From: Helianthus annuus
Lineage: Eukaryota; Streptophyta; Magnoliopsida; Asterales; Asteraceae
Assembly (NCBI RefSeq): GCF_002127325.2
Contig: NC_035433.2
Span: forward strand, 94,008,033 to 94,072,032
Length of the DNA: 64,000 nt
Direction: 5' to 3'
In this document: positions 1 through 64,000 of the stretch, one piece after another
Layout of the letters: every line of letters starts with the position of its first letter
Position numbering within the stretch: position 1 is the first letter of the stretch
Made by a program: the position numbers and the translations under genes
The notes under the pieces: generated by a model
Told to the model about the DNA's origin: nothing
Database searches by the model: none
The model's input: the letters and a program-made list of their open reading frames with translations, nothing else

Positions 1-641
1 CAATTTTTGAATTTTATCATGTTTTTGGCTTTTCAAAATTTCTAATGTTTTTGGATTTTCTGAAATTTCTTACTCCCCCTAAAATTCAAAATCATTAAAA
101 GGAAATTTGACAAACTGTACAAGTAAATTGACAACTGTTGTGAATTGCTTCAATTCACCATTCACTTGGCATAAACAATCAGAACTCCCCCTGACAACAA
201 ACTATTTTCCCATTATGATTTCAAAACACTTAAGTTTGTTTTAATCAAAATGGTTTTTCCGGAAAATTAGTTTTGTTGAAATTCACAAACCACTTGAAGG
301 TTAGGGGTTTCATCACATTGTTTTATCAAAAATACCACTTGTAGGAAAGATAAATCAAGTACAACTTAATGCCCTTGATTAATCCATTTGTAGAATCAAA
401 CCAATAACCACTTGTAGGTTTTTACAAACACACCACTAGTAGGTCGAAATATCACCAACGTGAATTTCTCAAGAAAGATGCCGATTCCTGCTCCACGATT
501 ACCAACTTGGGAGCTCCGGCAAGTCCAGAGTTTTAGTCGTGATAGGTTGTATCCTAGTTACTAATCCGGGATGAACCATCATCATTTGGTTTCCTTGTTT
601 TCTTTTCATAAAATTCCTTAACCCTTTCACCTTTCCATCAA
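1..641 (-). other. Tail and 3' non-coding region of E2
   Basis: This stretch parallels 3350-3970 in E3. The last codons of the gag-like frame, after the TAA at 661-663, run to about 570. Beyond that there is no coding frame. It holds CTCCCC tracts (near 63-80 and 186-192), which are PPT-like on the minus strand. It also holds several copies of a CCACTTGTAGG-like word (about 290, 334, 407, 431) and a block containing GATGCCGATTC and CTCCGGCAAG (478-525) that occurs twice in E3. Confidence 0.6.
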
Positions 642-1324
642 TCATTTTTCCAAAAATATTTTAGACTGTGGGGTTAAAGGCTTTTTCAACATCAAATTCC
701 TTCTTTTCAGTAAAGAATTGATTTGAAATCTCAACTTTTCCAACTTTTTGCTTAAAATTCTCAGCCCGCAATGGTGGAAAATTTGCCTCATCCATTGGTG
801 GTACTGACTTTTCAACTTTTGGTTCAACTTGTGGCTCATCTGACTTTGTGGAATCAGATTCATCGCCAAAACTATCAAATGATTTCTTAACAATCCACCT
901 GTGATTGTCAAGATTAACTTTCCTCTTATAAACTTTTTTTTGAACATTCTCCAACCTCAAATGTTGAGTTTTCAAAAACTTTAAATCTTTTGGTTGGTGG
1001 TTTACTTTTTTCAACAACTTTTTCTTTCAGTTTAAGAGACACTCCCTGTTGAGTATTGGTTGCCTTTGGACAATTTCTAGCAATATGACCAACTTTATGA
1101 CAGTTAAAATAGGTTCTCGTCTCCCTTTTCTTCTGAGCAGCTACATTCTTCATTTCTTCTTGCTTCTTTGCTTGAAACCCTTTGTTTGATTGTTTCCAGA
1201 ATGAGCTCTTTTGTTCCTTCTCAGCACTTGTTCCTGAAACAAATAATGTATTTATTTTAGAAATTTTCTCATTTTTATGATTTTTTGGTGGTACAAACCC
1301 AAGTCCTTTCTTTTTGAAATTACC
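642..1324 (-). pseudogene. C-terminal part of the giant Gag-like protein of E2
   Basis: This is the downstream half of the E2 polyprotein, cut from the rest by E3 at 1325-1330. It is read in two frames. The first (926-1324) carries a second zinc knuckle in which the first Cys is Tyr (YFNCHKVGHIARNC), so metal binding is probably lost. The frame shifts at a run of eight T at 934-941 and continues to an in-frame TAA at 661-663. It aligns with the E3 homologue (3981-4817) through GKVEISNQFF and neighbouring blocks. An open frame extends rightward to 1402, but its first 26 or so codons come from the E3 LTR and are not part of this gene. It is a non-functional remnant. Confidence 0.75.
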
Positions 1325-1329
1325 GTTAT

Positions 1330-1783
1330 TGTAGGATCGTTTTCGGACCCAAACGAGTCGATCAGAAGAGTTTATCTTAGTTTGAACGGCGGAAACAGAC
1401 AATCTAAGCTCAATTCAGCAAGAATATTACTTAAAACTGTCTTTTTGATTGATAGAAAGACTTTTACAGCTTGATGACACTTCGGGTGCACTTCGTTGCA
1501 AACCGGAACAACTTCTACTCTGATTTCGCTCCAACTGAACTATTTATAGGCAATAGGGTTCCACTTGAACATGTCTCAAACAGAATCACCATGACTGTTT
1601 TGAGCGGAATCAGAGCAAACAACTCGAGCGGAATCAACATTATGTGATTTAGCTTGAAACTGACTTGAAGTGATTTCAAGCGGAATCTCTACTATATCCA
1701 CCATCTCGTTTTTCATGCCCTGATCTAACTAGTACAGTACAAGACTCGATACAAGACGAAGACGACAGACGGATGCACCAACA
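1330..1783 (-). repeat. 3' LTR of E3 (454 bp)
   Basis: Pairs with 8290-8743, same length and clearly homologous throughout, with scattered substitutions. The minus-sense start is TGTTGGTGCATCC and the end is CCTACA. It contains a TATA box at 1541-1548 and several AGCGGAATC-type motifs (1563-1690). The left neighbour is TSD GTTAT (1325-1329). Confidence 0.93.
1541..1548 (-). promoter_or_regulatory. TATA box of E3 3' LTR
   Basis: TATAAATA on the minus strand. The same octamer is at the matching place in the other E3 LTR (8501-8508) and in the E2 LTR (12230-12237), which supports a real core promoter. The iterated motif array lies just upstream in the sense direction. Confidence 0.7.
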
Positions 1784-2436
1784 AACTCCCCCTCGGATGT
1801 TGACGGAGTCTTCAGTGTCGAGTCTTCGCATCTTCAGTCTTTATTAGCCTATGGGCTTCTCTTTAAAATATTTGACGCTGTAAGTATCTTCAATATCTAT
1901 CTTCTCTTCTCTTTCATCTTCAACAAACTCCTTCCCTCGGATGTTAACGTCTTCTCTATTCATCAGCACCAACATACACTCCTCCTCGAATGTTGAATCT
2001 TTAAAATCTTGTTAGTAACAACAATCTCTGAATCAGAACCTGGCTCTTTGCCAATCAGACTCCCCCTCTCAATCAGCTGGGATCGCAGTCTGGCTTTCAC
2101 AGGTTCAAGATCGTTGTCTGACTCAAACTTTGCTTAGGATTGAAAAACCTGGCTCTTTTCTATTACAAGCTTCTCTGGATCGATGCCTAGCTCTTCTTCT
2201 AATCTGCACATTCTCTACCACAAACATAAGTTTTATATACTCAGACACCATTTGTAAAATACATTTCAAACTGATCTATCATATAGTATCTGATGAATCA
2301 CTTGCTGGAGTATCATTTTCAAAACTTCTGATGACCACTTGAAAGATAGATTTTAATCTTTTACTCAAACTCTCTTTCACAAAATGTCATCATGTTTGGC
2401 ACTTGGAATTTTGAAAATCAGCATTCTAATACCAGT
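1784..2436 (-). other. E3 non-coding region next to 3' LTR, with repeated PPT-like tracts
   Basis: No convincing coding frame. The PPT is at 1784-1794. The words ACTCCCCCTCGGATGTT (about 1786), ACTCCTTCCCTCGGATGTT (about 1930), ACTCCTCCTCGAATGTT (about 1978) and ACTCCCCCTCTCAATC (about 2060) repeat the PPT and its flank. Multiple PPT-like copies before the 3' LTR are a known Sirevirus trait. A PBS-like sequence sits at 2421-2434. Confidence 0.55.
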
Positions 2437-3329
2437 TGTCGAAAATCTTTTTGAATTTTTCAAAATTTATGCTAAAACACACTAAAATCTTTTTGGATTT
2501 TGAAATTTAAAACACTGACACCACATATAAAAATACATCTATGCAGAAATGAAATCTATACAGACAATGTTTTTGTGAGTTTGTGTAAGAGGATCATATC
2601 AGTTTCTGAGACAAATCACCAACACCGTTAAGCTTCATTTCATTTTAAGTTCTAAACAATTCACCTAGATTGTCAGTATATTGGTCCTCTTAAATTTTCA
2701 CACAAAGTTCAACTGATCCGAGATACGATATTAATGCCTTAGATACTTAAACTTAATCGTGTGTCCCACCACTTGAATATACTCCCGTATCCGGATCCCA
2801 ATATTCAGTCTTATAGGTGAGTATACCTAGATGATATCTGTAAGGGGTTAGGTGTGAAACCGTGAGAGCTCAGGTCAGAACTTCTGTTCAGCAGAGAGAT
2901 GATGGTTCGACTTTAGGTGTGTCCCCTTTAGAGGATCTTTTCTTCAACAGCACATGATTAGCATTTTTCAATGTTTCATCATTTTTTATGCTGAGGGCTG
3001 CGCTTTTTCAAGCATTTGCGGAAAGTATTATACGGAGACTAGGTCAGAATTTCCATTCAGCAGAAGTCCCGGGATAATACCCCAGATATCACTGAGCATA
3101 AAGACCTAGTATCTCAGAAAGAGGGACCTTTCAAACAAGATTTCGGGGGTTACCCATATATCCAAGAAGTTGTTACCCACGCTATAAGCAAGTTTGAATT
3201 TAGGTTTATATCTCGTCACAATCTATTAAATGTCCAAAAACCTACTGGCATATCCGCAGTGAGGTTGTTTATCACATTTTAACTTTCCAATTCTTTAGCA
3301 TGTTGTGAGAGTCCACTGATATACTATCA
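2437..3329 (-). repeat. Candidate internal LTR-like unit in E3 (893 bp)
   Basis: On the plus strand it begins TGTCGAAAATC and ends ACTATCA. In the minus sense it is preceded by a purine tract (3330-3344, AAAAGGGGGAAA) and followed two bases later by TGGTATTAGA (2425-2434), which resembles the tRNA-Met PBS. That is the layout of an LTR between a PPT and a PBS. No second copy is in the window and no TSD flanks it, so the call is tentative. It could instead be ordinary spacer with chance similarity. It has no coding potential. Confidence 0.35.
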
Positions 3330-3980
3330 TTTCCCCCTTTTCACAACAACACTCATTTTTCATTTTATCATGTTTTTGGCTTTTTCAAATTTTCTAATGT
3401 TTTTGGATTTTCTGAAATTTTTACTCCCCCTAAAATGCAAACACATTTAACAAAAATTGAAAACAAACTAAGCTCTTGACCCACTTAGTAAAAACAAACT
3501 ATACAAGTAAGTTGACAACTGATATCAAATCGCTTCAATTCGCCATCCACTAGGCATAAACAATCAGAACTTCCCCTATCAACAAGCTATTTTCTCATTC
3601 AGATTTCAAAACACTTAAGTTTGTTTTAATTAAAATGATTTTTTCCGAAAAATAAGTTTAGTTGATTTTACCACTTGTAGAGATACCATTAGTAGGTTCG
3701 GGGATGTGGTTCATCATATTGTCCTTCAACCACTTGTAGGAAAATTCAAGTACAAATTAATGTCCTTGATTTACCGTTTGCAAGTATACACAATCAAATC
3801 TCTTAACCACTTGTATGTAATCTTAATCAAATATAAAGAATGATGCCGATTCATGTTCCACTCTTACCAACCTGGGAACTCCGGCAAATCACACTTAACC
3901 TTTTTCCAAAAACATTTTAAGAAAGATGCCGACTCCTGATCCGCGATTACAAACTTGGGATCTCCGGCAAGTCAGGTTTT
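3330..3980 (-). other. E3 3' non-coding region after the gag-like frame
   Basis: Homologous to 1-641 of E2. It carries CCACTTGTAGG-like words (about 3671, 3687, 3730, 3798), CTCCCCC and CTTCCCC tracts (3422, 3569), and two copies of a block starting GATGCCGA and ending CTCCGGCAA (3842-3890 and 3924-3972). No gene seen. Confidence 0.55.
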
Positions 3981-6116
3981 CTATTCAAAGAAAATATCCA
4001 CCCAAGCCTGACCAGCCTTGGCTGTTACGGAGTCACCAACACTCAGTTTCTTACCTCCCATCTTCTTCTCATAGAACTCTTTAACCCCTTTGACTTTTCG
4101 ATCAACCATTTTACCAAAATTATGTTTTACCTTGGGGTTATAGGCCTTTTCAGCATCAAAAACCTGCTTATCAGAATAAAATTGGTTAGAAATCTCAACT
4201 TTACCAATTTTCTTCTTAAAATTTTCAGCATCAAAAACCTGCTTTTCAGAATAAAATTGGTTAGAAATCTCAACTTTACCAATTTTCTTCTTAAAATTTT
4301 CAGCCCGAAGTGGTGGAAAATTCTCATCATCCACAGTCGGAACTGATTTTTCACCAATTACCTCAACCTGTGGCTCCTCTGATTTTGTGGAATCAGATTC
4401 ATCGTCAGAAGATAGCTCCTCTGATTTTGACCTATCAGAATCATCACTAGAACTCTCAACCGACTTCTTAACAACCCATTTTTGGTTGTCAGATTTAGCT
4501 CTCTTCTTGTAAAACTTGTTTGAACATTCACCAATTTCAAATTTAGAATTTTTGAATAATTTTGTTCTATCAATTGGTGGTTCAAACTCAACCACTTTCT
4601 CTTTTAGTTTAGAAACTCCCTGTTTGGTTTGAATTGCTTGCGAACAGTTTACCGCAAGATGTCCAATTCTACCACATTTGAAACAGGTTCGAGTTTTCTT
4701 TCTCTGATCAGCATTCTTCATCTCTTCTTGCTTCTTTGCAAGGAACTCTCTATTTGATTGCCTCCAAAATTCTTTCTTTTCTTCTTCATCTGCTGACGTT
4801 CCTGAAACAAATGTCATCTTTGATTTAAAATCACGAACATATTTTTCATTTTTTCGTTTTTCTGTTGGAGTAGATCCTAAACCTTTCTATTTGAAATTAC
4901 CGTTATGGTTTGATTTCTTTTGAAAACCAGAACCAGAACTGTAACCTTTTTTCTTGTTTAATCTTTGTTGAACTCTTGAGGTGTATTTTTTAGGTTTATC
5001 ATTAAGATGTAAATCTTTTATTTCACAAATATTAATTTCTGTTAGTTTGAAAACCTTTTTGATCAATTCAGTTTTAACACCTCTTATTGGAAATTCCTCA
5101 TCAGAATATAATTTGTCAGAATCATTTAAAGTGTAAGCAACTTTAAACAGTTCGTCATCCAATTTAGATTTTGATACCAGGAATTCTTTGTCATAAACTC
5201 TTTTTCCCTGTTTTTCATTTTAACCCGGAGTGTTGGACTCAGACTTTGACTCTGAACTAGACTCTGACTTTGACTCCTCTGTTTCATCGTTATCTAACAC
5301 ATGATCCACCACTTTCTTCATCAATTGAGATTGTTGATCAGTGTCAGACGATGTAAAAACAACATCTATGTTTTCTGGCAAAATGACTGACGACTCCGAC
5401 TCCCACTGTAAGTTTGTAGCCTTTTAGACTCTTTCAGAATTTGGATTTCTGGGCAAATATCCGTTTTCCAGTGGGGGTGGACACTTGTTGTAACTGACAC
5501 CATATTTCTTACCAGAATTCTTCTTGTCAGTCTTTTTCTTTGTGTCACTTTTCTTCTCGTTCTTCTTTTCAGGAGTCTTTTCATCATTGGTCTTTCGCTC
5601 TTCAGTTACCTCATCTTCTTCAAATGCCTTCATGCCTTCAATAGTTGGATAAATCCTGTCAATGACATAAGAAGTACATGAGTAACTTTTCAATAAGCAA
5701 TTTACTCTTTCAGTTTCTATCCTTTGTAACTCTAGTTTCTGTTCAAGAGCAGCACACTTCTCGATGTAATTGTTCACCACTTTCTGTTTAATCATGAACG
5801 CTCCCTGAAGTGTCTTCATTGCTGTAGCCTGCTCTTCACTTGTGTCATTGTACATATTCATCGCTTTGTTCAGCACATCATAAGATTCCTTCAATCTGTT
5901 CATATTGTGAATCAAACAACTGTTTTGTTTCTTTACAGCTTCACAATTTTCACAAATCACCGGACTCTTCTTTGCAACAGCTTCTTTCACTTTCCTTCTA
6001 ACTACCGATACTGTTTCATCGTCACTGCTAACCGGTGTCTTTACGTTTTTCTGTTTCTTCTTGGCTTTCTCATCTTCACTATCACTTTCAGCCATCATCT
6101 TCAAGTGTTGTGCCAT
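3981..6116 (-). pseudogene. Giant Gag-like protein of E3, C-terminal half (helical region and second zinc knuckle)
   Basis: One minus-strand frame, closed by stops at 5424-5426 (TAA), near 5220, and at 4887-4889 (TAG), ending at 3981. In order: a Lys/Glu/Gln-rich helical stretch likely to form a coiled coil (about 5950-5640), a conserved block with CPPPLENGY (about 5480), a block with YTLNDSDKLYSDEEFPIRG (about 5110), a zinc knuckle CFKCGRIGHLAVNC (about 4680), acidic Ser/Asp repeats, and a C-terminus with GQAWVDIFFE. The neighbour upstream is the Gag N-terminal half (7762-6356) in another frame; one frameshift lies in 6117-6355. In Sireviruses a Gag extension with coiled coil is known. No pol domain follows. 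Database annotation of such proteins as CCHC regulators would probably be mistaken. Confidence 0.8.
4151..4300 (-). repeat. 75-bp tandem duplication inside the E3 gag-like frame
   Basis: Units 4151-4225 and 4226-4300 are near identical (one difference noticed). Each encodes 25 residues beginning ENFKKKIGKVEIS. The E2 copy (about 680-780) has only one unit, so this is a duplication private to E3 and in frame. Confidence 0.9.
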
Positions 6117-6355
6117 TTGTTGTGCATAATATTCAGCACCATCATCATCACTATCTTCTTCGATTCTGGCAACAAAAGCTGTGTGCGCTGTAGCTTGATC
6201 AGGAATATAATCATCCCAAGTAAAATTCTCCCAGCTAAAACCTTCGGGTAATTTCTCATCATCTTGATCTTTATCAAGGCGTTACCATCAGCTCTCTTTG
6301 AAGAGTCTTGATTAACCACACAAGCTCTCTTTGAAGAATCTTCAATCACATTTCT

Positions 6356-7777
6356 TCAATGTGCAGTTTGTGCTTGATGTTGATGTTGTTGAGGTGATTG
6401 TTGAGCAACTTGATGGTAAATGGCCTTCCGGTAGTAATCATTGTTGTTGTTGAATGGATTTTGAGCTCCACTTGCTTCGCGATTGGTGCACTCCCTCTTG
6501 AAGTGTCCTTTCTCCCTGCAACGAAAACAAGTGACTTTAGCTTTATCAAAACCTAAAGTAGAAATGTTAGCTTCACGTATATCATTTCTTCCTGTAATCT
6601 GCGTAAATTTCTCAGCTCTCCTCAACACACTAGCCAAACACCATTTTATATCCATTAATTCCATCTCTTCAGCATCTATTTGATCGTAATCCTCTTTTGT
6701 AAGCATTGGATTCCCGATCTTTCCTACAACGAAACTACTATAAGATTCCAACACCATTCCTAACAAAGATATGTGATTTTTAGCAACTTCCTCTGAATAA
6801 TCTTGATCATTTTCAAGATTTAATACAATATTGCACTGAAGTTTTCTCCCATTCTTTGTTGCTGAAATGTTCGGATCAAATGAAGGAAATGACGAGAAAC
6901 TTGTCTTGCTACTTGATCCTGTTGATGAACTTCCTGATGAACCTTTAGCATTGAATGCAGTTTCCACTTTTGGAGAAAAATTTGTGGTTTTCTCATTCAA
7001 CCTTGTTTTGTAATACAACCCAATATCCTGTTCACCATCGAAATCTTTCATTCGAACAATCTTTCGTTGCTCCGTCTCTTGAGCTTCCAATTTCTCAATG
7101 AATTTACTCAAAGTGAGCGTGTTAAATCCTTTCTTGTTTCTGAGCATCATCAGATATGTACCCCAAGTTTCGTGTGGTAAAGCGTCAGCCAGTTTTTCAA
7201 TTAACTCCTCATTGTCTTTGTTGATGCTTACCCTTCTCATATTAACCAACAAATTGCAATATATTTCTATAATCTGCTTTGTGCTCTCATTCTTCAATCA
7301 ACGAAACAAATCAAATTCTTTCTTCAAGAGTGATTTCTTGTTCCTGATCATTTCCTGACTACCAACAAACTTTGATCTTAAAGCTTTCCAAATCGAATAA
7401 GAACTTCCATTATGTTGCAATAAGACCATGATGTCTTCTTTCACAGCTTGTTGTAGCAGACTCAACATCATTTTCTCATTTTTGTATTTCCTTTTATCTT
7501 CAGCACTCATATCCTTAATAGCAATCACCTCTTCGTCGTCATTTGTCGGTCTCACATACTTCGTCTCAACACATTCCCAAGCATCTAGATAATTTGCTTG
7601 TACCCAGTTCTCGAAACGACCTTCCCAACCCTTATACTCTTCGATGTTCATAAGCTTGGGCGGTTTTTGCATAGTTCCTGTTTTGTTTTTCAACATTGTG
7701 TTCTGTGCGAGACTGATCGGGGTAACCGGAGTAGCGAATGCGTTGTAAAATTCTTCGTCCATTTTTCGGATTATCAA
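6356..7777 (-). pseudogene. gag: Gag, N-terminal half, E3 (copia Gag with zinc knuckle)
   Basis: Copia-type capsid/nucleocapsid protein that would package element RNA in cytoplasmic particles. The best start is the ATG at 7760-7762 (MDEEFYNAFA), matched by the start of E2 at 11547; the open frame upstream of it is leader. The UBN2-like capsid region covers about 7700-6900, with hallmark blocks KPPKLMNIEEY and DKLADALPHETWG-like text. The zinc knuckle CFRCREKGHFKREC (C-x2-C-x4-H-x4-C) is at about 6520. One TGA at 7298-7300 breaks the frame and a stop at 6356 ends it; a frameshift within 6117-6355 separates it from the C-terminal half. E2 carries a homologue with different lesions. Confidence 0.85.
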
Positions 7778-8289
7778 AAATCACCAAATTGACTGTTCAA
7801 GCGAAATAACCAACTTTAAAAAAAACACCTCTCAAGCAAAATCACTGAATTAATCTAGAAGCACTGATTCAAGCGGAATCAGTCAATCAAAGTTCAAGCG
7901 AGATACCAAGTTCGAGCAGAATCAAACTCAGTTCTTTTTCAAGCGGAATACATTTTTTGGAGCGGAATACCACGCTTTGAGCGAAATCACATAAATTTTT
8001 CAAGCGGAATATCAATCTTAAGCGGAAACAATGTACAATCTCAAGCGGAATCACGCTGATGTCATAATTCCATCGAGCAAATTCAAGCGAAATAGCTAAA
8101 AATGTCAGTTTTTGATCGAATTATGGCCTGAAACTTTCAAGGCTTTGTTAAACCATGTTTGCGCATATACTGTGAAAATTTGACCCAATTTTAACCGTGA
8201 AATGATGTTTAATTTGAAAAAGAAGGTGTAGAAGTCAGAATTAGCAGCTGAATTGGCAAGAACTCTTCCTCTTGAGCTCTAATACCACT
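7763..8289 (-). promoter_or_regulatory. E3 leader with an array of about 12 iterated motifs
   Basis: Untranslated leader between PBS and gag ATG. Between 7794 and 8092 there are about twelve copies of TCAAGCGGAAT or close variants (TCAAGCGAAAT, TCGAGCAGAATC, GGAGCGGAATA), spaced roughly 15-35 bp. The same word recurs in the E3 LTR upstream of its TATA box. Repeated motifs in LTR and leader are known in Sireviruses; the function is not settled. Confidence 0.75.
8276..8287 (-). other. Primer-binding site of E3 (tRNA-iMet)
   Basis: Minus-strand TGGTATTAGAGC, two bases after the 5' LTR end; one mismatch to the usual TGGTATCAGAGC complementary to initiator tRNA-Met. Confidence 0.9.
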
Positions 8290-8743
8290 TGTAGGATCGT
8301 TTTCAGACCCAAACGAGTCGATCAGAAGAGTTTATCTTAGTTTGAACGGTGAAAACAGACAAACTAAGCTCAATTCAGCAAGAATATTACTTAAAACTGT
8401 CTTTTTGACTGATAGAATGACTTTTACATCTTGATGACACTTCGGCAGCACTTCGTTGCAAACCAGAACAACTTCTACTCTGATTTCGCTCCAATTGAAC
8501 TATTTATAGGCAATGGGGTTCCGCTTGAACGTGTCTCAAGCGGAATCACCATGACTGTTTCGAGCGGAATCAGAACAAACAACTCGAGCGGAATCAACAT
8601 TATGTGATTTCGCTTGAAACTGACTTGAAGTCATTTCAAGCGGAATCTCTACTATATCCACCATCTCGTTTTTCGTGCCCTGATCTAACTAGTACCGTAC
8701 AAGACTCGATACAAGACGAAGACGACAGACGGATGCACCAACA
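8290..8743 (-). repeat. 5' LTR of E3 (454 bp)
   Basis: Partner of 1330-1783. It is flanked on the right by TSD GTTAT (8744-8748), where E2 sequence resumes. It carries TATA box 8501-8508, and upstream of that in the sense direction (8520-8650) about six AGCGGAATC or GATTTCGCT motifs in both orientations. Confidence 0.93.
8501..8508 (-). promoter_or_regulatory. TATA box of E3 5' LTR
   Basis: Minus-strand TATAAATA. Transcription would start some 25-35 bp further left and run through PBS and gag. The motif array at 8520-8650 is in the promoter-proximal position. Confidence 0.72.
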
Positions 8744-8748
8744 GTTAT

Positions 8749-11547
8749 GTTTGATTTCTTTTGATAACCTGAACCAGAACTGTAACCTTTTTTCTTGTTT
8801 AATCTTTGTTGAACTCTTGAGGTGTAAGGTTAAGGTTTATCAGTAAGATTTACATCTTTTATTTCAGAAATATTAATGTCTGTTAATTTGAAAACCTTTT
8901 TGATCATTTCACTTTTAACACCTCTTATTGGAAATTCTTTATCAGAATATAATTTGTCAGAATCAATCAAAGTATATGCTATTTTGATCGGTTCGTCATT
9001 CGAATTAGATTTTGATAACAGAAATTCTTTATTGTAAACTTGTTTGCCCTGTTTGACTTTTGGACTTGAAGTGTCAGACTTTGACTTCATCTGACTTCGA
9101 CTCCAACTTTGACTCCTCGGTTTCATCTTTATCCAACACCTGATCGACTACTTTCTTTATTAACTCGGACTCATGATCAGTGTCAGGCGATGTGAAAGTG
9201 ACATCGATACTTTCTGGCAAATTATCTGAAGTCTCAGATTCCCACTGTAAGTTGGTTGCCTTTTTGACTCTTTTTGAATTTGGATTTCTTAGAGAATATC
9301 CATTTTCAAGCGGGGGTGGACACTTGTTGTAACTAACACTTTGTTTCTTACCAGAATTCTTCACTTCGGTTTCCTCTTTTGTTTCAGACTTCTTCTTTGC
9401 AGATGTTTCTTCTGACTTCTTTTCTTCAGATATCTTTTCTTGAAATGTCTTCATGCTTTCAGCTATAGGGTAAATCCTGTCAATCACATAAGAAGAACAT
9501 GACTAACTTTTCAATAATTTGTTTACTCTCTCAGTTTCAATTATCTGAGTTTCCAATTTCTGTTCAAGCTCAGCATTCAAACCAATGTAATAATTGATCA
9601 TATCTTGCTTAATCATGTATGCTCCATTGAGTGTCTTCATGGCTGTAGCTTGTTCACTGCTTGACTCATTGTATTGATTCATTGCTTTGTTTAAGACATC
9701 ATATGATTCTTTCAACCTGTTCATGTTGTGGATCAACTCACTGTTTTGCTTCTTCATATTCTCATAGTTTTCACAATTCTCAGACACTTTCTCTGCAACA
9801 ATTTCCTTTTTAACCTCAAACACTGGAATTTCTTTGTCCTGCTTTTTTATCACACGAACTTCTTCTTCAACATTCTCATCTTTCTTGGCTAAATACTTTT
9901 TTATTTTCTCTGTCTAATAATCATCAGTAGTATAGTTTTCACCATTATCTTTAACAATTTGAGCAACAAAAGCTTTATGATCTGAAGTTCTGTTTGGATC
10001 ATAGTCATCCCAACTAAAATCTTTCCAACTGAAACCCTCTGGAAGCCTTTCATCATCTTGATCTATCAGACATGCTTTACTATCAGCCGAAATATATTTA
10101 TCCCAACTGAATTCTTTTGATGTACTTCCATCATCTTGATTAACATCTTCGATCACCTTCCTAGCATGTGTAGTTTGTTGTTGTTCTTGTTGATACGGCT
10201 GTTGAGCAACTTGATGATAAATTGCTTTTCGATAATAATCATTGTTTCCAAAAGGATTTTGAGCTCCACTTGATTCGCGGTTTGTGCACTCTCGCTTAAA
10301 ATGCCCTTTTTCCCTGCAACGAAAACAAGTAACTTTAGATTTATCAAATCCTAAAGTAGAAACATTTGCATCACGGAAATCATCTCTTCCTGTAATTTGT
10401 TTAAACTTTTCAGCTCTTCTCAACATGCTTGCGAAACACCACTTTATATCCATCAACTCCATCTCCTCAGCATCAACCTGATCGTAATCCTCTTTTGTCA
10501 ACATCGGATTTCCGATCCTTCCTGCAACCAAACTACCATATGACTCTAACACAGTCACCAACAACGACATATGACTTTTTGCAACTTCTTCCGAGTAGTT
10601 TTGATCATTCTCAAGATTTAAAGCAATGTTGCATTGAAGAACTTTGCCATTTTTTGTTGCAGAAAAATGTGGATCAAATGATGGATATGAAGAAAATCCC
10701 ATTTTGCTACTTGATCCTTGAGATGAATTTTCAGAAGAACTTTTAGCATTGAAAGCAGTTTTGATCTTTGGAGCAATGTTGGTTTTATCACTGACACCAA
10801 CTTTGTAATACAAACCAATGTCTTGTTCTCCATCATAATTCTTCATTCTTGCTATCTTTCGTTGTTCCATCTCTTGAGCTTCAAGTTATTTAATAAACTC
10901 ACTCAGTGTTATCTTGTCAAAATCCGGTTTATTTTTCAACATCATAAGGTACGTGCCCCAAACATCATGTGGCAATGCATCAGCCAACTTATCAGTCAAT
11001 TCATCTTTGTCTTTATTGATGTTCAATCTGTTCATATTCTTCACCAAATTGCAATATCTTTCAATAATCTGTTTGGTGTTTTCAGTTCTCAATCCACGAA
11101 ATAGATCAAATTCTTTCTTTAAAAGTGACCTTTTATTCTTGATCATCTCGTGACTACCAAGAAACTTTGATTCTAACTCTTTCCATATTGAATGTGCACT
11201 TCCGTTGTGTTGAAGTAAAATCAAGATGTCTTCTTTAATGGCTTGCTGCAAAAGACTAACCATCATTTTTTCATCTTTGTATTTCTTTTCCTCTTCAACA
11301 CCTAGATTTCTTATTTCAATTTTCACTCCATCGTCCTTGACTAGTCTTCTATATTGAAATTCTGTATGTCCCAAGCATCTAAATGATATGCTTGAACCCA
11401 GTTCTCAAAACGTTCAGACCATCCACTGTATTCCTCGATACTCATGAGCTTAGGCGGCTTTTGCGTTGTCCCTATTTCATTTTCTAGCATCATACTCTGA
11501 GTAATAGTCATCGGACTAGCAAAGGCATTATAGAACTCGTTTTCCAT
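8749..11547 (-). pseudogene. gag: Gag and helical region of the giant Gag-like protein of E2
   Basis: The E2 homologue of the E3 gag. It starts at ATG 11545-11547 (MENEFYNAFA). The frame shifts near 11345-11374, then one frame runs to about 9074, broken by TAA at 10886, TAG at 9914, and stops near 9503 and 9488. A further shift near 9074-9126 leads to 8830 and on toward the E3 insertion point. Features: capsid region (11480-10500), zinc knuckle CFRCREKGHFKREC (about 10310), Gln-rich stretch, helical region 9850-9500, CPPPLENGY (about 9320). Gag and helical half share one frame here across about 2.3 kb, which shows that the ancestor coded one long protein. It continues at 642-1324 across E3. 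Confidence 0.82.
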
Positions 11548-12017
11548 GATTCGGTTTTCAAAGTTTCATTAATTTGATCTTTCAAACGAAATGAACTTTC
11601 ATGCGGAATGACCCTCTTCAAACGAAAACAACCTTCGTGCGAAATGAAATGTTGATTTCGTACGAAACAAAAAGTGATTTCGTACGAAATGGAATCTGAT
11701 CTCGTGTGAAATGAAGACCTAATTTCATGCGAAATGAAGCTCTGATTCCGTGCGAAATACAGCAAAGTTCAAATGAAATGATATCAATTTCGTGCGAAAT
11801 GAAACTTTCGGACAGTTTTTGCAAAAATTGATCAAGTTTTACTTTGAATTAGAATCTGATTCTTTCTAGGGTTTGTTAAAACACTGTTTCACACAATATA
11901 TTTGAAAATCAAGCCATTTTAACCATGAAATTTTGTTTAATTTTGAAAAGAAGGTGTAGAAAACAGAATTTGCAGCTGAAATGGTAAGAACTCTTCCTCC
12001 TGAGCTCTGATACCACT
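11548..12017 (-). promoter_or_regulatory. E2 leader with an array of about 11 iterated motifs
   Basis: Between 11580 and 11812 there are about eleven copies of TTTCGTGCGAAATG or variants (TTCATGCGGAATG, TTTCGTACGAAAC, TTCAAACGAAATG). The core ATTTCGTGCGAAAT is close to palindromic. The position corresponds to the E3 leader array, but the word is different. The PBS is at 12004-12015. Confidence 0.75.
12004..12015 (-). other. Primer-binding site of E2 (tRNA-iMet)
   Basis: Minus-strand TGGTATCAGAGC, an exact match to the standard initiator tRNA-Met PBS, two bases from the LTR end at 12018. Confidence 0.93.
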
Positions 12018-12462
12018 TGTAGGATCGTTTTCAGACCCAAACGAGTCGATCAGAAGAGATCTCGTCCAATACGAAAGGCAGAAACAGACGTATCGGAGTT
12101 ATTTCAGCTGGATTGCACAAGAAATCACTTTAAACTGTCTTTGTATCAGATCGTATTACAATGCTGGAGACACTTCGGCAGAGCTTCGCTACCGGAATTG
12201 AAACATTACAAATGAAATGTCAAGGTAGGTATTTATAGGCTCAGCTATTTCGCACGAAACAATTCATGTGAAATCAGCTTCACACGAAATGACTATTTCA
12301 CACGAAATGACTAGCTCATTTCATGCGAAATGCCAGTTTCTCATTTCGTGCGAAATGCCTCTAACATATACATTTCTCATTTTCTCGTACAATGTGCCCT
12401 GGTCTTTCTAATCAACGACAAGACTCGATACAAGACGAAGTCGACAGACATATGCACCAACA
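12018..12462 (-). repeat. 5' LTR of E2 (445 bp)
   Basis: Homologous to the E3 LTRs at both ends (GTAGGATCGTTTTC... and ...GCACCAACA) but diverged in the middle. TATA box at 12230-12237; about six TTTCGCACGAAAT-type motifs at 12244-12355 lie upstream of it in the sense direction. The right border with E1 pol is at 12462/12463. Confidence 0.9.
12230..12237 (-). promoter_or_regulatory. TATA box of E2 5' LTR
   Basis: Minus-strand TATAAATA at the position matching the E3 LTRs. Confidence 0.68.
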
Positions 12463-12543
12463 ACATGGGAGCGTGAAGACCGCATGAAAGCTAAGTACCC
12501 GCATTTATTCCCTAAATCCCCTACTGCTAGTAGTAAAGCTTAA
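12463..12543 (+). pseudogene. pol: C-terminal end of E1 pol (chromodomain tail)
   Basis: Twenty-six codons then TAA at 12541-12543. The text TWEREDRMKAKYPHLF parallels the end of the E5 pol ([16 protein letters not shown], about 44070-44118), the tail of the chromodomain-like region after integrase. It is cut at its left by the E2 LTR. Confidence 0.9.
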
Positions 12544-12578
12544 AATTTCGGGACGAAATTTTCTTAACAGGGGGAGAA
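12544..12578 (+). other. Pre-PPT hairpin and PPT of E1
   Basis: AATTTCGGGACGAAATT (12544-12560) is a perfect 7-bp inverted repeat around GGA. The PPT AGGGGGAGAA (12569-12578) abuts the LTR start TGTGACAACT at 12579. The same hairpin occurs before the PPT in E5 and E6. Confidence 0.8.
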
Positions 12579-13989
12579 TGTGACAACTATCAAAATTCCA
12601 GGTATCCGTACAACTATTAAACCATGTTTAGTGCTTAATGACTGTGCTGAATTACAATTAATAATCTGAATTGTTTTCTAATTATCTCTTTATACATACA
12701 TGTGCATCCCATATTTCTTAATGTCATATCATTATTGCATGAGAACTTTATTTGATGCATTAAATATAGTTAGCACAGTTATCATACAAATCAGGAAAAT
12801 GCTGACGGAGTTCAGTAAACAGACAGACATTGTATGAGACCTAGATTGGGCCAGAAACTAAGTATTACACTAGTATAGTGTGTAGGAAAGTAAGGATCAT
12901 AAAACTGCCTTCCTAGAGATAGTTTAAGTGCCGGAAAGTGCCTAAAACTCACATAAAGTGCTAAATTCAGCAAAAATCAGCAATTATCAGCATTTAAACA
13001 ATCTAATATCATGCAGAAATATGATTAAATGGTCCTGAATGCTTTCCTAAGTGTCGGGAATCAAAACTGTCATAAAAGGTAACATAAAACACACTAAACT
13101 GTGTAATTTAGCACCTTAACGAACTAGTAACCAACCGAACAACCAAACACTACCCGAAACACCAAATTTTCACTAGAAGCACTGTTTTAACATTACCAAG
13201 CTAGTTATGGTCCCCGAACATCATAACACTACATAAATATCTAGTAACTAGAGTATCTAACTAAATACTTACATTTTAGCCACAATCTAACTAACTTAGT
13301 TTAACCTAGCCTACATACCCCCCCCCCACCTATGAAATCGGCCAACATATGGCCCACCTCAAGATTTTTTTAAATATTTTAATTGATCTTGTTTATACTT
13401 TATTAGACATATTACACAATGGTAGAATACATGAGATTGGATTATAAGTAAACATAAGGGTTCTAACTTCTCATTCTACACAAACTAAACCACACACTCT
13501 TCTCTTCGTTTCCTTATGTTCTCGACTGACTCCGATACCACCATCATCACTATCATTCACTCATCTTCTATACATTCCAAGCACAACCTAAGGTTTTAGA
13601 GGCTACATAAAGAAGCTAGGAGCTTTCGGAAGTTCAAGGACCTCTTTCATTTGCTTTTATCCATCTCTTATCTTCACTTGATCATCCCTAGCCTCAAGCT
13701 AGTGGTAAGAACATCATACACTCTATTTTACATCTTATATTAGTGGTTAAAAGAAGATACATAATGATAATCTTGAAGAACTCTAAGAAACTTGAACTTG
13801 AATCATGAACATAAGCTTGAATACATAAGAAATCTTAATGTTTATGTGTTGTAATACTTGTTGATTGTTCATTGCTTGTGAAAATGATGTCGATCATCAT
13901 ATGAGCTTGCTAGATCATGATTAAAAACATAATCTAGCAAGATGAGAGGATGAACATGGTAGAAGTTAATGGATCATCCTCATGAGAAG
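12579..13989 (+). repeat. E1 3' LTR, piece 1 of 3
   Basis: Starts TGTGACAACT. Alignable with the first part of solo LTR E8 (for example the blocks around 13045-13215 and 54640-54800). Contains a C run at 13319-13327 and no gene. Interrupted at 13989 by E4; the five bases AGAAG (13985-13989) are one TSD copy. Confidence 0.85.
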
Positions 13990-15468
13990 TGATGGAGTGT
14001 GTGAAACTCGAGTGTTTATGTGCATATTTTACGTGTCTTATTGTGTTTTAAGCGACTACGTGCTTTGAATGTGTTAACTACGAGTGTTCGTGGTTTTACA
14101 GGTAAATCATTTAACTCGGTAAAGTTAGTGAGCTTAGTGATGAAACGGAACAAGCAAAGGTGATAGTCAAGACACTTCAAATTGTTCGGGACTTGTTCGA
14201 ATCTAAAAGATGGCTTGAATATGCAAGAAACGTGAAGGTAATGAAGTCTAGGGGCTTGCTAGCCATTTGATGAAAGTTATGTGTGATGGAAAAGTGGGGA
14301 AAACAAATAAACGTAACTTATGGTGCGTTTTCGTAAATTACGGCTGGGGAAAGGACAAAGAAACAGAATATACAAGGTAGCGCGCATGTTTGAGGTTATA
14401 GGAGGATTGAATAAAAAAATGGAAAAACCTAATTCTAAAAGGAGTTGGGCGGCACATGCTAGACAAATAGGAGGCAGACACCATTCTATTCACTCATCAT
14501 CACAAGTAGACTTTGGAGGCATCAATTGAAATCAGTAACTCACGTGCGGCCATTTTAAAACACATCACAGGCAGCCACCATAGACTTGTTTGGAATATTA
14601 GCTACTCTCAATATATTATGGCAGCATATATCAAGAATGATTGGCAGTAACTCTCATTGACTTTTTGGGCTCATATTCATTCCATTGATTTTGGGCCTCA
14701 CTTCTGGGCTCACGATGATTGGCAGCAAGATTGGAATTACTTTGGGCTCACACAACCATCTCGACAACTTTAAAGGGGGGCTCTCAATTCATGAACGATA
14801 CATCATCATCTTCGATGACAGTAGAGGCTTTCAATCTCTTCATCAACATCATCATGTCTTTGTTACTATCTCAAGCTTTTGATCAGACGAGTATCATGAG
14901 CGGCTAAATCTCTCGTGGACACTTCGGGTGAATGATTCTTGTGAGACACTTTTAATTCTAGTTTCTGTTTTGTATTGAGATTTGGATTTGTAGTCGGGTG
15001 ACAGCCGACTATTTGCGTGATTATATAATTTGTGTGACAGACAAATCCTGAGTGATAGTCAGAGTTATAATTATGTGTTGAATCCAATTATGCTTTTGTT
15101 GATTGAATGATTCCTATGTATGCTTGTTTTAATATTTATCTGATCAATTAATATTAAGATTTTGAACTGCATACGTAATTGCTAGATGTGACAGATTTAC
15201 TATTCAATCAATAGCATCCAATAAATTCAGAACTAGGTTATTAGTAATTACATAATCAAAATCCCGGAGTTACCACGTTTTTTCTATCATTTTTTTTAGA
15301 ATCTCAAAGTTATTGTTTATAGTTTTCTAGCAGGTTCTCAAAGTAATTCAAGCATTTACAAACAAATAATAATTAGCATTAACCACAGACTCCTTTGGAT
15401 TCGATACCCTGCTTACCCTAGCTACCTAGGTTAATTAGGTTTTTGCATGTCACTAACGACCGACATCA
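13990..15468 (+). repeat. 5' LTR of E4 (1,479 bp)
   Basis: Starts TGATGGAGTGTG and ends CGACATCA. Near identical to 18854-20378 except scattered changes and a 46-bp segment missing here (see 19235-19286). No gene inside; the small open frames within are LTR sequence. Confidence 0.92.
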
Positions 15469-15472
15469 AAAA

Positions 15473-15490
15473 TGGCGCCGTTGCCGGGGA
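15473..15490 (+). other. Primer-binding site of E4 (tRNA-Asp type)
   Basis: TGGCGCCGTTGCCGGGGA, four bases after the LTR. This is the PBS type usual for Athila and its relatives. The same sequence is found in E7. Confidence 0.9.
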
Positions 15491-15665
15491 GTCATGCGCT
15501 TAGTGCTAGTTTTGTTTAGTTTTGTTTGTTTGCTTTCATTTTACATAAAAACTAAAAAATCTAAAAAGTATTTGCCTTTTCTAGTTAGTTTTTTTTTTCT
15601 TTCACTTTTGTCTTTGTTTTCTTTTTGTTCGGTACTGCTTTTCATTTGCTACTTGTGCAGGAAAT

Positions 15666-17146
15666 ATGAGCTGTGAATATAAAAAATATGTTTCATGCAC
15701 AAGGTGTGGGTGCCAAGGACATTAGGCATTCATATGCCCAATGTTCGAGAGTAAGGCTGAATTTGATGAGTGGGTATGGTCCCAACACAGCAAAGACAAG
15801 AAAATGCGGGTTACCAGGGTTATTCTTATCAACATAGATATCACGAAGAGATCGATGATATGGACTCCCATCATGATCTAAATTGGGAGTAAAGTGGTTA
15901 TGAGATGGATGATGGTCACCGGTACAAGCCAGATTGGGGTTGTAATGGAGAATCAGAATATTTTGAGGACTATGGTCATGGAGGCCATGGTCATTTTAAT
16001 GAATATGACTCATCAAGTTACGCCCAAGACATCCCTGATATATATCAGATTTACGAAGATGTAGTCAAGCTAGGTGAATTCATAAATGCAATATGCAATG
16101 AGCGGGTTAAAAGAGAGTCCAAGAGGTTAGGAAGCAACAATCAAGTGGACTCATAATCTCAAATATCTGAGTTAATCGTGGATTCCCAAGATGAGGTTTG
16201 TATTGAAGAATCAGATGTAGAGGTAGTAACTCCTGCACGGGTAATAGTTGATGATAATGATTCACCCGTCCGTTTAAATATGACCAGGGGTGCAATCCGT
16301 TTGGTTGCAAGTGTTGAAGATGAAGAGGAGAATGGGCCTATAATCCCAGTCCAGTTGGGTGAGTTCAAGACTGATAGGGCATTGATGGATCATGGCGCAA
16401 GCATAAGCATATTGGCGGGTCGAGTGTTTGATGAATATGATTTTGGTGAGCTTGAAAAGGTGGATACCACGATTGTGCTCGCAGACGGGTCAAGGAAACC
16501 ATCTAGGGGGATGTTGAGAGGAATTGCTGTAAGGGTAGGCGATTGTTATTACCCCGAAGATTTCCTAGTTGTGGACCACACGCCATCCAATGTTGAAGGA
16601 CAACCGCCAGTTATCTTAGGTCGGCCATTCTTGAAAACCGCAAAGGCTATCATTGATTGTAATGCTAATACGGTAAATATGGTCTTCGGGTCACGTAAGT
16701 TTTCCTTAAACTTTATGTCTCACACTTGTGCTTATTCTAATATTGCTAATAAGTGTTATCCTCCAATTAATGAGGATGTCCCAAAAGAGAGTGTTGCTAT
16801 GATTGACAGGTCTAAAGATGAAAAGGTAGTGAAGGATAAAGTGCTCAAATCACCGTGGTGGCTCAAGATGAGAAACAAAAAGCGTTCAGTCAAGTTAGAA
16901 AAGGAGTCACCAAAGGATGCAACCAAATCCAAGAAGAGACCACTTGAGGTGAATATGGGTGAGTTCTCACAATTGAAGGAAAAGAAGAAGCCCACAAGGA
17001 AAATTAAGGGTGAATTCTTACAGTCGATAGATTTCGATAACCCGGATCATTTAGATGCCATATGGAATGAAGGATGGCAGTGGGATACTAACCATCCACC
17101 AGCACAAGTGTTCTTTGCACGAGAGATGCCATTTGAACCACCATGA
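15666..17146 (+). pseudogene. Gag remnant and aspartic protease of E4
   Basis: The first frame starts at ATG 15666 and has a zinc-knuckle-like CTRCGCQGH...AFICP broken by TAG at 15723-15725. After a frameshift (about 15790-15810) a Tyr/His/Asp/Gly-rich Gag tail runs to a stop at 16154-16156. The same frame then reads through a long open stretch (16178-17146, beginning at a non-ATG codon). This carries a retroviral-type aspartic protease: ALMDHGASISIL at the active site (Asp-His-Gly in place of the usual Asp-Thr/Ser/Leu-Gly) and the flap/hydrophobic block VILGRPFLKTAKAIID. Downstream is a basic Lys-rich tail and a C-terminus NEGWQWDTNHPP. No polymerase follows. E7 carries a related protease in the opposite orientation. 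Whether the His at the active site permits activity is unknown. Confidence 0.8.
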
Positions 17147-18853
17147 GCTTAATCAGGTACGGTCTGGCTGAAGACCTTTAAACTTAGCGCTCTCGGGAGG
17201 CAGCCCGAGGATGTAGAGTTTGTACTTTGTTTTGGTTTCGTTTGGTGTGTTGTGTTTTGACAGGTTTCTATGTTCCATTTTCACGGATACAATGAATCAA
17301 GTGTGGGGATGTTTGGCAACATCCCCGGTGAGATCTCAAAGAATCTATAAGGGCCGTATGTTCTGGTTAGATCACAACAGCTACACCAACACAGACACTC
17401 ACTTGTTTTCTGATCAGGTGCATGTGTTTATCTATCTTGTGTTTCATTTGTTTTCGTGTATTTGGTGGTGTGAATTATTTTTTGTTTTGGGAGTGGTTTT
17501 TATGTGTCGAGTCGTCTAGGTGTTAGCCCTTCATGGTTTGCGGGTGGTATCTCTCGAGTGTAGATTATAAATTGCACCATACATTGGGGACAATGTATCC
17601 CAAGTGTGGGGATGCGGTAACTTGAGAGGGGGTTGGTAGGTTTGAGGATCTTAAATGCTTGAATTGGTTGAAACTGGAAAAAATTGAAAAATTTTAAAAA
17701 TTTTTGTCTCAAGTATGCTTGAACTACATGAAAACCAACATTTTCAATCGCTAAAGGGTTCCTACTGATATTAAACTAACTTAGATCCCTTGTCATGGTT
17801 ATCCCTTTAAGTTTCATGAGAGTATTTCTGACAAGTTTTAGAGAATAGTTTAGAAGAGATGCCTAACTAGGGGTAACATGCTTTAGGAATTACACATGCT
17901 ATATGTCGGTAGCCTATATTCCTTTTGTTCGGTGAGATATTTGAGCCTACTAATTATTAGTTGAATTGCAATAAATGTTCATTTGCTGAGAGTAGGCCAT
18001 ATGTTGCTTTGTGTTAGAACTTGTGTGGTTTGATACGTGCTGAGACTGTGATTTAACGTATGCATAGATGATAAAGGCATTAGGATCCCTTCATTATTTC
18101 ATATGTTGATTGTTTATCCACCCACTTTAGTTAACCATGTTGAGCATTTTACCCTTCGTTTGTTAGACCGCGTTTGACCCGTTTGATTACCAACCATGAA
18201 TGACAATTATGTGTTAGATGTTTGTTGAAAAAAAATAAAAAAAAATGGAAAAAAGAAGAACGAAAAAAAAAGGAAAAGAAAGAAAAACAAAATCAGTATT
18301 ATGTTTGTGTTAAATAAATGGGTCGAAAATAACCCAAAGTGTTAGTAATTATTGTGAATAAGTTGTCATGATTTGGTATTCTTTTGTGTTCATCATATAA
18401 ACATAAAAATCCAAAAATATCTTCTTACCTTTACCCTTAACCCAAAACCCGTAAGTCCTTTTTGATATGTGCTACGTTATTTGATAAAGTGGAGGTGTGA
18501 TTGCTATACAAGCTTATGATTCCAAGGTAACATATTTGGTTTTGAGCGAATTATATACTAGCACATTACACGCTAGTCTTGATAAAACTGAGAATAATGA
18601 TCATTGTGAGGGGCGTGTGGCATGTGTGTAGTATCATAAGCATGTTAGTTTTATTTAGGCAAGTCTTAAGTTGTTTTAAATGCGTATCATTTACTTGCCA
18701 GATTGTCAACCTCGATTGTGTCAGTCTATGGGACGGGTATGACTTGGGATCTTAAATTGCTAATTCGGTAAGGAATTTAATGGTGACTTGTTAATAAGGT
18801 GAGTAATGCTTGTAATGGTTGATTGAGGACAATCAAAATCAAGTGTGGGGATA
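17147..18853 (+). other. 3' non-coding region of E4 with repeated PPT-like tracts
   Basis: No gene. The word CAAGTGTGGGGAT occurs at about 17298 and 17601 and again at the true PPT (18840-18853); the last two are preceded by GGACAAT a short way upstream. An A-rich low-complexity run lies at 18225-18290. Confidence 0.65.
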
Positions 18854-20378
18854 TGATGGAGTGTGTGAAACTCGAGTGTTTACGTGCATATTTTACGTGT
18901 CTTATTGTGTTTTAAGCGACTACGTGCTTTGAATGTGTTAACTACGAGTGTTCGTGGTTTTACAGGTAAATCATTTAATTTGGTAAAGTTAGTGAGCTTA
19001 GTGATGAAACGGAAAAAGCAAAGGTGATAATCAAGACACTTCAAATTGTTCGGGACTTGCTCGAATCTAAAAGAAGGCTTGAATATGCAAGAAACGCGAA
19101 GGTAATGAAGTCTAGGGGCTTGCTAGCCATTTGATGAAAGTTATGTGTAATGGAAAAGTGGGGAAAACAAACAAACGTAACTTATGGTGCGTTTTCGTAA
19201 ATTACGGCTGGGGAAAGGACAAAGAAACAGAATGTACAAGCCGTAACCTACGGTTTTAATCCGTAGGCTACGGTTGAAAATACAAGGTAGCGCGCATGTT
19301 TGAGGTTATAGGAGGATTGAATAAAAAAAGGAAAAACCTAATTCTAAAAGGAGTTGGGCGGCACATGCTGGACAAATAGGAGGCAGACACCATTCTATTC
19401 ACTCATCATCACAAGTAGACTTTGGAGGCATCAATTGGAATCAGTAACTCACGTGCGGCCATTTTGAAACACATCATGGGCAGCCACCATAGACTTGTTT
19501 GGAATATTATCTACTCTCAATATATTGTGGCAGCATATATCATGAATGATTGGCAGTAACTCTCATTGACTTTTTGGGCTCATATTCATTCCATCGATTT
19601 TGGGCCTCACTTCTGGACTCACGATGATTGGCAGCAAGATTGGAATTACTTTGGGCTCACACAACCATCTCGACAACTTTAAAGGGGGGCTCTCAATTCA
19701 TGAATGATACATCATCATCTTGGACGACAATAGAGGCTTTCAATCTCTTCATCAACATCATCATGTCTTCGTCACTATCTCAAGCTTTTGATATGACGAG
19801 TATCATGAGCGGCTAAATCTCTCATGGACACTTCGGGTGAATGATTCTTGTGAGACACTTTTAATTCTAATTTCTATTTTGTATTGAGATTTGGATTTGT
19901 AGTCGGGTGACAGCCGACTATTTGCGTGATTATATAATTTGTGTGACAGACAAATCCTAAGTGACAGTCAGAGTTATAATTATGTGTTGAATCCAATTAT
20001 GCTTTTGTTGATTGAATGATTTCAATGTATGCCTGTTTTAATATTTATCTGATTAATTAATATTAAGATTTTAAACTGCATAGGTAATTGGTAGATGTGA
20101 CAGATTTACTATTCAATTAATAGCATCCAATAAATTCAGAACTAGGTTCTTAGTAATTACAGAATCAAAATCCCGGAGTGACCACATTTTTTTCTATCAT
20201 CGTTTTTAGAATCTCAAAGTTATTGTTTATAGTTTTCTAGCAAGTTCTTAAAGTAATTCAAATACTTACAAACAAATAATAATTAGCATTAACCACAGAC
20301 TCCTCCGGATTCGATACCCTGCTTACCCTAGCTACCTAGGTTAATTAGGTTTTTGCATGTCACTAACGACAGACATCA
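18854..20378 (+). repeat. 3' LTR of E4 (1,525 bp)
   Basis: Partner of 13990-15468. The 46-bp length difference is explained by the segment at 19235-19286. Ends AGACATCA at 20378, followed by AGAAT. Confidence 0.92.
19235..19286 (+). repeat. 46-bp palindromic segment between TACAAG repeats, present in one E4 LTR only
   Basis: Two TACAAG copies (19235-19240 and 19281-19286) bracket two 13-bp near-palindromes, CCGTAACCTACGG (19241-19253) and CCGTAGGCTACGG (19261-19273). The 5' LTR has a single TACAAG at the same place (about 14370). Confidence 0.9.
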
Positions 20379-21240
20379 AGAATCATGAACTTGAAAGAAT
20401 ATGTGGTTTTCTTGTAAAATAATGATCAAAGTAAGTTGTAATACTTGTAGACCTAAAATTTCATGGATGGTTTTTCAAAAGAAACCAAGTTAAAAACACA
20501 AGATTTACTTGATCTTGGTTCTTACATAAATAAACCTCATTTTAAAGGTTAAATAAGTATAGAAACACTTATGTAACAAGAAAAATCCAAGAAGTTATAT
20601 TTTTGAAAAATATGATTATAAGTTGTGAAGATCCATTTTCTTTAAAAATGAAGTTTTTAAAGATTCAATCACACTTTAAAGGGTAACAAGGCCTACTAAG
20701 AACACTAGTAAGTTACTACAAATTTTTGTGAATTTTCAAGTTCATGAAGTGGTAGTTTATGCTTGGTTTTGGCAAAACCGGTAAGTAAAGATTGTTTATT
20801 GTTGATTGTGGATTGATTGCCTTGATTTTACAAAAGAAAATGATATACCTTCAAGGTATGGAAACCTCCATTTTTAGGGGAAACTATGGTGAAATTTTTC
20901 TAAAAAGTAAACACTTAGAAAAATATTTCCAAATAAATGTTTACAAGTGTATTTTAAACCATAAATTTTTACATAAACTTTGCCAAAATTTTTGTTACAA
21001 AAATTGTAAATATTGGAGGTTGGTTTTTATAAATAAAAGTGACTAAATATGTATTTAGAAAATATATATTTAGAAGTCACCATGTGTGCGATTGTTTGTA
21101 TATTTTGTGTATTAGTTATATTATTTTAGGACTTGAAATAATATAACTCATCAAAATATTAAAAATTACAATCCAAAATATTACCAAAATTCCAAGAATA
21201 TGAATATACAAGTCATACACAAAATATTGGTGAAACCGAA
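20379..21240 (+). repeat. E1 3' LTR, piece 2 of 3
   Basis: The first five bases are the second E4 TSD copy (AGAAT). The rest aligns with the middle of the solo LTR E8 (for example 20860-20890 with 56085-56105). Ends with CCGAA (21236-21240), the left TSD of E5. AT-rich, no gene; the open frame at 20792-21046 is LTR sequence. Confidence 0.85.
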
Positions 21241-21521
21241 TGTGACAACTATGCTCTTTAATCGATGAACAATACAAAACAATGTTAATTATCAATAATA
21301 CAATGTGTTTTGGTGTTATTATCTGTGTTTTATGTGTTTGATGATTTTACAATTCGATTCGATTCAATTTCAAGCTCTAAATCGCTTTCTGGAAAGTTAT
21401 ACGCAAACTGGTGCGTAGACGCAATCAGTTAAACGCGACAAACACTCCGGGATATTGAAATAGCCTTGAAACACCTTAAATAACCTTCACATAACTTAGA
21501 AATAAGTTTTGGATGGTTTGA
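21241..21521 (+). repeat. E5 5' LTR, piece 1
   Basis: TGTGACAACTATGCTC..., aligned with 44173-44450. Interrupted by E6 at about 21519-21522. No gene. Confidence 0.9.
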
Positions 21522-24083
21522 TGTGACAACCCGAATGTTTGAGGTGCATATTGATCATAAATCTCGGATAATCTGTAGTGTTGAAAGGAAACATGAGTTA
21601 TTGATATTCTGACCAAGATGAATATGGAGTGTGTAAAGTTCATGAATTGGTAATATGTTCACTAATTGATACGTAAGGGGTTCGGGTATTAGCTTATGAT
21701 GATAGATAATTATGTGAGTGAATCCGTAGTTGTTTTGTCATGATGATTGAACATTCAAAGTTAACAAGTCCTTTAAATGTTATCCATTCTTGGGCCGATA
21801 ACATTTTGATTAGATCGAGTATTCACATGGGCCGACACATATGGATTGTCTAATAGATGTCACATGAATATTAATTGCATTAAAAGATGATGCCAGTACA
21901 TTACTCTTTGTGCATATAATGGGAACCAACATAATAAGTTCAATTACCTTCTGTTGTGCGATGGCCCAAGTAAATGGGCTTGAGCCCACTTCGGCCATCA
22001 GAGTAAACCGCCCCAAAGACTTTAATTAATTAGAGTACGTATTAGATGAGGATTCATTATCGCAAGCTTAAATAAATCAAACCCTACTTCCTCTTCCTTG
22101 AGTCACGACAACAGTAGATCCCCCCCTCATCAGCGAGACATCACCTCTTTCGGGCGAACCTTGGTTAGTAAATTCGTGCTTTGATTCTTGTGTTTATGTG
22201 ACTGACTCTCGTTTATAATGATCCTTATTTGTCAAATTCACTATATATGCATAGCCAGATTTGATCATATGTATGTATGTATTATATAATTGTCAAATTC
22301 ACTAATCTAATTGGTCCAATAACACTTTAGGGATGATTAAAATTGTCGGCCATAATATGAAGATCTATAACATAATTGAAATTGTGTCATGCATAATTGA
22401 TGTGAAAGCTACTGTCATGATTAAATTGAAAATGTGATACTCTTGTATAAATAAATGGCGGCTATGTGTGTGTGTGATGGTAGCTTTGAATTGATCAACC
22501 ATGTGCTACTGGATATTGTGTCAAAATAGTCAATAGACATTAATGGTACAAGAATAAGAGATAATGTGATGAGTTGTTCTCATGTTGAGTATTAGGGGTC
22601 CAATGAGAATTTTACTAAATTAAAGTGGCCGACCATGATATATAATTGTAAATATTGTATGTTGAGCAAGTGAGTTATGGGAAATAAGTTGTTGGAGAAG
22701 TGTGGTTGGTCCTAGTGGGCGGCACCTCTTATTAATATTGTGCCACATAGCCGCATAGTGGGTTGGGTAAATAAATAAAGTGAACTGGAATCTTTTTCTT
22801 TGAGCAAATCACTTTTAGAAAATTGTATATAGATATCATGTGGGCTGACATTTAGTAACGAATTGTTAGGGATACATGGGCTGGGTTGAATTGTTGGGCT
22901 ATAAAAGGGATGGATCAATGCGTGGACTCGGGAGTAGGACCGTGAATCTGTAGATGGTTGTCTGATATAGGCACTTAAATAGAACACACACAACAGCCAC
23001 ATGAGACCCGGGGCCTGCTGGGCTGTACACCCTTGCCGGGGCCCAAGTCACCTAGACTCCACTATTTTCTTTTAAATAGGCTGCACACTTGAGTTGGACT
23101 ATATGATTTACTGGGTTGTTTACTGTTAATGAAATGCTAAACAACGTGTTTAGTTGTGAAGTCAAGAGCATAGTACAATAAACACTAATACATGTATACT
23201 TGTTCATTACCTGCTAACGAGGTGGAATAATGCGTGTTGTGCTAGTATACAAACTGATTAATATGTGTAACTCTTTTAGGGCGTGATTGATCAAACTATT
23301 AAACGAGTAAATAACCTTACCGTGCAAAGCCAAGGTGAGTTCATCTTTCTTGAGCATGCGTCCCGGTGGTTGGGACAGTCAGTGGGTATTCCTGGGAGGG
23401 ATAAGTCTTTTGGGTAAAAACGGGAATGTTGGATAATATACTCTTCCTATCACCTTTAAAGTCCCTCCGTGTTGTTTGGTTACCTGGGTTGTAACATGGT
23501 ATTAGTTAGTAGCGCTACTTAGGTTTGGCAACCTCACCCCGTTCCTGGGAGGACGGGTGTTGAACTAATGACCTAGTCATGACCAATGCTTTGATAGGAG
23601 CATTGGAGAAAGGGCAAAATCATCAGAAGCCGTCTTGTATTGGGGTATTATCAACATTGTTTTCAACATTACTTTCAGAATTAAATCCAATGGATTAACT
23701 AAACACTTGGTAATCAACATTTTCATAAAACTATGAACTCACCAGCGTTGTCTGATACACTTGTTGCATGCTCGCAGGTCGTTAGGTATCTTGGATGTGG
23801 GGAACTTGCTGTCTGGAGTAGCTGGAGTGGTCCTGGGTCGACTGGGAGGATTTATGCGATTGATTTCATGAAACTATACTTGGGTTTTGAAACAGTTTAA
23901 CTTCGTTTACTATTTGCTTCCGCTGAACTTATTGATTTTCGTTTAAACTTGTTGAGGATGTTTTTATTAATAATGGGGATTTTATTTATAATTTGTACTG
24001 GTTCAATGTAATTGGTGGCTCGTTATTGGTATGTCACACGCCTAACAGGGACACTCCCTATGTGGTAATTTGGGGGTGTGACA
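21522..24083 (+). repeat. 5' LTR of E6 (2,562 bp)
   Basis: TGTGACAACC...GGGGGTGTGACA. Read base by base against 27044-29605 (offset 5522), I found four substitutions (near 23323, 23382, 23526 and 23956) and no indel. A TATA box, TATAAAAG, is at 22900-22907. No gene. Confidence 0.95.
22900..22907 (+). promoter_or_regulatory. TATA box of E6 5' LTR
   Basis: TATAAAAG in the LTR, also at 28422-28429 in the 3' copy. Its place, about 1.2 kb before the LTR end, suits a long U3-R-U5 layout, but a start site cannot be shown from sequence. Confidence 0.5.
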
Positions 24084-24628
24084 GTTTGGTATCAGAGCCA
24101 TTGGTTATAGTGAACTTGGTTTTAAAACGTTTTTATAAAACCAGACTATAACCGAACAGGACCGAAATCGACCATGACACTCAGCTCCAGACTGCAAGGT
24201 TCGTTTCTCATTTACTATTGCATAGTATATCTAGTGTACACTTATGTATAACATTACACGTGAATGCACACTTGGCACAACAACATGAGCCCTTATATTA
24301 CCAACCCCTGTTATTTGAACTGTTAGTGTGACACAACCCTTTGACTATTGTGATTCTTGATCCTGTAAAACCTTTTGTTGCTATTTGAAGGTGGGGAACC
24401 TTTTAGCGCAAGTTAAGAGGCACTGAGATAAGCATGAAAATCGCCTTATTATTATGGGTGCACACATAATAATAACGTGAGGTGCATGTAAGTCCCAGTG
24501 AGGCTTAACGAACGTGAGAAGGATTCTGCCCTATTATGTGTAAACTTGATAGTTAGTATATTTCAACGTGATATTTGACTTTTACCTCGTTTCGACCCTT
24601 AGGATAGTTCCCTTCTCTTATTAGAACC
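24084..24628 (+). other. PBS (24087-24098) and leader of E6
   Basis: TGGTATCAGAGC at 24087-24098 matches initiator tRNA-Met. The remaining leader to the gag ATG at 24629 has no coding frame and no repeat that I noticed. Confidence 0.88.
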
Positions 24629-25963
24629 ATGAGTGGACGTGGAGGAGGCCGAGGTGGTGGACGTGGTCACATTGCTATGACCCAGGCCGAATTAACCGAC
24701 TTGATCAACACTCGTGTAGCTGAAGCCCTAGCGGCTTACCAGGCCGGTACGATATGTGCCAATTACTCTTTATCCTTGTGTCGTATACTCGAATCTTACT
24801 TGTGTGTCGTACGTCCCTTCGTTTTAGGTCAACCCGCGAATCAGAACAATCCACCTGCCCCACCTGCTTGTACGTACAAGATGTTCATGGATTGTAAGCC
24901 ACAAACCTTCAGTGGGACTGAAGGGGCTGTGGGACTCTTGCGTTGGTTCGAAAAGGCTGAATCAGTATTTGCTATGTGCAACTGTCCCGTGGGGGACCGT
25001 GTGAAGTATGCTACAGGCACTTTGGAGGATGGTGCCTTAACTTGGTGGAATGCCCAAGTACAAATGTTGGGTATTGAGATGGCGAATGCCACTACCTGGG
25101 ATGATTTCAAGGAGTTGATGCGAGAGGAGTATTGTCCTCGTGATGAGATTCAGAAACTGGAGAACGAGTTCTACAATCTAAAAATGGAGGGATCTGAGAT
25201 TGAAGCATACACTAGGTGGTCTAATGATTTAGCAACTTTGTGCCCTAACATGTCTCGACCTCCACCCCGGCGAATTGAGTTGTATCTCAAGGGCTTAGCA
25301 CCAGCTGTTAAGGGGTACGTTACGGCTGCAAACCTAGACAATCTGCCCCGTATCGTCCGTTTGGCACATAAGATTACTGACCAAGAGGTCGAACGTGGCA
25401 ACTTGCCGCCACGTGTTTCTGCTACTACCTCGACTGCTACAGCTACCACACCTGCTAGTGATCACAAGCGAAAATGGAACGATACTGACAAAGCAACCAG
25501 TGCCAGCCAATCTCAGAAAAGGGCAGACAACAGCACCCACCGTAGTTTTAGCCAGTCGTCTTCTGTGAACCAGAATCAGAGCAACAATTCAAATCAGGGT
25601 TCTTACGCGGGAAAGTTACCAAAGTGTGATAAGTGTATGTTTCACCATCGCGGGCCGTGCACCCGGGTATGTCATAGGTGCAACAAGGTGGGTCATATGG
25701 CTAAAGATTGTAGGGTCTGGCTCCCAAAGCCGCCGCCGCAGCAGCCACAGCAACAAGAGAGGCAACAACCTCAACAGAATCAGGGAAATCAAAAGGGGTG
25801 CTTTCAGTGTGGTGATGAGGGTCATTTTAAGAGGGATTGCCCTCAGCTTAATCAGAATGCTGGCAACAACAACAATACTGGGAGCGGCAACAATGGGAAC
25901 AATGGTGGGAACGGAGCACGTGGAAGAGTATTTACTATTGGCGCTGGGGGAGACTCGCAATGA
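24629..25963 (+). CDS. gag: Gag of E6, chromovirus type, open frame of 444 codons
   Basis: Capsid/nucleocapsid protein of a Ty3/gypsy element. The N-terminus is Gly/Arg-rich (MSGRGGGRGGGRGH). The Retrotrans_gag-like capsid region is at about residues 90-250, with the marks TFSGTEGAVGLLRWFEKAES, ALTWWNAQ and EYCPRDEIQKLE. Two zinc knuckles follow: CHRCNKVGHMAKDC from about residue 348 and CFQCGDEGHFKRDC from about residue 391. The tail is Gln/Asn/Gly-rich. The start is the first ATG of the frame. Residues about 41-66 look foreign: they are coded by an 81-nt segment with GT...AG ends (24747-24827). The frame ends at TGA 25961-25963 because of a shift just before the protease region. This is the most intact gag in the window. 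Confidence 0.9.
   Translation: MSGRGGGRGGGRGHIAMTQAELTDLINTRVAEALAAYQAGTICANYSLSLCRILESYLCVVRPFVLGQPANQNNPPAPPACTYKMFMDCKPQTFSGTEGAVGLLRWFEKAESVFAMCNCPVGDRVKYATGTLEDGALTWWNAQVQMLGIEMANATTWDDFKELMREEYCPRDEIQKLENEFYNLKMEGSEIEAYTRWSNDLATLCPNMSRPPPRRIELYLKGLAPAVKGYVTAANLDNLPRIVRLAHKITDQEVERGNLPPRVSATTSTATATTPASDHKRKWNDTDKATSASQSQKRADNSTHRSFSQSSSVNQNQSNNSNQGSYAGKLPKCDKCMFHHRGPCTRVCHRCNKVGHMAKDCRVWLPKPPPQQPQQQERQQPQQNQGNQKGCFQCGDEGHFKRDCPQLNQNAGNNNNTGSGNNGNNGGNGARGRVFTIGAGGDSQ
24747..24827 (+). other. Possible 81-nt intron inside E6 gag
   Basis: Starts GTACGATATG and ends CGTTTTAG, T-rich near the 3' end, length divisible by three, no stop inside. Removing it keeps the frame and leaves the Gly-Gln-Pro text usual at this place in related Gags, as far as I recall. 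It could equally be an in-frame insertion. No branch point can be assigned with confidence. Confidence 0.45.
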
Positions 25964-27043
25964 TGGCAATGTTAAGACCGGTACGTCTTCTTGAATGATC
26001 TTTTTCTGCTTCTGTTTTATTTGACTCTTGATTCGATTGGGGTTATGTGCCTTAGGGTTCAGTCGTCACTTAGGACTGACTCCCACCTTTCTTGTAAATA
26101 AGCATGTAGTAGAATTAACTGATAGTAAATCGATGGAAGCTTCTCATGTTCTTTTTGGTTGTAAACTTGATCTCGTGGGTCAAGCGTTCGACATTGACCT
26201 ACTTCCCAATACTCTTGTAAGTTTTGACATTGTCATTGACATGGACTTGGTTATCTATGTATCAAGCCGAAAATTCTCTGCAAAGAGAAAATCGTGCGTT
26301 CCCTCTCCCCAGTGGGGAAATCCTTATCAGTTTAAGATCATCGTAGTGGTGCCATTGTTGGCATCATCTCAGCCACGAACGCCTAAAAGTGTCTACGAAA
26401 GGGCTGCCCTGCTATTCTAGCTCCCGTCACCGATTCGCAACCTGGAGAAAGGAAGATCGAGGATCTTCCAGCTGTTCGAGAATTTTCTGACGTGTCTTCT
26501 GAAGAGTTATCTGGTTTACTTCCATATCGTTAGGTGGGATTTCAGAATTGACCTTATGCAAATCCTGATTCCCCTCTGGGATACAGCAATCCCTTGGGTT
26601 CGCTGGATACTATCACAGATTCATCATGGGATTTTCAAAGACTGCGTAACTACAACCTCCTTAGCACAGCTGGGAGCTGTGAATTCTTGGGAAACAAAGT
26701 CGCGGAACAATTTCCTTCTGTTACCTCTGAATTTGAAGACCCGATTGTTCAAATGGTGGGACCAACATTCGATATCCTTGGCGAATTTCGGGACGAAATC
26801 CCCTTTCAAGTTGGGGATGATGTGGCACCCAACTGACCTAGCAATCCTGTTTTTTTACAATTTGGTTTACGTGGCGTCTATGCAGTTATCTGGATGCTTA
26901 GTGATTGTGTGTATGTGCTTGATTATTATGTGTGATTATTATTTGTGTAGTATAACATATAGTTAAGTAGAGTTTCTATCGCTTCACTCTTCTGTGCTTA
27001 CTTGTCAAATTTCGAGACGAAATTTCTTTCAAGTTGGGGATGA
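25964..27043 (+). pseudogene. Remnants of protease and pol ends in E6, with duplicated hairpin-PPT
   Basis: After the gag frameshift, protease-like text appears in a shifted frame (26028-26300: RHLGLTPTFLVNKHVVELTD and SFDIVIDMDL), but the Asp-Ser/Thr-Gly active-site region near 26025 is destroyed. A short piece of the RT start (about 26440-26530) follows. Then sequence jumps to unrecognised text and to AATTTCGGGACGAAATC (26784-26800) plus AAGTTGGGGATGATGTGG, which looks like a first pre-LTR hairpin, PPT and LTR start. About 190 bp later the set is repeated properly (27008-27046). Reverse transcriptase core, RNase H and integrase are absent. Confidence 0.75.
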
Positions 27044-29605
27044 TGTGACAACCCGAATGTTTGAGGTGCATATTGATCATAAATCTCGGATAATCTGTAG
27101 TGTTGAAAGGAAACATGAGTTATTGATATTCTGACCAAGATGAATATGGAGTGTGTAAAGTTCATGAATTGGTAATATGTTCACTAATTGATACGTAAGG
27201 GGTTCGGGTATTAGCTTATGATGATAGATAATTATGTGAGTGAATCCGTAGTTGTTTTGTCATGATGATTGAACATTCAAAGTTAACAAGTCCTTTAAAT
27301 GTTATCCATTCTTGGGCCGATAACATTTTGATTAGATCGAGTATTCACATGGGCCGACACATATGGATTGTCTAATAGATGTCACATGAATATTAATTGC
27401 ATTAAAAGATGATGCCAGTACATTACTCTTTGTGCATATAATGGGAACCAACATAATAAGTTCAATTACCTTCTGTTGTGCGATGGCCCAAGTAAATGGG
27501 CTTGAGCCCACTTCGGCCATCAGAGTAAACCGCCCCAAAGACTTTAATTAATTAGAGTACGTATTAGATGAGGATTCATTATCGCAAGCTTAAATAAATC
27601 AAACCCTACTTCCTCTTCCTTGAGTCACGACAACAGTAGATCCCCCCCTCATCAGCGAGACATCACCTCTTTCGGGCGAACCTTGGTTAGTAAATTCGTG
27701 CTTTGATTCTTGTGTTTATGTGACTGACTCTCGTTTATAATGATCCTTATTTGTCAAATTCACTATATATGCATAGCCAGATTTGATCATATGTATGTAT
27801 GTATTATATAATTGTCAAATTCACTAATCTAATTGGTCCAATAACACTTTAGGGATGATTAAAATTGTCGGCCATAATATGAAGATCTATAACATAATTG
27901 AAATTGTGTCATGCATAATTGATGTGAAAGCTACTGTCATGATTAAATTGAAAATGTGATACTCTTGTATAAATAAATGGCGGCTATGTGTGTGTGTGAT
28001 GGTAGCTTTGAATTGATCAACCATGTGCTACTGGATATTGTGTCAAAATAGTCAATAGACATTAATGGTACAAGAATAAGAGATAATGTGATGAGTTGTT
28101 CTCATGTTGAGTATTAGGGGTCCAATGAGAATTTTACTAAATTAAAGTGGCCGACCATGATATATAATTGTAAATATTGTATGTTGAGCAAGTGAGTTAT
28201 GGGAAATAAGTTGTTGGAGAAGTGTGGTTGGTCCTAGTGGGCGGCACCTCTTATTAATATTGTGCCACATAGCCGCATAGTGGGTTGGGTAAATAAATAA
28301 AGTGAACTGGAATCTTTTTCTTTGAGCAAATCACTTTTAGAAAATTGTATATAGATATCATGTGGGCTGACATTTAGTAACGAATTGTTAGGGATACATG
28401 GGCTGGGTTGAATTGTTGGGCTATAAAAGGGATGGATCAATGCGTGGACTCGGGAGTAGGACCGTGAATCTGTAGATGGTTGTCTGATATAGGCACTTAA
28501 ATAGAACACACACAACAGCCACATGAGACCCGGGGCCTGCTGGGCTGTACACCCTTGCCGGGGCCCAAGTCACCTAGACTCCACTATTTTCTTTTAAATA
28601 GGCTGCACACTTGAGTTGGACTATATGATTTACTGGGTTGTTTACTGTTAATGAAATGCTAAACAACGTGTTTAGTTGTGAAGTCAAGAGCATAGTACAA
28701 TAAACACTAATACATGTATACTTGTTCATTACCTGCTAACGAGGTGGAATAATGCGTGTTGTGCTAGTATACAAACTGATTAATATGTGTAACTCTTTTA
28801 GGGCGTGATTGATCAAACTATTAAACGAGTAAATAACCTTACCGAGCAAAGCCAAGGTGAGTTCATCTTTCTTGAGCATGCGTCCCGGTGGTTGGGACAG
28901 TCAATGGGTATTCCTGGGAGGGATAAGTCTTTTGGGTAAAAACGGGAATGTTGGATAATATACTCTTCCTATCACCTTTAAAGTCCCTCCGTGTTGTTTG
29001 GTTACCTGGGTTGTAACATGGTATTAGTTAGTAGCGCTACTTAGGTCTGGCAACCTCACCCCGTTCCTGGGAGGACGGGTGTTGAACTAATGACCTAGTC
29101 ATGACCAATGCTTTGATAGGAGCATTGGAGAAAGGGCAAAATCATCAGAAGCCGTCTTGTATTGGGGTATTATCAACATTGTTTTCAACATTACTTTCAG
29201 AATTAAATCCAATGGATTAACTAAACACTTGGTAATCAACATTTTCATAAAACTATGAACTCACCAGCGTTGTCTGATACACTTGTTGCATGCTCGCAGG
29301 TCGTTAGGTATCTTGGATGTGGGGAACTTGCTGTCTGGAGTAGCTGGAGTGGTCCTGGGTCGACTGGGAGGATTTATGCGATTGATTTCATGAAACTATA
29401 CTTGGGTTTTGAAACAGTTTAACTTCGTTTACTATTTGCTTCCGCTGAACTTATTGATTTTCGTTTAAACTTGTTGAGCATGTTTTTATTAATAATGGGG
29501 ATTTTATTTATAATTTGTACTGGTTCAATGTAATTGGTGGCTCGTTATTGGTATGTCACACGCCTAACAGGGACACTCCCTATGTGGTAATTTGGGGGTG
29601 TGACA
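27044..29605 (+). repeat. 3' LTR of E6 (2,562 bp)
   Basis: Four substitutions from the 5' copy, no indel. E5 LTR sequence resumes at 29606. No gene. Confidence 0.95.
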
Positions 29606-32600
29606 TGGTGTATCGAAAACAAGTTTGTTCGATCGTAGCGACTATTTGTGTCAAACTACGAAACTATACCGATTTGTATAGTAACGAACATTCTGGAACT
29701 TGATCATAAGTTAAACATACCATAAATATCCTTTACATAGCCTAGAAACAGGCTTTGAGGGGTTCGGTATGCTAAAATAAACTTATTTGATCAATAGGGA
29801 CTAAAAGCGTCAAAAAGTGCATAAGTTTGCATTTTCGCGCATATCTTACGTTCTGAATATATCCGGACACCCAAAAATTTATGGGATCATTAAAATATTT
29901 TATTTTAGTGATTGGCATGATAAAATTCCATTTGTCGCTTAATTTGGATCGTTTTTGCGTTCGTTACGACTTCCGTCGTAATTAACCGAACAACGCGATC
30001 ATACGATCAAACGAACCGACATCCGAGATATTTTTGAGCATGTTTTGAGTTCCCAATACTTTAACTTCATTTTAGAGCTTTGAAATGAAGTTAACGGGGC
30101 TTAAACGTGTCAAAAATGGGCCGAAATGCAAGTTTCTAAGCTGCAGGGACCAATTTTGACAATCTGCCAAAGTTGGCTAGGCGGGGCGCGTAAGCCTTAG
30201 CCAAGTCTTACGCGGGGCGCGAGGGCATGCCAGACAGAAACATTGAATTTGGTCATTTAGTACGATTTTGATGGTTTTGATAGGTGGTTTTCATTGCTAG
30301 GGGCTGCTTTGTGTGGGGAACAAGTCCTCCAATCAGTCCTTGACACTTGTATGGCTTGGATCATGCCCTCTTCTCCAAGAAATGATCCTAACGGTTTTGC
30401 GAAAACAATATATAGGCCATGCTTTCATTCCTTTTTCCTTGCATTTGGTCTGAGATTTCTCTAAGTGGTTGTGATATTTCACTACCTACCTGAGAATACT
30501 TGGAACCAAATCTATTTGGACCCTTTGTAAGTCCTCTTTCCTTCTTTTATTGCTTTCCTAGCTCAAAAGTCAAACTTTGTTTGACTTTCAGCTTTGACCA
30601 CGAGTTGGTCAACGAGAAGTTCGTTTGAACTTCGCAACGTGAGCGTAATCACGTTGGTTATGGTCCTTAGTGACTATACCTACTGATTACCACGTTGACT
30701 AGGCGTAGTGACGAGTCGTAGTTTCGGTCAAAATGCGCATTTAAGCGTATTTTGCAACCAAACTACTCTAGGTATCAAAACACTTTGTTTTGATATCAAA
30801 ACCTGTTTTCCAACTTAGTTAAGCATGTTTTAACATGCTTAGCTCGTCACTTTTGGTTAGTGCTTGTTTAGAGTCGTAAGTCAAGCGGTCTAAACCACCG
30901 CTTAGGCCTTCGAACTCGACCCGTTTGGTCGATCTTTAGGATCCAACTAAGCTTGTTTAGTGACCATAGTTGTATAGGGAATAACCTTCTGAGGTTATAC
31001 CTTATGGTCACCGAGTTTAAGTAGTTGTATGATAGGTAGATTATATGCCTTAGGTAAATTACCAAAATGCCCTTTTCATGCATAATTTGACTTTAAGCAT
31101 ATGTAACCTAACTTTTGTCACCTAAACTGATTATGCAACTTATTTAAACATGTTTAGGCATATAATACTTGTCATAGGACTAGTTAGACGTCTCGAACGC
31201 GCGTTTGCGCGCACGACGCGTTAAAGTAGCGTAAGCTACCTTAATGGGTCGCGATGAGTCGAAAGCACTTAGGTTAGGTTCCAATTTAGAATGTAGGTTT
31301 TGTTAAACCATATCACATGAGTTCCTACACTCATTTGGTTTACAAGACCTCATTCTTTCCGATCTTCCGATTTAGGCGTCTATTATTTGACTAGCGATTC
31401 GATTACTAGGTGCTGCTTGAGTTTCCTTGGTTTGACTGAGCTTGTTGAGTTCTTTAGATTGAGTATACTTTGCACTTCAATGTGAGTACATAGTTCCCCT
31501 ATTTTACTGTTTTCAATTGTTTTGGGGTGATTCATATGTACAAAACGAATTTCAAGGTTTAAACAATGATTTCAAAAAGGATTAAGATGGTTTATACAAA
31601 ACTAATAACGATTTCAATGAAGTGAACAATACTTGTTGGTTGTAACTACATAATGAATGACATTCATTAGCATTGATCAAGCCGACCAGTATTAGGTTAT
31701 GGTACCATAGGATCTGACAAATCCCGTTATCAGACTACACCCATAGTTATGTGTGGGGGTTATGTAGGTAACGACCGAATCTGATGATTGTTAACTTACC
31801 CTTTGGTGGTTTGTTAATACGAGAAACGAGTTAGACGAGTCACGAAGGTTTGAATGTTATTAACGAGACGACCAAAAGTAGTTTCACTATTAAAACGAAT
31901 ATAATTTTGAGACGATTTAAACGATTTAAGACGACTTCAACGAGATAAACGATTTGGATAAACGATTGGTTTTGGGTAGTGATTAGATAATGGGATGGGT
32001 GTAGTATGATAGAATCATGGTAGATACGCCGCTGGTACATCTTATATATAAGTGCTTCTATCATATTACATTGCGTGTCATTATTTAGTTCACTATAAAA
32101 ACGGTTTTGAAATGATGTTACACAACGAGGTTTTTGAAACGATATAAACCATACGAGTTTTTACTAGATGCTATACGATTTGGTTTACTAAAACAAATGT
32201 TTTTGGGTTAAGATTCATGGCTACGAGATTTTATAAACTTTAACCATCTTGATTTGAATTGGTTAATTATGTTGCAATACACTTTTCAAAACGAGGTTTG
32301 TATTTGACTCTTGTAGTCTAACAAGGTACTGCAACATATAAACGAGCCATGAATCCGATACTCCCATAAAACCTATGTACTCGCCAGCATTTCTTTGCTG
32401 ACTTTATTTATTTTTTTAACATATGTTTCAGGTGGTATTGCTTGATGTTGCTTGCTAGGAAGCTTGTGTCACTTAGGACTCGGACGAGGCTTTTGTGACT
32501 TAAAAACAGATATAAACAATATGTAGTTTGCTTGTTCGGTTTAAGGACATTGAACATTACATAATATTTCAATAAAACAAAACATTTGATTACCATGGTT

Positions 32601-32678
32601 ATGGAACAATAATTCTGTTGCGACACTCCCCGACGTTTCCGCCACGATTTGTTGTTTTAACGTGGTCGGGGTGTGACA
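29606..32678 (+). repeat. E5 5' LTR, piece 2
   Basis: Aligned with 44455-47533 over its whole length; ends GGGGTGTGACA at 32678. Contains many GACGA/ACGAG words (31815-32160) and no gene. Small frames such as 30868-31083 recur in the other LTR copy and are not genes. Confidence 0.92.
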
Positions 32679-33317
32679 GAAGAGTTGGTATCAGAGCCAA
32701 TGGTTATAGGGAATTAGGTTATTAGCAATGCTTTGCCTAGACTATAACTTTCTAGGACCCCAACGCAAGTTTACTTGTGTTTAGATTTTTAAACAATACC
32801 GTCACCTATCCTTAGGTGATAACCACAACGAGAACACAATAACGAATCTGATTCGAAAATTAATCATCTATCCTTGGATGATTGATTACTAGGTTTTGAA
32901 CCCTTTGTTACATGATTTTGAACCCTTTCGGTTTGATTCATCTTTGGCTTCGTGCCTTTTGAATTTTCAAAATCTCGTCAAAGTTTGGGTCGAAATAATG
33001 TGAACACGTGCAAACTGGAAGAGTGAATGCCTGTACCCTGAGTTTTCTATCTAAGGCTAGAGTGTTAGTACAAATCCGCATTATCGGACCAATCACTCTT
33101 ACCTGGGAACTCTTGGGGTGAGTGTTCACTTATAGGCGAGCATGTCTTCGTGATACATTATTATGACCTATTTACTTTGATGTGTCACTGCGTGTCGTTT
33201 GTTTGTTCGAGGTAACGAACGAATGATCGCCTTCCTTGTGTTTTGTCGATGTTTTCAATACCTCTTTGTTCCTCCAATTGTCGACCTCACTCGTTTCTCA
33301 TGTTTCCTTGTTAGACA
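32679..33317 (+). other. PBS (32686-32697) and leader of E5
   Basis: TGGTATCAGAGC at 32686-32697, seven bases after the LTR end, for initiator tRNA-Met. The leader to gag ATG 33318 has no other supported feature. Confidence 0.88.
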
Positions 33318-34541
33318 ATGCCTCCTCGACGCGATGCTCGAACCGATGCTCAAACTTTTACTGCAGAGGAAGTCGCAGCCCTTGTCTCTCAGCAAATGGC
33401 TGCTGTGCTTCTAGGCATTGTGACCCAAATCCACGAATTATACAACAACAATAATAACAATAATAACGCTCGGTGTAATTTCAATAATTTCAATTCTGCG
33501 AAACCGCTTAAGTTTTCTGGGTCGCAAGGAGCAACCGCGCTCCTGCAGTGGTTTGAGAGTATCAAGAGCACATTCAGATATGTGCAGTGTCCGAATGCGC
33601 GCAAAGTTGAGTTTGCATCTAGTGTGTTCGAGAAGCGAGCTCTTACATGGTGGAACGGAGTGATGCGTGATAGGGGTGCCGAAGTGGCACTAGCACAAAC
33701 TTGGGAAGAGCTCCGAGCTCTCATGATGAGAGAGTTCTGTCCCCGTCACGAGATTCGAGTTTTGGAACGAGAATTTGACGTTTTGAAACAAGTCAGGGGA
33801 GAACACCGTGCTTATACGGATCGATTTGAGGAGCTCAGTTTGTTGTGTCCCACGATGGTTACCCCGTTGGATAAGGCAATCGAGAGGTATATCGATGGTT
33901 TACCTGATTCCATTCAGGACATCCTGACCGGCGTTAATCCTACTACCGTTCGTCAAGCGATCGAGTTGTCTGCTACCCTGACTGAGTCTCAAGTCAGGAA
34001 GGGTAAACTCACCCGCAAGGGTGATAAAAAGAAGTCAACCGATTCTGACAAGGAAAAGGGTAAGGGTAAGCAGGGTGAGTCTTCGAAGAAGTCAAGGAAG
34101 CGCAAGGCTTCCCAAAACTTTGCTATCACCAACCAGACTGCTCAGAACCCTCAGAACCCACCGACTCAACCTCCTGCAAAGAAAGCATATGCTGGTACTG
34201 CACCTCACTGTACTCGATGTAATGGTCACCATGTTGCCCAACAGGCCTGTAAACAGTGTGCTACGTGTGGTAGACTTGGGCATTTGGCCAACATTTGTCG
34301 TTGTGGTCAAAATCAGGCTGCTCAGGTTCCAGCACAAGATCAAGGGAATGCTGCGAGATTCCCACCCAGTTCGTGTTTCAATTGCGGAGAAATGGGTCAT
34401 TTCCGCAACAATTGCCCGAGATTGGTAAACGCGAATGCAAATGTCAACCCAAATCCGAACGCGAACGCGAATGTAAACCCCGCTCGTGGACGAGTGTTTA
34501 ACATCAATGAGGCGATCGATGATGCAGCAATGAACAATTAG
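33318..34541 (+). CDS. gag: Gag of E5, chromovirus type, 407 codons
   Basis: Open from ATG 33318 to TAG. The N-terminus MPPRRDARTDAQ is followed by an Asn run coded by AAC/AAT repeats (about residues 43-51). The capsid region is at about residues 55-220, with FSGSQGATALLQWFE, ALTWWNG and EFCPRHEIRVLE. A Lys/Ser-rich linker follows at about 230-265. There are two standard zinc knuckles, CATCGRLGHLANIC (from about residue 314) and CFNCGEMGHFRNNC (from about residue 353), with an extra Cys/His cluster just before them. The tail has Asn-Ala/Asn-Pro repeats. The protease that should follow is missing: text resumes only at the protease-RT linker (about 34720). The gag frame itself has no lesion that I can see. 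Confidence 0.9.
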   Translation: MPPRRDARTDAQTFTAEEVAALVSQQMAAVLLGIVTQIHELYNNNNNNNNARCNFNNFNSAKPLKFSGSQGATALLQWFESIKSTFRYVQCPNARKVEFASSVFEKRALTWWNGVMRDRGAEVALAQTWEELRALMMREFCPRHEIRVLEREFDVLKQVRGEHRAYTDRFEELSLLCPTMVTPLDKAIERYIDGLPDSIQDILTGVNPTTVRQAIELSATLTESQVRKGKLTRKGDKKKSTDSDKEKGKGKQGESSKKSRKRKASQNFAITNQTAQNPQNPPTQPPAKKAYAGTAPHCTRCNGHHVAQQACKQCATCGRLGHLANICRCGQNQAAQVPAQDQGNAARFPPSSCFNCGEMGHFRNNCPRLVNANANVNPNPNANANVNPARGRVFNINEAIDDAAMNN

Positions 34542-34613
34542 TATTTTGTAATTCATCTGGTTGTTATCTTTTAACATTTAAAGACAATGCGGTTGTTATA
34601 TAAATAAAAATTT

Positions 34614-35916
34614 GTGGTTTTTATTTTTAAACTACTGCAATTGTATGAATGTTTAATGCAACCTTATGATGTCAACACAAAGACAAACTACTCGTGTGGT
34701 TCTGTCATTTCCATGATCACTTGTGATCTCCCCAAGTACCTTAAATGCTCGTTTCAATGTTATCTACGAAAAGGATATGTTGCTTTCCTAGCACATGTCA
34801 CAGAGAAGAAAGGCAAGAACAAGAGTATTCATGATATTCCGATTGTTCGGGATTATCCAGAGGTGTTTCCTGATGAACTGCCGGGTTTACCTCCAGTTCG
34901 TTAAGTCGAGTTTCATATTGATCTTGTACCCAATGCTAACCCGATTGCGAAAGCACCTTATCGTCTTGCACCTTCCGAGATGCAAGAGTTATCGAAACAG
35001 CTTCAAGAATTATCTGATAAAGGATTCATCCGACCGAGTTATTCACCTTGGGGAGCTCCTGTCCTCTTTGTGAAAAAGAAAGATGGATCTTTTCGAATGT
35101 GTATCGATTATCGTGAGTTTAATAAGCTTACCATCAAGAATCGATATCCCCTACCTCGAATCGATGATCTCTTTGATCAGCTGCAAGGTGCTACCTGTTT
35201 TTCTAAGATCGATCTGCGTTCTGGGTATCATCAGCTTCGTGTATTCGAAGAAGATATTCCCAAAACTGCTTTCCGCACGAGATATGGACACTATGAGTTC
35301 ACTGTCAAGCCCTTCGGTTTGACAAATGCTCCAGCTATTTTCATGGACTTAATGAATAGGGTCTGTAAACCTTATTTAGACAAGTTCATCATTGTGTTCA
35401 TCGACGATATTCTCATTTATTCGAAGTCTCGAGTCGATCACGAGCAACACCTTCATTTGACTCTCGAACTCCTAAAGAAGGAACAACTTTTTGCTAAATT
35501 CTCCAAGTGTGAATTCTGGCTTAAAGAAGTTCAATTTTTGGGACATATTTTCAACGAGCAAGGTATTCATGTGGATCCATCCAAAATAATTACAATTAAG
35601 GATTGGAATACACCTACGACACCTACAAAAGTTCGTTCTTTTCTCGGACTTGCTGGGTATTATCGACGATTTATTTCAAACTTCTCTAAGATTGCGGTTC
35701 CACTCACTGCTTTGACTCAGAAGAATAAGCCTTTTGAGTGGGGACCCAAGCAAGAAGAAGTGTTCCGAACACTGAAACAGAAGCTATGTAATGCTCCTGT
35801 TCTATCTTTGCCCGAAGAAATCGATGATTTCGTTGTCTACTGCGATGCGTCCAACTTAGGCCTTGGTTGTGTTCTTATGCAACGAGGTAAAGTTATAGCA
35901 TATGCGTCTAGACAAT
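34614..35916 (+). pseudogene. pol: Reverse transcriptase and start of RNase H of E5
   Basis: One frame, broken by TAA at 34902-34904. It begins with the linker before RT (DYPEVFPDELPGLPP). RT motifs in order: [29 protein letters not shown], the catalytic [10 protein letters not shown] (FIDD at 35398-35409, the two Asp being metal ligands), then the thumb region and [11 protein letters not shown]. RNase H starts with [15 protein letters not shown] (first catalytic Asp present) and is cut at ...YASRQ by E7 at 35916/35917. The five bases ACAAT (35912-35916) are the TSD. The protease domain upstream has been lost. Continues at 42398. Confidence 0.9.
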
Positions 35917-37432
35917 TGATGACTGTCGTCAGAGTCAATCAAAAACCAAATTAAACTACGTAGATAGCGTAAGTAGGGTATCATATCCACGGGGAATATG
36001 TGGTTAGTGTTTAGCTAAATTAATTAATTAACTACTACTAATCTAGATTTGGGGTTTTGATTAATTCGAAGAATACTTTAAACTAATTAAAAGAAAATAT
36101 ATCAGATTTATAAATCGTAACTTCCTCCAAACTTCTGGTTCTAGGTTTCACAAAACTCAGTTTACTCAGTTAATTGGCCATCACATAGACATGATACTGG
36201 AAAGTTGGTTAATTTAATATGGTTATCAAAAATAGGTCTTTGTCATCAGATCTTTTATAATTTGATTAACCCTATTTACTAGCGTGAGTCAACCTACTCT
36301 ATGTCACCCAACAAGTTACTAAGTTTTGTCATCAACCGAACAAGTTGTAAAGCAAGAACTCAAAACACATGCAAATAGTTCAAAGAAACCAACACGTCAA
36401 TGTATTCATACAATGTTGTCAGAGTCAAAAATACATCCAATCCTGAGTATAAACTGAATAAAGTAAAAACCTAACTGAACCGTCCGCCTGGAGGAAGCCA
36501 CGGAAAGCCTAGCCGCTCATGGTTGTCTTCACAACATCGATTGTCATCCCAAACCGATCCAACATCCTTAACTAGCGTGAGAGATGAAAATTAAATTCGT
36601 TCTTTTCTAATCTTCTACGGCTGGATATATCCCCCCCCCCCAAAAGTGATGAAAACATATTATATATCAACCAAGTGTTGGCCCCCTTTCTCACATATGA
36701 CGGCTGCCCCAATCCTTCACGTACATGTGCCGTCCACAAGACCAATCATGTGCGGCCCAACTCCCTATAGTCCACATGATAATGACATGATTTTGTCAGC
36801 CCACTTGTGATGATGTTCTTTTCTTCCCTTGGTGTTGGCGGCCCAATAAAACAAAAATCCAACAAAGTCTCCTACGTGATGATTATTGATAATGTTTTTA
36901 GATGTTGAAAATATCATCCAAAATTTCCCCAAAGCAATTGTCTTCTTGTGTTTTAATGATGGCTGCTAACATGTATGCGTTGTATATATATATTGTTTGA
37001 TGATGGATATTGTGATGTTAAGATGGACAGTCCCCCAATGATCGACCCACTATGCCCGTCCAAGGAGCCCACGTGAGTTATATCTCCAAATTCCGATGAT
37101 GATGATTATTTCCCAAGAAATTCACGAATGGCTTTTGTGTTATCGGCCCATCTTCACATGGATTGGCACCTTTTTAATGCCCTCACAAACAACCAACGTG
37201 CTGCCTTTATAATTATGCCGTAAACCGTAACCTTTGACTCGTAACGGTTCATGTGTGTCTCGTTTATCAACCTGTCGAACCCGCTTTTAACTCGTTTACT
37301 CTCATTAACCCATTTTAATACCTGTTAAACACAGAGAACGCCAATACACAGTAAGTATGTAACACGTATGAATTAACATATTTAACATACTAATACTCAA
37401 CATAAAACACGACATATTTCGACCCGACATCA
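35917..37432 (-). repeat. 3' LTR of E7 (1,516 bp)
   Basis: Partner of 40883-42392. It differs by scattered substitutions, a longer C run at 36630-36642, and a few short indels. No gene. Confidence 0.93.
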
Positions 37433-39014
37433 CATCCCCACACTTATCTTTTTTCGTACCGAAAAAATTTTCTGCAATGGAATCACAATCAGAAACATCG
37501 GCATATAATATATTTAATTAATTTATTTAACAAATCAAACCACACGTTAACCAAGATTGCAGGTATATGATCCACCTAAACCCAACCGCCAGCTTCCAAG
37601 CCCTTATTCACGATTCATTAAGTTCAAGTAATTTATAGTTATCTATGGATCTCACACTCAAAAGACTACAACGCCACCTAATCTCGTTTCAAGTTTATAA
37701 GGTTAAAAGATTATAACTACTGTCTTATATAAAAAATCCTTTATGCTATTCCGATTCAATTTTATGATGGATAGATGGATGATATTGTGAGCTCTACATG
37801 CTTTTGCTTATGATCAGTTTAGCGGACATACGCCACACGAGTCACCATCCCCATGGTTAATGCCATAAACTTCACATATTTTTGTAAATCCACCTAGAGG
37901 GTATGTACCGCATGAGTCGCCATCCCCGCAGTAATACCATAGGCTTTGTTTTTTTCCTTTTTTTCAACATATAGCTCAAATGGATTGATGGAATATTTTT
38001 TTTCGGGCGCCACACTGTTTCGGATTTGTTTTCACAAAAAGAAACAGGTGTGCCAATTTAATCGGAAAAACTAAGTTTTTTTACTTATGACGTACCTCTT
38101 ATACCTTCCACAGCTTCAGTTTTGCCATAACTCCTATGGCGAGAACCCACAAGATTCCTAATTTAAGGTATATTATATCAATCATAAGAAACCCTCAACT
38201 GGCTGGGCCTACCCACATATCCTAAGTTAGACGTATGATCGATCGTTCATCATCTCTTATATATAGTAATCAAATGCCAACAAACTGTATCTATCATTTT
38301 CCATTTATTGCAAAAACTTTCTCGAAACATTTTCTATTTTTTTATTTTTTTTTTTTGGATTTTTTTTATATTTTTCAATTTTTTTTAATTTTTATATTTA
38401 CGACACGACTGACTGACACGACTACGACACAACTAGACAGACGTTTGTCTCCCCTCCCCACACTTATTTCCTTCATTGTCCTCAATGGAGCGAGAAACTA
38501 TTTATTTACTAAAAACATAAAACAAAATACAGAAATAAATGGAACAGACTCTCCTGATTTGACGCGGTTGGATCCTTTGAGCCTTGTTCCACAGCAACCG
38601 TATAGCATTTCATTCACGGTTGCTCAACACGGGACGCTTGTCTTTCTATAATTGTTCGAAACACTTTCGTCCAAATGGAGATTGAGTATGGACAAAAGCA
38701 ATCGAAACCTGCAACATAAAAATCACAAGCTCCCAAACAGGTTAAACAGGTTAACAATGAAGAGAAATGAGAGAAAAATAAGTTCCATGAGCAACCAAAC
38801 CTCCTCCGAATTCCCACACGTGTCCGGTTCGTACACAAAAGCAAAAACATATAAATTAAAACAAAACCTGGGTTGCCTCCCGGTCAGCGCTAAGTTTTTG
38901 TTAAGGTCTTCAGCCAGACCATACCCGGGTTGTCGATTATGGTGGTCTCGTAGGATGCTTCCTTCCTTCAGCTCCTAAGTTTGTTCTATTCCCACCATCA
39001 GTTTCTTCCCATAC
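37433..39014 (-). other. 3' non-coding region of E7
   Basis: PPT at 37433-37445. A T-rich low-complexity stretch lies at 38336-38400. A second PPT-like tract is at about 38450-38467 (minus-sense AAGTGTGGGGAGGGG), preceded in the minus sense by GAGGACAATG (about 38477-38486). Around 38900 is sequence similar to the end of the E4 coding region neighbourhood (CGGTCAGCGCTAAG compares with TTAGCGCTCTCGGG at 17185). No gene seen. Confidence 0.6.
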
Positions 39015-40709
39015 CTAATCATACCATTTACAAGCTTCTCTGTAACTATCGAACTCAAGAACTTCCTTAGCATTTTTACTTTTCCTTTTCTTTGACTTCT
39101 TCTTTGTTTTATCTTCATGTACCCTGTCAGTCATAAAACATTCTTTCTTTTCTGTTTGATTCTCCTTTTCAGGAGATCCGCATTTGTCAGTTTTGTGATT
39201 AGGTGAACTAGAAAACAACTTTAAACTCATTTTCTTATCCCCAAACCTCATTCTGACCGTTCCCTCGGCACAATTGATAATAGCCTTTGTTGTAGCTAAG
39301 AACGGTATGCCCAGAATAACAGTTGGTTGTGTATTCTTAGCACAATCAAGCACTAGGAAATCCACGGGATAATAGAATTCACCAACTTTTAGAATCACAT
39401 TCTTTACAATCCCCCTAAGACCTATAGGAGTTTGATCAGCCAACACCACTGTGGTTTTAACTTTTTGTAGTGGCCCAAAATCAGACTGATCATATAAACT
39501 CCCTGACAAAATACTCACACAAGACCCAAGATCCAATAAGGCCATGTCTAATTTAACATCACCAATTTGTATTGAAATAACAGGTGTTCCTGGAACTTGA
39601 GTTTTCGGGGGAAGGGTACCCATCAAAACGACGTTCACACTAGCAGTTAGATTAAGTTGTTTAGGAAATTTGTGACGTCGTTTATGGTTACTTAACTCTT
39701 CTAAACACTCAACATGATCAGGACTCTATTTAATTTGTTTAAGAAACGGTTTATTTATTTTTAGTTTTTCAAAACTTTCCCACCTTTCACCCCCAGGTGG
39801 TGCCCGTTTACTTAAATTTTCGTTTGCGACTAAAGCTTCTGGAAATGGAACTTTTACATTATTACCAATTTCAGAAAACTTGTCATTTGAACCATTTATA
39901 GATTTTGTAAAACTTTTAATTTCCTGATCATGTTCATTCTTACACTCAGACCCATTTATCTCATCTATCATACCCTCAACACCCTGGGGTGAATGAGTTT
40001 CAACAATAGAAATTTCAGAAAAAGGACGAGTACTTACCTCATCTATGTGGACACTGCTGTGAGAAGAACTGTGAGCTGGATTTTTCTGGCAATCACCAAG
40101 GAGCTTATCTTGATTTTTTCTGATGATAGCCACTTCTTCAGCTGATTGTCCAACCTGCTGTGACAAAGCCTTAACCTCCCTATCTCTCTCCTCATTGCTT
40201 TTCTGAATATCTTTCAAAAACTCCATGATCGTGTCAAACTTTTCATTGATGGAGTTATCATCCGACTCATATTGACCCGCTTGCTCATTCTCTTGAGACT
40301 GCCAATTGTTGTCATAGTTATCTTGATCTCCTTGATAACTCGAATAATTGCAGAATCCTTGCTTTATCTGTTTCAACAGTTCCATCATCTCATCTTTCGA
40401 ACCTTCAGCTGGACCACTCGATCTTCCATAACTATTCTGTTGAACATTATTAAACCTTTACTGACTTAAATTGACCCGATTCTGACCTCTTTGAATAAAC
40501 TGCTGATGTGGAGGCACAAAATCATTATATTCTTCACATCCAAATTGGTCATAATACCCGCTCACTTCATCTATATCATATCTAGCGTATTGGTTCTGAG
40601 TCGGTGATTGTCTGTTTCGAAAGTTCATTTGCTGACGCATTGGTCGGTTATGTTGTGAGAAATCAAGACCCTCAAATTCATTAAACTCGGGCTGATAAGC
40701 TCGATCCAT
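39015..40709 (-). pseudogene. Gag remnant and aspartic protease of E7
   Basis: A single minus-strand frame from ATG 40707-40709 (MDRAYQPEFNEFEG) to 39015, broken by TAA at 40458-40460 and TAG at 39726-39728. The first third is a Gln/Asn/Tyr-rich Gag tail, then a helical region (KFDTIMEFLKDIQKSNEERD, about 40250-40190). The protease is in 39638-39200: active-site text ALLDLGSCVSIL and VILGIPFLATTKAIIN. The tail is Lys-rich (about 39115-39060) and ends EACKWYD. Asp-Leu-Gly is common in Athila-type proteases. No RT or integrase follows, and the frame ends shortly before the 3' non-coding region. Confidence 0.82.
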
Positions 40710-40860
40710 GATTCAAAGACCTGCACAAGCACAAACAAAACACCCAAGCGTAATATCGAACTAACAAAATTAAATAAAATAAAAAGAACAATATTTTTGG
40801 GATTTTAAAATTTTTATGAGAACGCAAGAACAACTAACTAACTAACACAAAGCACACTAA

Positions 40861-40879
40861 TTCCCCGGCAACGGCGCCA
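40861..40879 (-). other. Primer-binding site of E7 (tRNA-Asp type)
   Basis: Minus-strand TGGCGCCGTTGCCGGGGAA, three bases from the LTR border. Same PBS as E4. Confidence 0.92.
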
Positions 40880-40882
40880 TTT

Positions 40883-42392
40883 TGATGACTGTCGTCAGAG
40901 TCAATAAAAACCTAATTAAACTACGTAGATAGCGTAAGTAGGGTATCGTATCCACGGGGAATATGTGGTTAGTGTTTAGCTAAATTAATTAATTAACTAC
41001 TACTAATCTAGATTTGGGGTTTTGAATAATTCGAAGAATACTTTAAACTAATTAAAAGAAAATATATCAGATTTATAAATCGTAACTTCCTCCAAACTTC
41101 TGGTTCTAGGTTTCACAAAACTCAGTTTACTCAGTTAATTGGCCATCACATAGACATGATGCTGGAAAGTTAGTTAATTTAATATGGTTATCAAAAATAG
41201 GTCTTTGTGATCAGATCTTTTATAATTTGGTTAACCCTATTTACTAGCGTGAGTCAACCTACTCTATGTCACCCAACAAGTTACTAAGTTTTGTCATCAA
41301 CCGAACAAGTTGTAAAGCAAGAACTCAAAACACATGCAAATAGTTCAAAGAAACCAACACGTCAATGTATTCATACAACGTTGTCAAAGTCAAAAATACA
41401 TCCAAACCTGAGTATAAACTGAATAAAGTAAAAACCTAACTGAACCGTCCGCCTGGAGGAAGCCACGGAAAGCCTAGCCGCTCATGATTGTCTTCACAGC
41501 ATCGGTTGTCATCCCAAACAGATCCAACATCCTTAATTAGCGTGAGAGATGAAAATTAGATTCATTCTTTTCTAATCTTCTACGGCTGGATATATCCCCC
41601 CCTAAAAGTTATGAAAATATATTATATATCAATCAAGTGTTGGCCCCCTTTCTCACATACGACGGCTGCCCCAATCCTTCACGTATATGTGACATCCACA
41701 AGACCAATCATGTGCGGCCCACTCCCTCTAGTCCACATGATGATATGATTTTGTCAGCCCACTTATGATGATGTTCTTTTCTACCCTTGGTGTTGGCGGC
41801 CCAATAAAACAAAAATCCAACAAAGTCTCCTACGTGATGATTATTGATAATGTTTTTAGATGTTGAAAATATCATCCAAAGTTCCCCAAAGAAATTGTCT
41901 TCGTGTGTTTTAATGATGGCTGCTAACATGTATGCGTTATACATATATATTGTTTGATGATGGATAATGTGATGTTAAGATGGACAGTCCCCCAATGATC
42001 GACCCACTATGCCCGTCCAAGGAGCCCACGTGAGTTATATCTCCAAAGTCCGATGATGATGATTATTTCCCAAGAAATCCACGAATGACTTTTGTGTTAT
42101 CGGCCCATCTTCACATGGATTGGCACCTTTTTAATGCCCTCATAAACAACCAACATGCTGCCTTTATAATTATGCCGTAACCTTTGACTCGTAACGGCTC
42201 ATGTGTGTCTTGTTTATCAACCTGTCGAACCCGCTTTTAACTCGTTTACTCTCATTAACCCATTTTAATACCTGTTAAACACAGAGAACGCCAATACACA
42301 ATAAGTATATAATACGTATGAATTAACATATTTAACATACTAATACTCAATATATACTAATATAAAACACGGCATGTTTCGACCCGACATCA
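40883..42392 (-). repeat. 5' LTR of E7 (1,510 bp)
   Basis: Partner of 35917-37432; plus-strand ends TGATGACTGTCG and CGACATCA. Followed by ACAAT and resumption of E5 pol. No gene. Confidence 0.93.
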
Positions 42393-42397
42393 ACAAT

Positions 42398-44137
42398 TGA
42401 AAGTTCACGAGAAGAACTACACAACTCATGATCTTGAGTTAGGTGCTGTAGTCTTTGCTCTCAAAATCCGGAGACACTATCTCTATGGCACGAAGTGTGG
42501 TTTTCACACACCACAAAAGTCTCCAGCACATTCTTAATCGGAAGGAGCTGAACATGAGACAACGACGTTAGGTTGAACTCCTAAACGATTATGATTGCAA
42601 GATTCGCTACCATCCTGGTAAGGCGAATGTCGTAGCCGATGCGCTTAGTCGAAAGGAGCGAGTCAAGCTTCATTTTGTTCGAACTCTATCTGATCTTCAA
42701 ACTCGTGTTCTTCAAGCTCAGCAATTTTGTGTTTCAAAAAATTTGATGGGTACGGAATTTCCACATCAGCTTGAGCTTAAACTCGAAGCGAAAGACGATG
42801 GTTTACTCTATTTCAAGGATCGTTTGTGGGTTCCGAAACAAGACGATCATCGCACCTTGGTAATGGACGAATCTCACAAGTCTCGATATTCTATCCATCC
42901 TGGTGCTGATAAAATGTACAAGGATCTTCATACTAAGTTCTGGTGGCCTGGTATGAAGAAAGATGTTGCCTTGTATGTATCAAAATGCCTAACTTTTCTC
43001 AAAGTCAAGGCTGAACATCAACGACCTTCTGGTTTGCTTGTACAACCAGAGATACCGGTTTGGAAGTGGGAGAACATTGCTATGGATCTCATCACTAAAT
43101 TACCGCGTACATCTAAAGGTCACGATGCTATATGGGTTGTCATCGATCGATTAACGAAGTCAGCTCATTTTATTGCGATTCGCGAGGATCTATCTGCTGA
43201 TAAACTTGCAAAGATTTATGTTGATGGGATTGTATCACGACATGGTGTTCCTTTGGACATCATATCTGATCGTGATGCTCGATTTTCATCTCATTTTTGG
43301 AAGACCATGCAATCTTCTATGGGAACCCACCTAAATCTAAGCATTGCTTATCATCCCCAATCAGATGGACAATCCGAGAGGATGATTCAAACTTTGGAGG
43401 ATATGCTTAGAGCATGCGTGATAGACTTTGGTGGTAATTGGGATTCTCATCTGCCATTGATCGAGTTCTCTTACAACAATAGTTATCATGCTAGCATCAA
43501 TATGGCACCGTTCAAAGCTCTTTACGGCCGAAAATGTCGTTCACCTGTCTGTTGGAATGAGATCGGTGAAGCTCAGCTTACTAGACCTGAGCTCATTCTA
43601 GAAACGACAGACAAAATCAAGAAAATTCGCGATAATCTTGTGACAGCTAGAAGCCGTCAAAAGAGTTATGCGGATTTACGACGCAAGCCCTTAGAATTTC
43701 AAGTCGGAGACCATGTCCTACTCAAGGTGTCACCTTGGAAGGAAGTGGTGAGATTTGGAAAGAAAGGAAAACTTGCACCACGATACGTTGGACCATTTAA
43801 GATTGTTGAAAGAGTTGGGAAGGTTGCCTATCGACTAGAGCTACCTCCAGAGCTTGGAAATACTCATCTAACATTTCACATGTCCAATTTGCGAAAGTCT
43901 TTAGCTGACGCTGATCTTCACATTCCTCTCGACGAGATCCGAATCGATGAAACGATGCACTTTGTCGAGAAACCTGTGGAGATAGTGGACCGTACATTCA
44001 AACAGTTGAAGAACAAACGGATTAAATTAGTCAAAGTTCGTTGGGAGTCCAAATGTGGCCCTGAGTTTACTTGGGAACGTGAGGACCAAATGAAGGCGAA
44101 ATATCCGCAATTGTTCTCACAAGTTTCCTCTAGTTAA
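42398..44137 (+). pseudogene. pol: RNase H end, integrase and chromodomain-like tail of E5
   Basis: RNase H resumes after E7. It is broken by a frameshift at about 42496-42503 and TAG at 42569-42571, and ends [16 protein letters not shown]. From there to 44137 the frame is open. The integrase zinc region keeps the two His, but the second Cys of the Cys-x2-Cys pair is Phe (KCLTFLK, about 42985), so zinc binding is doubtful. The core has Asp in AMDLITKLP, Asp in ISDRDARF and Glu in DGQSERMIQ, so the DDE triad is kept. A GPF block ([12 protein letters not shown], about 43780) is followed by a chromodomain-like region ([20 protein letters not shown], then [16 protein letters not shown]), which in chromoviruses guides insertion to heterochromatin. 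Stop TAA at 44135-44137. Confidence 0.9.
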
Positions 44138-44172
44138 AATTTCGGGACGAAATTTCCTAAAGTAGGGGAGAC
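44138..44172 (+). other. Pre-PPT hairpin and PPT of E5
   Basis: AATTTCGGGACGAAATT (44138-44154), a perfect 7-bp inverted repeat, overlaps the stop codon region by a few bases at most. PPT AGGGGAGAC at 44164-44172, then the LTR TGTGACAACTG. Confidence 0.82.
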
Positions 44173-47100
44173 TGTGACAACTGTGCTCTTTAATCGATGA
44201 ACAATACAAAACATTGTTAATTATCAATAATACAATGTGTTTTGGTGTTATTATATGTGTTTTATGTGTTTGATGATTTTACAATTCGATTCGATTCAAT
44301 TTCAAGCTCTAAATCGCTTTCTAGAAAGTTATACGCAAACTGGTGCGTAAACGCAATCAGTTAAACGCGACAAACACTCTGGGATATTGAAATAGGCTTG
44401 ACACACCTTAAATAACCTTCACATAACTTAGAAATAAGTTTTGGATGGTTTGGTGTATCGAAAACAAGTTTGTTCGATCGCAGGGACTATTTGTGTCAAA
44501 CTACGAAACTATACCGATTTTTATAGTAACGAACAATCCGGAACTTGATCATAAGTTAAACATACCATAAATATCCTTTACATAGCCTAGAAACAGGCTT
44601 TGAGGGGTTCGGTATGCTAAAATAAACTTATTTGATCAATAGGGACTAAAAGCGTCAAAAAGTGCATAAGTTTGCATTTTCGCGCATATCTTACGTTCTG
44701 AATATATCCGGACACCCAAAAATTTATGTAATCATTAAAATATTTTATTTTAGTGATTGGCATGATAAAATTCCATTCGTCGCTTAATTTGGATCGTTTT
44801 TGCGTTCGTTACGACTTCCGTCGTAATTAACCGAACAACGCGATCATACGATCAAACGAACCGACATCCGAGATATTTTTGAGCATGTTTTGAGTTCCCA
44901 ATACTTTAACTTCATTTTAGAGCCTTGAAATGAAGTTAACGGGGCTTAAACGTGTCAAAAATGGGCCGATATGCAAGTTTCTAACCTACAGGGACCAATT
45001 TTGACAATCTGCCAAAGTTGGCCAGGCGGGGCGTGTAAGCCTTAGCCAAGTCTTACGTGGGGCGCGAGGGCATGCCAGACAGAAACATTGAATTTGGTCA
45101 TTTAGTACGATTTTGATGGTTTTGATAGGTGGTTTTCATTGCTAGGGGCTGGTTTGTGTGGGGAACAAGTCCCCCAATCAGTCCTTGACACTTGTATGGC
45201 TTGGATCATGCCCTCTTCTCCAAGAAATGATCCTTACGGTTTTGCGAAAACTATCTATAGGCCATGCTTTCATTCCTTTTTCCTTGCATTTGGTCTGAGA
45301 TTTCTCTAAGTGGTTGTGATATTTCACTACCTACCTGAGAATACTTGGAACCAAATCTATTTGGACCCTTTGTAAGTCCTCTTTCGTTCTTTTATTGCTT
45401 TCCTAGCTCGAAAGTCAAACTTTGTTTGACTTTCAGCTTTGACCATGAGTTGGTCAACGAGAAGTTCATTTGAACTTCGCAACGTGAGTGTAATCACATT
45501 GGTTATAGTCCTTAGTGACTACACCTACTGATTACCACGTTGACTAGGCGTAGTGACGAGTCGTAGTTTCGGTCAAAATGCGCATTTAAGCGTATTTTGC
45601 AACCTAACTACTCTAGGTATCAAAACACTTTGTTTTGATATCAAAACCTGTTTTCTAACTTAGGTAAGCATGTTTTAACATGCTTAGCTCGACACTTTTA
45701 GTTAGTGCTTGTTTAGAGTCGTAAGTCAAGCGGTCTAAACCACCGCTTAGGCCTTCGAACTCGACCCGTTTGGTCGATCTTTAGGATCCGACCAAGCATG
45801 TTTAGTGACCATAGTTGTATAGGGAATAACCTACCGAGGTTATACCTTATGGTCACTGAGTTTAAGTAGTTGTATGATAGGTAGATTATATGCCTTAGGT
45901 AAATTACCAAAATGCCCTTTTCATGCAAAATTTGACTTTAAGCATATGTAACCTAACTTTTGTCACCTTAACTGATTATGCAACTTATTTAAACATGTTT
46001 AGGCATATAATACTTGTCATAGGACTAGTTAGACGTCTCGAACGCGCGTTTGCGCGCACGACGCGTTAAAGTAGCGTAAGCTACCTTAATGGGTCGCGAT
46101 GAGTCGAAAGCACTTAGGTTAGGTTCCAATTTAGAATGTAGGCTTTGTTAAACCATATCACATGAGTTCCTACACTCATTTGGTTTACAAGACCTCCTTC
46201 TTTCCGATCTTCCGATTTAGGCGTCTATTATTTGACTAGCGATTCGATTACTAGGTGCTGCTTGAGTTTCCTTGGTTTGACTGAGCTTGTTGAGTTCTTT
46301 AGCTTGAGGATACTTTGCACTTCAATGTGAGTACATAGTTCCCCTATTTTACTGTTTTTAATTGTTTTGGGGTGATTCATATGTACAAAACGAATTTCAA
46401 GGTTTAAACAATGATTTCAAAAACGATTAAGATGGTTTATACAAAACTAATAACGATTTCAATGAAGTGAACAATACTTGTTGGTTGTAATTACATAATG
46501 AATGACATTCATTAGCATTGATCAAGCCGACCAGCATTAGGTTATGGTACCATAGGATCTGACAAATCCCGTTATCAGACTACACCCATAGTTATGTGTG
46601 GGGGTTATGTAGGTAACGACCGAATCTGATGATTGTTAACTTACCCTTTGGTGGTTTGTTAATACGAGAAACGAGTTAGACGAGTCACGAAGGTTTGAAT
46701 GTTATTAACGAGACGACCAAAAGTAGTTTCACTATTAAAACGAATATGATTTTGAGACGAGTTAAACGATTTGAGACGACTTCAACGAGATAAACGATTT
46801 GGATAAACGATTGGTTTTGGGTAGTGATTAGATAATGGGACGGGTGTAGTATGATAGAATCATGGTAGATACGCCGCTGGTATATCTTATATATAAGTGC
46901 TTCTATCATATTACATTGCGTGTCATTATTTAGTTCACTATAAAAACGGTTTTGAAACGATGTCACACAACGAGGTTTTTGAAACGATATAAACCATACG
47001 AGTTTTATTAACGAGTTTTTACGAGATGTTATACGATTTGGTTTACTAAAACAAATGTTTTTGGGTTAAGAGTCATGGCTACGAGATTTTATAAACTTTA

Positions 47101-47533
47101 ACCATCTTGATTTGAGTTGTTTAATTATGTTGCAATACACTTTTCAAAACGAGGTTTGTATTTGACTCTTGTAGTCTAACAAGGTACTGCAACATATAAA
47201 CGAGCCATGAATCCGATACTCCCATAAAACCTATGTACTCGCCAGTATTTCTTTGTTGACTTTATTTTTTTTTACATATGTTTCAGGTGGTATTGCTTGA
47301 TGTTGCTTGCTAGGAAGCTTGTGTCACTTAGGACCCGGATGAGGCTTTAGTGACTTAAAAACAGATATAAACAATATGTAGTTTGTTTGTTCGGTTTAAG
47401 GACAATGAACATTATATAATATTTCAATAAAACGAAACATTTGATTACCATGGTTATGGAACAATAATTCTGTTGCAACACTCCCCGACGTTTCCGCCAC
47501 GGTTTGTTTTTTTAACGTGGTCCGGGTGTGACA
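44173..47533 (+). repeat. 3' LTR of E5 (3,361 bp)
   Basis: Uninterrupted copy of the E5 LTR. Ends GGGTGTGACA at 47533, followed by TSD CCGAA. No gene. Confidence 0.93.
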
Positions 47534-47925
47534 CCGAACAAAAGAATGTAACTCACAAAATACTCCGGAAATAATATTCATGTGTATATTTTGGAAAATA
47601 ATATTTTGGACACCAAAGGAAACAAATATATGATTTTTACAATTATTACAAAGTTACATCATATTTTTGACAAGAATAAAATATATTATTGGGTGAACAA
47701 AGATATGTATTTTTCTTGGAATTAATAGAAAATATATTATTTTTGGGAAGAAAAATATATTTTCTCAATGTACATGACATTATTATTTTGGGGAGAAAAA
47801 TAAGTTTATATATATTTTCTAAGTTAGATTTGAAAATATATTATTTTTGGAAATTATATGAAAATACAAGTATTTTTGCCAAAGAAAAAAAAAATTTAAT
47901 TAATTGTTCTAAGTAATATTTATTG

Positions 47926-47928
<3 letters not shown>

Positions 47929-47968
<40 letters not shown>
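47929..47968. repeat. (TA)n microsatellite
   Basis: About 20 TA units inside the E1 LTR. Confidence 0.95.
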
Positions 47969-47970
<2 letters not shown>

Positions 47971-48132
47971 AGAAATATATATTGGTGAACTTTTATTAAA
48001 GAAAATATTGCGAAAAAAGTTAATACGAAATTAAGTACAAGAATACTTAATGAATACAATAAAGATACGTATTTTCGTACGTATAATTACACTCCGGAAT
48101 ACGACCCCACCTACATGGCAAAAATATACAAG

Positions 48133-48161
48133 AATACGAATACGAATACGAATACGAATAC
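48133..48161 (+). repeat. (AATACG)n short tandem repeat
   Basis: Nearly five units of AATACG inside the E1 LTR. They produce an Ile-Arg repeat in an open frame that is not a gene. Confidence 0.92.
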
Positions 48162-49274
48162 ACCCATCCTTGGGAAGGAAATACAAGTATAAATACTTGA
48201 AAAGTATTAAGTTAAAATATATTGTTTTAACAATTATTTCAAAATTTAATAAATATAATTTAAGTTAAAATATTTATTATTTTAACAAATAATTATATAA
48301 CTTGGAATAATATCAAAGACACTAATTAATACTAAGTCAAGGCACGACCCGCTCGTCTAATAGATGTTAGTACAATTGTAGGTAGTCGTGTACGCTAGGC
48401 GAAGCTTGAGTTCCTCTGAAACGAAGACGCAAGACTGTGAGTTCATGTTCCCCCTTTTTTCTTTAACTGTTTTCGGTTTTATAACTTCGGGGGTGAAGTA
48501 CATGTTACAAACTGTTTACAAACATTTATACGTGGTATGGTTAGCTAAGGAAGGGTACTGCTAGATCATGTGAGTGGTGGGTATGACTCTTAAGACCATC
48601 AATCCTCTTTGTAGAACCGAGGGACATGAGTGATAGATCTATTTGGGTGTAGCGAGCCCACACGCGTGTGGACCACGGTGGCCCACGAGGTGACTATGTC
48701 ATACTGCCGGAGACAAATTTGCTAGGTTTGAGTCTTCATGCATCACGTCACACGTATTAATGGCCTTACAAACCATTAATGATCTGTTTTCCTTGTCGCT
48801 TTCATACCGGGGTTTTACAAACATACATACATTTTTTACAATGATTTCAAAGGTTTATTCAAACACCCATGAACTCGCTCAACTTTTGTTGATGTTTTCA
48901 AAACTACATGTATTTCAGGGAATTAAATGTGGATCTGGCGGGTGATCGAAAGTATGAAGTGTTGATTGAGAATAAAAGATGTCATCCATGGTCTTAGGGT
49001 TTGGTTAGTGTGTCTTATCCTGGACGAGACACATCATCCAAAGCCTGGTTTTATTTAACGTCTTTTTTCGAGTCCTTGTGAACTCTTAAAACTAGTTGCA
49101 TGGTTTGTACTCGAATTTGAATTCTATGTTTAAAACAATGTTGTTGTTATGTTTTTAAACTTATTTAATGGATGAGCATCTTCGATTTTATAATATAGTT
49201 GTTGTTATGATTGAATGCAATGATATTAAGCAAGTCACACATAATCACGCTTCCGCAAAAGTCAGGGTGTGACA

Positions 49275-51246
49275 AGGTTTTTGCTTGTAGTGGATGCCAC
49301 ATTTGCGCTCGCACGGACCACCGAAGCCGCCAGTCACATAGTCATCATCTCGATTGGGCCAAGGCCCAAAGGTTAGTACTTCATCCTCTTCTCAATTTCC
49401 TCTTTTCGATTCCACTCCATTGCCCACCCCACCTTCATCTCTACCCCATTCACCTAAAACATCACCTAAGGTTTCCCCACCCGATAGTCCCACTTCTAGC
49501 ACCTCTAGTGCCACAGAAAGCATAAACTTAGAAAACATGGCCAACGCAAGACAAACCATCCATCAACAAGCCACCCAAAATTTGACCGGTCTTGCTTCAC
49601 CCATCACTGTTCCACCCATAGTTAGCGAAAACTCATGGCAGATTCCATCTTATGCCATGCAAGCCATCACCAATAGCATCCAGTTCCATGGCCGCGAGCA
49701 CGAGGACGCCCCGGCCCACATAAACCGTTTCTCTCGTATCCTTGCTACTTTTAGCCTTCACGGAGCCCCAAACGATGCTATTTACTTGCAGCTTTTCCCA
49801 TTTTCACTAGCCGGCCGTGCGGCTACTTGGTTGGACTCTCAGCCAACTGGTACTTTTACCACTTGGGCGGGCCTTCGTCAAGCCTTTTTGAATAAGTATT
49901 TCCTGCCCGCTAAAGCCTCATGTCTCCGTGATCAAATTCACTCGTTCCGCATGGAGCCCGACGAGCCCTATTACCTTGCTTGGAAGCGTTTCCAAAACCT
50001 TTGTGCTCGTTGCTCCCAACATGGTCTTTCTGATTGGGCCCTTTGTGAAAAATTCTATAACGGTCTCACTCAAGAGACTCGTTATCGTTTTGACACTAAT
50101 GCGGGGGGTCATATTATGGGTATTCTTACTGTTGCCGAGTGTTTAGAGCGTTTTGAGGCATTTGCCCAATCTCAATCTCAGTCGTGAGCTAATCAGCGGT
50201 ATCAAAGTGGCAATTCAAATACCACTACTAGTGCACCTGCCCGTGGGGTGAACAATGTTACTATGGACCCTAGTCTAGCCGCCGTATTAGAAAACGTGAC
50301 TAGAGAGCTTAAGGAGATTAAGGCAAAAGTAGATAAGTGTGAGTTTTGCCAAGGGGGCCACGATACGAATGCGTGTCCATTGCTAGTTGGTGAGGAGCAG
50401 GTCGATTTTGTGGGAGGGGGTCAAGGTAGAGGTCAACTTAGCGGGTCTGGTAATTTTAATTCGGGTTGGAGAAATAATAACAATAACAATTTTAATAGTA
50501 ATAATAATTTCCGCTCAAATGGGCCTCCTGGTTTCCAGTTAGCTCAAAATCCAAATAGGGGTCAAGGTTCATTTTTTGGTGGGGGTTCAAATGGGTAGTT
50601 CAATAAGGGGTTCAATGGGCAGGTCAAAGATGGGTGGTCAAATAGTCAGGTTCAACCAGTTCAGGGTCCAAGTTATGATCTAGGGGGTAGTCTTGAGAGA
50701 ATGGAGGCAATGAAGAGCCAGTTAATTGTTAAGGACCAAACCACCCAAAAGACACTTAACGAACATGACCTTATGCTTAAGAACCACCAAGCCTCTTTCC
50801 AAGACCTTCAAAGGGTCGTAGGTGATATGTTTAGAAAATTAGAGGAGAGATTACCCGGTCAGTTTGCGGGTAACACCCAACCGAACCCTAATGCCCATGC
50901 TAAAGCCATTACCACTCGTAGTGGCAAATCCGTAGGGAACCCTAGAGTTGAGGAGAGAGTAGTTGAGGAAGATGAGGAGATCGTAGACGAAGAGATCGAG
51001 ATGGAGGCTCCCAGCAAAGTGCAATTGAGGCTAAGCCCAGCAAGTACCGCACAACCCGGTGAGCCTCAAAGTGAGAAGAAGGTAGAGAAACCACCCGTAG
51101 ACATTAGACCTTCCCCACTCATAGACCATTCGCGTGTCCCGTTTCCTACACGTCTTAGGAATCAAAAGTACTCAAAGGAATACGGACAATTCTTATATAT
51201 CTTCAATCAATTGAAGATTAACCTACCTTTCATCGAGGCACTTTAA
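49275..51246 (+). pseudogene. gag: Gag of E0 (Athila type)
   Basis: One frame from 49354 on, with stops at 50185-50187 (TGA), 50596-50598 (TAG) and 51244-51246 (TAA). The N-terminus is cut by the E1 LTR at 49274, so the start is not visible. Capsid region about 49560-50170, with FHGREHEDAPAHINRF, AATWLDSQP and MEPDEPYYLAWKRF, marks of Athila Gag. The zinc-knuckle-like CEFCQGGHDTNAC at about 50338-50376 has a Cys-x2-Cys-x3-His-x4-Cys spacing. It is followed by an Asn/Gly-rich linker (50460-50590), a helical part (50700-50850), and TTRSGKSV, a typical text before the protease. Confidence 0.85.
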
Positions 51247-51249
51247 TCG

Positions 51250-51975
51250 ATGCCCAAATACGCGAAATTCTTAAAGTACCTTCTTAGGAACAAGGAGAAA
51301 TTAGGGGAGTTGTCGAATGTCCCATTGAATAGAGTGTGCTCAGCCGTTGTTCTAAATAAGCTTCCAGAAAAGCATACCAATCCCAGTATTTTTACTATTC
51401 CTTGTCTATTCGGTAGTAACAGCAACACTCGAGCCTTAACCGACCTAGGTGCTAGCATCAATTTGATGCCCTTTTCAAACTACGAGAAGCTAGATCTAGG
51501 CAAGCTTTCACCTACCCGAATGACATTATCCTTAGCCGATCGGTCCGTGAAATACCCGAGGGGTATTGTTGAGAATTTGCTTGTCAAGATCGACAAATTT
51601 GTGTTTCCCGTCGATTTCGTCATTCTCGATATGGAAGCGGATGAGAGAGTCCCTATTATACTTGGTCGTCCATTCTTGCGTACCGCTAAAGCCCTCATAG
51701 ATGTTTACGATGGTAAGATCGCCCTTAGGGTCGGTGAGGTGAGAGTTACCTTTGAGATAGATCGTTCCATGAACCACCCGAGTGGTTCCGATGACTATAG
51801 TGGTCCTTGCCATTCCGTCTACTTTTTGAATTCATTCATCTCATGTGTTGATCATTGTTTAGAGTATATTAGTGGTGCGGACTTAGTGGTAGGAGAGAGA
51901 GTAGGAAATGTCACAAAATCCCCCGCGCGGACGATTTTCAATTTTAAAGCAGGAGGAGTCGAAGTTGGTAGATGA
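51250..51975 (+). pseudogene. pol: Aspartic protease region of E0
   Basis: In frame with gag after the TAA at 51244-51246, starting MPKYAKFLKYLL, an Athila hallmark. The active site ALTDLGASINLMP has Asp-Leu-Gly as in other Athila proteases. Later block: VPIILGRPFLRTAKALIDV. The protease itself has no stop. The frame ends at 51975, overlapping the RT-side frame (51908 on), so a frameshift lies in 51908-51975. Confidence 0.87.
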
Positions 51976-53675
51976 AGTTGAAGATGAGGGAATTCCTTTA
52001 ATTCCCGAAGTATTAGCCGTTAGTGATGACACCACCCAAGCCCCACCCTTAGAGCTTAAGGTTCTTTCATCTCATCTAGAGTATGCTTTTCTAGGGGAGG
52101 GTTCCGAGCTACCCGTTATTATCTCGTCGAAGTTAGAGGAAGGAGAGAAGTTGAGATTGTTGGAGGTGTTGAGGGCCAACAAAGAGGCCATTGCATGGAG
52201 GTTGTCCGACATTAAGGGCATAATCCCTTCTTATTGCACCCACCGGATACTCATGGATGATGATTACAAACCGGTGGTGCAACCCTAAAGGCGGCTCAAC
52301 CCCAACATGCAAGATGTTGTGAAGAAGGAGGTTCTTAAACTCCTAGATGTCGGGATGATATATCCCATCTCTGATTCGCCATAGGTGAGTCCTACTCAGG
52401 TTGTCCCCAAGAAGGGAGGGATGACCGTTGTCATGAATTCGAAGAATGAGCTTATCCCTTCTCGTACAGTCACGGGTTGGCGCGTGTGCATCGACTACCG
52501 AAAGTTGAATGATGCCACCCGAAAAGACCACTTCCCATTACCCTTCGTCGATCAAATGTTGGAGCGTCTCCCAGGTCAACAATTTTATTGTTTTCTCGAT
52601 GGGTTTTCCGGGTACTTCTAGATCCCATAGCACCGGAGGATCAGGATAAGACCACTTTCACATGCCCATATGGCACCTATGCATACTGACGCATGCCATT
52701 TGGGTTGTGCAACGCTCCAGCAACTTTTCAGTGGTGCATGGTTGCCATAATTCAGGATATGATTGAGAGTTCCATGGAGGTTTTCATGGATGATTTTTTG
52801 TTGTATGGTAACTCTTTTGATGAGTGTTTGAAGAATCTCGAGAAGATGTTGAAGCGGTGCATTTAGACGAAGCTTGTGTTAAATTGGGAGAAGTGTCACT
52901 TCATGGTGACGGAAGGTATTGTGTTAGGACACAAGATCTCTAGGGATGGTATAGAGGTAGATCGTGCAAAAATGATACCATTAGTAGGTTACCTCCACCC
53001 ACGAGTGTGAAGTCAATCCGGAGTTTTTTACGGCATGCGAGCTTCTATAGACACTTCATTAGGGATTTTTCTAAAATCACCCGCCCCATGACCCGTCTTC
53101 TAGAGAAAGATGTTCCATTCGTCTTTGACGAGGAGTGTCTTAAAGCCTTCAACTTTTTGAAGGAACAACTTGTGAGTGCACCTATTCTTATCTCGCCCGA
53201 CTGGAGCTTGCCGTTTGAGCTCATGTGCGATGCGAGTGACTATGCCATTGGAGCGGTATTAGGACAAAGAAAGGATAAGCACTTCCACCCCATATACTAC
53301 GCGAGCAAAATGTTAAATGATGCTCAAGAGAACTACACCACCACAGAGAAAGAACTATTAGCCGTAGTCTTTGCTTTTGACAGATTCCGCTCATACCTCG
53401 TTCTATCCAAGACCATAGTTTTCACCGACCATTTTTCGTTGCGTTTTCTTTTTCAAAAGAAAGACGCCAAACCCCGACTCATTCGGTGGATTCTATTGCT
53501 TAGTGAGTTTGATATCGAGATTAGAGATAAGAGAGGGGCCGAAAACGTAGCAGCCGATCATCTATCACGTTTAGAGGACCCTAGGAGAGAGGAGATTCGT
53601 GAGGAGGAAATAGGAGACGCATTCCCTCACGAATCTATTGAGTTTGTAGAGGCCGAGAAGGAAGGATTGCCTTAG
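51908..53675 (+). pseudogene. pol: Reverse transcriptase and RNase H of E0
   Basis: Frame 51908-52621 has stops at 52286-52288, about 52382-52384 and 52619-52621. Then there are one or more shifts, a stop near 52864, another shift near 52980, and the frame 53007-53675 for RNase H. RT motifs: GWRVCIDYRKLNDATRKDHF, FMDDFLLYG (FMDD at 52783-52794), MPFGLCNAPATFQ. RNase [64 protein letters not shown]. All catalytic Asp/Glu that I can identify in RNase H are present, but the gene is broken at least six times. Confidence 0.87.
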
Positions 53676-56600
53676 TTTTGTGACTTAGCGAATTATCTTT
53701 CTAGTGGCAATATTGTGAGAGGAATGACCACACAACAAAGGAGGAAATTCCTTAGTGAATCAAGAAAGTATGTGTGGGATAATCCTTTTCTCTTTAGAAT
53801 TGGAGGAGATCGGATACTAAGACGATGCGTGTTGAGAAAGGAGGGTTGGAACATCATTAAACATGTGCATGAAGGCCTCACGGGAGGACATTATGGTGCA
53901 TATACCACCTCTCAAAAGGTATTTGATTGTGGTTTTTATTGGCCTAGCGTACTTCGTGATGCCGTTGAGTTCGTGAAGACATGTGACGCTTGTCAAGGAA
54001 CTGGCAATATTTCCGCCAAAGATGAGATGCCTCAAAACCCTATCCAACTATTGGAGGTTTTTGATGTTTGGGGCATCGATTTCATGGGACCATTTCCCGT
54101 CTCCAAAGGAAACAGTCATACTTGTAGTGATTGACTACGTGTCTAAGTGGGTTGAGGCTCAAGCTCTTCCTACAAATGAAGCCCGAGTTGTAACAACTGG
54201 CACAAAACCGGTAATTTCTGTACAATTTAATTAATTAACTGCAATTATATGCTTAAATGTCAACATTGTCTGATTTCATACTATACAAGTGAATTCATGC
54301 ACATTTTATACTACAAGATATTGCTTTATGCATTAATGAACAGCGTTGCGTCAGAAATACTAGTAAACTCACCGGTAAGGCACACTGTGTCAACAATTCT
54401 GCAGAAAGCAGTCAGACACTAGAATTGGGGCCTAGGTGTAGGTCCAACGACAAGAATACATTAAAACCCAAGAGTACATACAAGGGTTAACATATAGACT
54501 ATCCGGAAGCTAAAATACGCACTAAAAAGCACCCGAAACACACTTTAAATGCTGAATTTCATACATTTCAGCAAAATTCAACATTGTGACAAGTTTATAA
54601 CATGTAAAAAATATGACTAGTTGGTCCAGAATACCTTCCTAAGTGTCGGGATTTAAAAGTGTCACAAAAGAATACTTAAAAGACACTAAACGGTGCAATT
54701 TAGCACTTTAATGAACCTGTATCTAACCGAATAACCGGACATTACCCGGAACATCAAAATATTACTAGAAGCATTGTTTTACTTTTCCTGAGCTAGTTAT
54801 GATTCCCGAACACCCTAACATAGTACATAGTGCATGATACACTAAAACACTAGACTTTTACATAAGCCTTCCACTAATTACCCACTTTACCATTACAAGT
54901 TACAATTTAACCCCCCCCCCCTGATTATTTACGACCCAAGAGGGGCCCCACCCTCAAGATTTGCCCAAACTTCCTAAATCTCCTTGATCTTGCCTAGATT
55001 ATGAAAGGATTATGTTTGTACTTTGAGAGACACTAAACCTAATGGACAAAAGAGTTTAGAGATTATATAATGGACCTTAAACCTTCATCTTCATCACAAC
55101 TCAGACCACAACACTCTCTCACCCTCTTCCTCTCCCTCGACCGGACATAGCTCCACCCACCACCACCATTTTCGATCATCATTCAAGCATTCCAAGGTTA
55201 TCTCGAGGTGTAAGAAGGTCACTAACGAAGCTCGGTGCTCACGGACCTTGAAGGGCCTCTCTTGTGTGCTATTATCCACTCAATCTTCTTCATTGTTCTT
55301 CCCTAGCTTGAAGCTAGTAGTAAGATCCTTTTAACACTTGTTTACTTCCATTTTAGTTGGTTAAAAGATATAACATCTTGATTATCATAAGAACCCTAAA
55401 AGATATACACATGAATCTTGAAACACAAAGTGAAATATGATGATACCTTGATGAAATAATGTTGTTTAGTAGATGTATAATGTTTGCTTGTTGATTACTA
55501 GAAATATTGATGTTGATCACTACATGGAGCTTACTAGATTGTGATTGAACACTTAATCTAGCAAGATAGAGGATGATTATGTGTTAACACAAGAAGATCA
55601 TCCTCATACATAGACATGAATTTAAAAACAAAATGATTTCTTGAAAAGTAATAAACAAAGTAAGCTAGTGAACTATTAGATCCAAGATTTATGACTAATT
55701 TTCCAAGAAAACCAAGTTCAAAATATGATTTTTGAAAGATCATGGTTTTTACTAAACTTACACTATTTTTATTAGAAAAAAAAAAGTGTATAAACACTTA
55801 TGAAACAAGAAAAATACAAAAGAAGTATTTTTAGAAAAATCATCTTACAAGTTGTAAATGACTAAACCCTTCAAGAATGAGATTTACAAACAAACAACCA
55901 TGTTTTTAAGGGTAACTAAACCTACTAAATAACATGGTAAGTTACTACAAGTTTTTACAAAACTTCAAGTTCATGACGTAGTGTAATTTACTTAACTTTG
56001 ACACTCGGTAGGTGTTGAATGAGTTGATTATTGATTGTGATGATTTAAAAGAAAATAAACACATGTTTTGAAAACATGGGAAACCTCCATTTTTAGGGGA
56101 AACCATGTCAAAATTTTTATAAATTTTGACACTTAGAAAAATATAAGTTTTTGAGAAACTTATTCCCTAAAAATGTATCTTAAAATATTTACCAAGGTTT
56201 CCCTAACTTTTGTGTTAAGAAATGCTGATTTCTTCAAGATTAAAATTGATATTAAGTATGTATATTTTTGAGAAAAATATATATATTTAATGATCACCGA
56301 ATTTTGTGCTAAGTGTATGTAGTATGTATTACATGTAATAGTGTATTAGGACTTGAAAATGCACTAAATACTCATAAGAAGTAAAAAAAATACAAAAATA
56401 CACATACAACATGCTTAGACAAATACAAGAAAATATATTTATGAAAATATATTACTTGATAGAATAAATAACTTGGACACGTTATGAACATGAAATGAAG
56501 TTTTGGACAAAATACGTAATTCGGGTGAAAAATACAAAATACTTATATTTATTGTTGAGAAAATAATATAAGTAAGACACATAGTTAAAAATATAAATTA

Positions 56601-58342
56601 TTTTTAACACAAGAACAAATACATAAAAGATAGTGACTTGTACTTGTGCGATACAAGTCTAGTAACTAACGCTAATAAAACACGTTTAGGTCACGACGCT
56701 AGATAAGCAAAAACCGGTGAAGTTTTCGGCGCAAGGAACGCAAAGTTGTGAGTTCATGCTCCCCCTTTTCTTTTAACTGTTTTCAGTTTTATAACTTCGG
56801 GGGTGAAATACATGTTACTAAATGTTTACAGAAAAATCCCAACTTTTAATCTTTTACATACTTTTAAACTTGGGGAAAATACATGAGTTATGGTATGATG
56901 GATACAAGAACTGAGAAATGATACCAGAAATCGTGTCACGAATAGGGTACCATAAGCACCATTAATCGTGTACATACTAAGACCGCAGAACAAAAGGTTA
57001 GATCTAATGGGTTTTCGGGCAGCCACACTCTTGGTGAAAACTAGTACCGAGTAGTGCTTTTGTGTCTTAGTCGTGAATCGACAACTAGAAAAATGCCTAT
57101 GGTTTGGATGCTTCCTATGTCGTGTCACATGTTAATGGCCTTGCAACCCATTAACAACCTTGATACATATAGAAATACGTGATTTATACAAGATACATAC
57201 CATGTTTTTCATACAAAGTATACGAACGTTCAATACAAGAACTGCATGAATTCACACCAACATTATGTTGACGTTTTCCAAAAACTCACATGTATTTCAG
57301 GTAACTAAAGTGGATATGCACGTGGTCTTACCCTTGCTCCTGGACGTTGTTTATGTTTATCCTTAAATAAAGTTGTAAACTTTCAGACAATATGCTGTCT
57401 CATGATGTAAACACTTAATCTATGTTTTCAGTAATGTAATGTTTTGGGTATTTGAAGTCATTTTTACGAGCATGTAGTATGTTTACCTTTCGTATGCAAT
57501 GAGAACCTTTCATGATCACATCTCGTGCTTCCGCCTAAGAAAGGGGTGTGGCACGAGTAGTGTTGAAGTTCCTTAAGAAACTCTTTTCCCGATTCGGTAC
57601 ACCAAAAGCCTTAATTAGTGACCGTGGTACTCACTATTGCAATGCATTGATGGAAAAAATGCTTACACGCTACGGAGTCACTCATCGTTTGTCTACCGCA
57701 TACCATCCACAGACAAGTGGTCAAGTGGAGAATGCAAATCGTGGTATCAAACGAATCTTAGAGAAAACCGTTGGTAAGAATAGGAAGGATTGGTCCGACA
57801 AGCTAGACGATGCATTGTGGGCATTTCGAACCGCCTACAAGACACCTTTAGGAACTACACCATTCATGATCGTCTATGGAAAAGCTTGTCACCTTCCCGT
57901 AGAGTTAGAACATAGAGCGCTTTGGGCATTGAAAACCGTTAACCTTGACATGACCGAAGCCGCTAGGAAGCGTTTCTTTCGAATCCATGAGCTTAAGGAG
58001 CTTAGGGATGCGGCTTATGCTCGATTGTTGGGAATTAAGGAGAAGACGAAAGCTTCACATGATAGGAAGCTAAGGAAGGTTAAGGAATTTAGTAAAGGTG
58101 ATAAAGTACTTCTCTACAATTCAAGATTGAAGTTGTTTGCGGGGAAGTTGAAATCAAAGTGGTCGGGACCGTATATGGTTCATTACCTGTTTCCGTACGG
58201 AGCGGTGGAGATTATGGATGAATCGGATGGCCGGAGTTGGAAGGTGAATGGCCATCGATTGAAGCACCACATTGGAGGAGCAACAGACAAGAACGAGATG
58301 GAGGAAACTCCTCTCGAAATTCCATCAAAAGCCGCCACTTAG
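53676..58342 (+). pseudogene. pol: Integrase of E0, split by solo LTR E8
   Basis: Piece 1 (53676-54188) follows a stop at 53673-53675. The zinc region has His residues in GGHYGAYTT and the pair CDACQGTG. The first core Asp is in VWGIDFMGPFP; a frameshift lies at about 54105-54120. Piece 2 (57559-58342) has the second Asp in ALISDRGTHYCN, Glu in SGQVENANRGIKRI, and a GPY block (KWSGPYMVHYLFP, about 58165), ending at TAG 58340-58342. The last residues are ETPLEIPSKAAT. Without E8 and one TSD copy the pieces join without further loss. Confidence 0.88.
54189..57553 (+). repeat. E8: solo LTR (3,365 bp) of an E1-related chromovirus
   Basis: TGTAACAACT...GGTGTGGCA, TSD CGAGT at 54184-54188 and 57554-57558. 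Homologous along its length to the E1 LTR, with E4 and E5 removed (for example 54640-54800 with 13045-13215, 56760-56815 with 48445-48515). No internal region, so it is the product of LTR-LTR recombination. No gene inside; small open frames are LTR sequence. Confidence 0.93.
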
Positions 58343-58821
58343 TGCTTTGGGATGAAATCCCAAGTGTAGAGTATGTACCGTTAGTAAATTTTGTCATTTT
58401 TCGTAGTTTTTCGTATTTTTGTTTCGTGTGTTTGAGTAATTTTGCAGGAATCGTACCATTGAGGAGCTGAAATTGCAATGAAAACGACATTCCAGGTAAG
58501 TCCCAACACTTTGAAATAATTTGGGATGGGTTTGGGAAGGTGTGGTAATACTTAGAAAATTTTCCAAGGCATAAAACTCAATTTTTACGCAACCTTCTGT
58601 CCAAAATGTGCCTTCGCGTCACGCCACACCAAACAGCCTCACCTGTGGCGCTACGCCAGCCTTAAGTCCAAAAAGTCCTTCTGAACCTTGCCTTCGCGTC
58701 GCGCCACCACATTTAGCCCTACCTGTCGCGTCACACAACCCCTATACCTGAACCCCCATTTTTGAACCACCCCGTGGTGGCACGTCATGGTAATCATGTG
58801 TCCCTGTAGCGCGAGCGACGG

Positions 58822-58829
58822 TATAAAAG
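58822..58829 (+). promoter_or_regulatory. Possible internal TATA box of E0
   Basis: TATAAAAG in a C/A-rich setting similar to the TATA region of the E0 LTR (TATAAAAA at 63127-63134). It would lie 1.4 kb before the third ORF. Confidence 0.4.
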
Positions 58830-59105
58830 AACGAATAAAGCCTAGCGTTTCACCGTTTTTCCCCAAACTCACCAAAACTCTTATCTTCTTCACCCCACCG
58901 CCGAAAACCCTTCAACCACCCTAAAGTCACCATATCTCCTCCGATTCACCATCATTTTCTACCATTTTTCCACCTATGTGATCGGGTTTCAACAGTGAAT
59001 CAAACCCACTGAACCAAACTCGCATTGAACCGCTGCTTTTACTCCGGTTCGGGACCCACCATTAACGAAAATTTCAAGTTTTCTTGCAAACTTCAAGTGA
59101 TTCTG

Positions 59106-60056
59106 GTATGTTTTTCTGCTTTAATCTCTTATATTCGTTTATTAGATAGTTTATTGGGGTCCGTATGTCTTGTTGAGTCAGCCTTGTCGAGTCAGTTCAT
59201 AGGTCCCATATTGAGTTCAGTCGAGTCGAGTCTTTGTTTGGGTTCGTTGGTTCGTTGGTCAGGAGTTGAGTGAGTGTCAAATCTTGTTGAATGATCAGTT
59301 TTGTCAGTTCTGTCATTGAAGTCTTGTGTCTTCGAGTCTTATGTTTTGTGTCTAGCCATGTATTGGGCTCGAGTTAGTCGCGAGTTGAGATATGTTAGTA
59401 TTATTGATGGGTGCGGCTGGTTATGGTTATGGCAAGTAAGACATTGATTTGCTGATTCGTGATCCTATTTCATTATGACATTTTATAATCAAATCCTCGA
59501 CTCATGTCTCGCGTTAGGTGGTCAAATTAGTGTTGTTATATGGGTGCGGGTGCTTCTTGGTTTGGTAATATTGAATGTGCTTTACTTGATGATTGACTGG
59601 TTTGGGGTATTGACGCATAGAGTTTCGACCTTGAACAATGAAACAAAATTTTTGCAACGGTAAAAACCTCCTTTAACTAGGCGGAATTTTTCGAAGCTGA
59701 ATTTGTTTTCAAACTAATAAATGGCTGATTTTTAAGCAAGATTGGACGTCAATGTTTTGGTTAGGCACTCGATTTAATTGCGGACAATTAAAGTGCCGGA
59801 GGGGGGTAGTGTACATTGAGTCCAATTTAGTGGCTTTGTGTCGTTTTAGTTTAGTTTGAGTCGTTCTTTGTCGGTCTTGGGTTTACTTACGCGTACAAGT
59901 GATTTAGGCTCGCCCGTACTCAATCTCCATTCGGGCGAGTTTAATTATCACTTAGCATTTGTAAAAAGGTAACCCGGTTTTTATTTCAACTTTATTTTTC
60001 AGAATTAGCCGCGAATGAAATGCTATACGGCTATTCTAATTTTGTTTCGAATAAAG

Positions 60057-60131
<75 letters not shown>

Positions 60132-60228
60132 AAAAAAATTCAAAAAAATTAAAAAATTAAAAGTACCAAAAATAGTTTGTTATTATTGATTGTTTGCTTG
60201 TTTTGTCTTGTTAATATCTGTTTTGCAG
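59106..60228 (+). other. Possible intron before the E0 third ORF (1,123 nt)
   Basis: GTATGTTTTT donor and TTTTGCAG acceptor, T-rich body, ATG of the third ORF at 60231. Spliced expression of the env-like ORF is plausible for Athila-type elements; here it is only a sequence-based guess. Confidence 0.4.
60061..60129. repeat. (TA)n microsatellite, about 34 units
   Basis: Uninterrupted TA repeat within the E0 spacer. Confidence 0.97.
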
Positions 60229-60230
60229 AC

Positions 60231-61308
60231 ATGGCTAGCAGTTCACGCAGCGGAAGGGCCCGAAAAAGGGGCGCGGATCAGACAGCACCACAACACGATC
60301 CACCCCAGCAAGACCCGGTTCCACAGGAGACCCCGATTGGGTAGGCAAGTTTTTGAGATGAATATGGCGAGGTTTGCCATAGTGTCGGGGTTTTATACTG
60401 AGGAAGAGGTGAGACAGCCAAGATTTTTGACTAGTTTGTGGGATGCTTATTCTACTGCTAGGGATCATAGTGTTGGGAGTACTGAGCTGCGAAATTTCTG
60501 GAAGACGATATCCGACCACCCATTCATGGTGATGAACCTGATCACTTCGGTTCGTAACCCGGTTTATCGGTATGTTTTAAAGATTTTGTCTACTACATTG
60601 GTGGGTCATAAATATGCGGAGAATAAGGCGAATTGGATCGAGCTGTTCATTCTCATGTGCCGGGTGGAGAACCATGAGATGAACTTGGCTACGGTGTTAG
60701 CAGACTCGTTCAGCAGGGGTCGTCGAGGAGGTCATCGTGATGGGTTGGCTATGGGCCTTTATATTACTCGGGTTGCACAAAATTTGGGGGTGTTTGCCAA
60801 GTATGTTCCTCAATTTCTACATAAGGGACCCAAGACGATGATGTTTAGGATTAAAGAGTTACAGCAGACAGGTATAGTGTCGTGGACTGAGCCCGGCTGG
60901 GAGCCGATTAGGCAGGGTCCGCAGGTGCAGCCGCCAGAGGGACATCCAGCTAAGGATGTGATGATTCAGGTTGACCCTACAGACCGACAGCGGCCACCAC
61001 AGAGACACGAGCTACCAGCACACCAGTACCCCCACAGGCAGCCACCACCTGAGCCTCTCACGTTGCAGTCGTTCTCTGGCTATGTGGAGCAGAGATTTGA
61101 CAGGTTGGAGTATCTTATTCATTCGATTCAGTTGGGTCAGGAGAGGCAGGATGATGCTCTCAGGTACATGATGAGCACTCACATGATGGGGATTCCAGAC
61201 TTCTTTCAGCGGAGACAGCAGGGTAGCTCGGCTGGTGCTGGTGAGAGGTTTTATCCGGATCCCCCATTCCGTGTATTTGGTGAGGGTAGCAGTGGTGCAG
61301 GTGGATGA
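60231..61308 (+). pseudogene. Third ORF of E0, in the Athila env-like position
   Basis: I do not recognise a domain. The likely start is ATG 60231 (MASSSRSGRARKRG), directly after a splice-acceptor-like TTTTGCAG. That frame stops at about 60342, and the long frame from about 60310 to 61308 is a different one, so one frameshift lies in 60300-60345. The long frame reads FEMNMARFAIVSGFYTEEE and KYAENKANWIELFILMC, then a Pro/Gln/His-rich stretch (about 60960-61060), a helical segment (GYVEQRFDRLEYLIHSIQL) and a Gly/Ser-rich end. No clear membrane segment or signal peptide is seen in the true frame. Its position after pol matches Athila env-like genes, but sequence alone does not show an envelope role. 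A nucleic-acid-binding or structural role is equally possible. Confidence 0.7.
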
Positions 61309-62690
61309 TAGGAGGGCAATGAGGAGACTGCCAGTGATCATGAGGAGGACTAGTGTGGGGATGAGACGAGGATGCAGCAGCTGACTATATCTTTTGTTTG
61401 ATTTTTCTTTTATGCTGTTTTTGATCCTCATTTGTTGATCTGTACTTATACTGATACACGTTAAATAGGTTGGTTGGGTAGGATGGGCTGGTTTGTGTTG
61501 AAACTGATAATTTTGGATGATATATATTATGATATGTTGGTAGTTTGTTGATGGTGATTGATAGGTTGATTGTTTAGCCACTTTCGTTCGTGTGTCCGAG
61601 TTAGGAATTGTTTGCTGAGCGCGTACGGATTGGAGGGCATATGTATAATTGACTGGCACTTTGACAGTCTCACATATTAGGGACAGTGCAATCTTTAAGT
61701 GTGGGGATGGGATACATTTAAATAATCGAGTCATAAATATGAAAAATACAAAAAAATTAAAAAAGTTTGAAAAACCAAAAGAATTGAAAAATCAGAAAAA
61801 TGTCTTTCAAATAAAGAAGTTTGCAAATAAAAAGCAGAAAATGATAGAAAAGATGAGTTTTTGCTTGGGTTCAAATAATAATAATAAGAGATTTAAATAA
61901 ATCGAGCTTGTGTCTAGTTAGGGATATGTGAATAGGCCCGGGTTTGGTTTTAGGTCCCTTTGAGTTAATACACCTAAATTGTCGGTCTGCTAATGGGTTT
62001 TCATCTGGGAAATATGGGAAATTGAAACCGCCAATAAGAGTATACGGGACACCGTTATAAGTTAAAACCGTTAGAATTTTTTATCATGAAAAAAATGAAA
62101 AAGAAATAGAAAAAAATGAGCTAGAAACTGAATGAAAGTTGCGCAGTTCTATGTAGTCTGGGTTGGGGATAGTGACTTTACAATCGGATTACCTCTAGGG
62201 TGTGTGAAATCGACCTTGCAAAGAAAAGTAAAAAGTACCGAAGCCTAAGTAATCCGAGTTGGGGATAGCGACTCTACAGCCAGAATGCCTCTTGGTTAGG
62301 GAAAGCAACGCCTACGCTCATTGAAAGAAAAAAAAGTGAAGAAAAAGAAAAAAAATGTGATTTTAAATTCTCTTGGTTTTGATATAAGTCAGTTGGGAAT
62401 TGGTCCAGTGATCTTTCCTTTAGTTCTATAAGCTTGAGGCAGGAGTAGGTGGACCGTAGATTCTAGCGTGAGACCCTAGGTAGATTGACCGCACTTAAAT
62501 TAAATTCACATGATAAGGGCTTAAGATCAGATTTGGGTTTGAAGGGACAAATATATTCGCAATCACAGCTAATGCAAGCTTTGGTTTTAATAAAATATAA
62601 ATATGTTTTTAAACCCGAGTAAAAATTCATCTCTGATTCCGTTGCATAATTCTTTTTCGAGGACGAAAAAAGAGTAAGTATGGGGATATT
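61309..62690 (+). other. 3' non-coding region of E0 with PPT and hairpin
   Basis: An internal PPT-like tract AAGTGTGGGGATGGG at about 61698-61712 is preceded by GGGACAGTGC. A-rich low-complexity runs lie at 61740-61900. The hairpin TTTTTCGAGGACGAAAAA is at 62653-62670 and the PPT, AAGTATGGGGATATT, at 62676-62690. Two similar blocks with GTTGGGGATAG and ATGCCTCTT/TTACCTCTA (62160-62305) suggest a local duplication. No gene. Confidence 0.65.
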
Positions 62691-63181
62691 TGATGTATTG
62701 CAAAATACATCTCTTATTCGTGTTCAGTTTGTATAGTTTTCCGTTATTTTTAGTTTCGTTTTAGTTAGAATGTGCATACTATTGATCAATTCGAGTTTTC
62801 CAGGTCTTGATGCTTAAATGTACTGGAAATTGAGTGAAAACGAGCCATAATGCTGAAACACCAAGTCCCGGAACAAGTTGGAAAGGAGTTAGAATTATTT
62901 TGGAGTTTTTGGGATGTTAGAGCTGGAAAAAGGACGCAACAGTCTGTGAAAAAAGCATTGTCGCGCTATGCCACCATGATTTAGCTTGGCCGTGGCACCC
63001 CACCACCAATTATTTAATGATTTCTGGAATTTTTAGGTGTCGCGCTGCGCGACTTCAAGGGCATTTACCCGTCGCGATGCGACGGGGGTAATTTACGAGA
63101 ATTCTCCGCCATCGATTAGGGTTTACTATAAAAACTCAAGAAACTCATATTAAACCCTAACTACGAATTGAGAGCATTGAA
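62691..63181 (+). repeat. 3' LTR of E0, first 491 bp
   Basis: Starts TGATGTATTGCAAAATACATC directly after the PPT; the first bases contain the inverted repeat TGTATTGCAAAATACA. TATA box TATAAAAA at 63127-63134. Interrupted by E9 at 63182. The TGATG start is shared with E4 and E7. Confidence 0.75.
63127..63134 (+). promoter_or_regulatory. TATA box of the E0 LTR
   Basis: TATAAAAA, followed by a C/A-rich stretch typical of a plant 5' UTR start, then cut by E9. Confidence 0.5.
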
Positions 63182-64000
63182 TGTCACACCCTGGCTTTGC
63201 GGAAGCGTGGGTTTATTTGGTGTGACTTCTTAATACCATAGCTTAATCACCACAAAGCTATATGAAATTAAAACGATGATGATCATCCATTACTTCACGT
63301 TTTAAAAATAAACTACCACAACATTGTTTTCAAACGTCGACACATGCCACGAAAATACAACCCAACAAAATAAAATCTTGTTCATAAGACACAACCACAA
63401 ACTTGAAATACACACCGTTTAAGACTTGTGACTCGTCCAGGTAAAAGTCACAACCCCTAAACTTGGATGACATCACCCTTCTTACGCAGCTTGAAAACAT
63501 AGCATACCTCGTCAGATCCCTAATTCCCTGAAATACATGAAAGTTGAAAAATTAACAAAAGTTGAGCGAGTTCATGTGAAAGTGAGTATGTAAAAACCTT
63601 TGTAATACATTTGTATGTATGAAATCCCTGGTATGTAGCAAATAAGGAAAAAGAGATCACCATTGGTTTGCAAGGCCAATGATATGTGTGAAGTGCAGTA
63701 GGAAGACTCAAACCTAGCAGATTTTTTACGTTGGGCTCAAAGTCACCCCGAGGTTCGTACTGTTGGGCCTGGGGTTGGGCTCGCGACACCCAGATAGATC
63801 TACCGCTAATGAACCTCGGTCCTATAATGAGGATTAATGGCCTCTAGTTTCCGCCTACCCACTCACATAATCTAAGTAGTAACCCTCCTTACGCTAACCA
63901 TACCATGTGTAAAAGTATTCGTAATCATTGTAACATGTATTTCACCCCCGAAGTATAAAAACTGAAAACACTTAAGAGAAAAGGGGGACATGAACTCACA
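63182..64000 (-). repeat. E9: LTR of the E1 family, inverted, running off the right edge
   Basis: TGTCACACCCTGGC... is the reverse complement of an E1-type LTR end. Aligned with 48430-49274 in inverted orientation, including a shared CTTCGGGGGTGAA block (63940-63955) and the region coding the shared small frame at 63520-63789. The left TSD copy would be TTGAA (63177-63181). Whether it is a solo LTR or the end of a full element cannot be seen. Confidence 0.85.

Follow-up and report, generated by a model that had tools for sequence, protein, structure and literature searches.

Two arrays of one CpG-holding word, upstream of TATA and upstream of gag, in nested Sirevirus-like retrotransposons of sunflower

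Two nested LTR retrotransposons, E2 and E3, lie on the minus strand of a 64,000-nucleotide stretch of Helianthus annuus DNA (the window), and each of them carries two arrays of one dyad-like, CpG-holding word, TTYCGNNYGAA, the first upstream of the TATA box and the second upstream of gag. Within each element the two arrays agree with one another, and the difference between the elements is best read as the drift of one word, jointly in both arrays, through versions that intergrade. On balance we lean towards the view that E3, and probably E2, are Gag-only derivatives of a Sirevirus-like Ty1/copia branch whose paired arrays serve a single host factor.

Layout and kinship of the two elements

E2 starts at 12462 and its 3' LTR and 3' end lie beyond the window, so that its LTR array is seen only once (Table 1). 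E3 runs from 8743 to 1330 on the minus strand and is placed inside the E2 gag because E2-related gag sequence continues on both of its sides; ATAAC stands on both flanks as a flanking duplication. An earlier reading made from the sequence alone (hereafter the sequence-only reading) had taken the LTR ends, PBS, TATA and Gag of the two elements to be homologous, and the comparison bears this out. The LTRs are 86% identical over their first 69 nt and 100% identical over their last 41 nt, the first 183 nt of the leaders are 80% identical, the junctions are homologous and both gags start M(E/D)(N/E)EFYNAFA. As separate observations on these parts, the 5' half of the E2 leader holds no CpG in 203 bp and adjoins an array with an observed/expected CpG ratio of 1.96, and the LTR/PBS junction sequence TACAAGTGG recurs after gag, three times in E3 and twice on the E2 side.

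Table 1. Features of E2 and E3 by position in the window.
Feature	Position	Strand	Details
E2 5' LTR	12018..12462	-	445 bp; ends TGTTGG...CCTACA homologous to E3 LTRs
E2 LTR (U3) array	12247..12356	-	6 copies, ATTTCG(CA/TG)YGAAAT-type words
E2 TATAAATA box	12230..12237	-	9 nt past last U3 word
E2 LTR/PBS junction	12004..12021	-	TACA AGTGG TATCAGAGC
E2 leader, 5' half	11815-12017		203 bp
E2 leader array	11579..11800	-	11 copies, steps 17-23 nt
E2 gag ATG	11545-11547		31 nt after last leader word
E2 gag, N-terminal part	9914..11547	-	separate ORF pieces; gag_2 domain PF14223 and CCHC knuckle 1 PF00098
E3 5' LTR	8290..8743	-	454 bp
E3 U3 array	8518-8646	-	6 copies
E3 TATA	8501-8508	-	
E3 leader array	7794..8093	-	12 copies, ATTYCGCTYGAA-type words
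E3 gag region	3981..7762	-	separate ORF pieces; gag_2 match and two CCHC knuckles
TACAAGTGG recurrences	335-343, 408-416, 3671-3679, 3730-3738, 3807-3815	-	
Further E3 AGGGGGAG octamers	2060-2067 and 3424-3431		
E3 terminal polypurine tract AGGGGGAG	1786..1793	-	starts 10 bp ahead of 3' LTR
E3 3' LTR	1330..1783	-	95.2% identity to 5' LTR (432/454)
E3 inverted repeat, polypurine tract/3' LTR junction	1741-1752 and 1815-1826		12-nt arms, 92% complementary; left arm not bordering the tract
E2 Gag knuckle 2	1070-1111	-	Y for a C zinc ligand that E3 keeps
E2-side AGGGGGAG copies	185-192 and 73-80		

The gag_2 match of E2 is above the curated cut-off, whereas that of E3 scores 25.8 bits, short of the cut-off of 27. 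Seven ORF pieces, those of E2 and E3 taken together, showed no pol family, and neither did the ten ORFs tested of the 29 in the E3 3' region, where the sole match was to DUF1265 and sub-threshold (E 0.086). Two LTRs around gag, with no pol detected in the ORFs tested, is the arrangement of TR-GAG elements, and as far as these ORFs go E3 looks Gag-only and TR-GAG-like; E2 is probably Gag-only too. Non-autonomous TR-GAGs of this arrangement have been reported for sunflower, although no motif arrays are described in the excerpts of those reports, and the likely TR-GAGs of the second are Galadriel elements (PMC9784723, PMC11728184).

A protein search with Gag, which gave no DNA context, returned 398 matches, and among the 120 listed 117 were named Helianthus and three Salmonella. 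These three close relatives (P0024, P0063 and P0066) sit on contigs 1.0-1.4 kb long that are assigned to Salmonella enterica and probably represent plant contamination of bacterial assemblies. Scans for Gag gave two pattern matches in viral contigs and 18 in prokaryote contigs, none of which was confirmed, and a scan of the viral contigs for the junction pattern gave none. E2 and E3 have the same Gag knuckle 1, in the form shown by 59 of the 88 knuckle motifs found by pattern in the 120 listed homologues (of 398); knuckle 2 differs between the elements, and the change in E2 looks like decay. The covariation of zinc-knuckle residues with the word, which the sequence-only reading had put forward as a check, is accordingly absent at knuckle 1, and at knuckle 2 what is seen resembles decay.

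Several hallmarks connect the elements with Sireviruses. The published 5' junction, CA/A(T or G)TGG/TATCAGAGC, whose definition includes the G variant (PMC2829016), is found exactly, in that variant, in E2 and with TATTAGAGC in E3, and E3 has the AGGGGGAG polypurine tract 10 bp before its 3' LTR together with copies in the linker. The attachment site after the terminal tract of E3 is TT/TG and not the AT/TG of Sireviruses, in which AT was present in 20 of 21 (PMC2829016). Towards their 3' ends the LTRs lack the C-rich integrase signal seen in 17 of 21 Sireviruses (PMC2829016), the longest run of C in the last 50 nt being 2 in each of the three. In Sireviruses an inverted repeat surrounds the junction of polypurine tract and 3' LTR, its left arm bordering the tract; the repeat at this junction in E3 is imperfect, with 12-nt arms that are 92% complementary and a left arm that does not adjoin the tract. 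The LTRs themselves measure 445-454 bp, against a Sirevirus average of 1.28 kb (PMC2829016). Because of the differing attachment site and the absent C-rich signal, E2 and E3 are best classed as Sirevirus-like and not as members.

The arrays and their words

The profile ATTYCGNNYGAAAT, applied to the sense (minus) strand with three mismatches or fewer, gave six LTR and 11 leader copies of the word in E2 and six and 12 in E3; matches lying beyond the arrays were set aside (three of nine for the E2 LTR and two of 13 for its leader, two of eight for the E3 5' LTR and one of 13 for its leader), and the E3 3' LTR, with eight matches, was left out as a near-duplicate of the 5' LTR. The approximately eleven leader and six LTR copies previously noticed in E2 are thereby recovered, at numbers far above those in shuffled DNA. 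When the fixed word TTTCGTGCGAAA is used instead, with up to two or three mismatches, 5 or 6 sites are found in the LTR array of E2 (shuffle means 0.04 or 0.28) and 9 or 10 in its leader array (0.10 or 0.71), and no shuffle of either array gave more than three. The E3 leader array has 8 or 11 sites of the E3 word at two or three mismatches, compared with 0.09 or 0.53 in shuffles. Shuffled DNA overall holds on average 0.01-0.71 sites per array (two to three mismatches, either word), which rules out chance or low complexity as the origin of the arrays.

The arrays of E2 occupy the positions of those of E3, as had been proposed: the last LTR word stands 9 nt from TATAAATA and the last leader word 31 nt from the gag ATG in both elements. 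The first eight copies of the E2 leader array are spaced 21-23 nt apart. The words of the E3 leader face one way (11 of 12 by profile and 11 of 11 at three mismatches on the sense strand, the twelfth copy, at 7974-7987, having been assigned the sense orientation by eye), and those of the E3 LTR occur in both orientations.

Read on the same strand, the majority words are ATTTCGCAYGAAAT in E2 and ATTCCGCTTGAAAT in E3. When E3 copies are tallied in word orientation and E2 copies in sense orientation (18 and 17 copies), the majority in both has TT at positions 2-3, CG at 5-6 and GAA at 10-12, a common frame of TT-CG---GAA. The words are clearly apart at two positions: C at position 4 is found in 1 of 17 E2 copies and 12 of 18 E3 copies (p 0.0003) and T at position 8 in 3 of 17 and 18 of 18 (p 3e-7), p values that are too favourable, given how the copies were oriented and that they are not independent. 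At two more positions there is a shift in frequency, with C at position 7 in 9 of 17 and 18 of 18 copies and C at position 9 in 8 of 17 and 5 of 18, the other nine E2 copies having T at the latter. Moreover, copies 2, 9, 10 and 11 of the 11 in the E2 leader (ATTTCATTTGAACT, TTTTCGTTTGAAGA, ATTCCGCATGAAAG and ATTTCGTTTGAAAG) are intergrades, three of the four lying at the gag-proximal edge. The near-palindromic character ascribed to the E2 word is borne out, as its copies match on average at 4.06 of 5 dyad pairs, compared with 2.56 of 5 in E3. The description of that word as a different one holds at two positions but otherwise gives way to the common frame and the intergrades; it came largely from comparing opposite strands, and a wholly new word in E2 is ruled out once both words are read on one strand.

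The LTR and leader arrays of each element resemble one another more than they resemble those of the other element. Per 14-mer, LTR and leader words differ on average by 2.88 mismatches in E2 and by 3.38 in E3, values that fall in the range found inside single arrays (2.47-3.88); between elements the mean is 4.36-4.68, in a comparison of two elements of which one is nested in the other. All 12 LTR copies are closer to their own leader, and 10 of 11 leader copies in E2 and 9 of 12 in E3 (with two ties and one reverse) are closer to their own LTR. Only one of the 924 possible divisions of the 12 LTR copies, the true one, reaches the observed value, although this probability is too favourable because copies within an array share descent. 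The proposal of the sequence-only reading that the word had been replaced in both arrays in parallel is thus upheld in that the arrays moved together, and fails as regards replacement by another word, given the common frame and the intergrades, which that reading had itself said would count against it. Nor is a changed host factor needed to explain the change, since joint drift within a fixed frame suffices.

What might hold the two arrays together

From the arrays, their geometry, their agreement within each element, the intergrades and the words kept amid near-random spacers, all of which are observed directly, we infer a putative protein, its dimeric binding, an effect on transcription and a direction of change. 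According to this model, a single DNA-binding protein of the host, probably dimeric, would bind the words, and clusters flanking the transcription start would raise element transcription or keep it open. With a single factor reading both arrays, selection would hold both to the same preferred version of the word, and as the family diverged both arrays would shift together, from T to C or the reverse at position 4 and between A or G and T at position 8, with changes in frequency at positions 7 and 9.

The equal distances to TATA and to the gag ATG, found although the array DNA itself aligns poorly, favour one factor, as does the agreement of LTR and leader words within each element. The occurrence of E3 LTR words in both orientations is compatible with sites in DNA. 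CpG content argues in the same direction as the one-factor model, the observed/expected ratio being 1.24-1.96 in the four arrays, 0-0.53 in the 5' halves of the leaders and 0.53-0.62 in gag. This argument is weakened because the array-free R-U5 is also not CpG-poor (1.19 in E2, 0.95 in E3) and the enrichment is therefore not confined to the arrays. The weak dyad symmetry of the E3 word likewise tells against the model, and the single direction of the E3 leader words is not something that a reader of DNA palindromes would require.

Rather unlikely, yet the strongest of the alternatives, is a mechanical homogenisation in which template switching during reverse transcription, slippage or conversion copies words between LTR and leader, so that the word drifts neutrally in both arrays and no binding factor need change or even exist. 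Direct copying is hinted at by a 53-nt stretch, two words and a spacer, over which E2 LTR 107-159 and E2 leader 260-310 are 79% alike, and this weakens the case for selection. The gag-proximal position of three of the four E3-like or intermediate words in the E2 leader is also as expected for copying, the edge of a tandem array being where older variants should persist. Against it stand the spacers. Word cores are 0.78-0.87 identical within arrays, 0.80 (E2) and 0.84 (E3) between LTR and leader and 0.70 between elements, values that are inflated relative to the flanks because the copies were gathered by a shared-frame profile, whereas flank identity is 0.29-0.38 overall against 0.26-0.31 expected from composition. 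Exchanged tracts would carry their flanks with them, but between LTR and leader flank identity is near random, at 0.29 in E2 (0.26 expected) and 0.34 in E3 (0.30 expected); kept words among near-random spacers favour selection on the word. E2 and E3 copies that hold the same place in their series are scarcely closer to each other than other pairs are (4.50 against 4.36 in the LTR, 4.45 against 4.68 in the leader). Simple recent tandem duplication is similarly disfavoured by the near-random flanks, of which the E2 leader (0.38 against 0.28) and the E3 LTR (0.38 against 0.30) show a slight excess that fits some copying.

It is also conceivable, if improbable, that the arrays act in RNA, as sites bound by Gag or a host protein for packaging or through pairing of the leader with the 3' copy of U3. 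Packaging signals classically lie in the leader between PBS and gag, and the uniform orientation of the E3 leader words would suit such a role. The leader-U3 duplex is more stable than in dinucleotide shuffles within each element (z -8.45 in E2, -2.70 in E3) and more weakly so across elements (z -1.57 and -1.72), and the E2 leader alone folds below its shuffles (z -2.70). However, these scores arise partly from repeated self-complementary words, and the E3 leader has a z of 0.17 against dinucleotide shuffles. Under word-preserving controls (200 each) leader structure is not supported: 98% of spacer shuffles are more stable than the E2 leader, and the E3 leader has no significant advantage over its own spacer shuffles, 14.5% of which reach its stability, and is less stable than all 200 versions with flipped words. 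Random flipping of words would, in other words, make the E3 leader far more structured (200 of 200). The identity of Gag knuckle 1 in E2 and E3 despite the differing word is a further point against this alternative.

Least likely of all is that the arrays are hairpins shaping small-RNA silencing, as proposed for the LTR palindromes of maize Sireviruses, which are small-RNA hotspots (PMC5311732): the U3 arrays do fold well against dinucleotide shuffles (z -8.20 in E2, -4.69 in E3), but silencing would be a host response and not what maintains the words. In controls that preserve the words, folding is exceptional only for the E2 U3 array, whose value is reached by 3.0% of spacer-shuffled, 1.5% of flipped-word and 7.5% of permuted versions, whereas the E3 U3 array lies within its controls (15%, 69% and 13% reach it).

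Known repeat arrays and the meaning of paired stations

The arrays have parallels among known retrotransposons. In tobacco Tnt1 and Tto1, tandem U3 boxes are repeated host-factor sites; they have fewer copies and other words than the arrays of E2 and E3, and we know of no leader array in these elements. To our knowledge, neither the heat-shock element nor the brassinosteroid-response CGTGCG seems to fit both words.

In Drosophila copia and gypsy, arrays of sites in the 5' UTR act as enhancers or insulators (PMC7168160), a parallel that favours a role in transcription for the E2 and E3 arrays. In gypsy, 12 degenerate su(Hw) sites form an insulator in the 5' UTR before gag, and repeated sites are likewise present in the leaders of E2 and E3; the excerpt of that source, however, mentions no matching LTR array in copia or gypsy, whose hosts and sequences are unrelated to those studied here (PMC7168160).

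Sireviruses offer a likeness in the LTR. Their repeated motifs (RM boxes; Bousios et al., 2010) are palindromes particular to each element; one cluster precedes TATA in the LTR, another lies in the linker ahead of an envelope gene, and the 2010 paper left their role open (PMC2829016). Like RM boxes, the words of E2 and E3 are many, short, CpG-holding and element-specific, with a palindromic character that is weak in E3, and are clustered upstream of the LTR TATA, and one consensus word per element serves the LTR and a second site. The main difference is that in E2 and E3 this second array stands in the leader before gag and not in the linker. RM boxes are recognised as at least eight palindromic copies clustered in the LTR before TATA, and E2 has 17 copies, six of them in the LTR; the E3 word is only weakly palindromic; and the CGG-CCG core, present in 12 of 13 published RM motifs and lacking in that of Tnd-1 (PMC2829016), is absent from the majority words ATTTCGCAYGAAAT and ATTCCGCTTGAAAT. 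Among the titles and abstract openings of open-licence papers we found no report of leader arrays in Sireviruses.

A bolder extension of the one-factor model, which we regard as quite unlikely, is that the word is a family-specific address, read by one putative factor at two stations, the promoter and the leader; changes in it would then be fixed in step in both arrays, so that diverging families would partition host factors or helper elements between them. If that were true, a station in the leader ahead of gag would represent a new architecture for motifs of the Sirevirus type. Paired arrays that co-evolve offer a natural test of whether a bound factor or copying between arrays lies behind the turnover of promoter motifs in retrotransposons, and a family present in many copies within a single genome would supply the sample size needed to decide between factor and copying.
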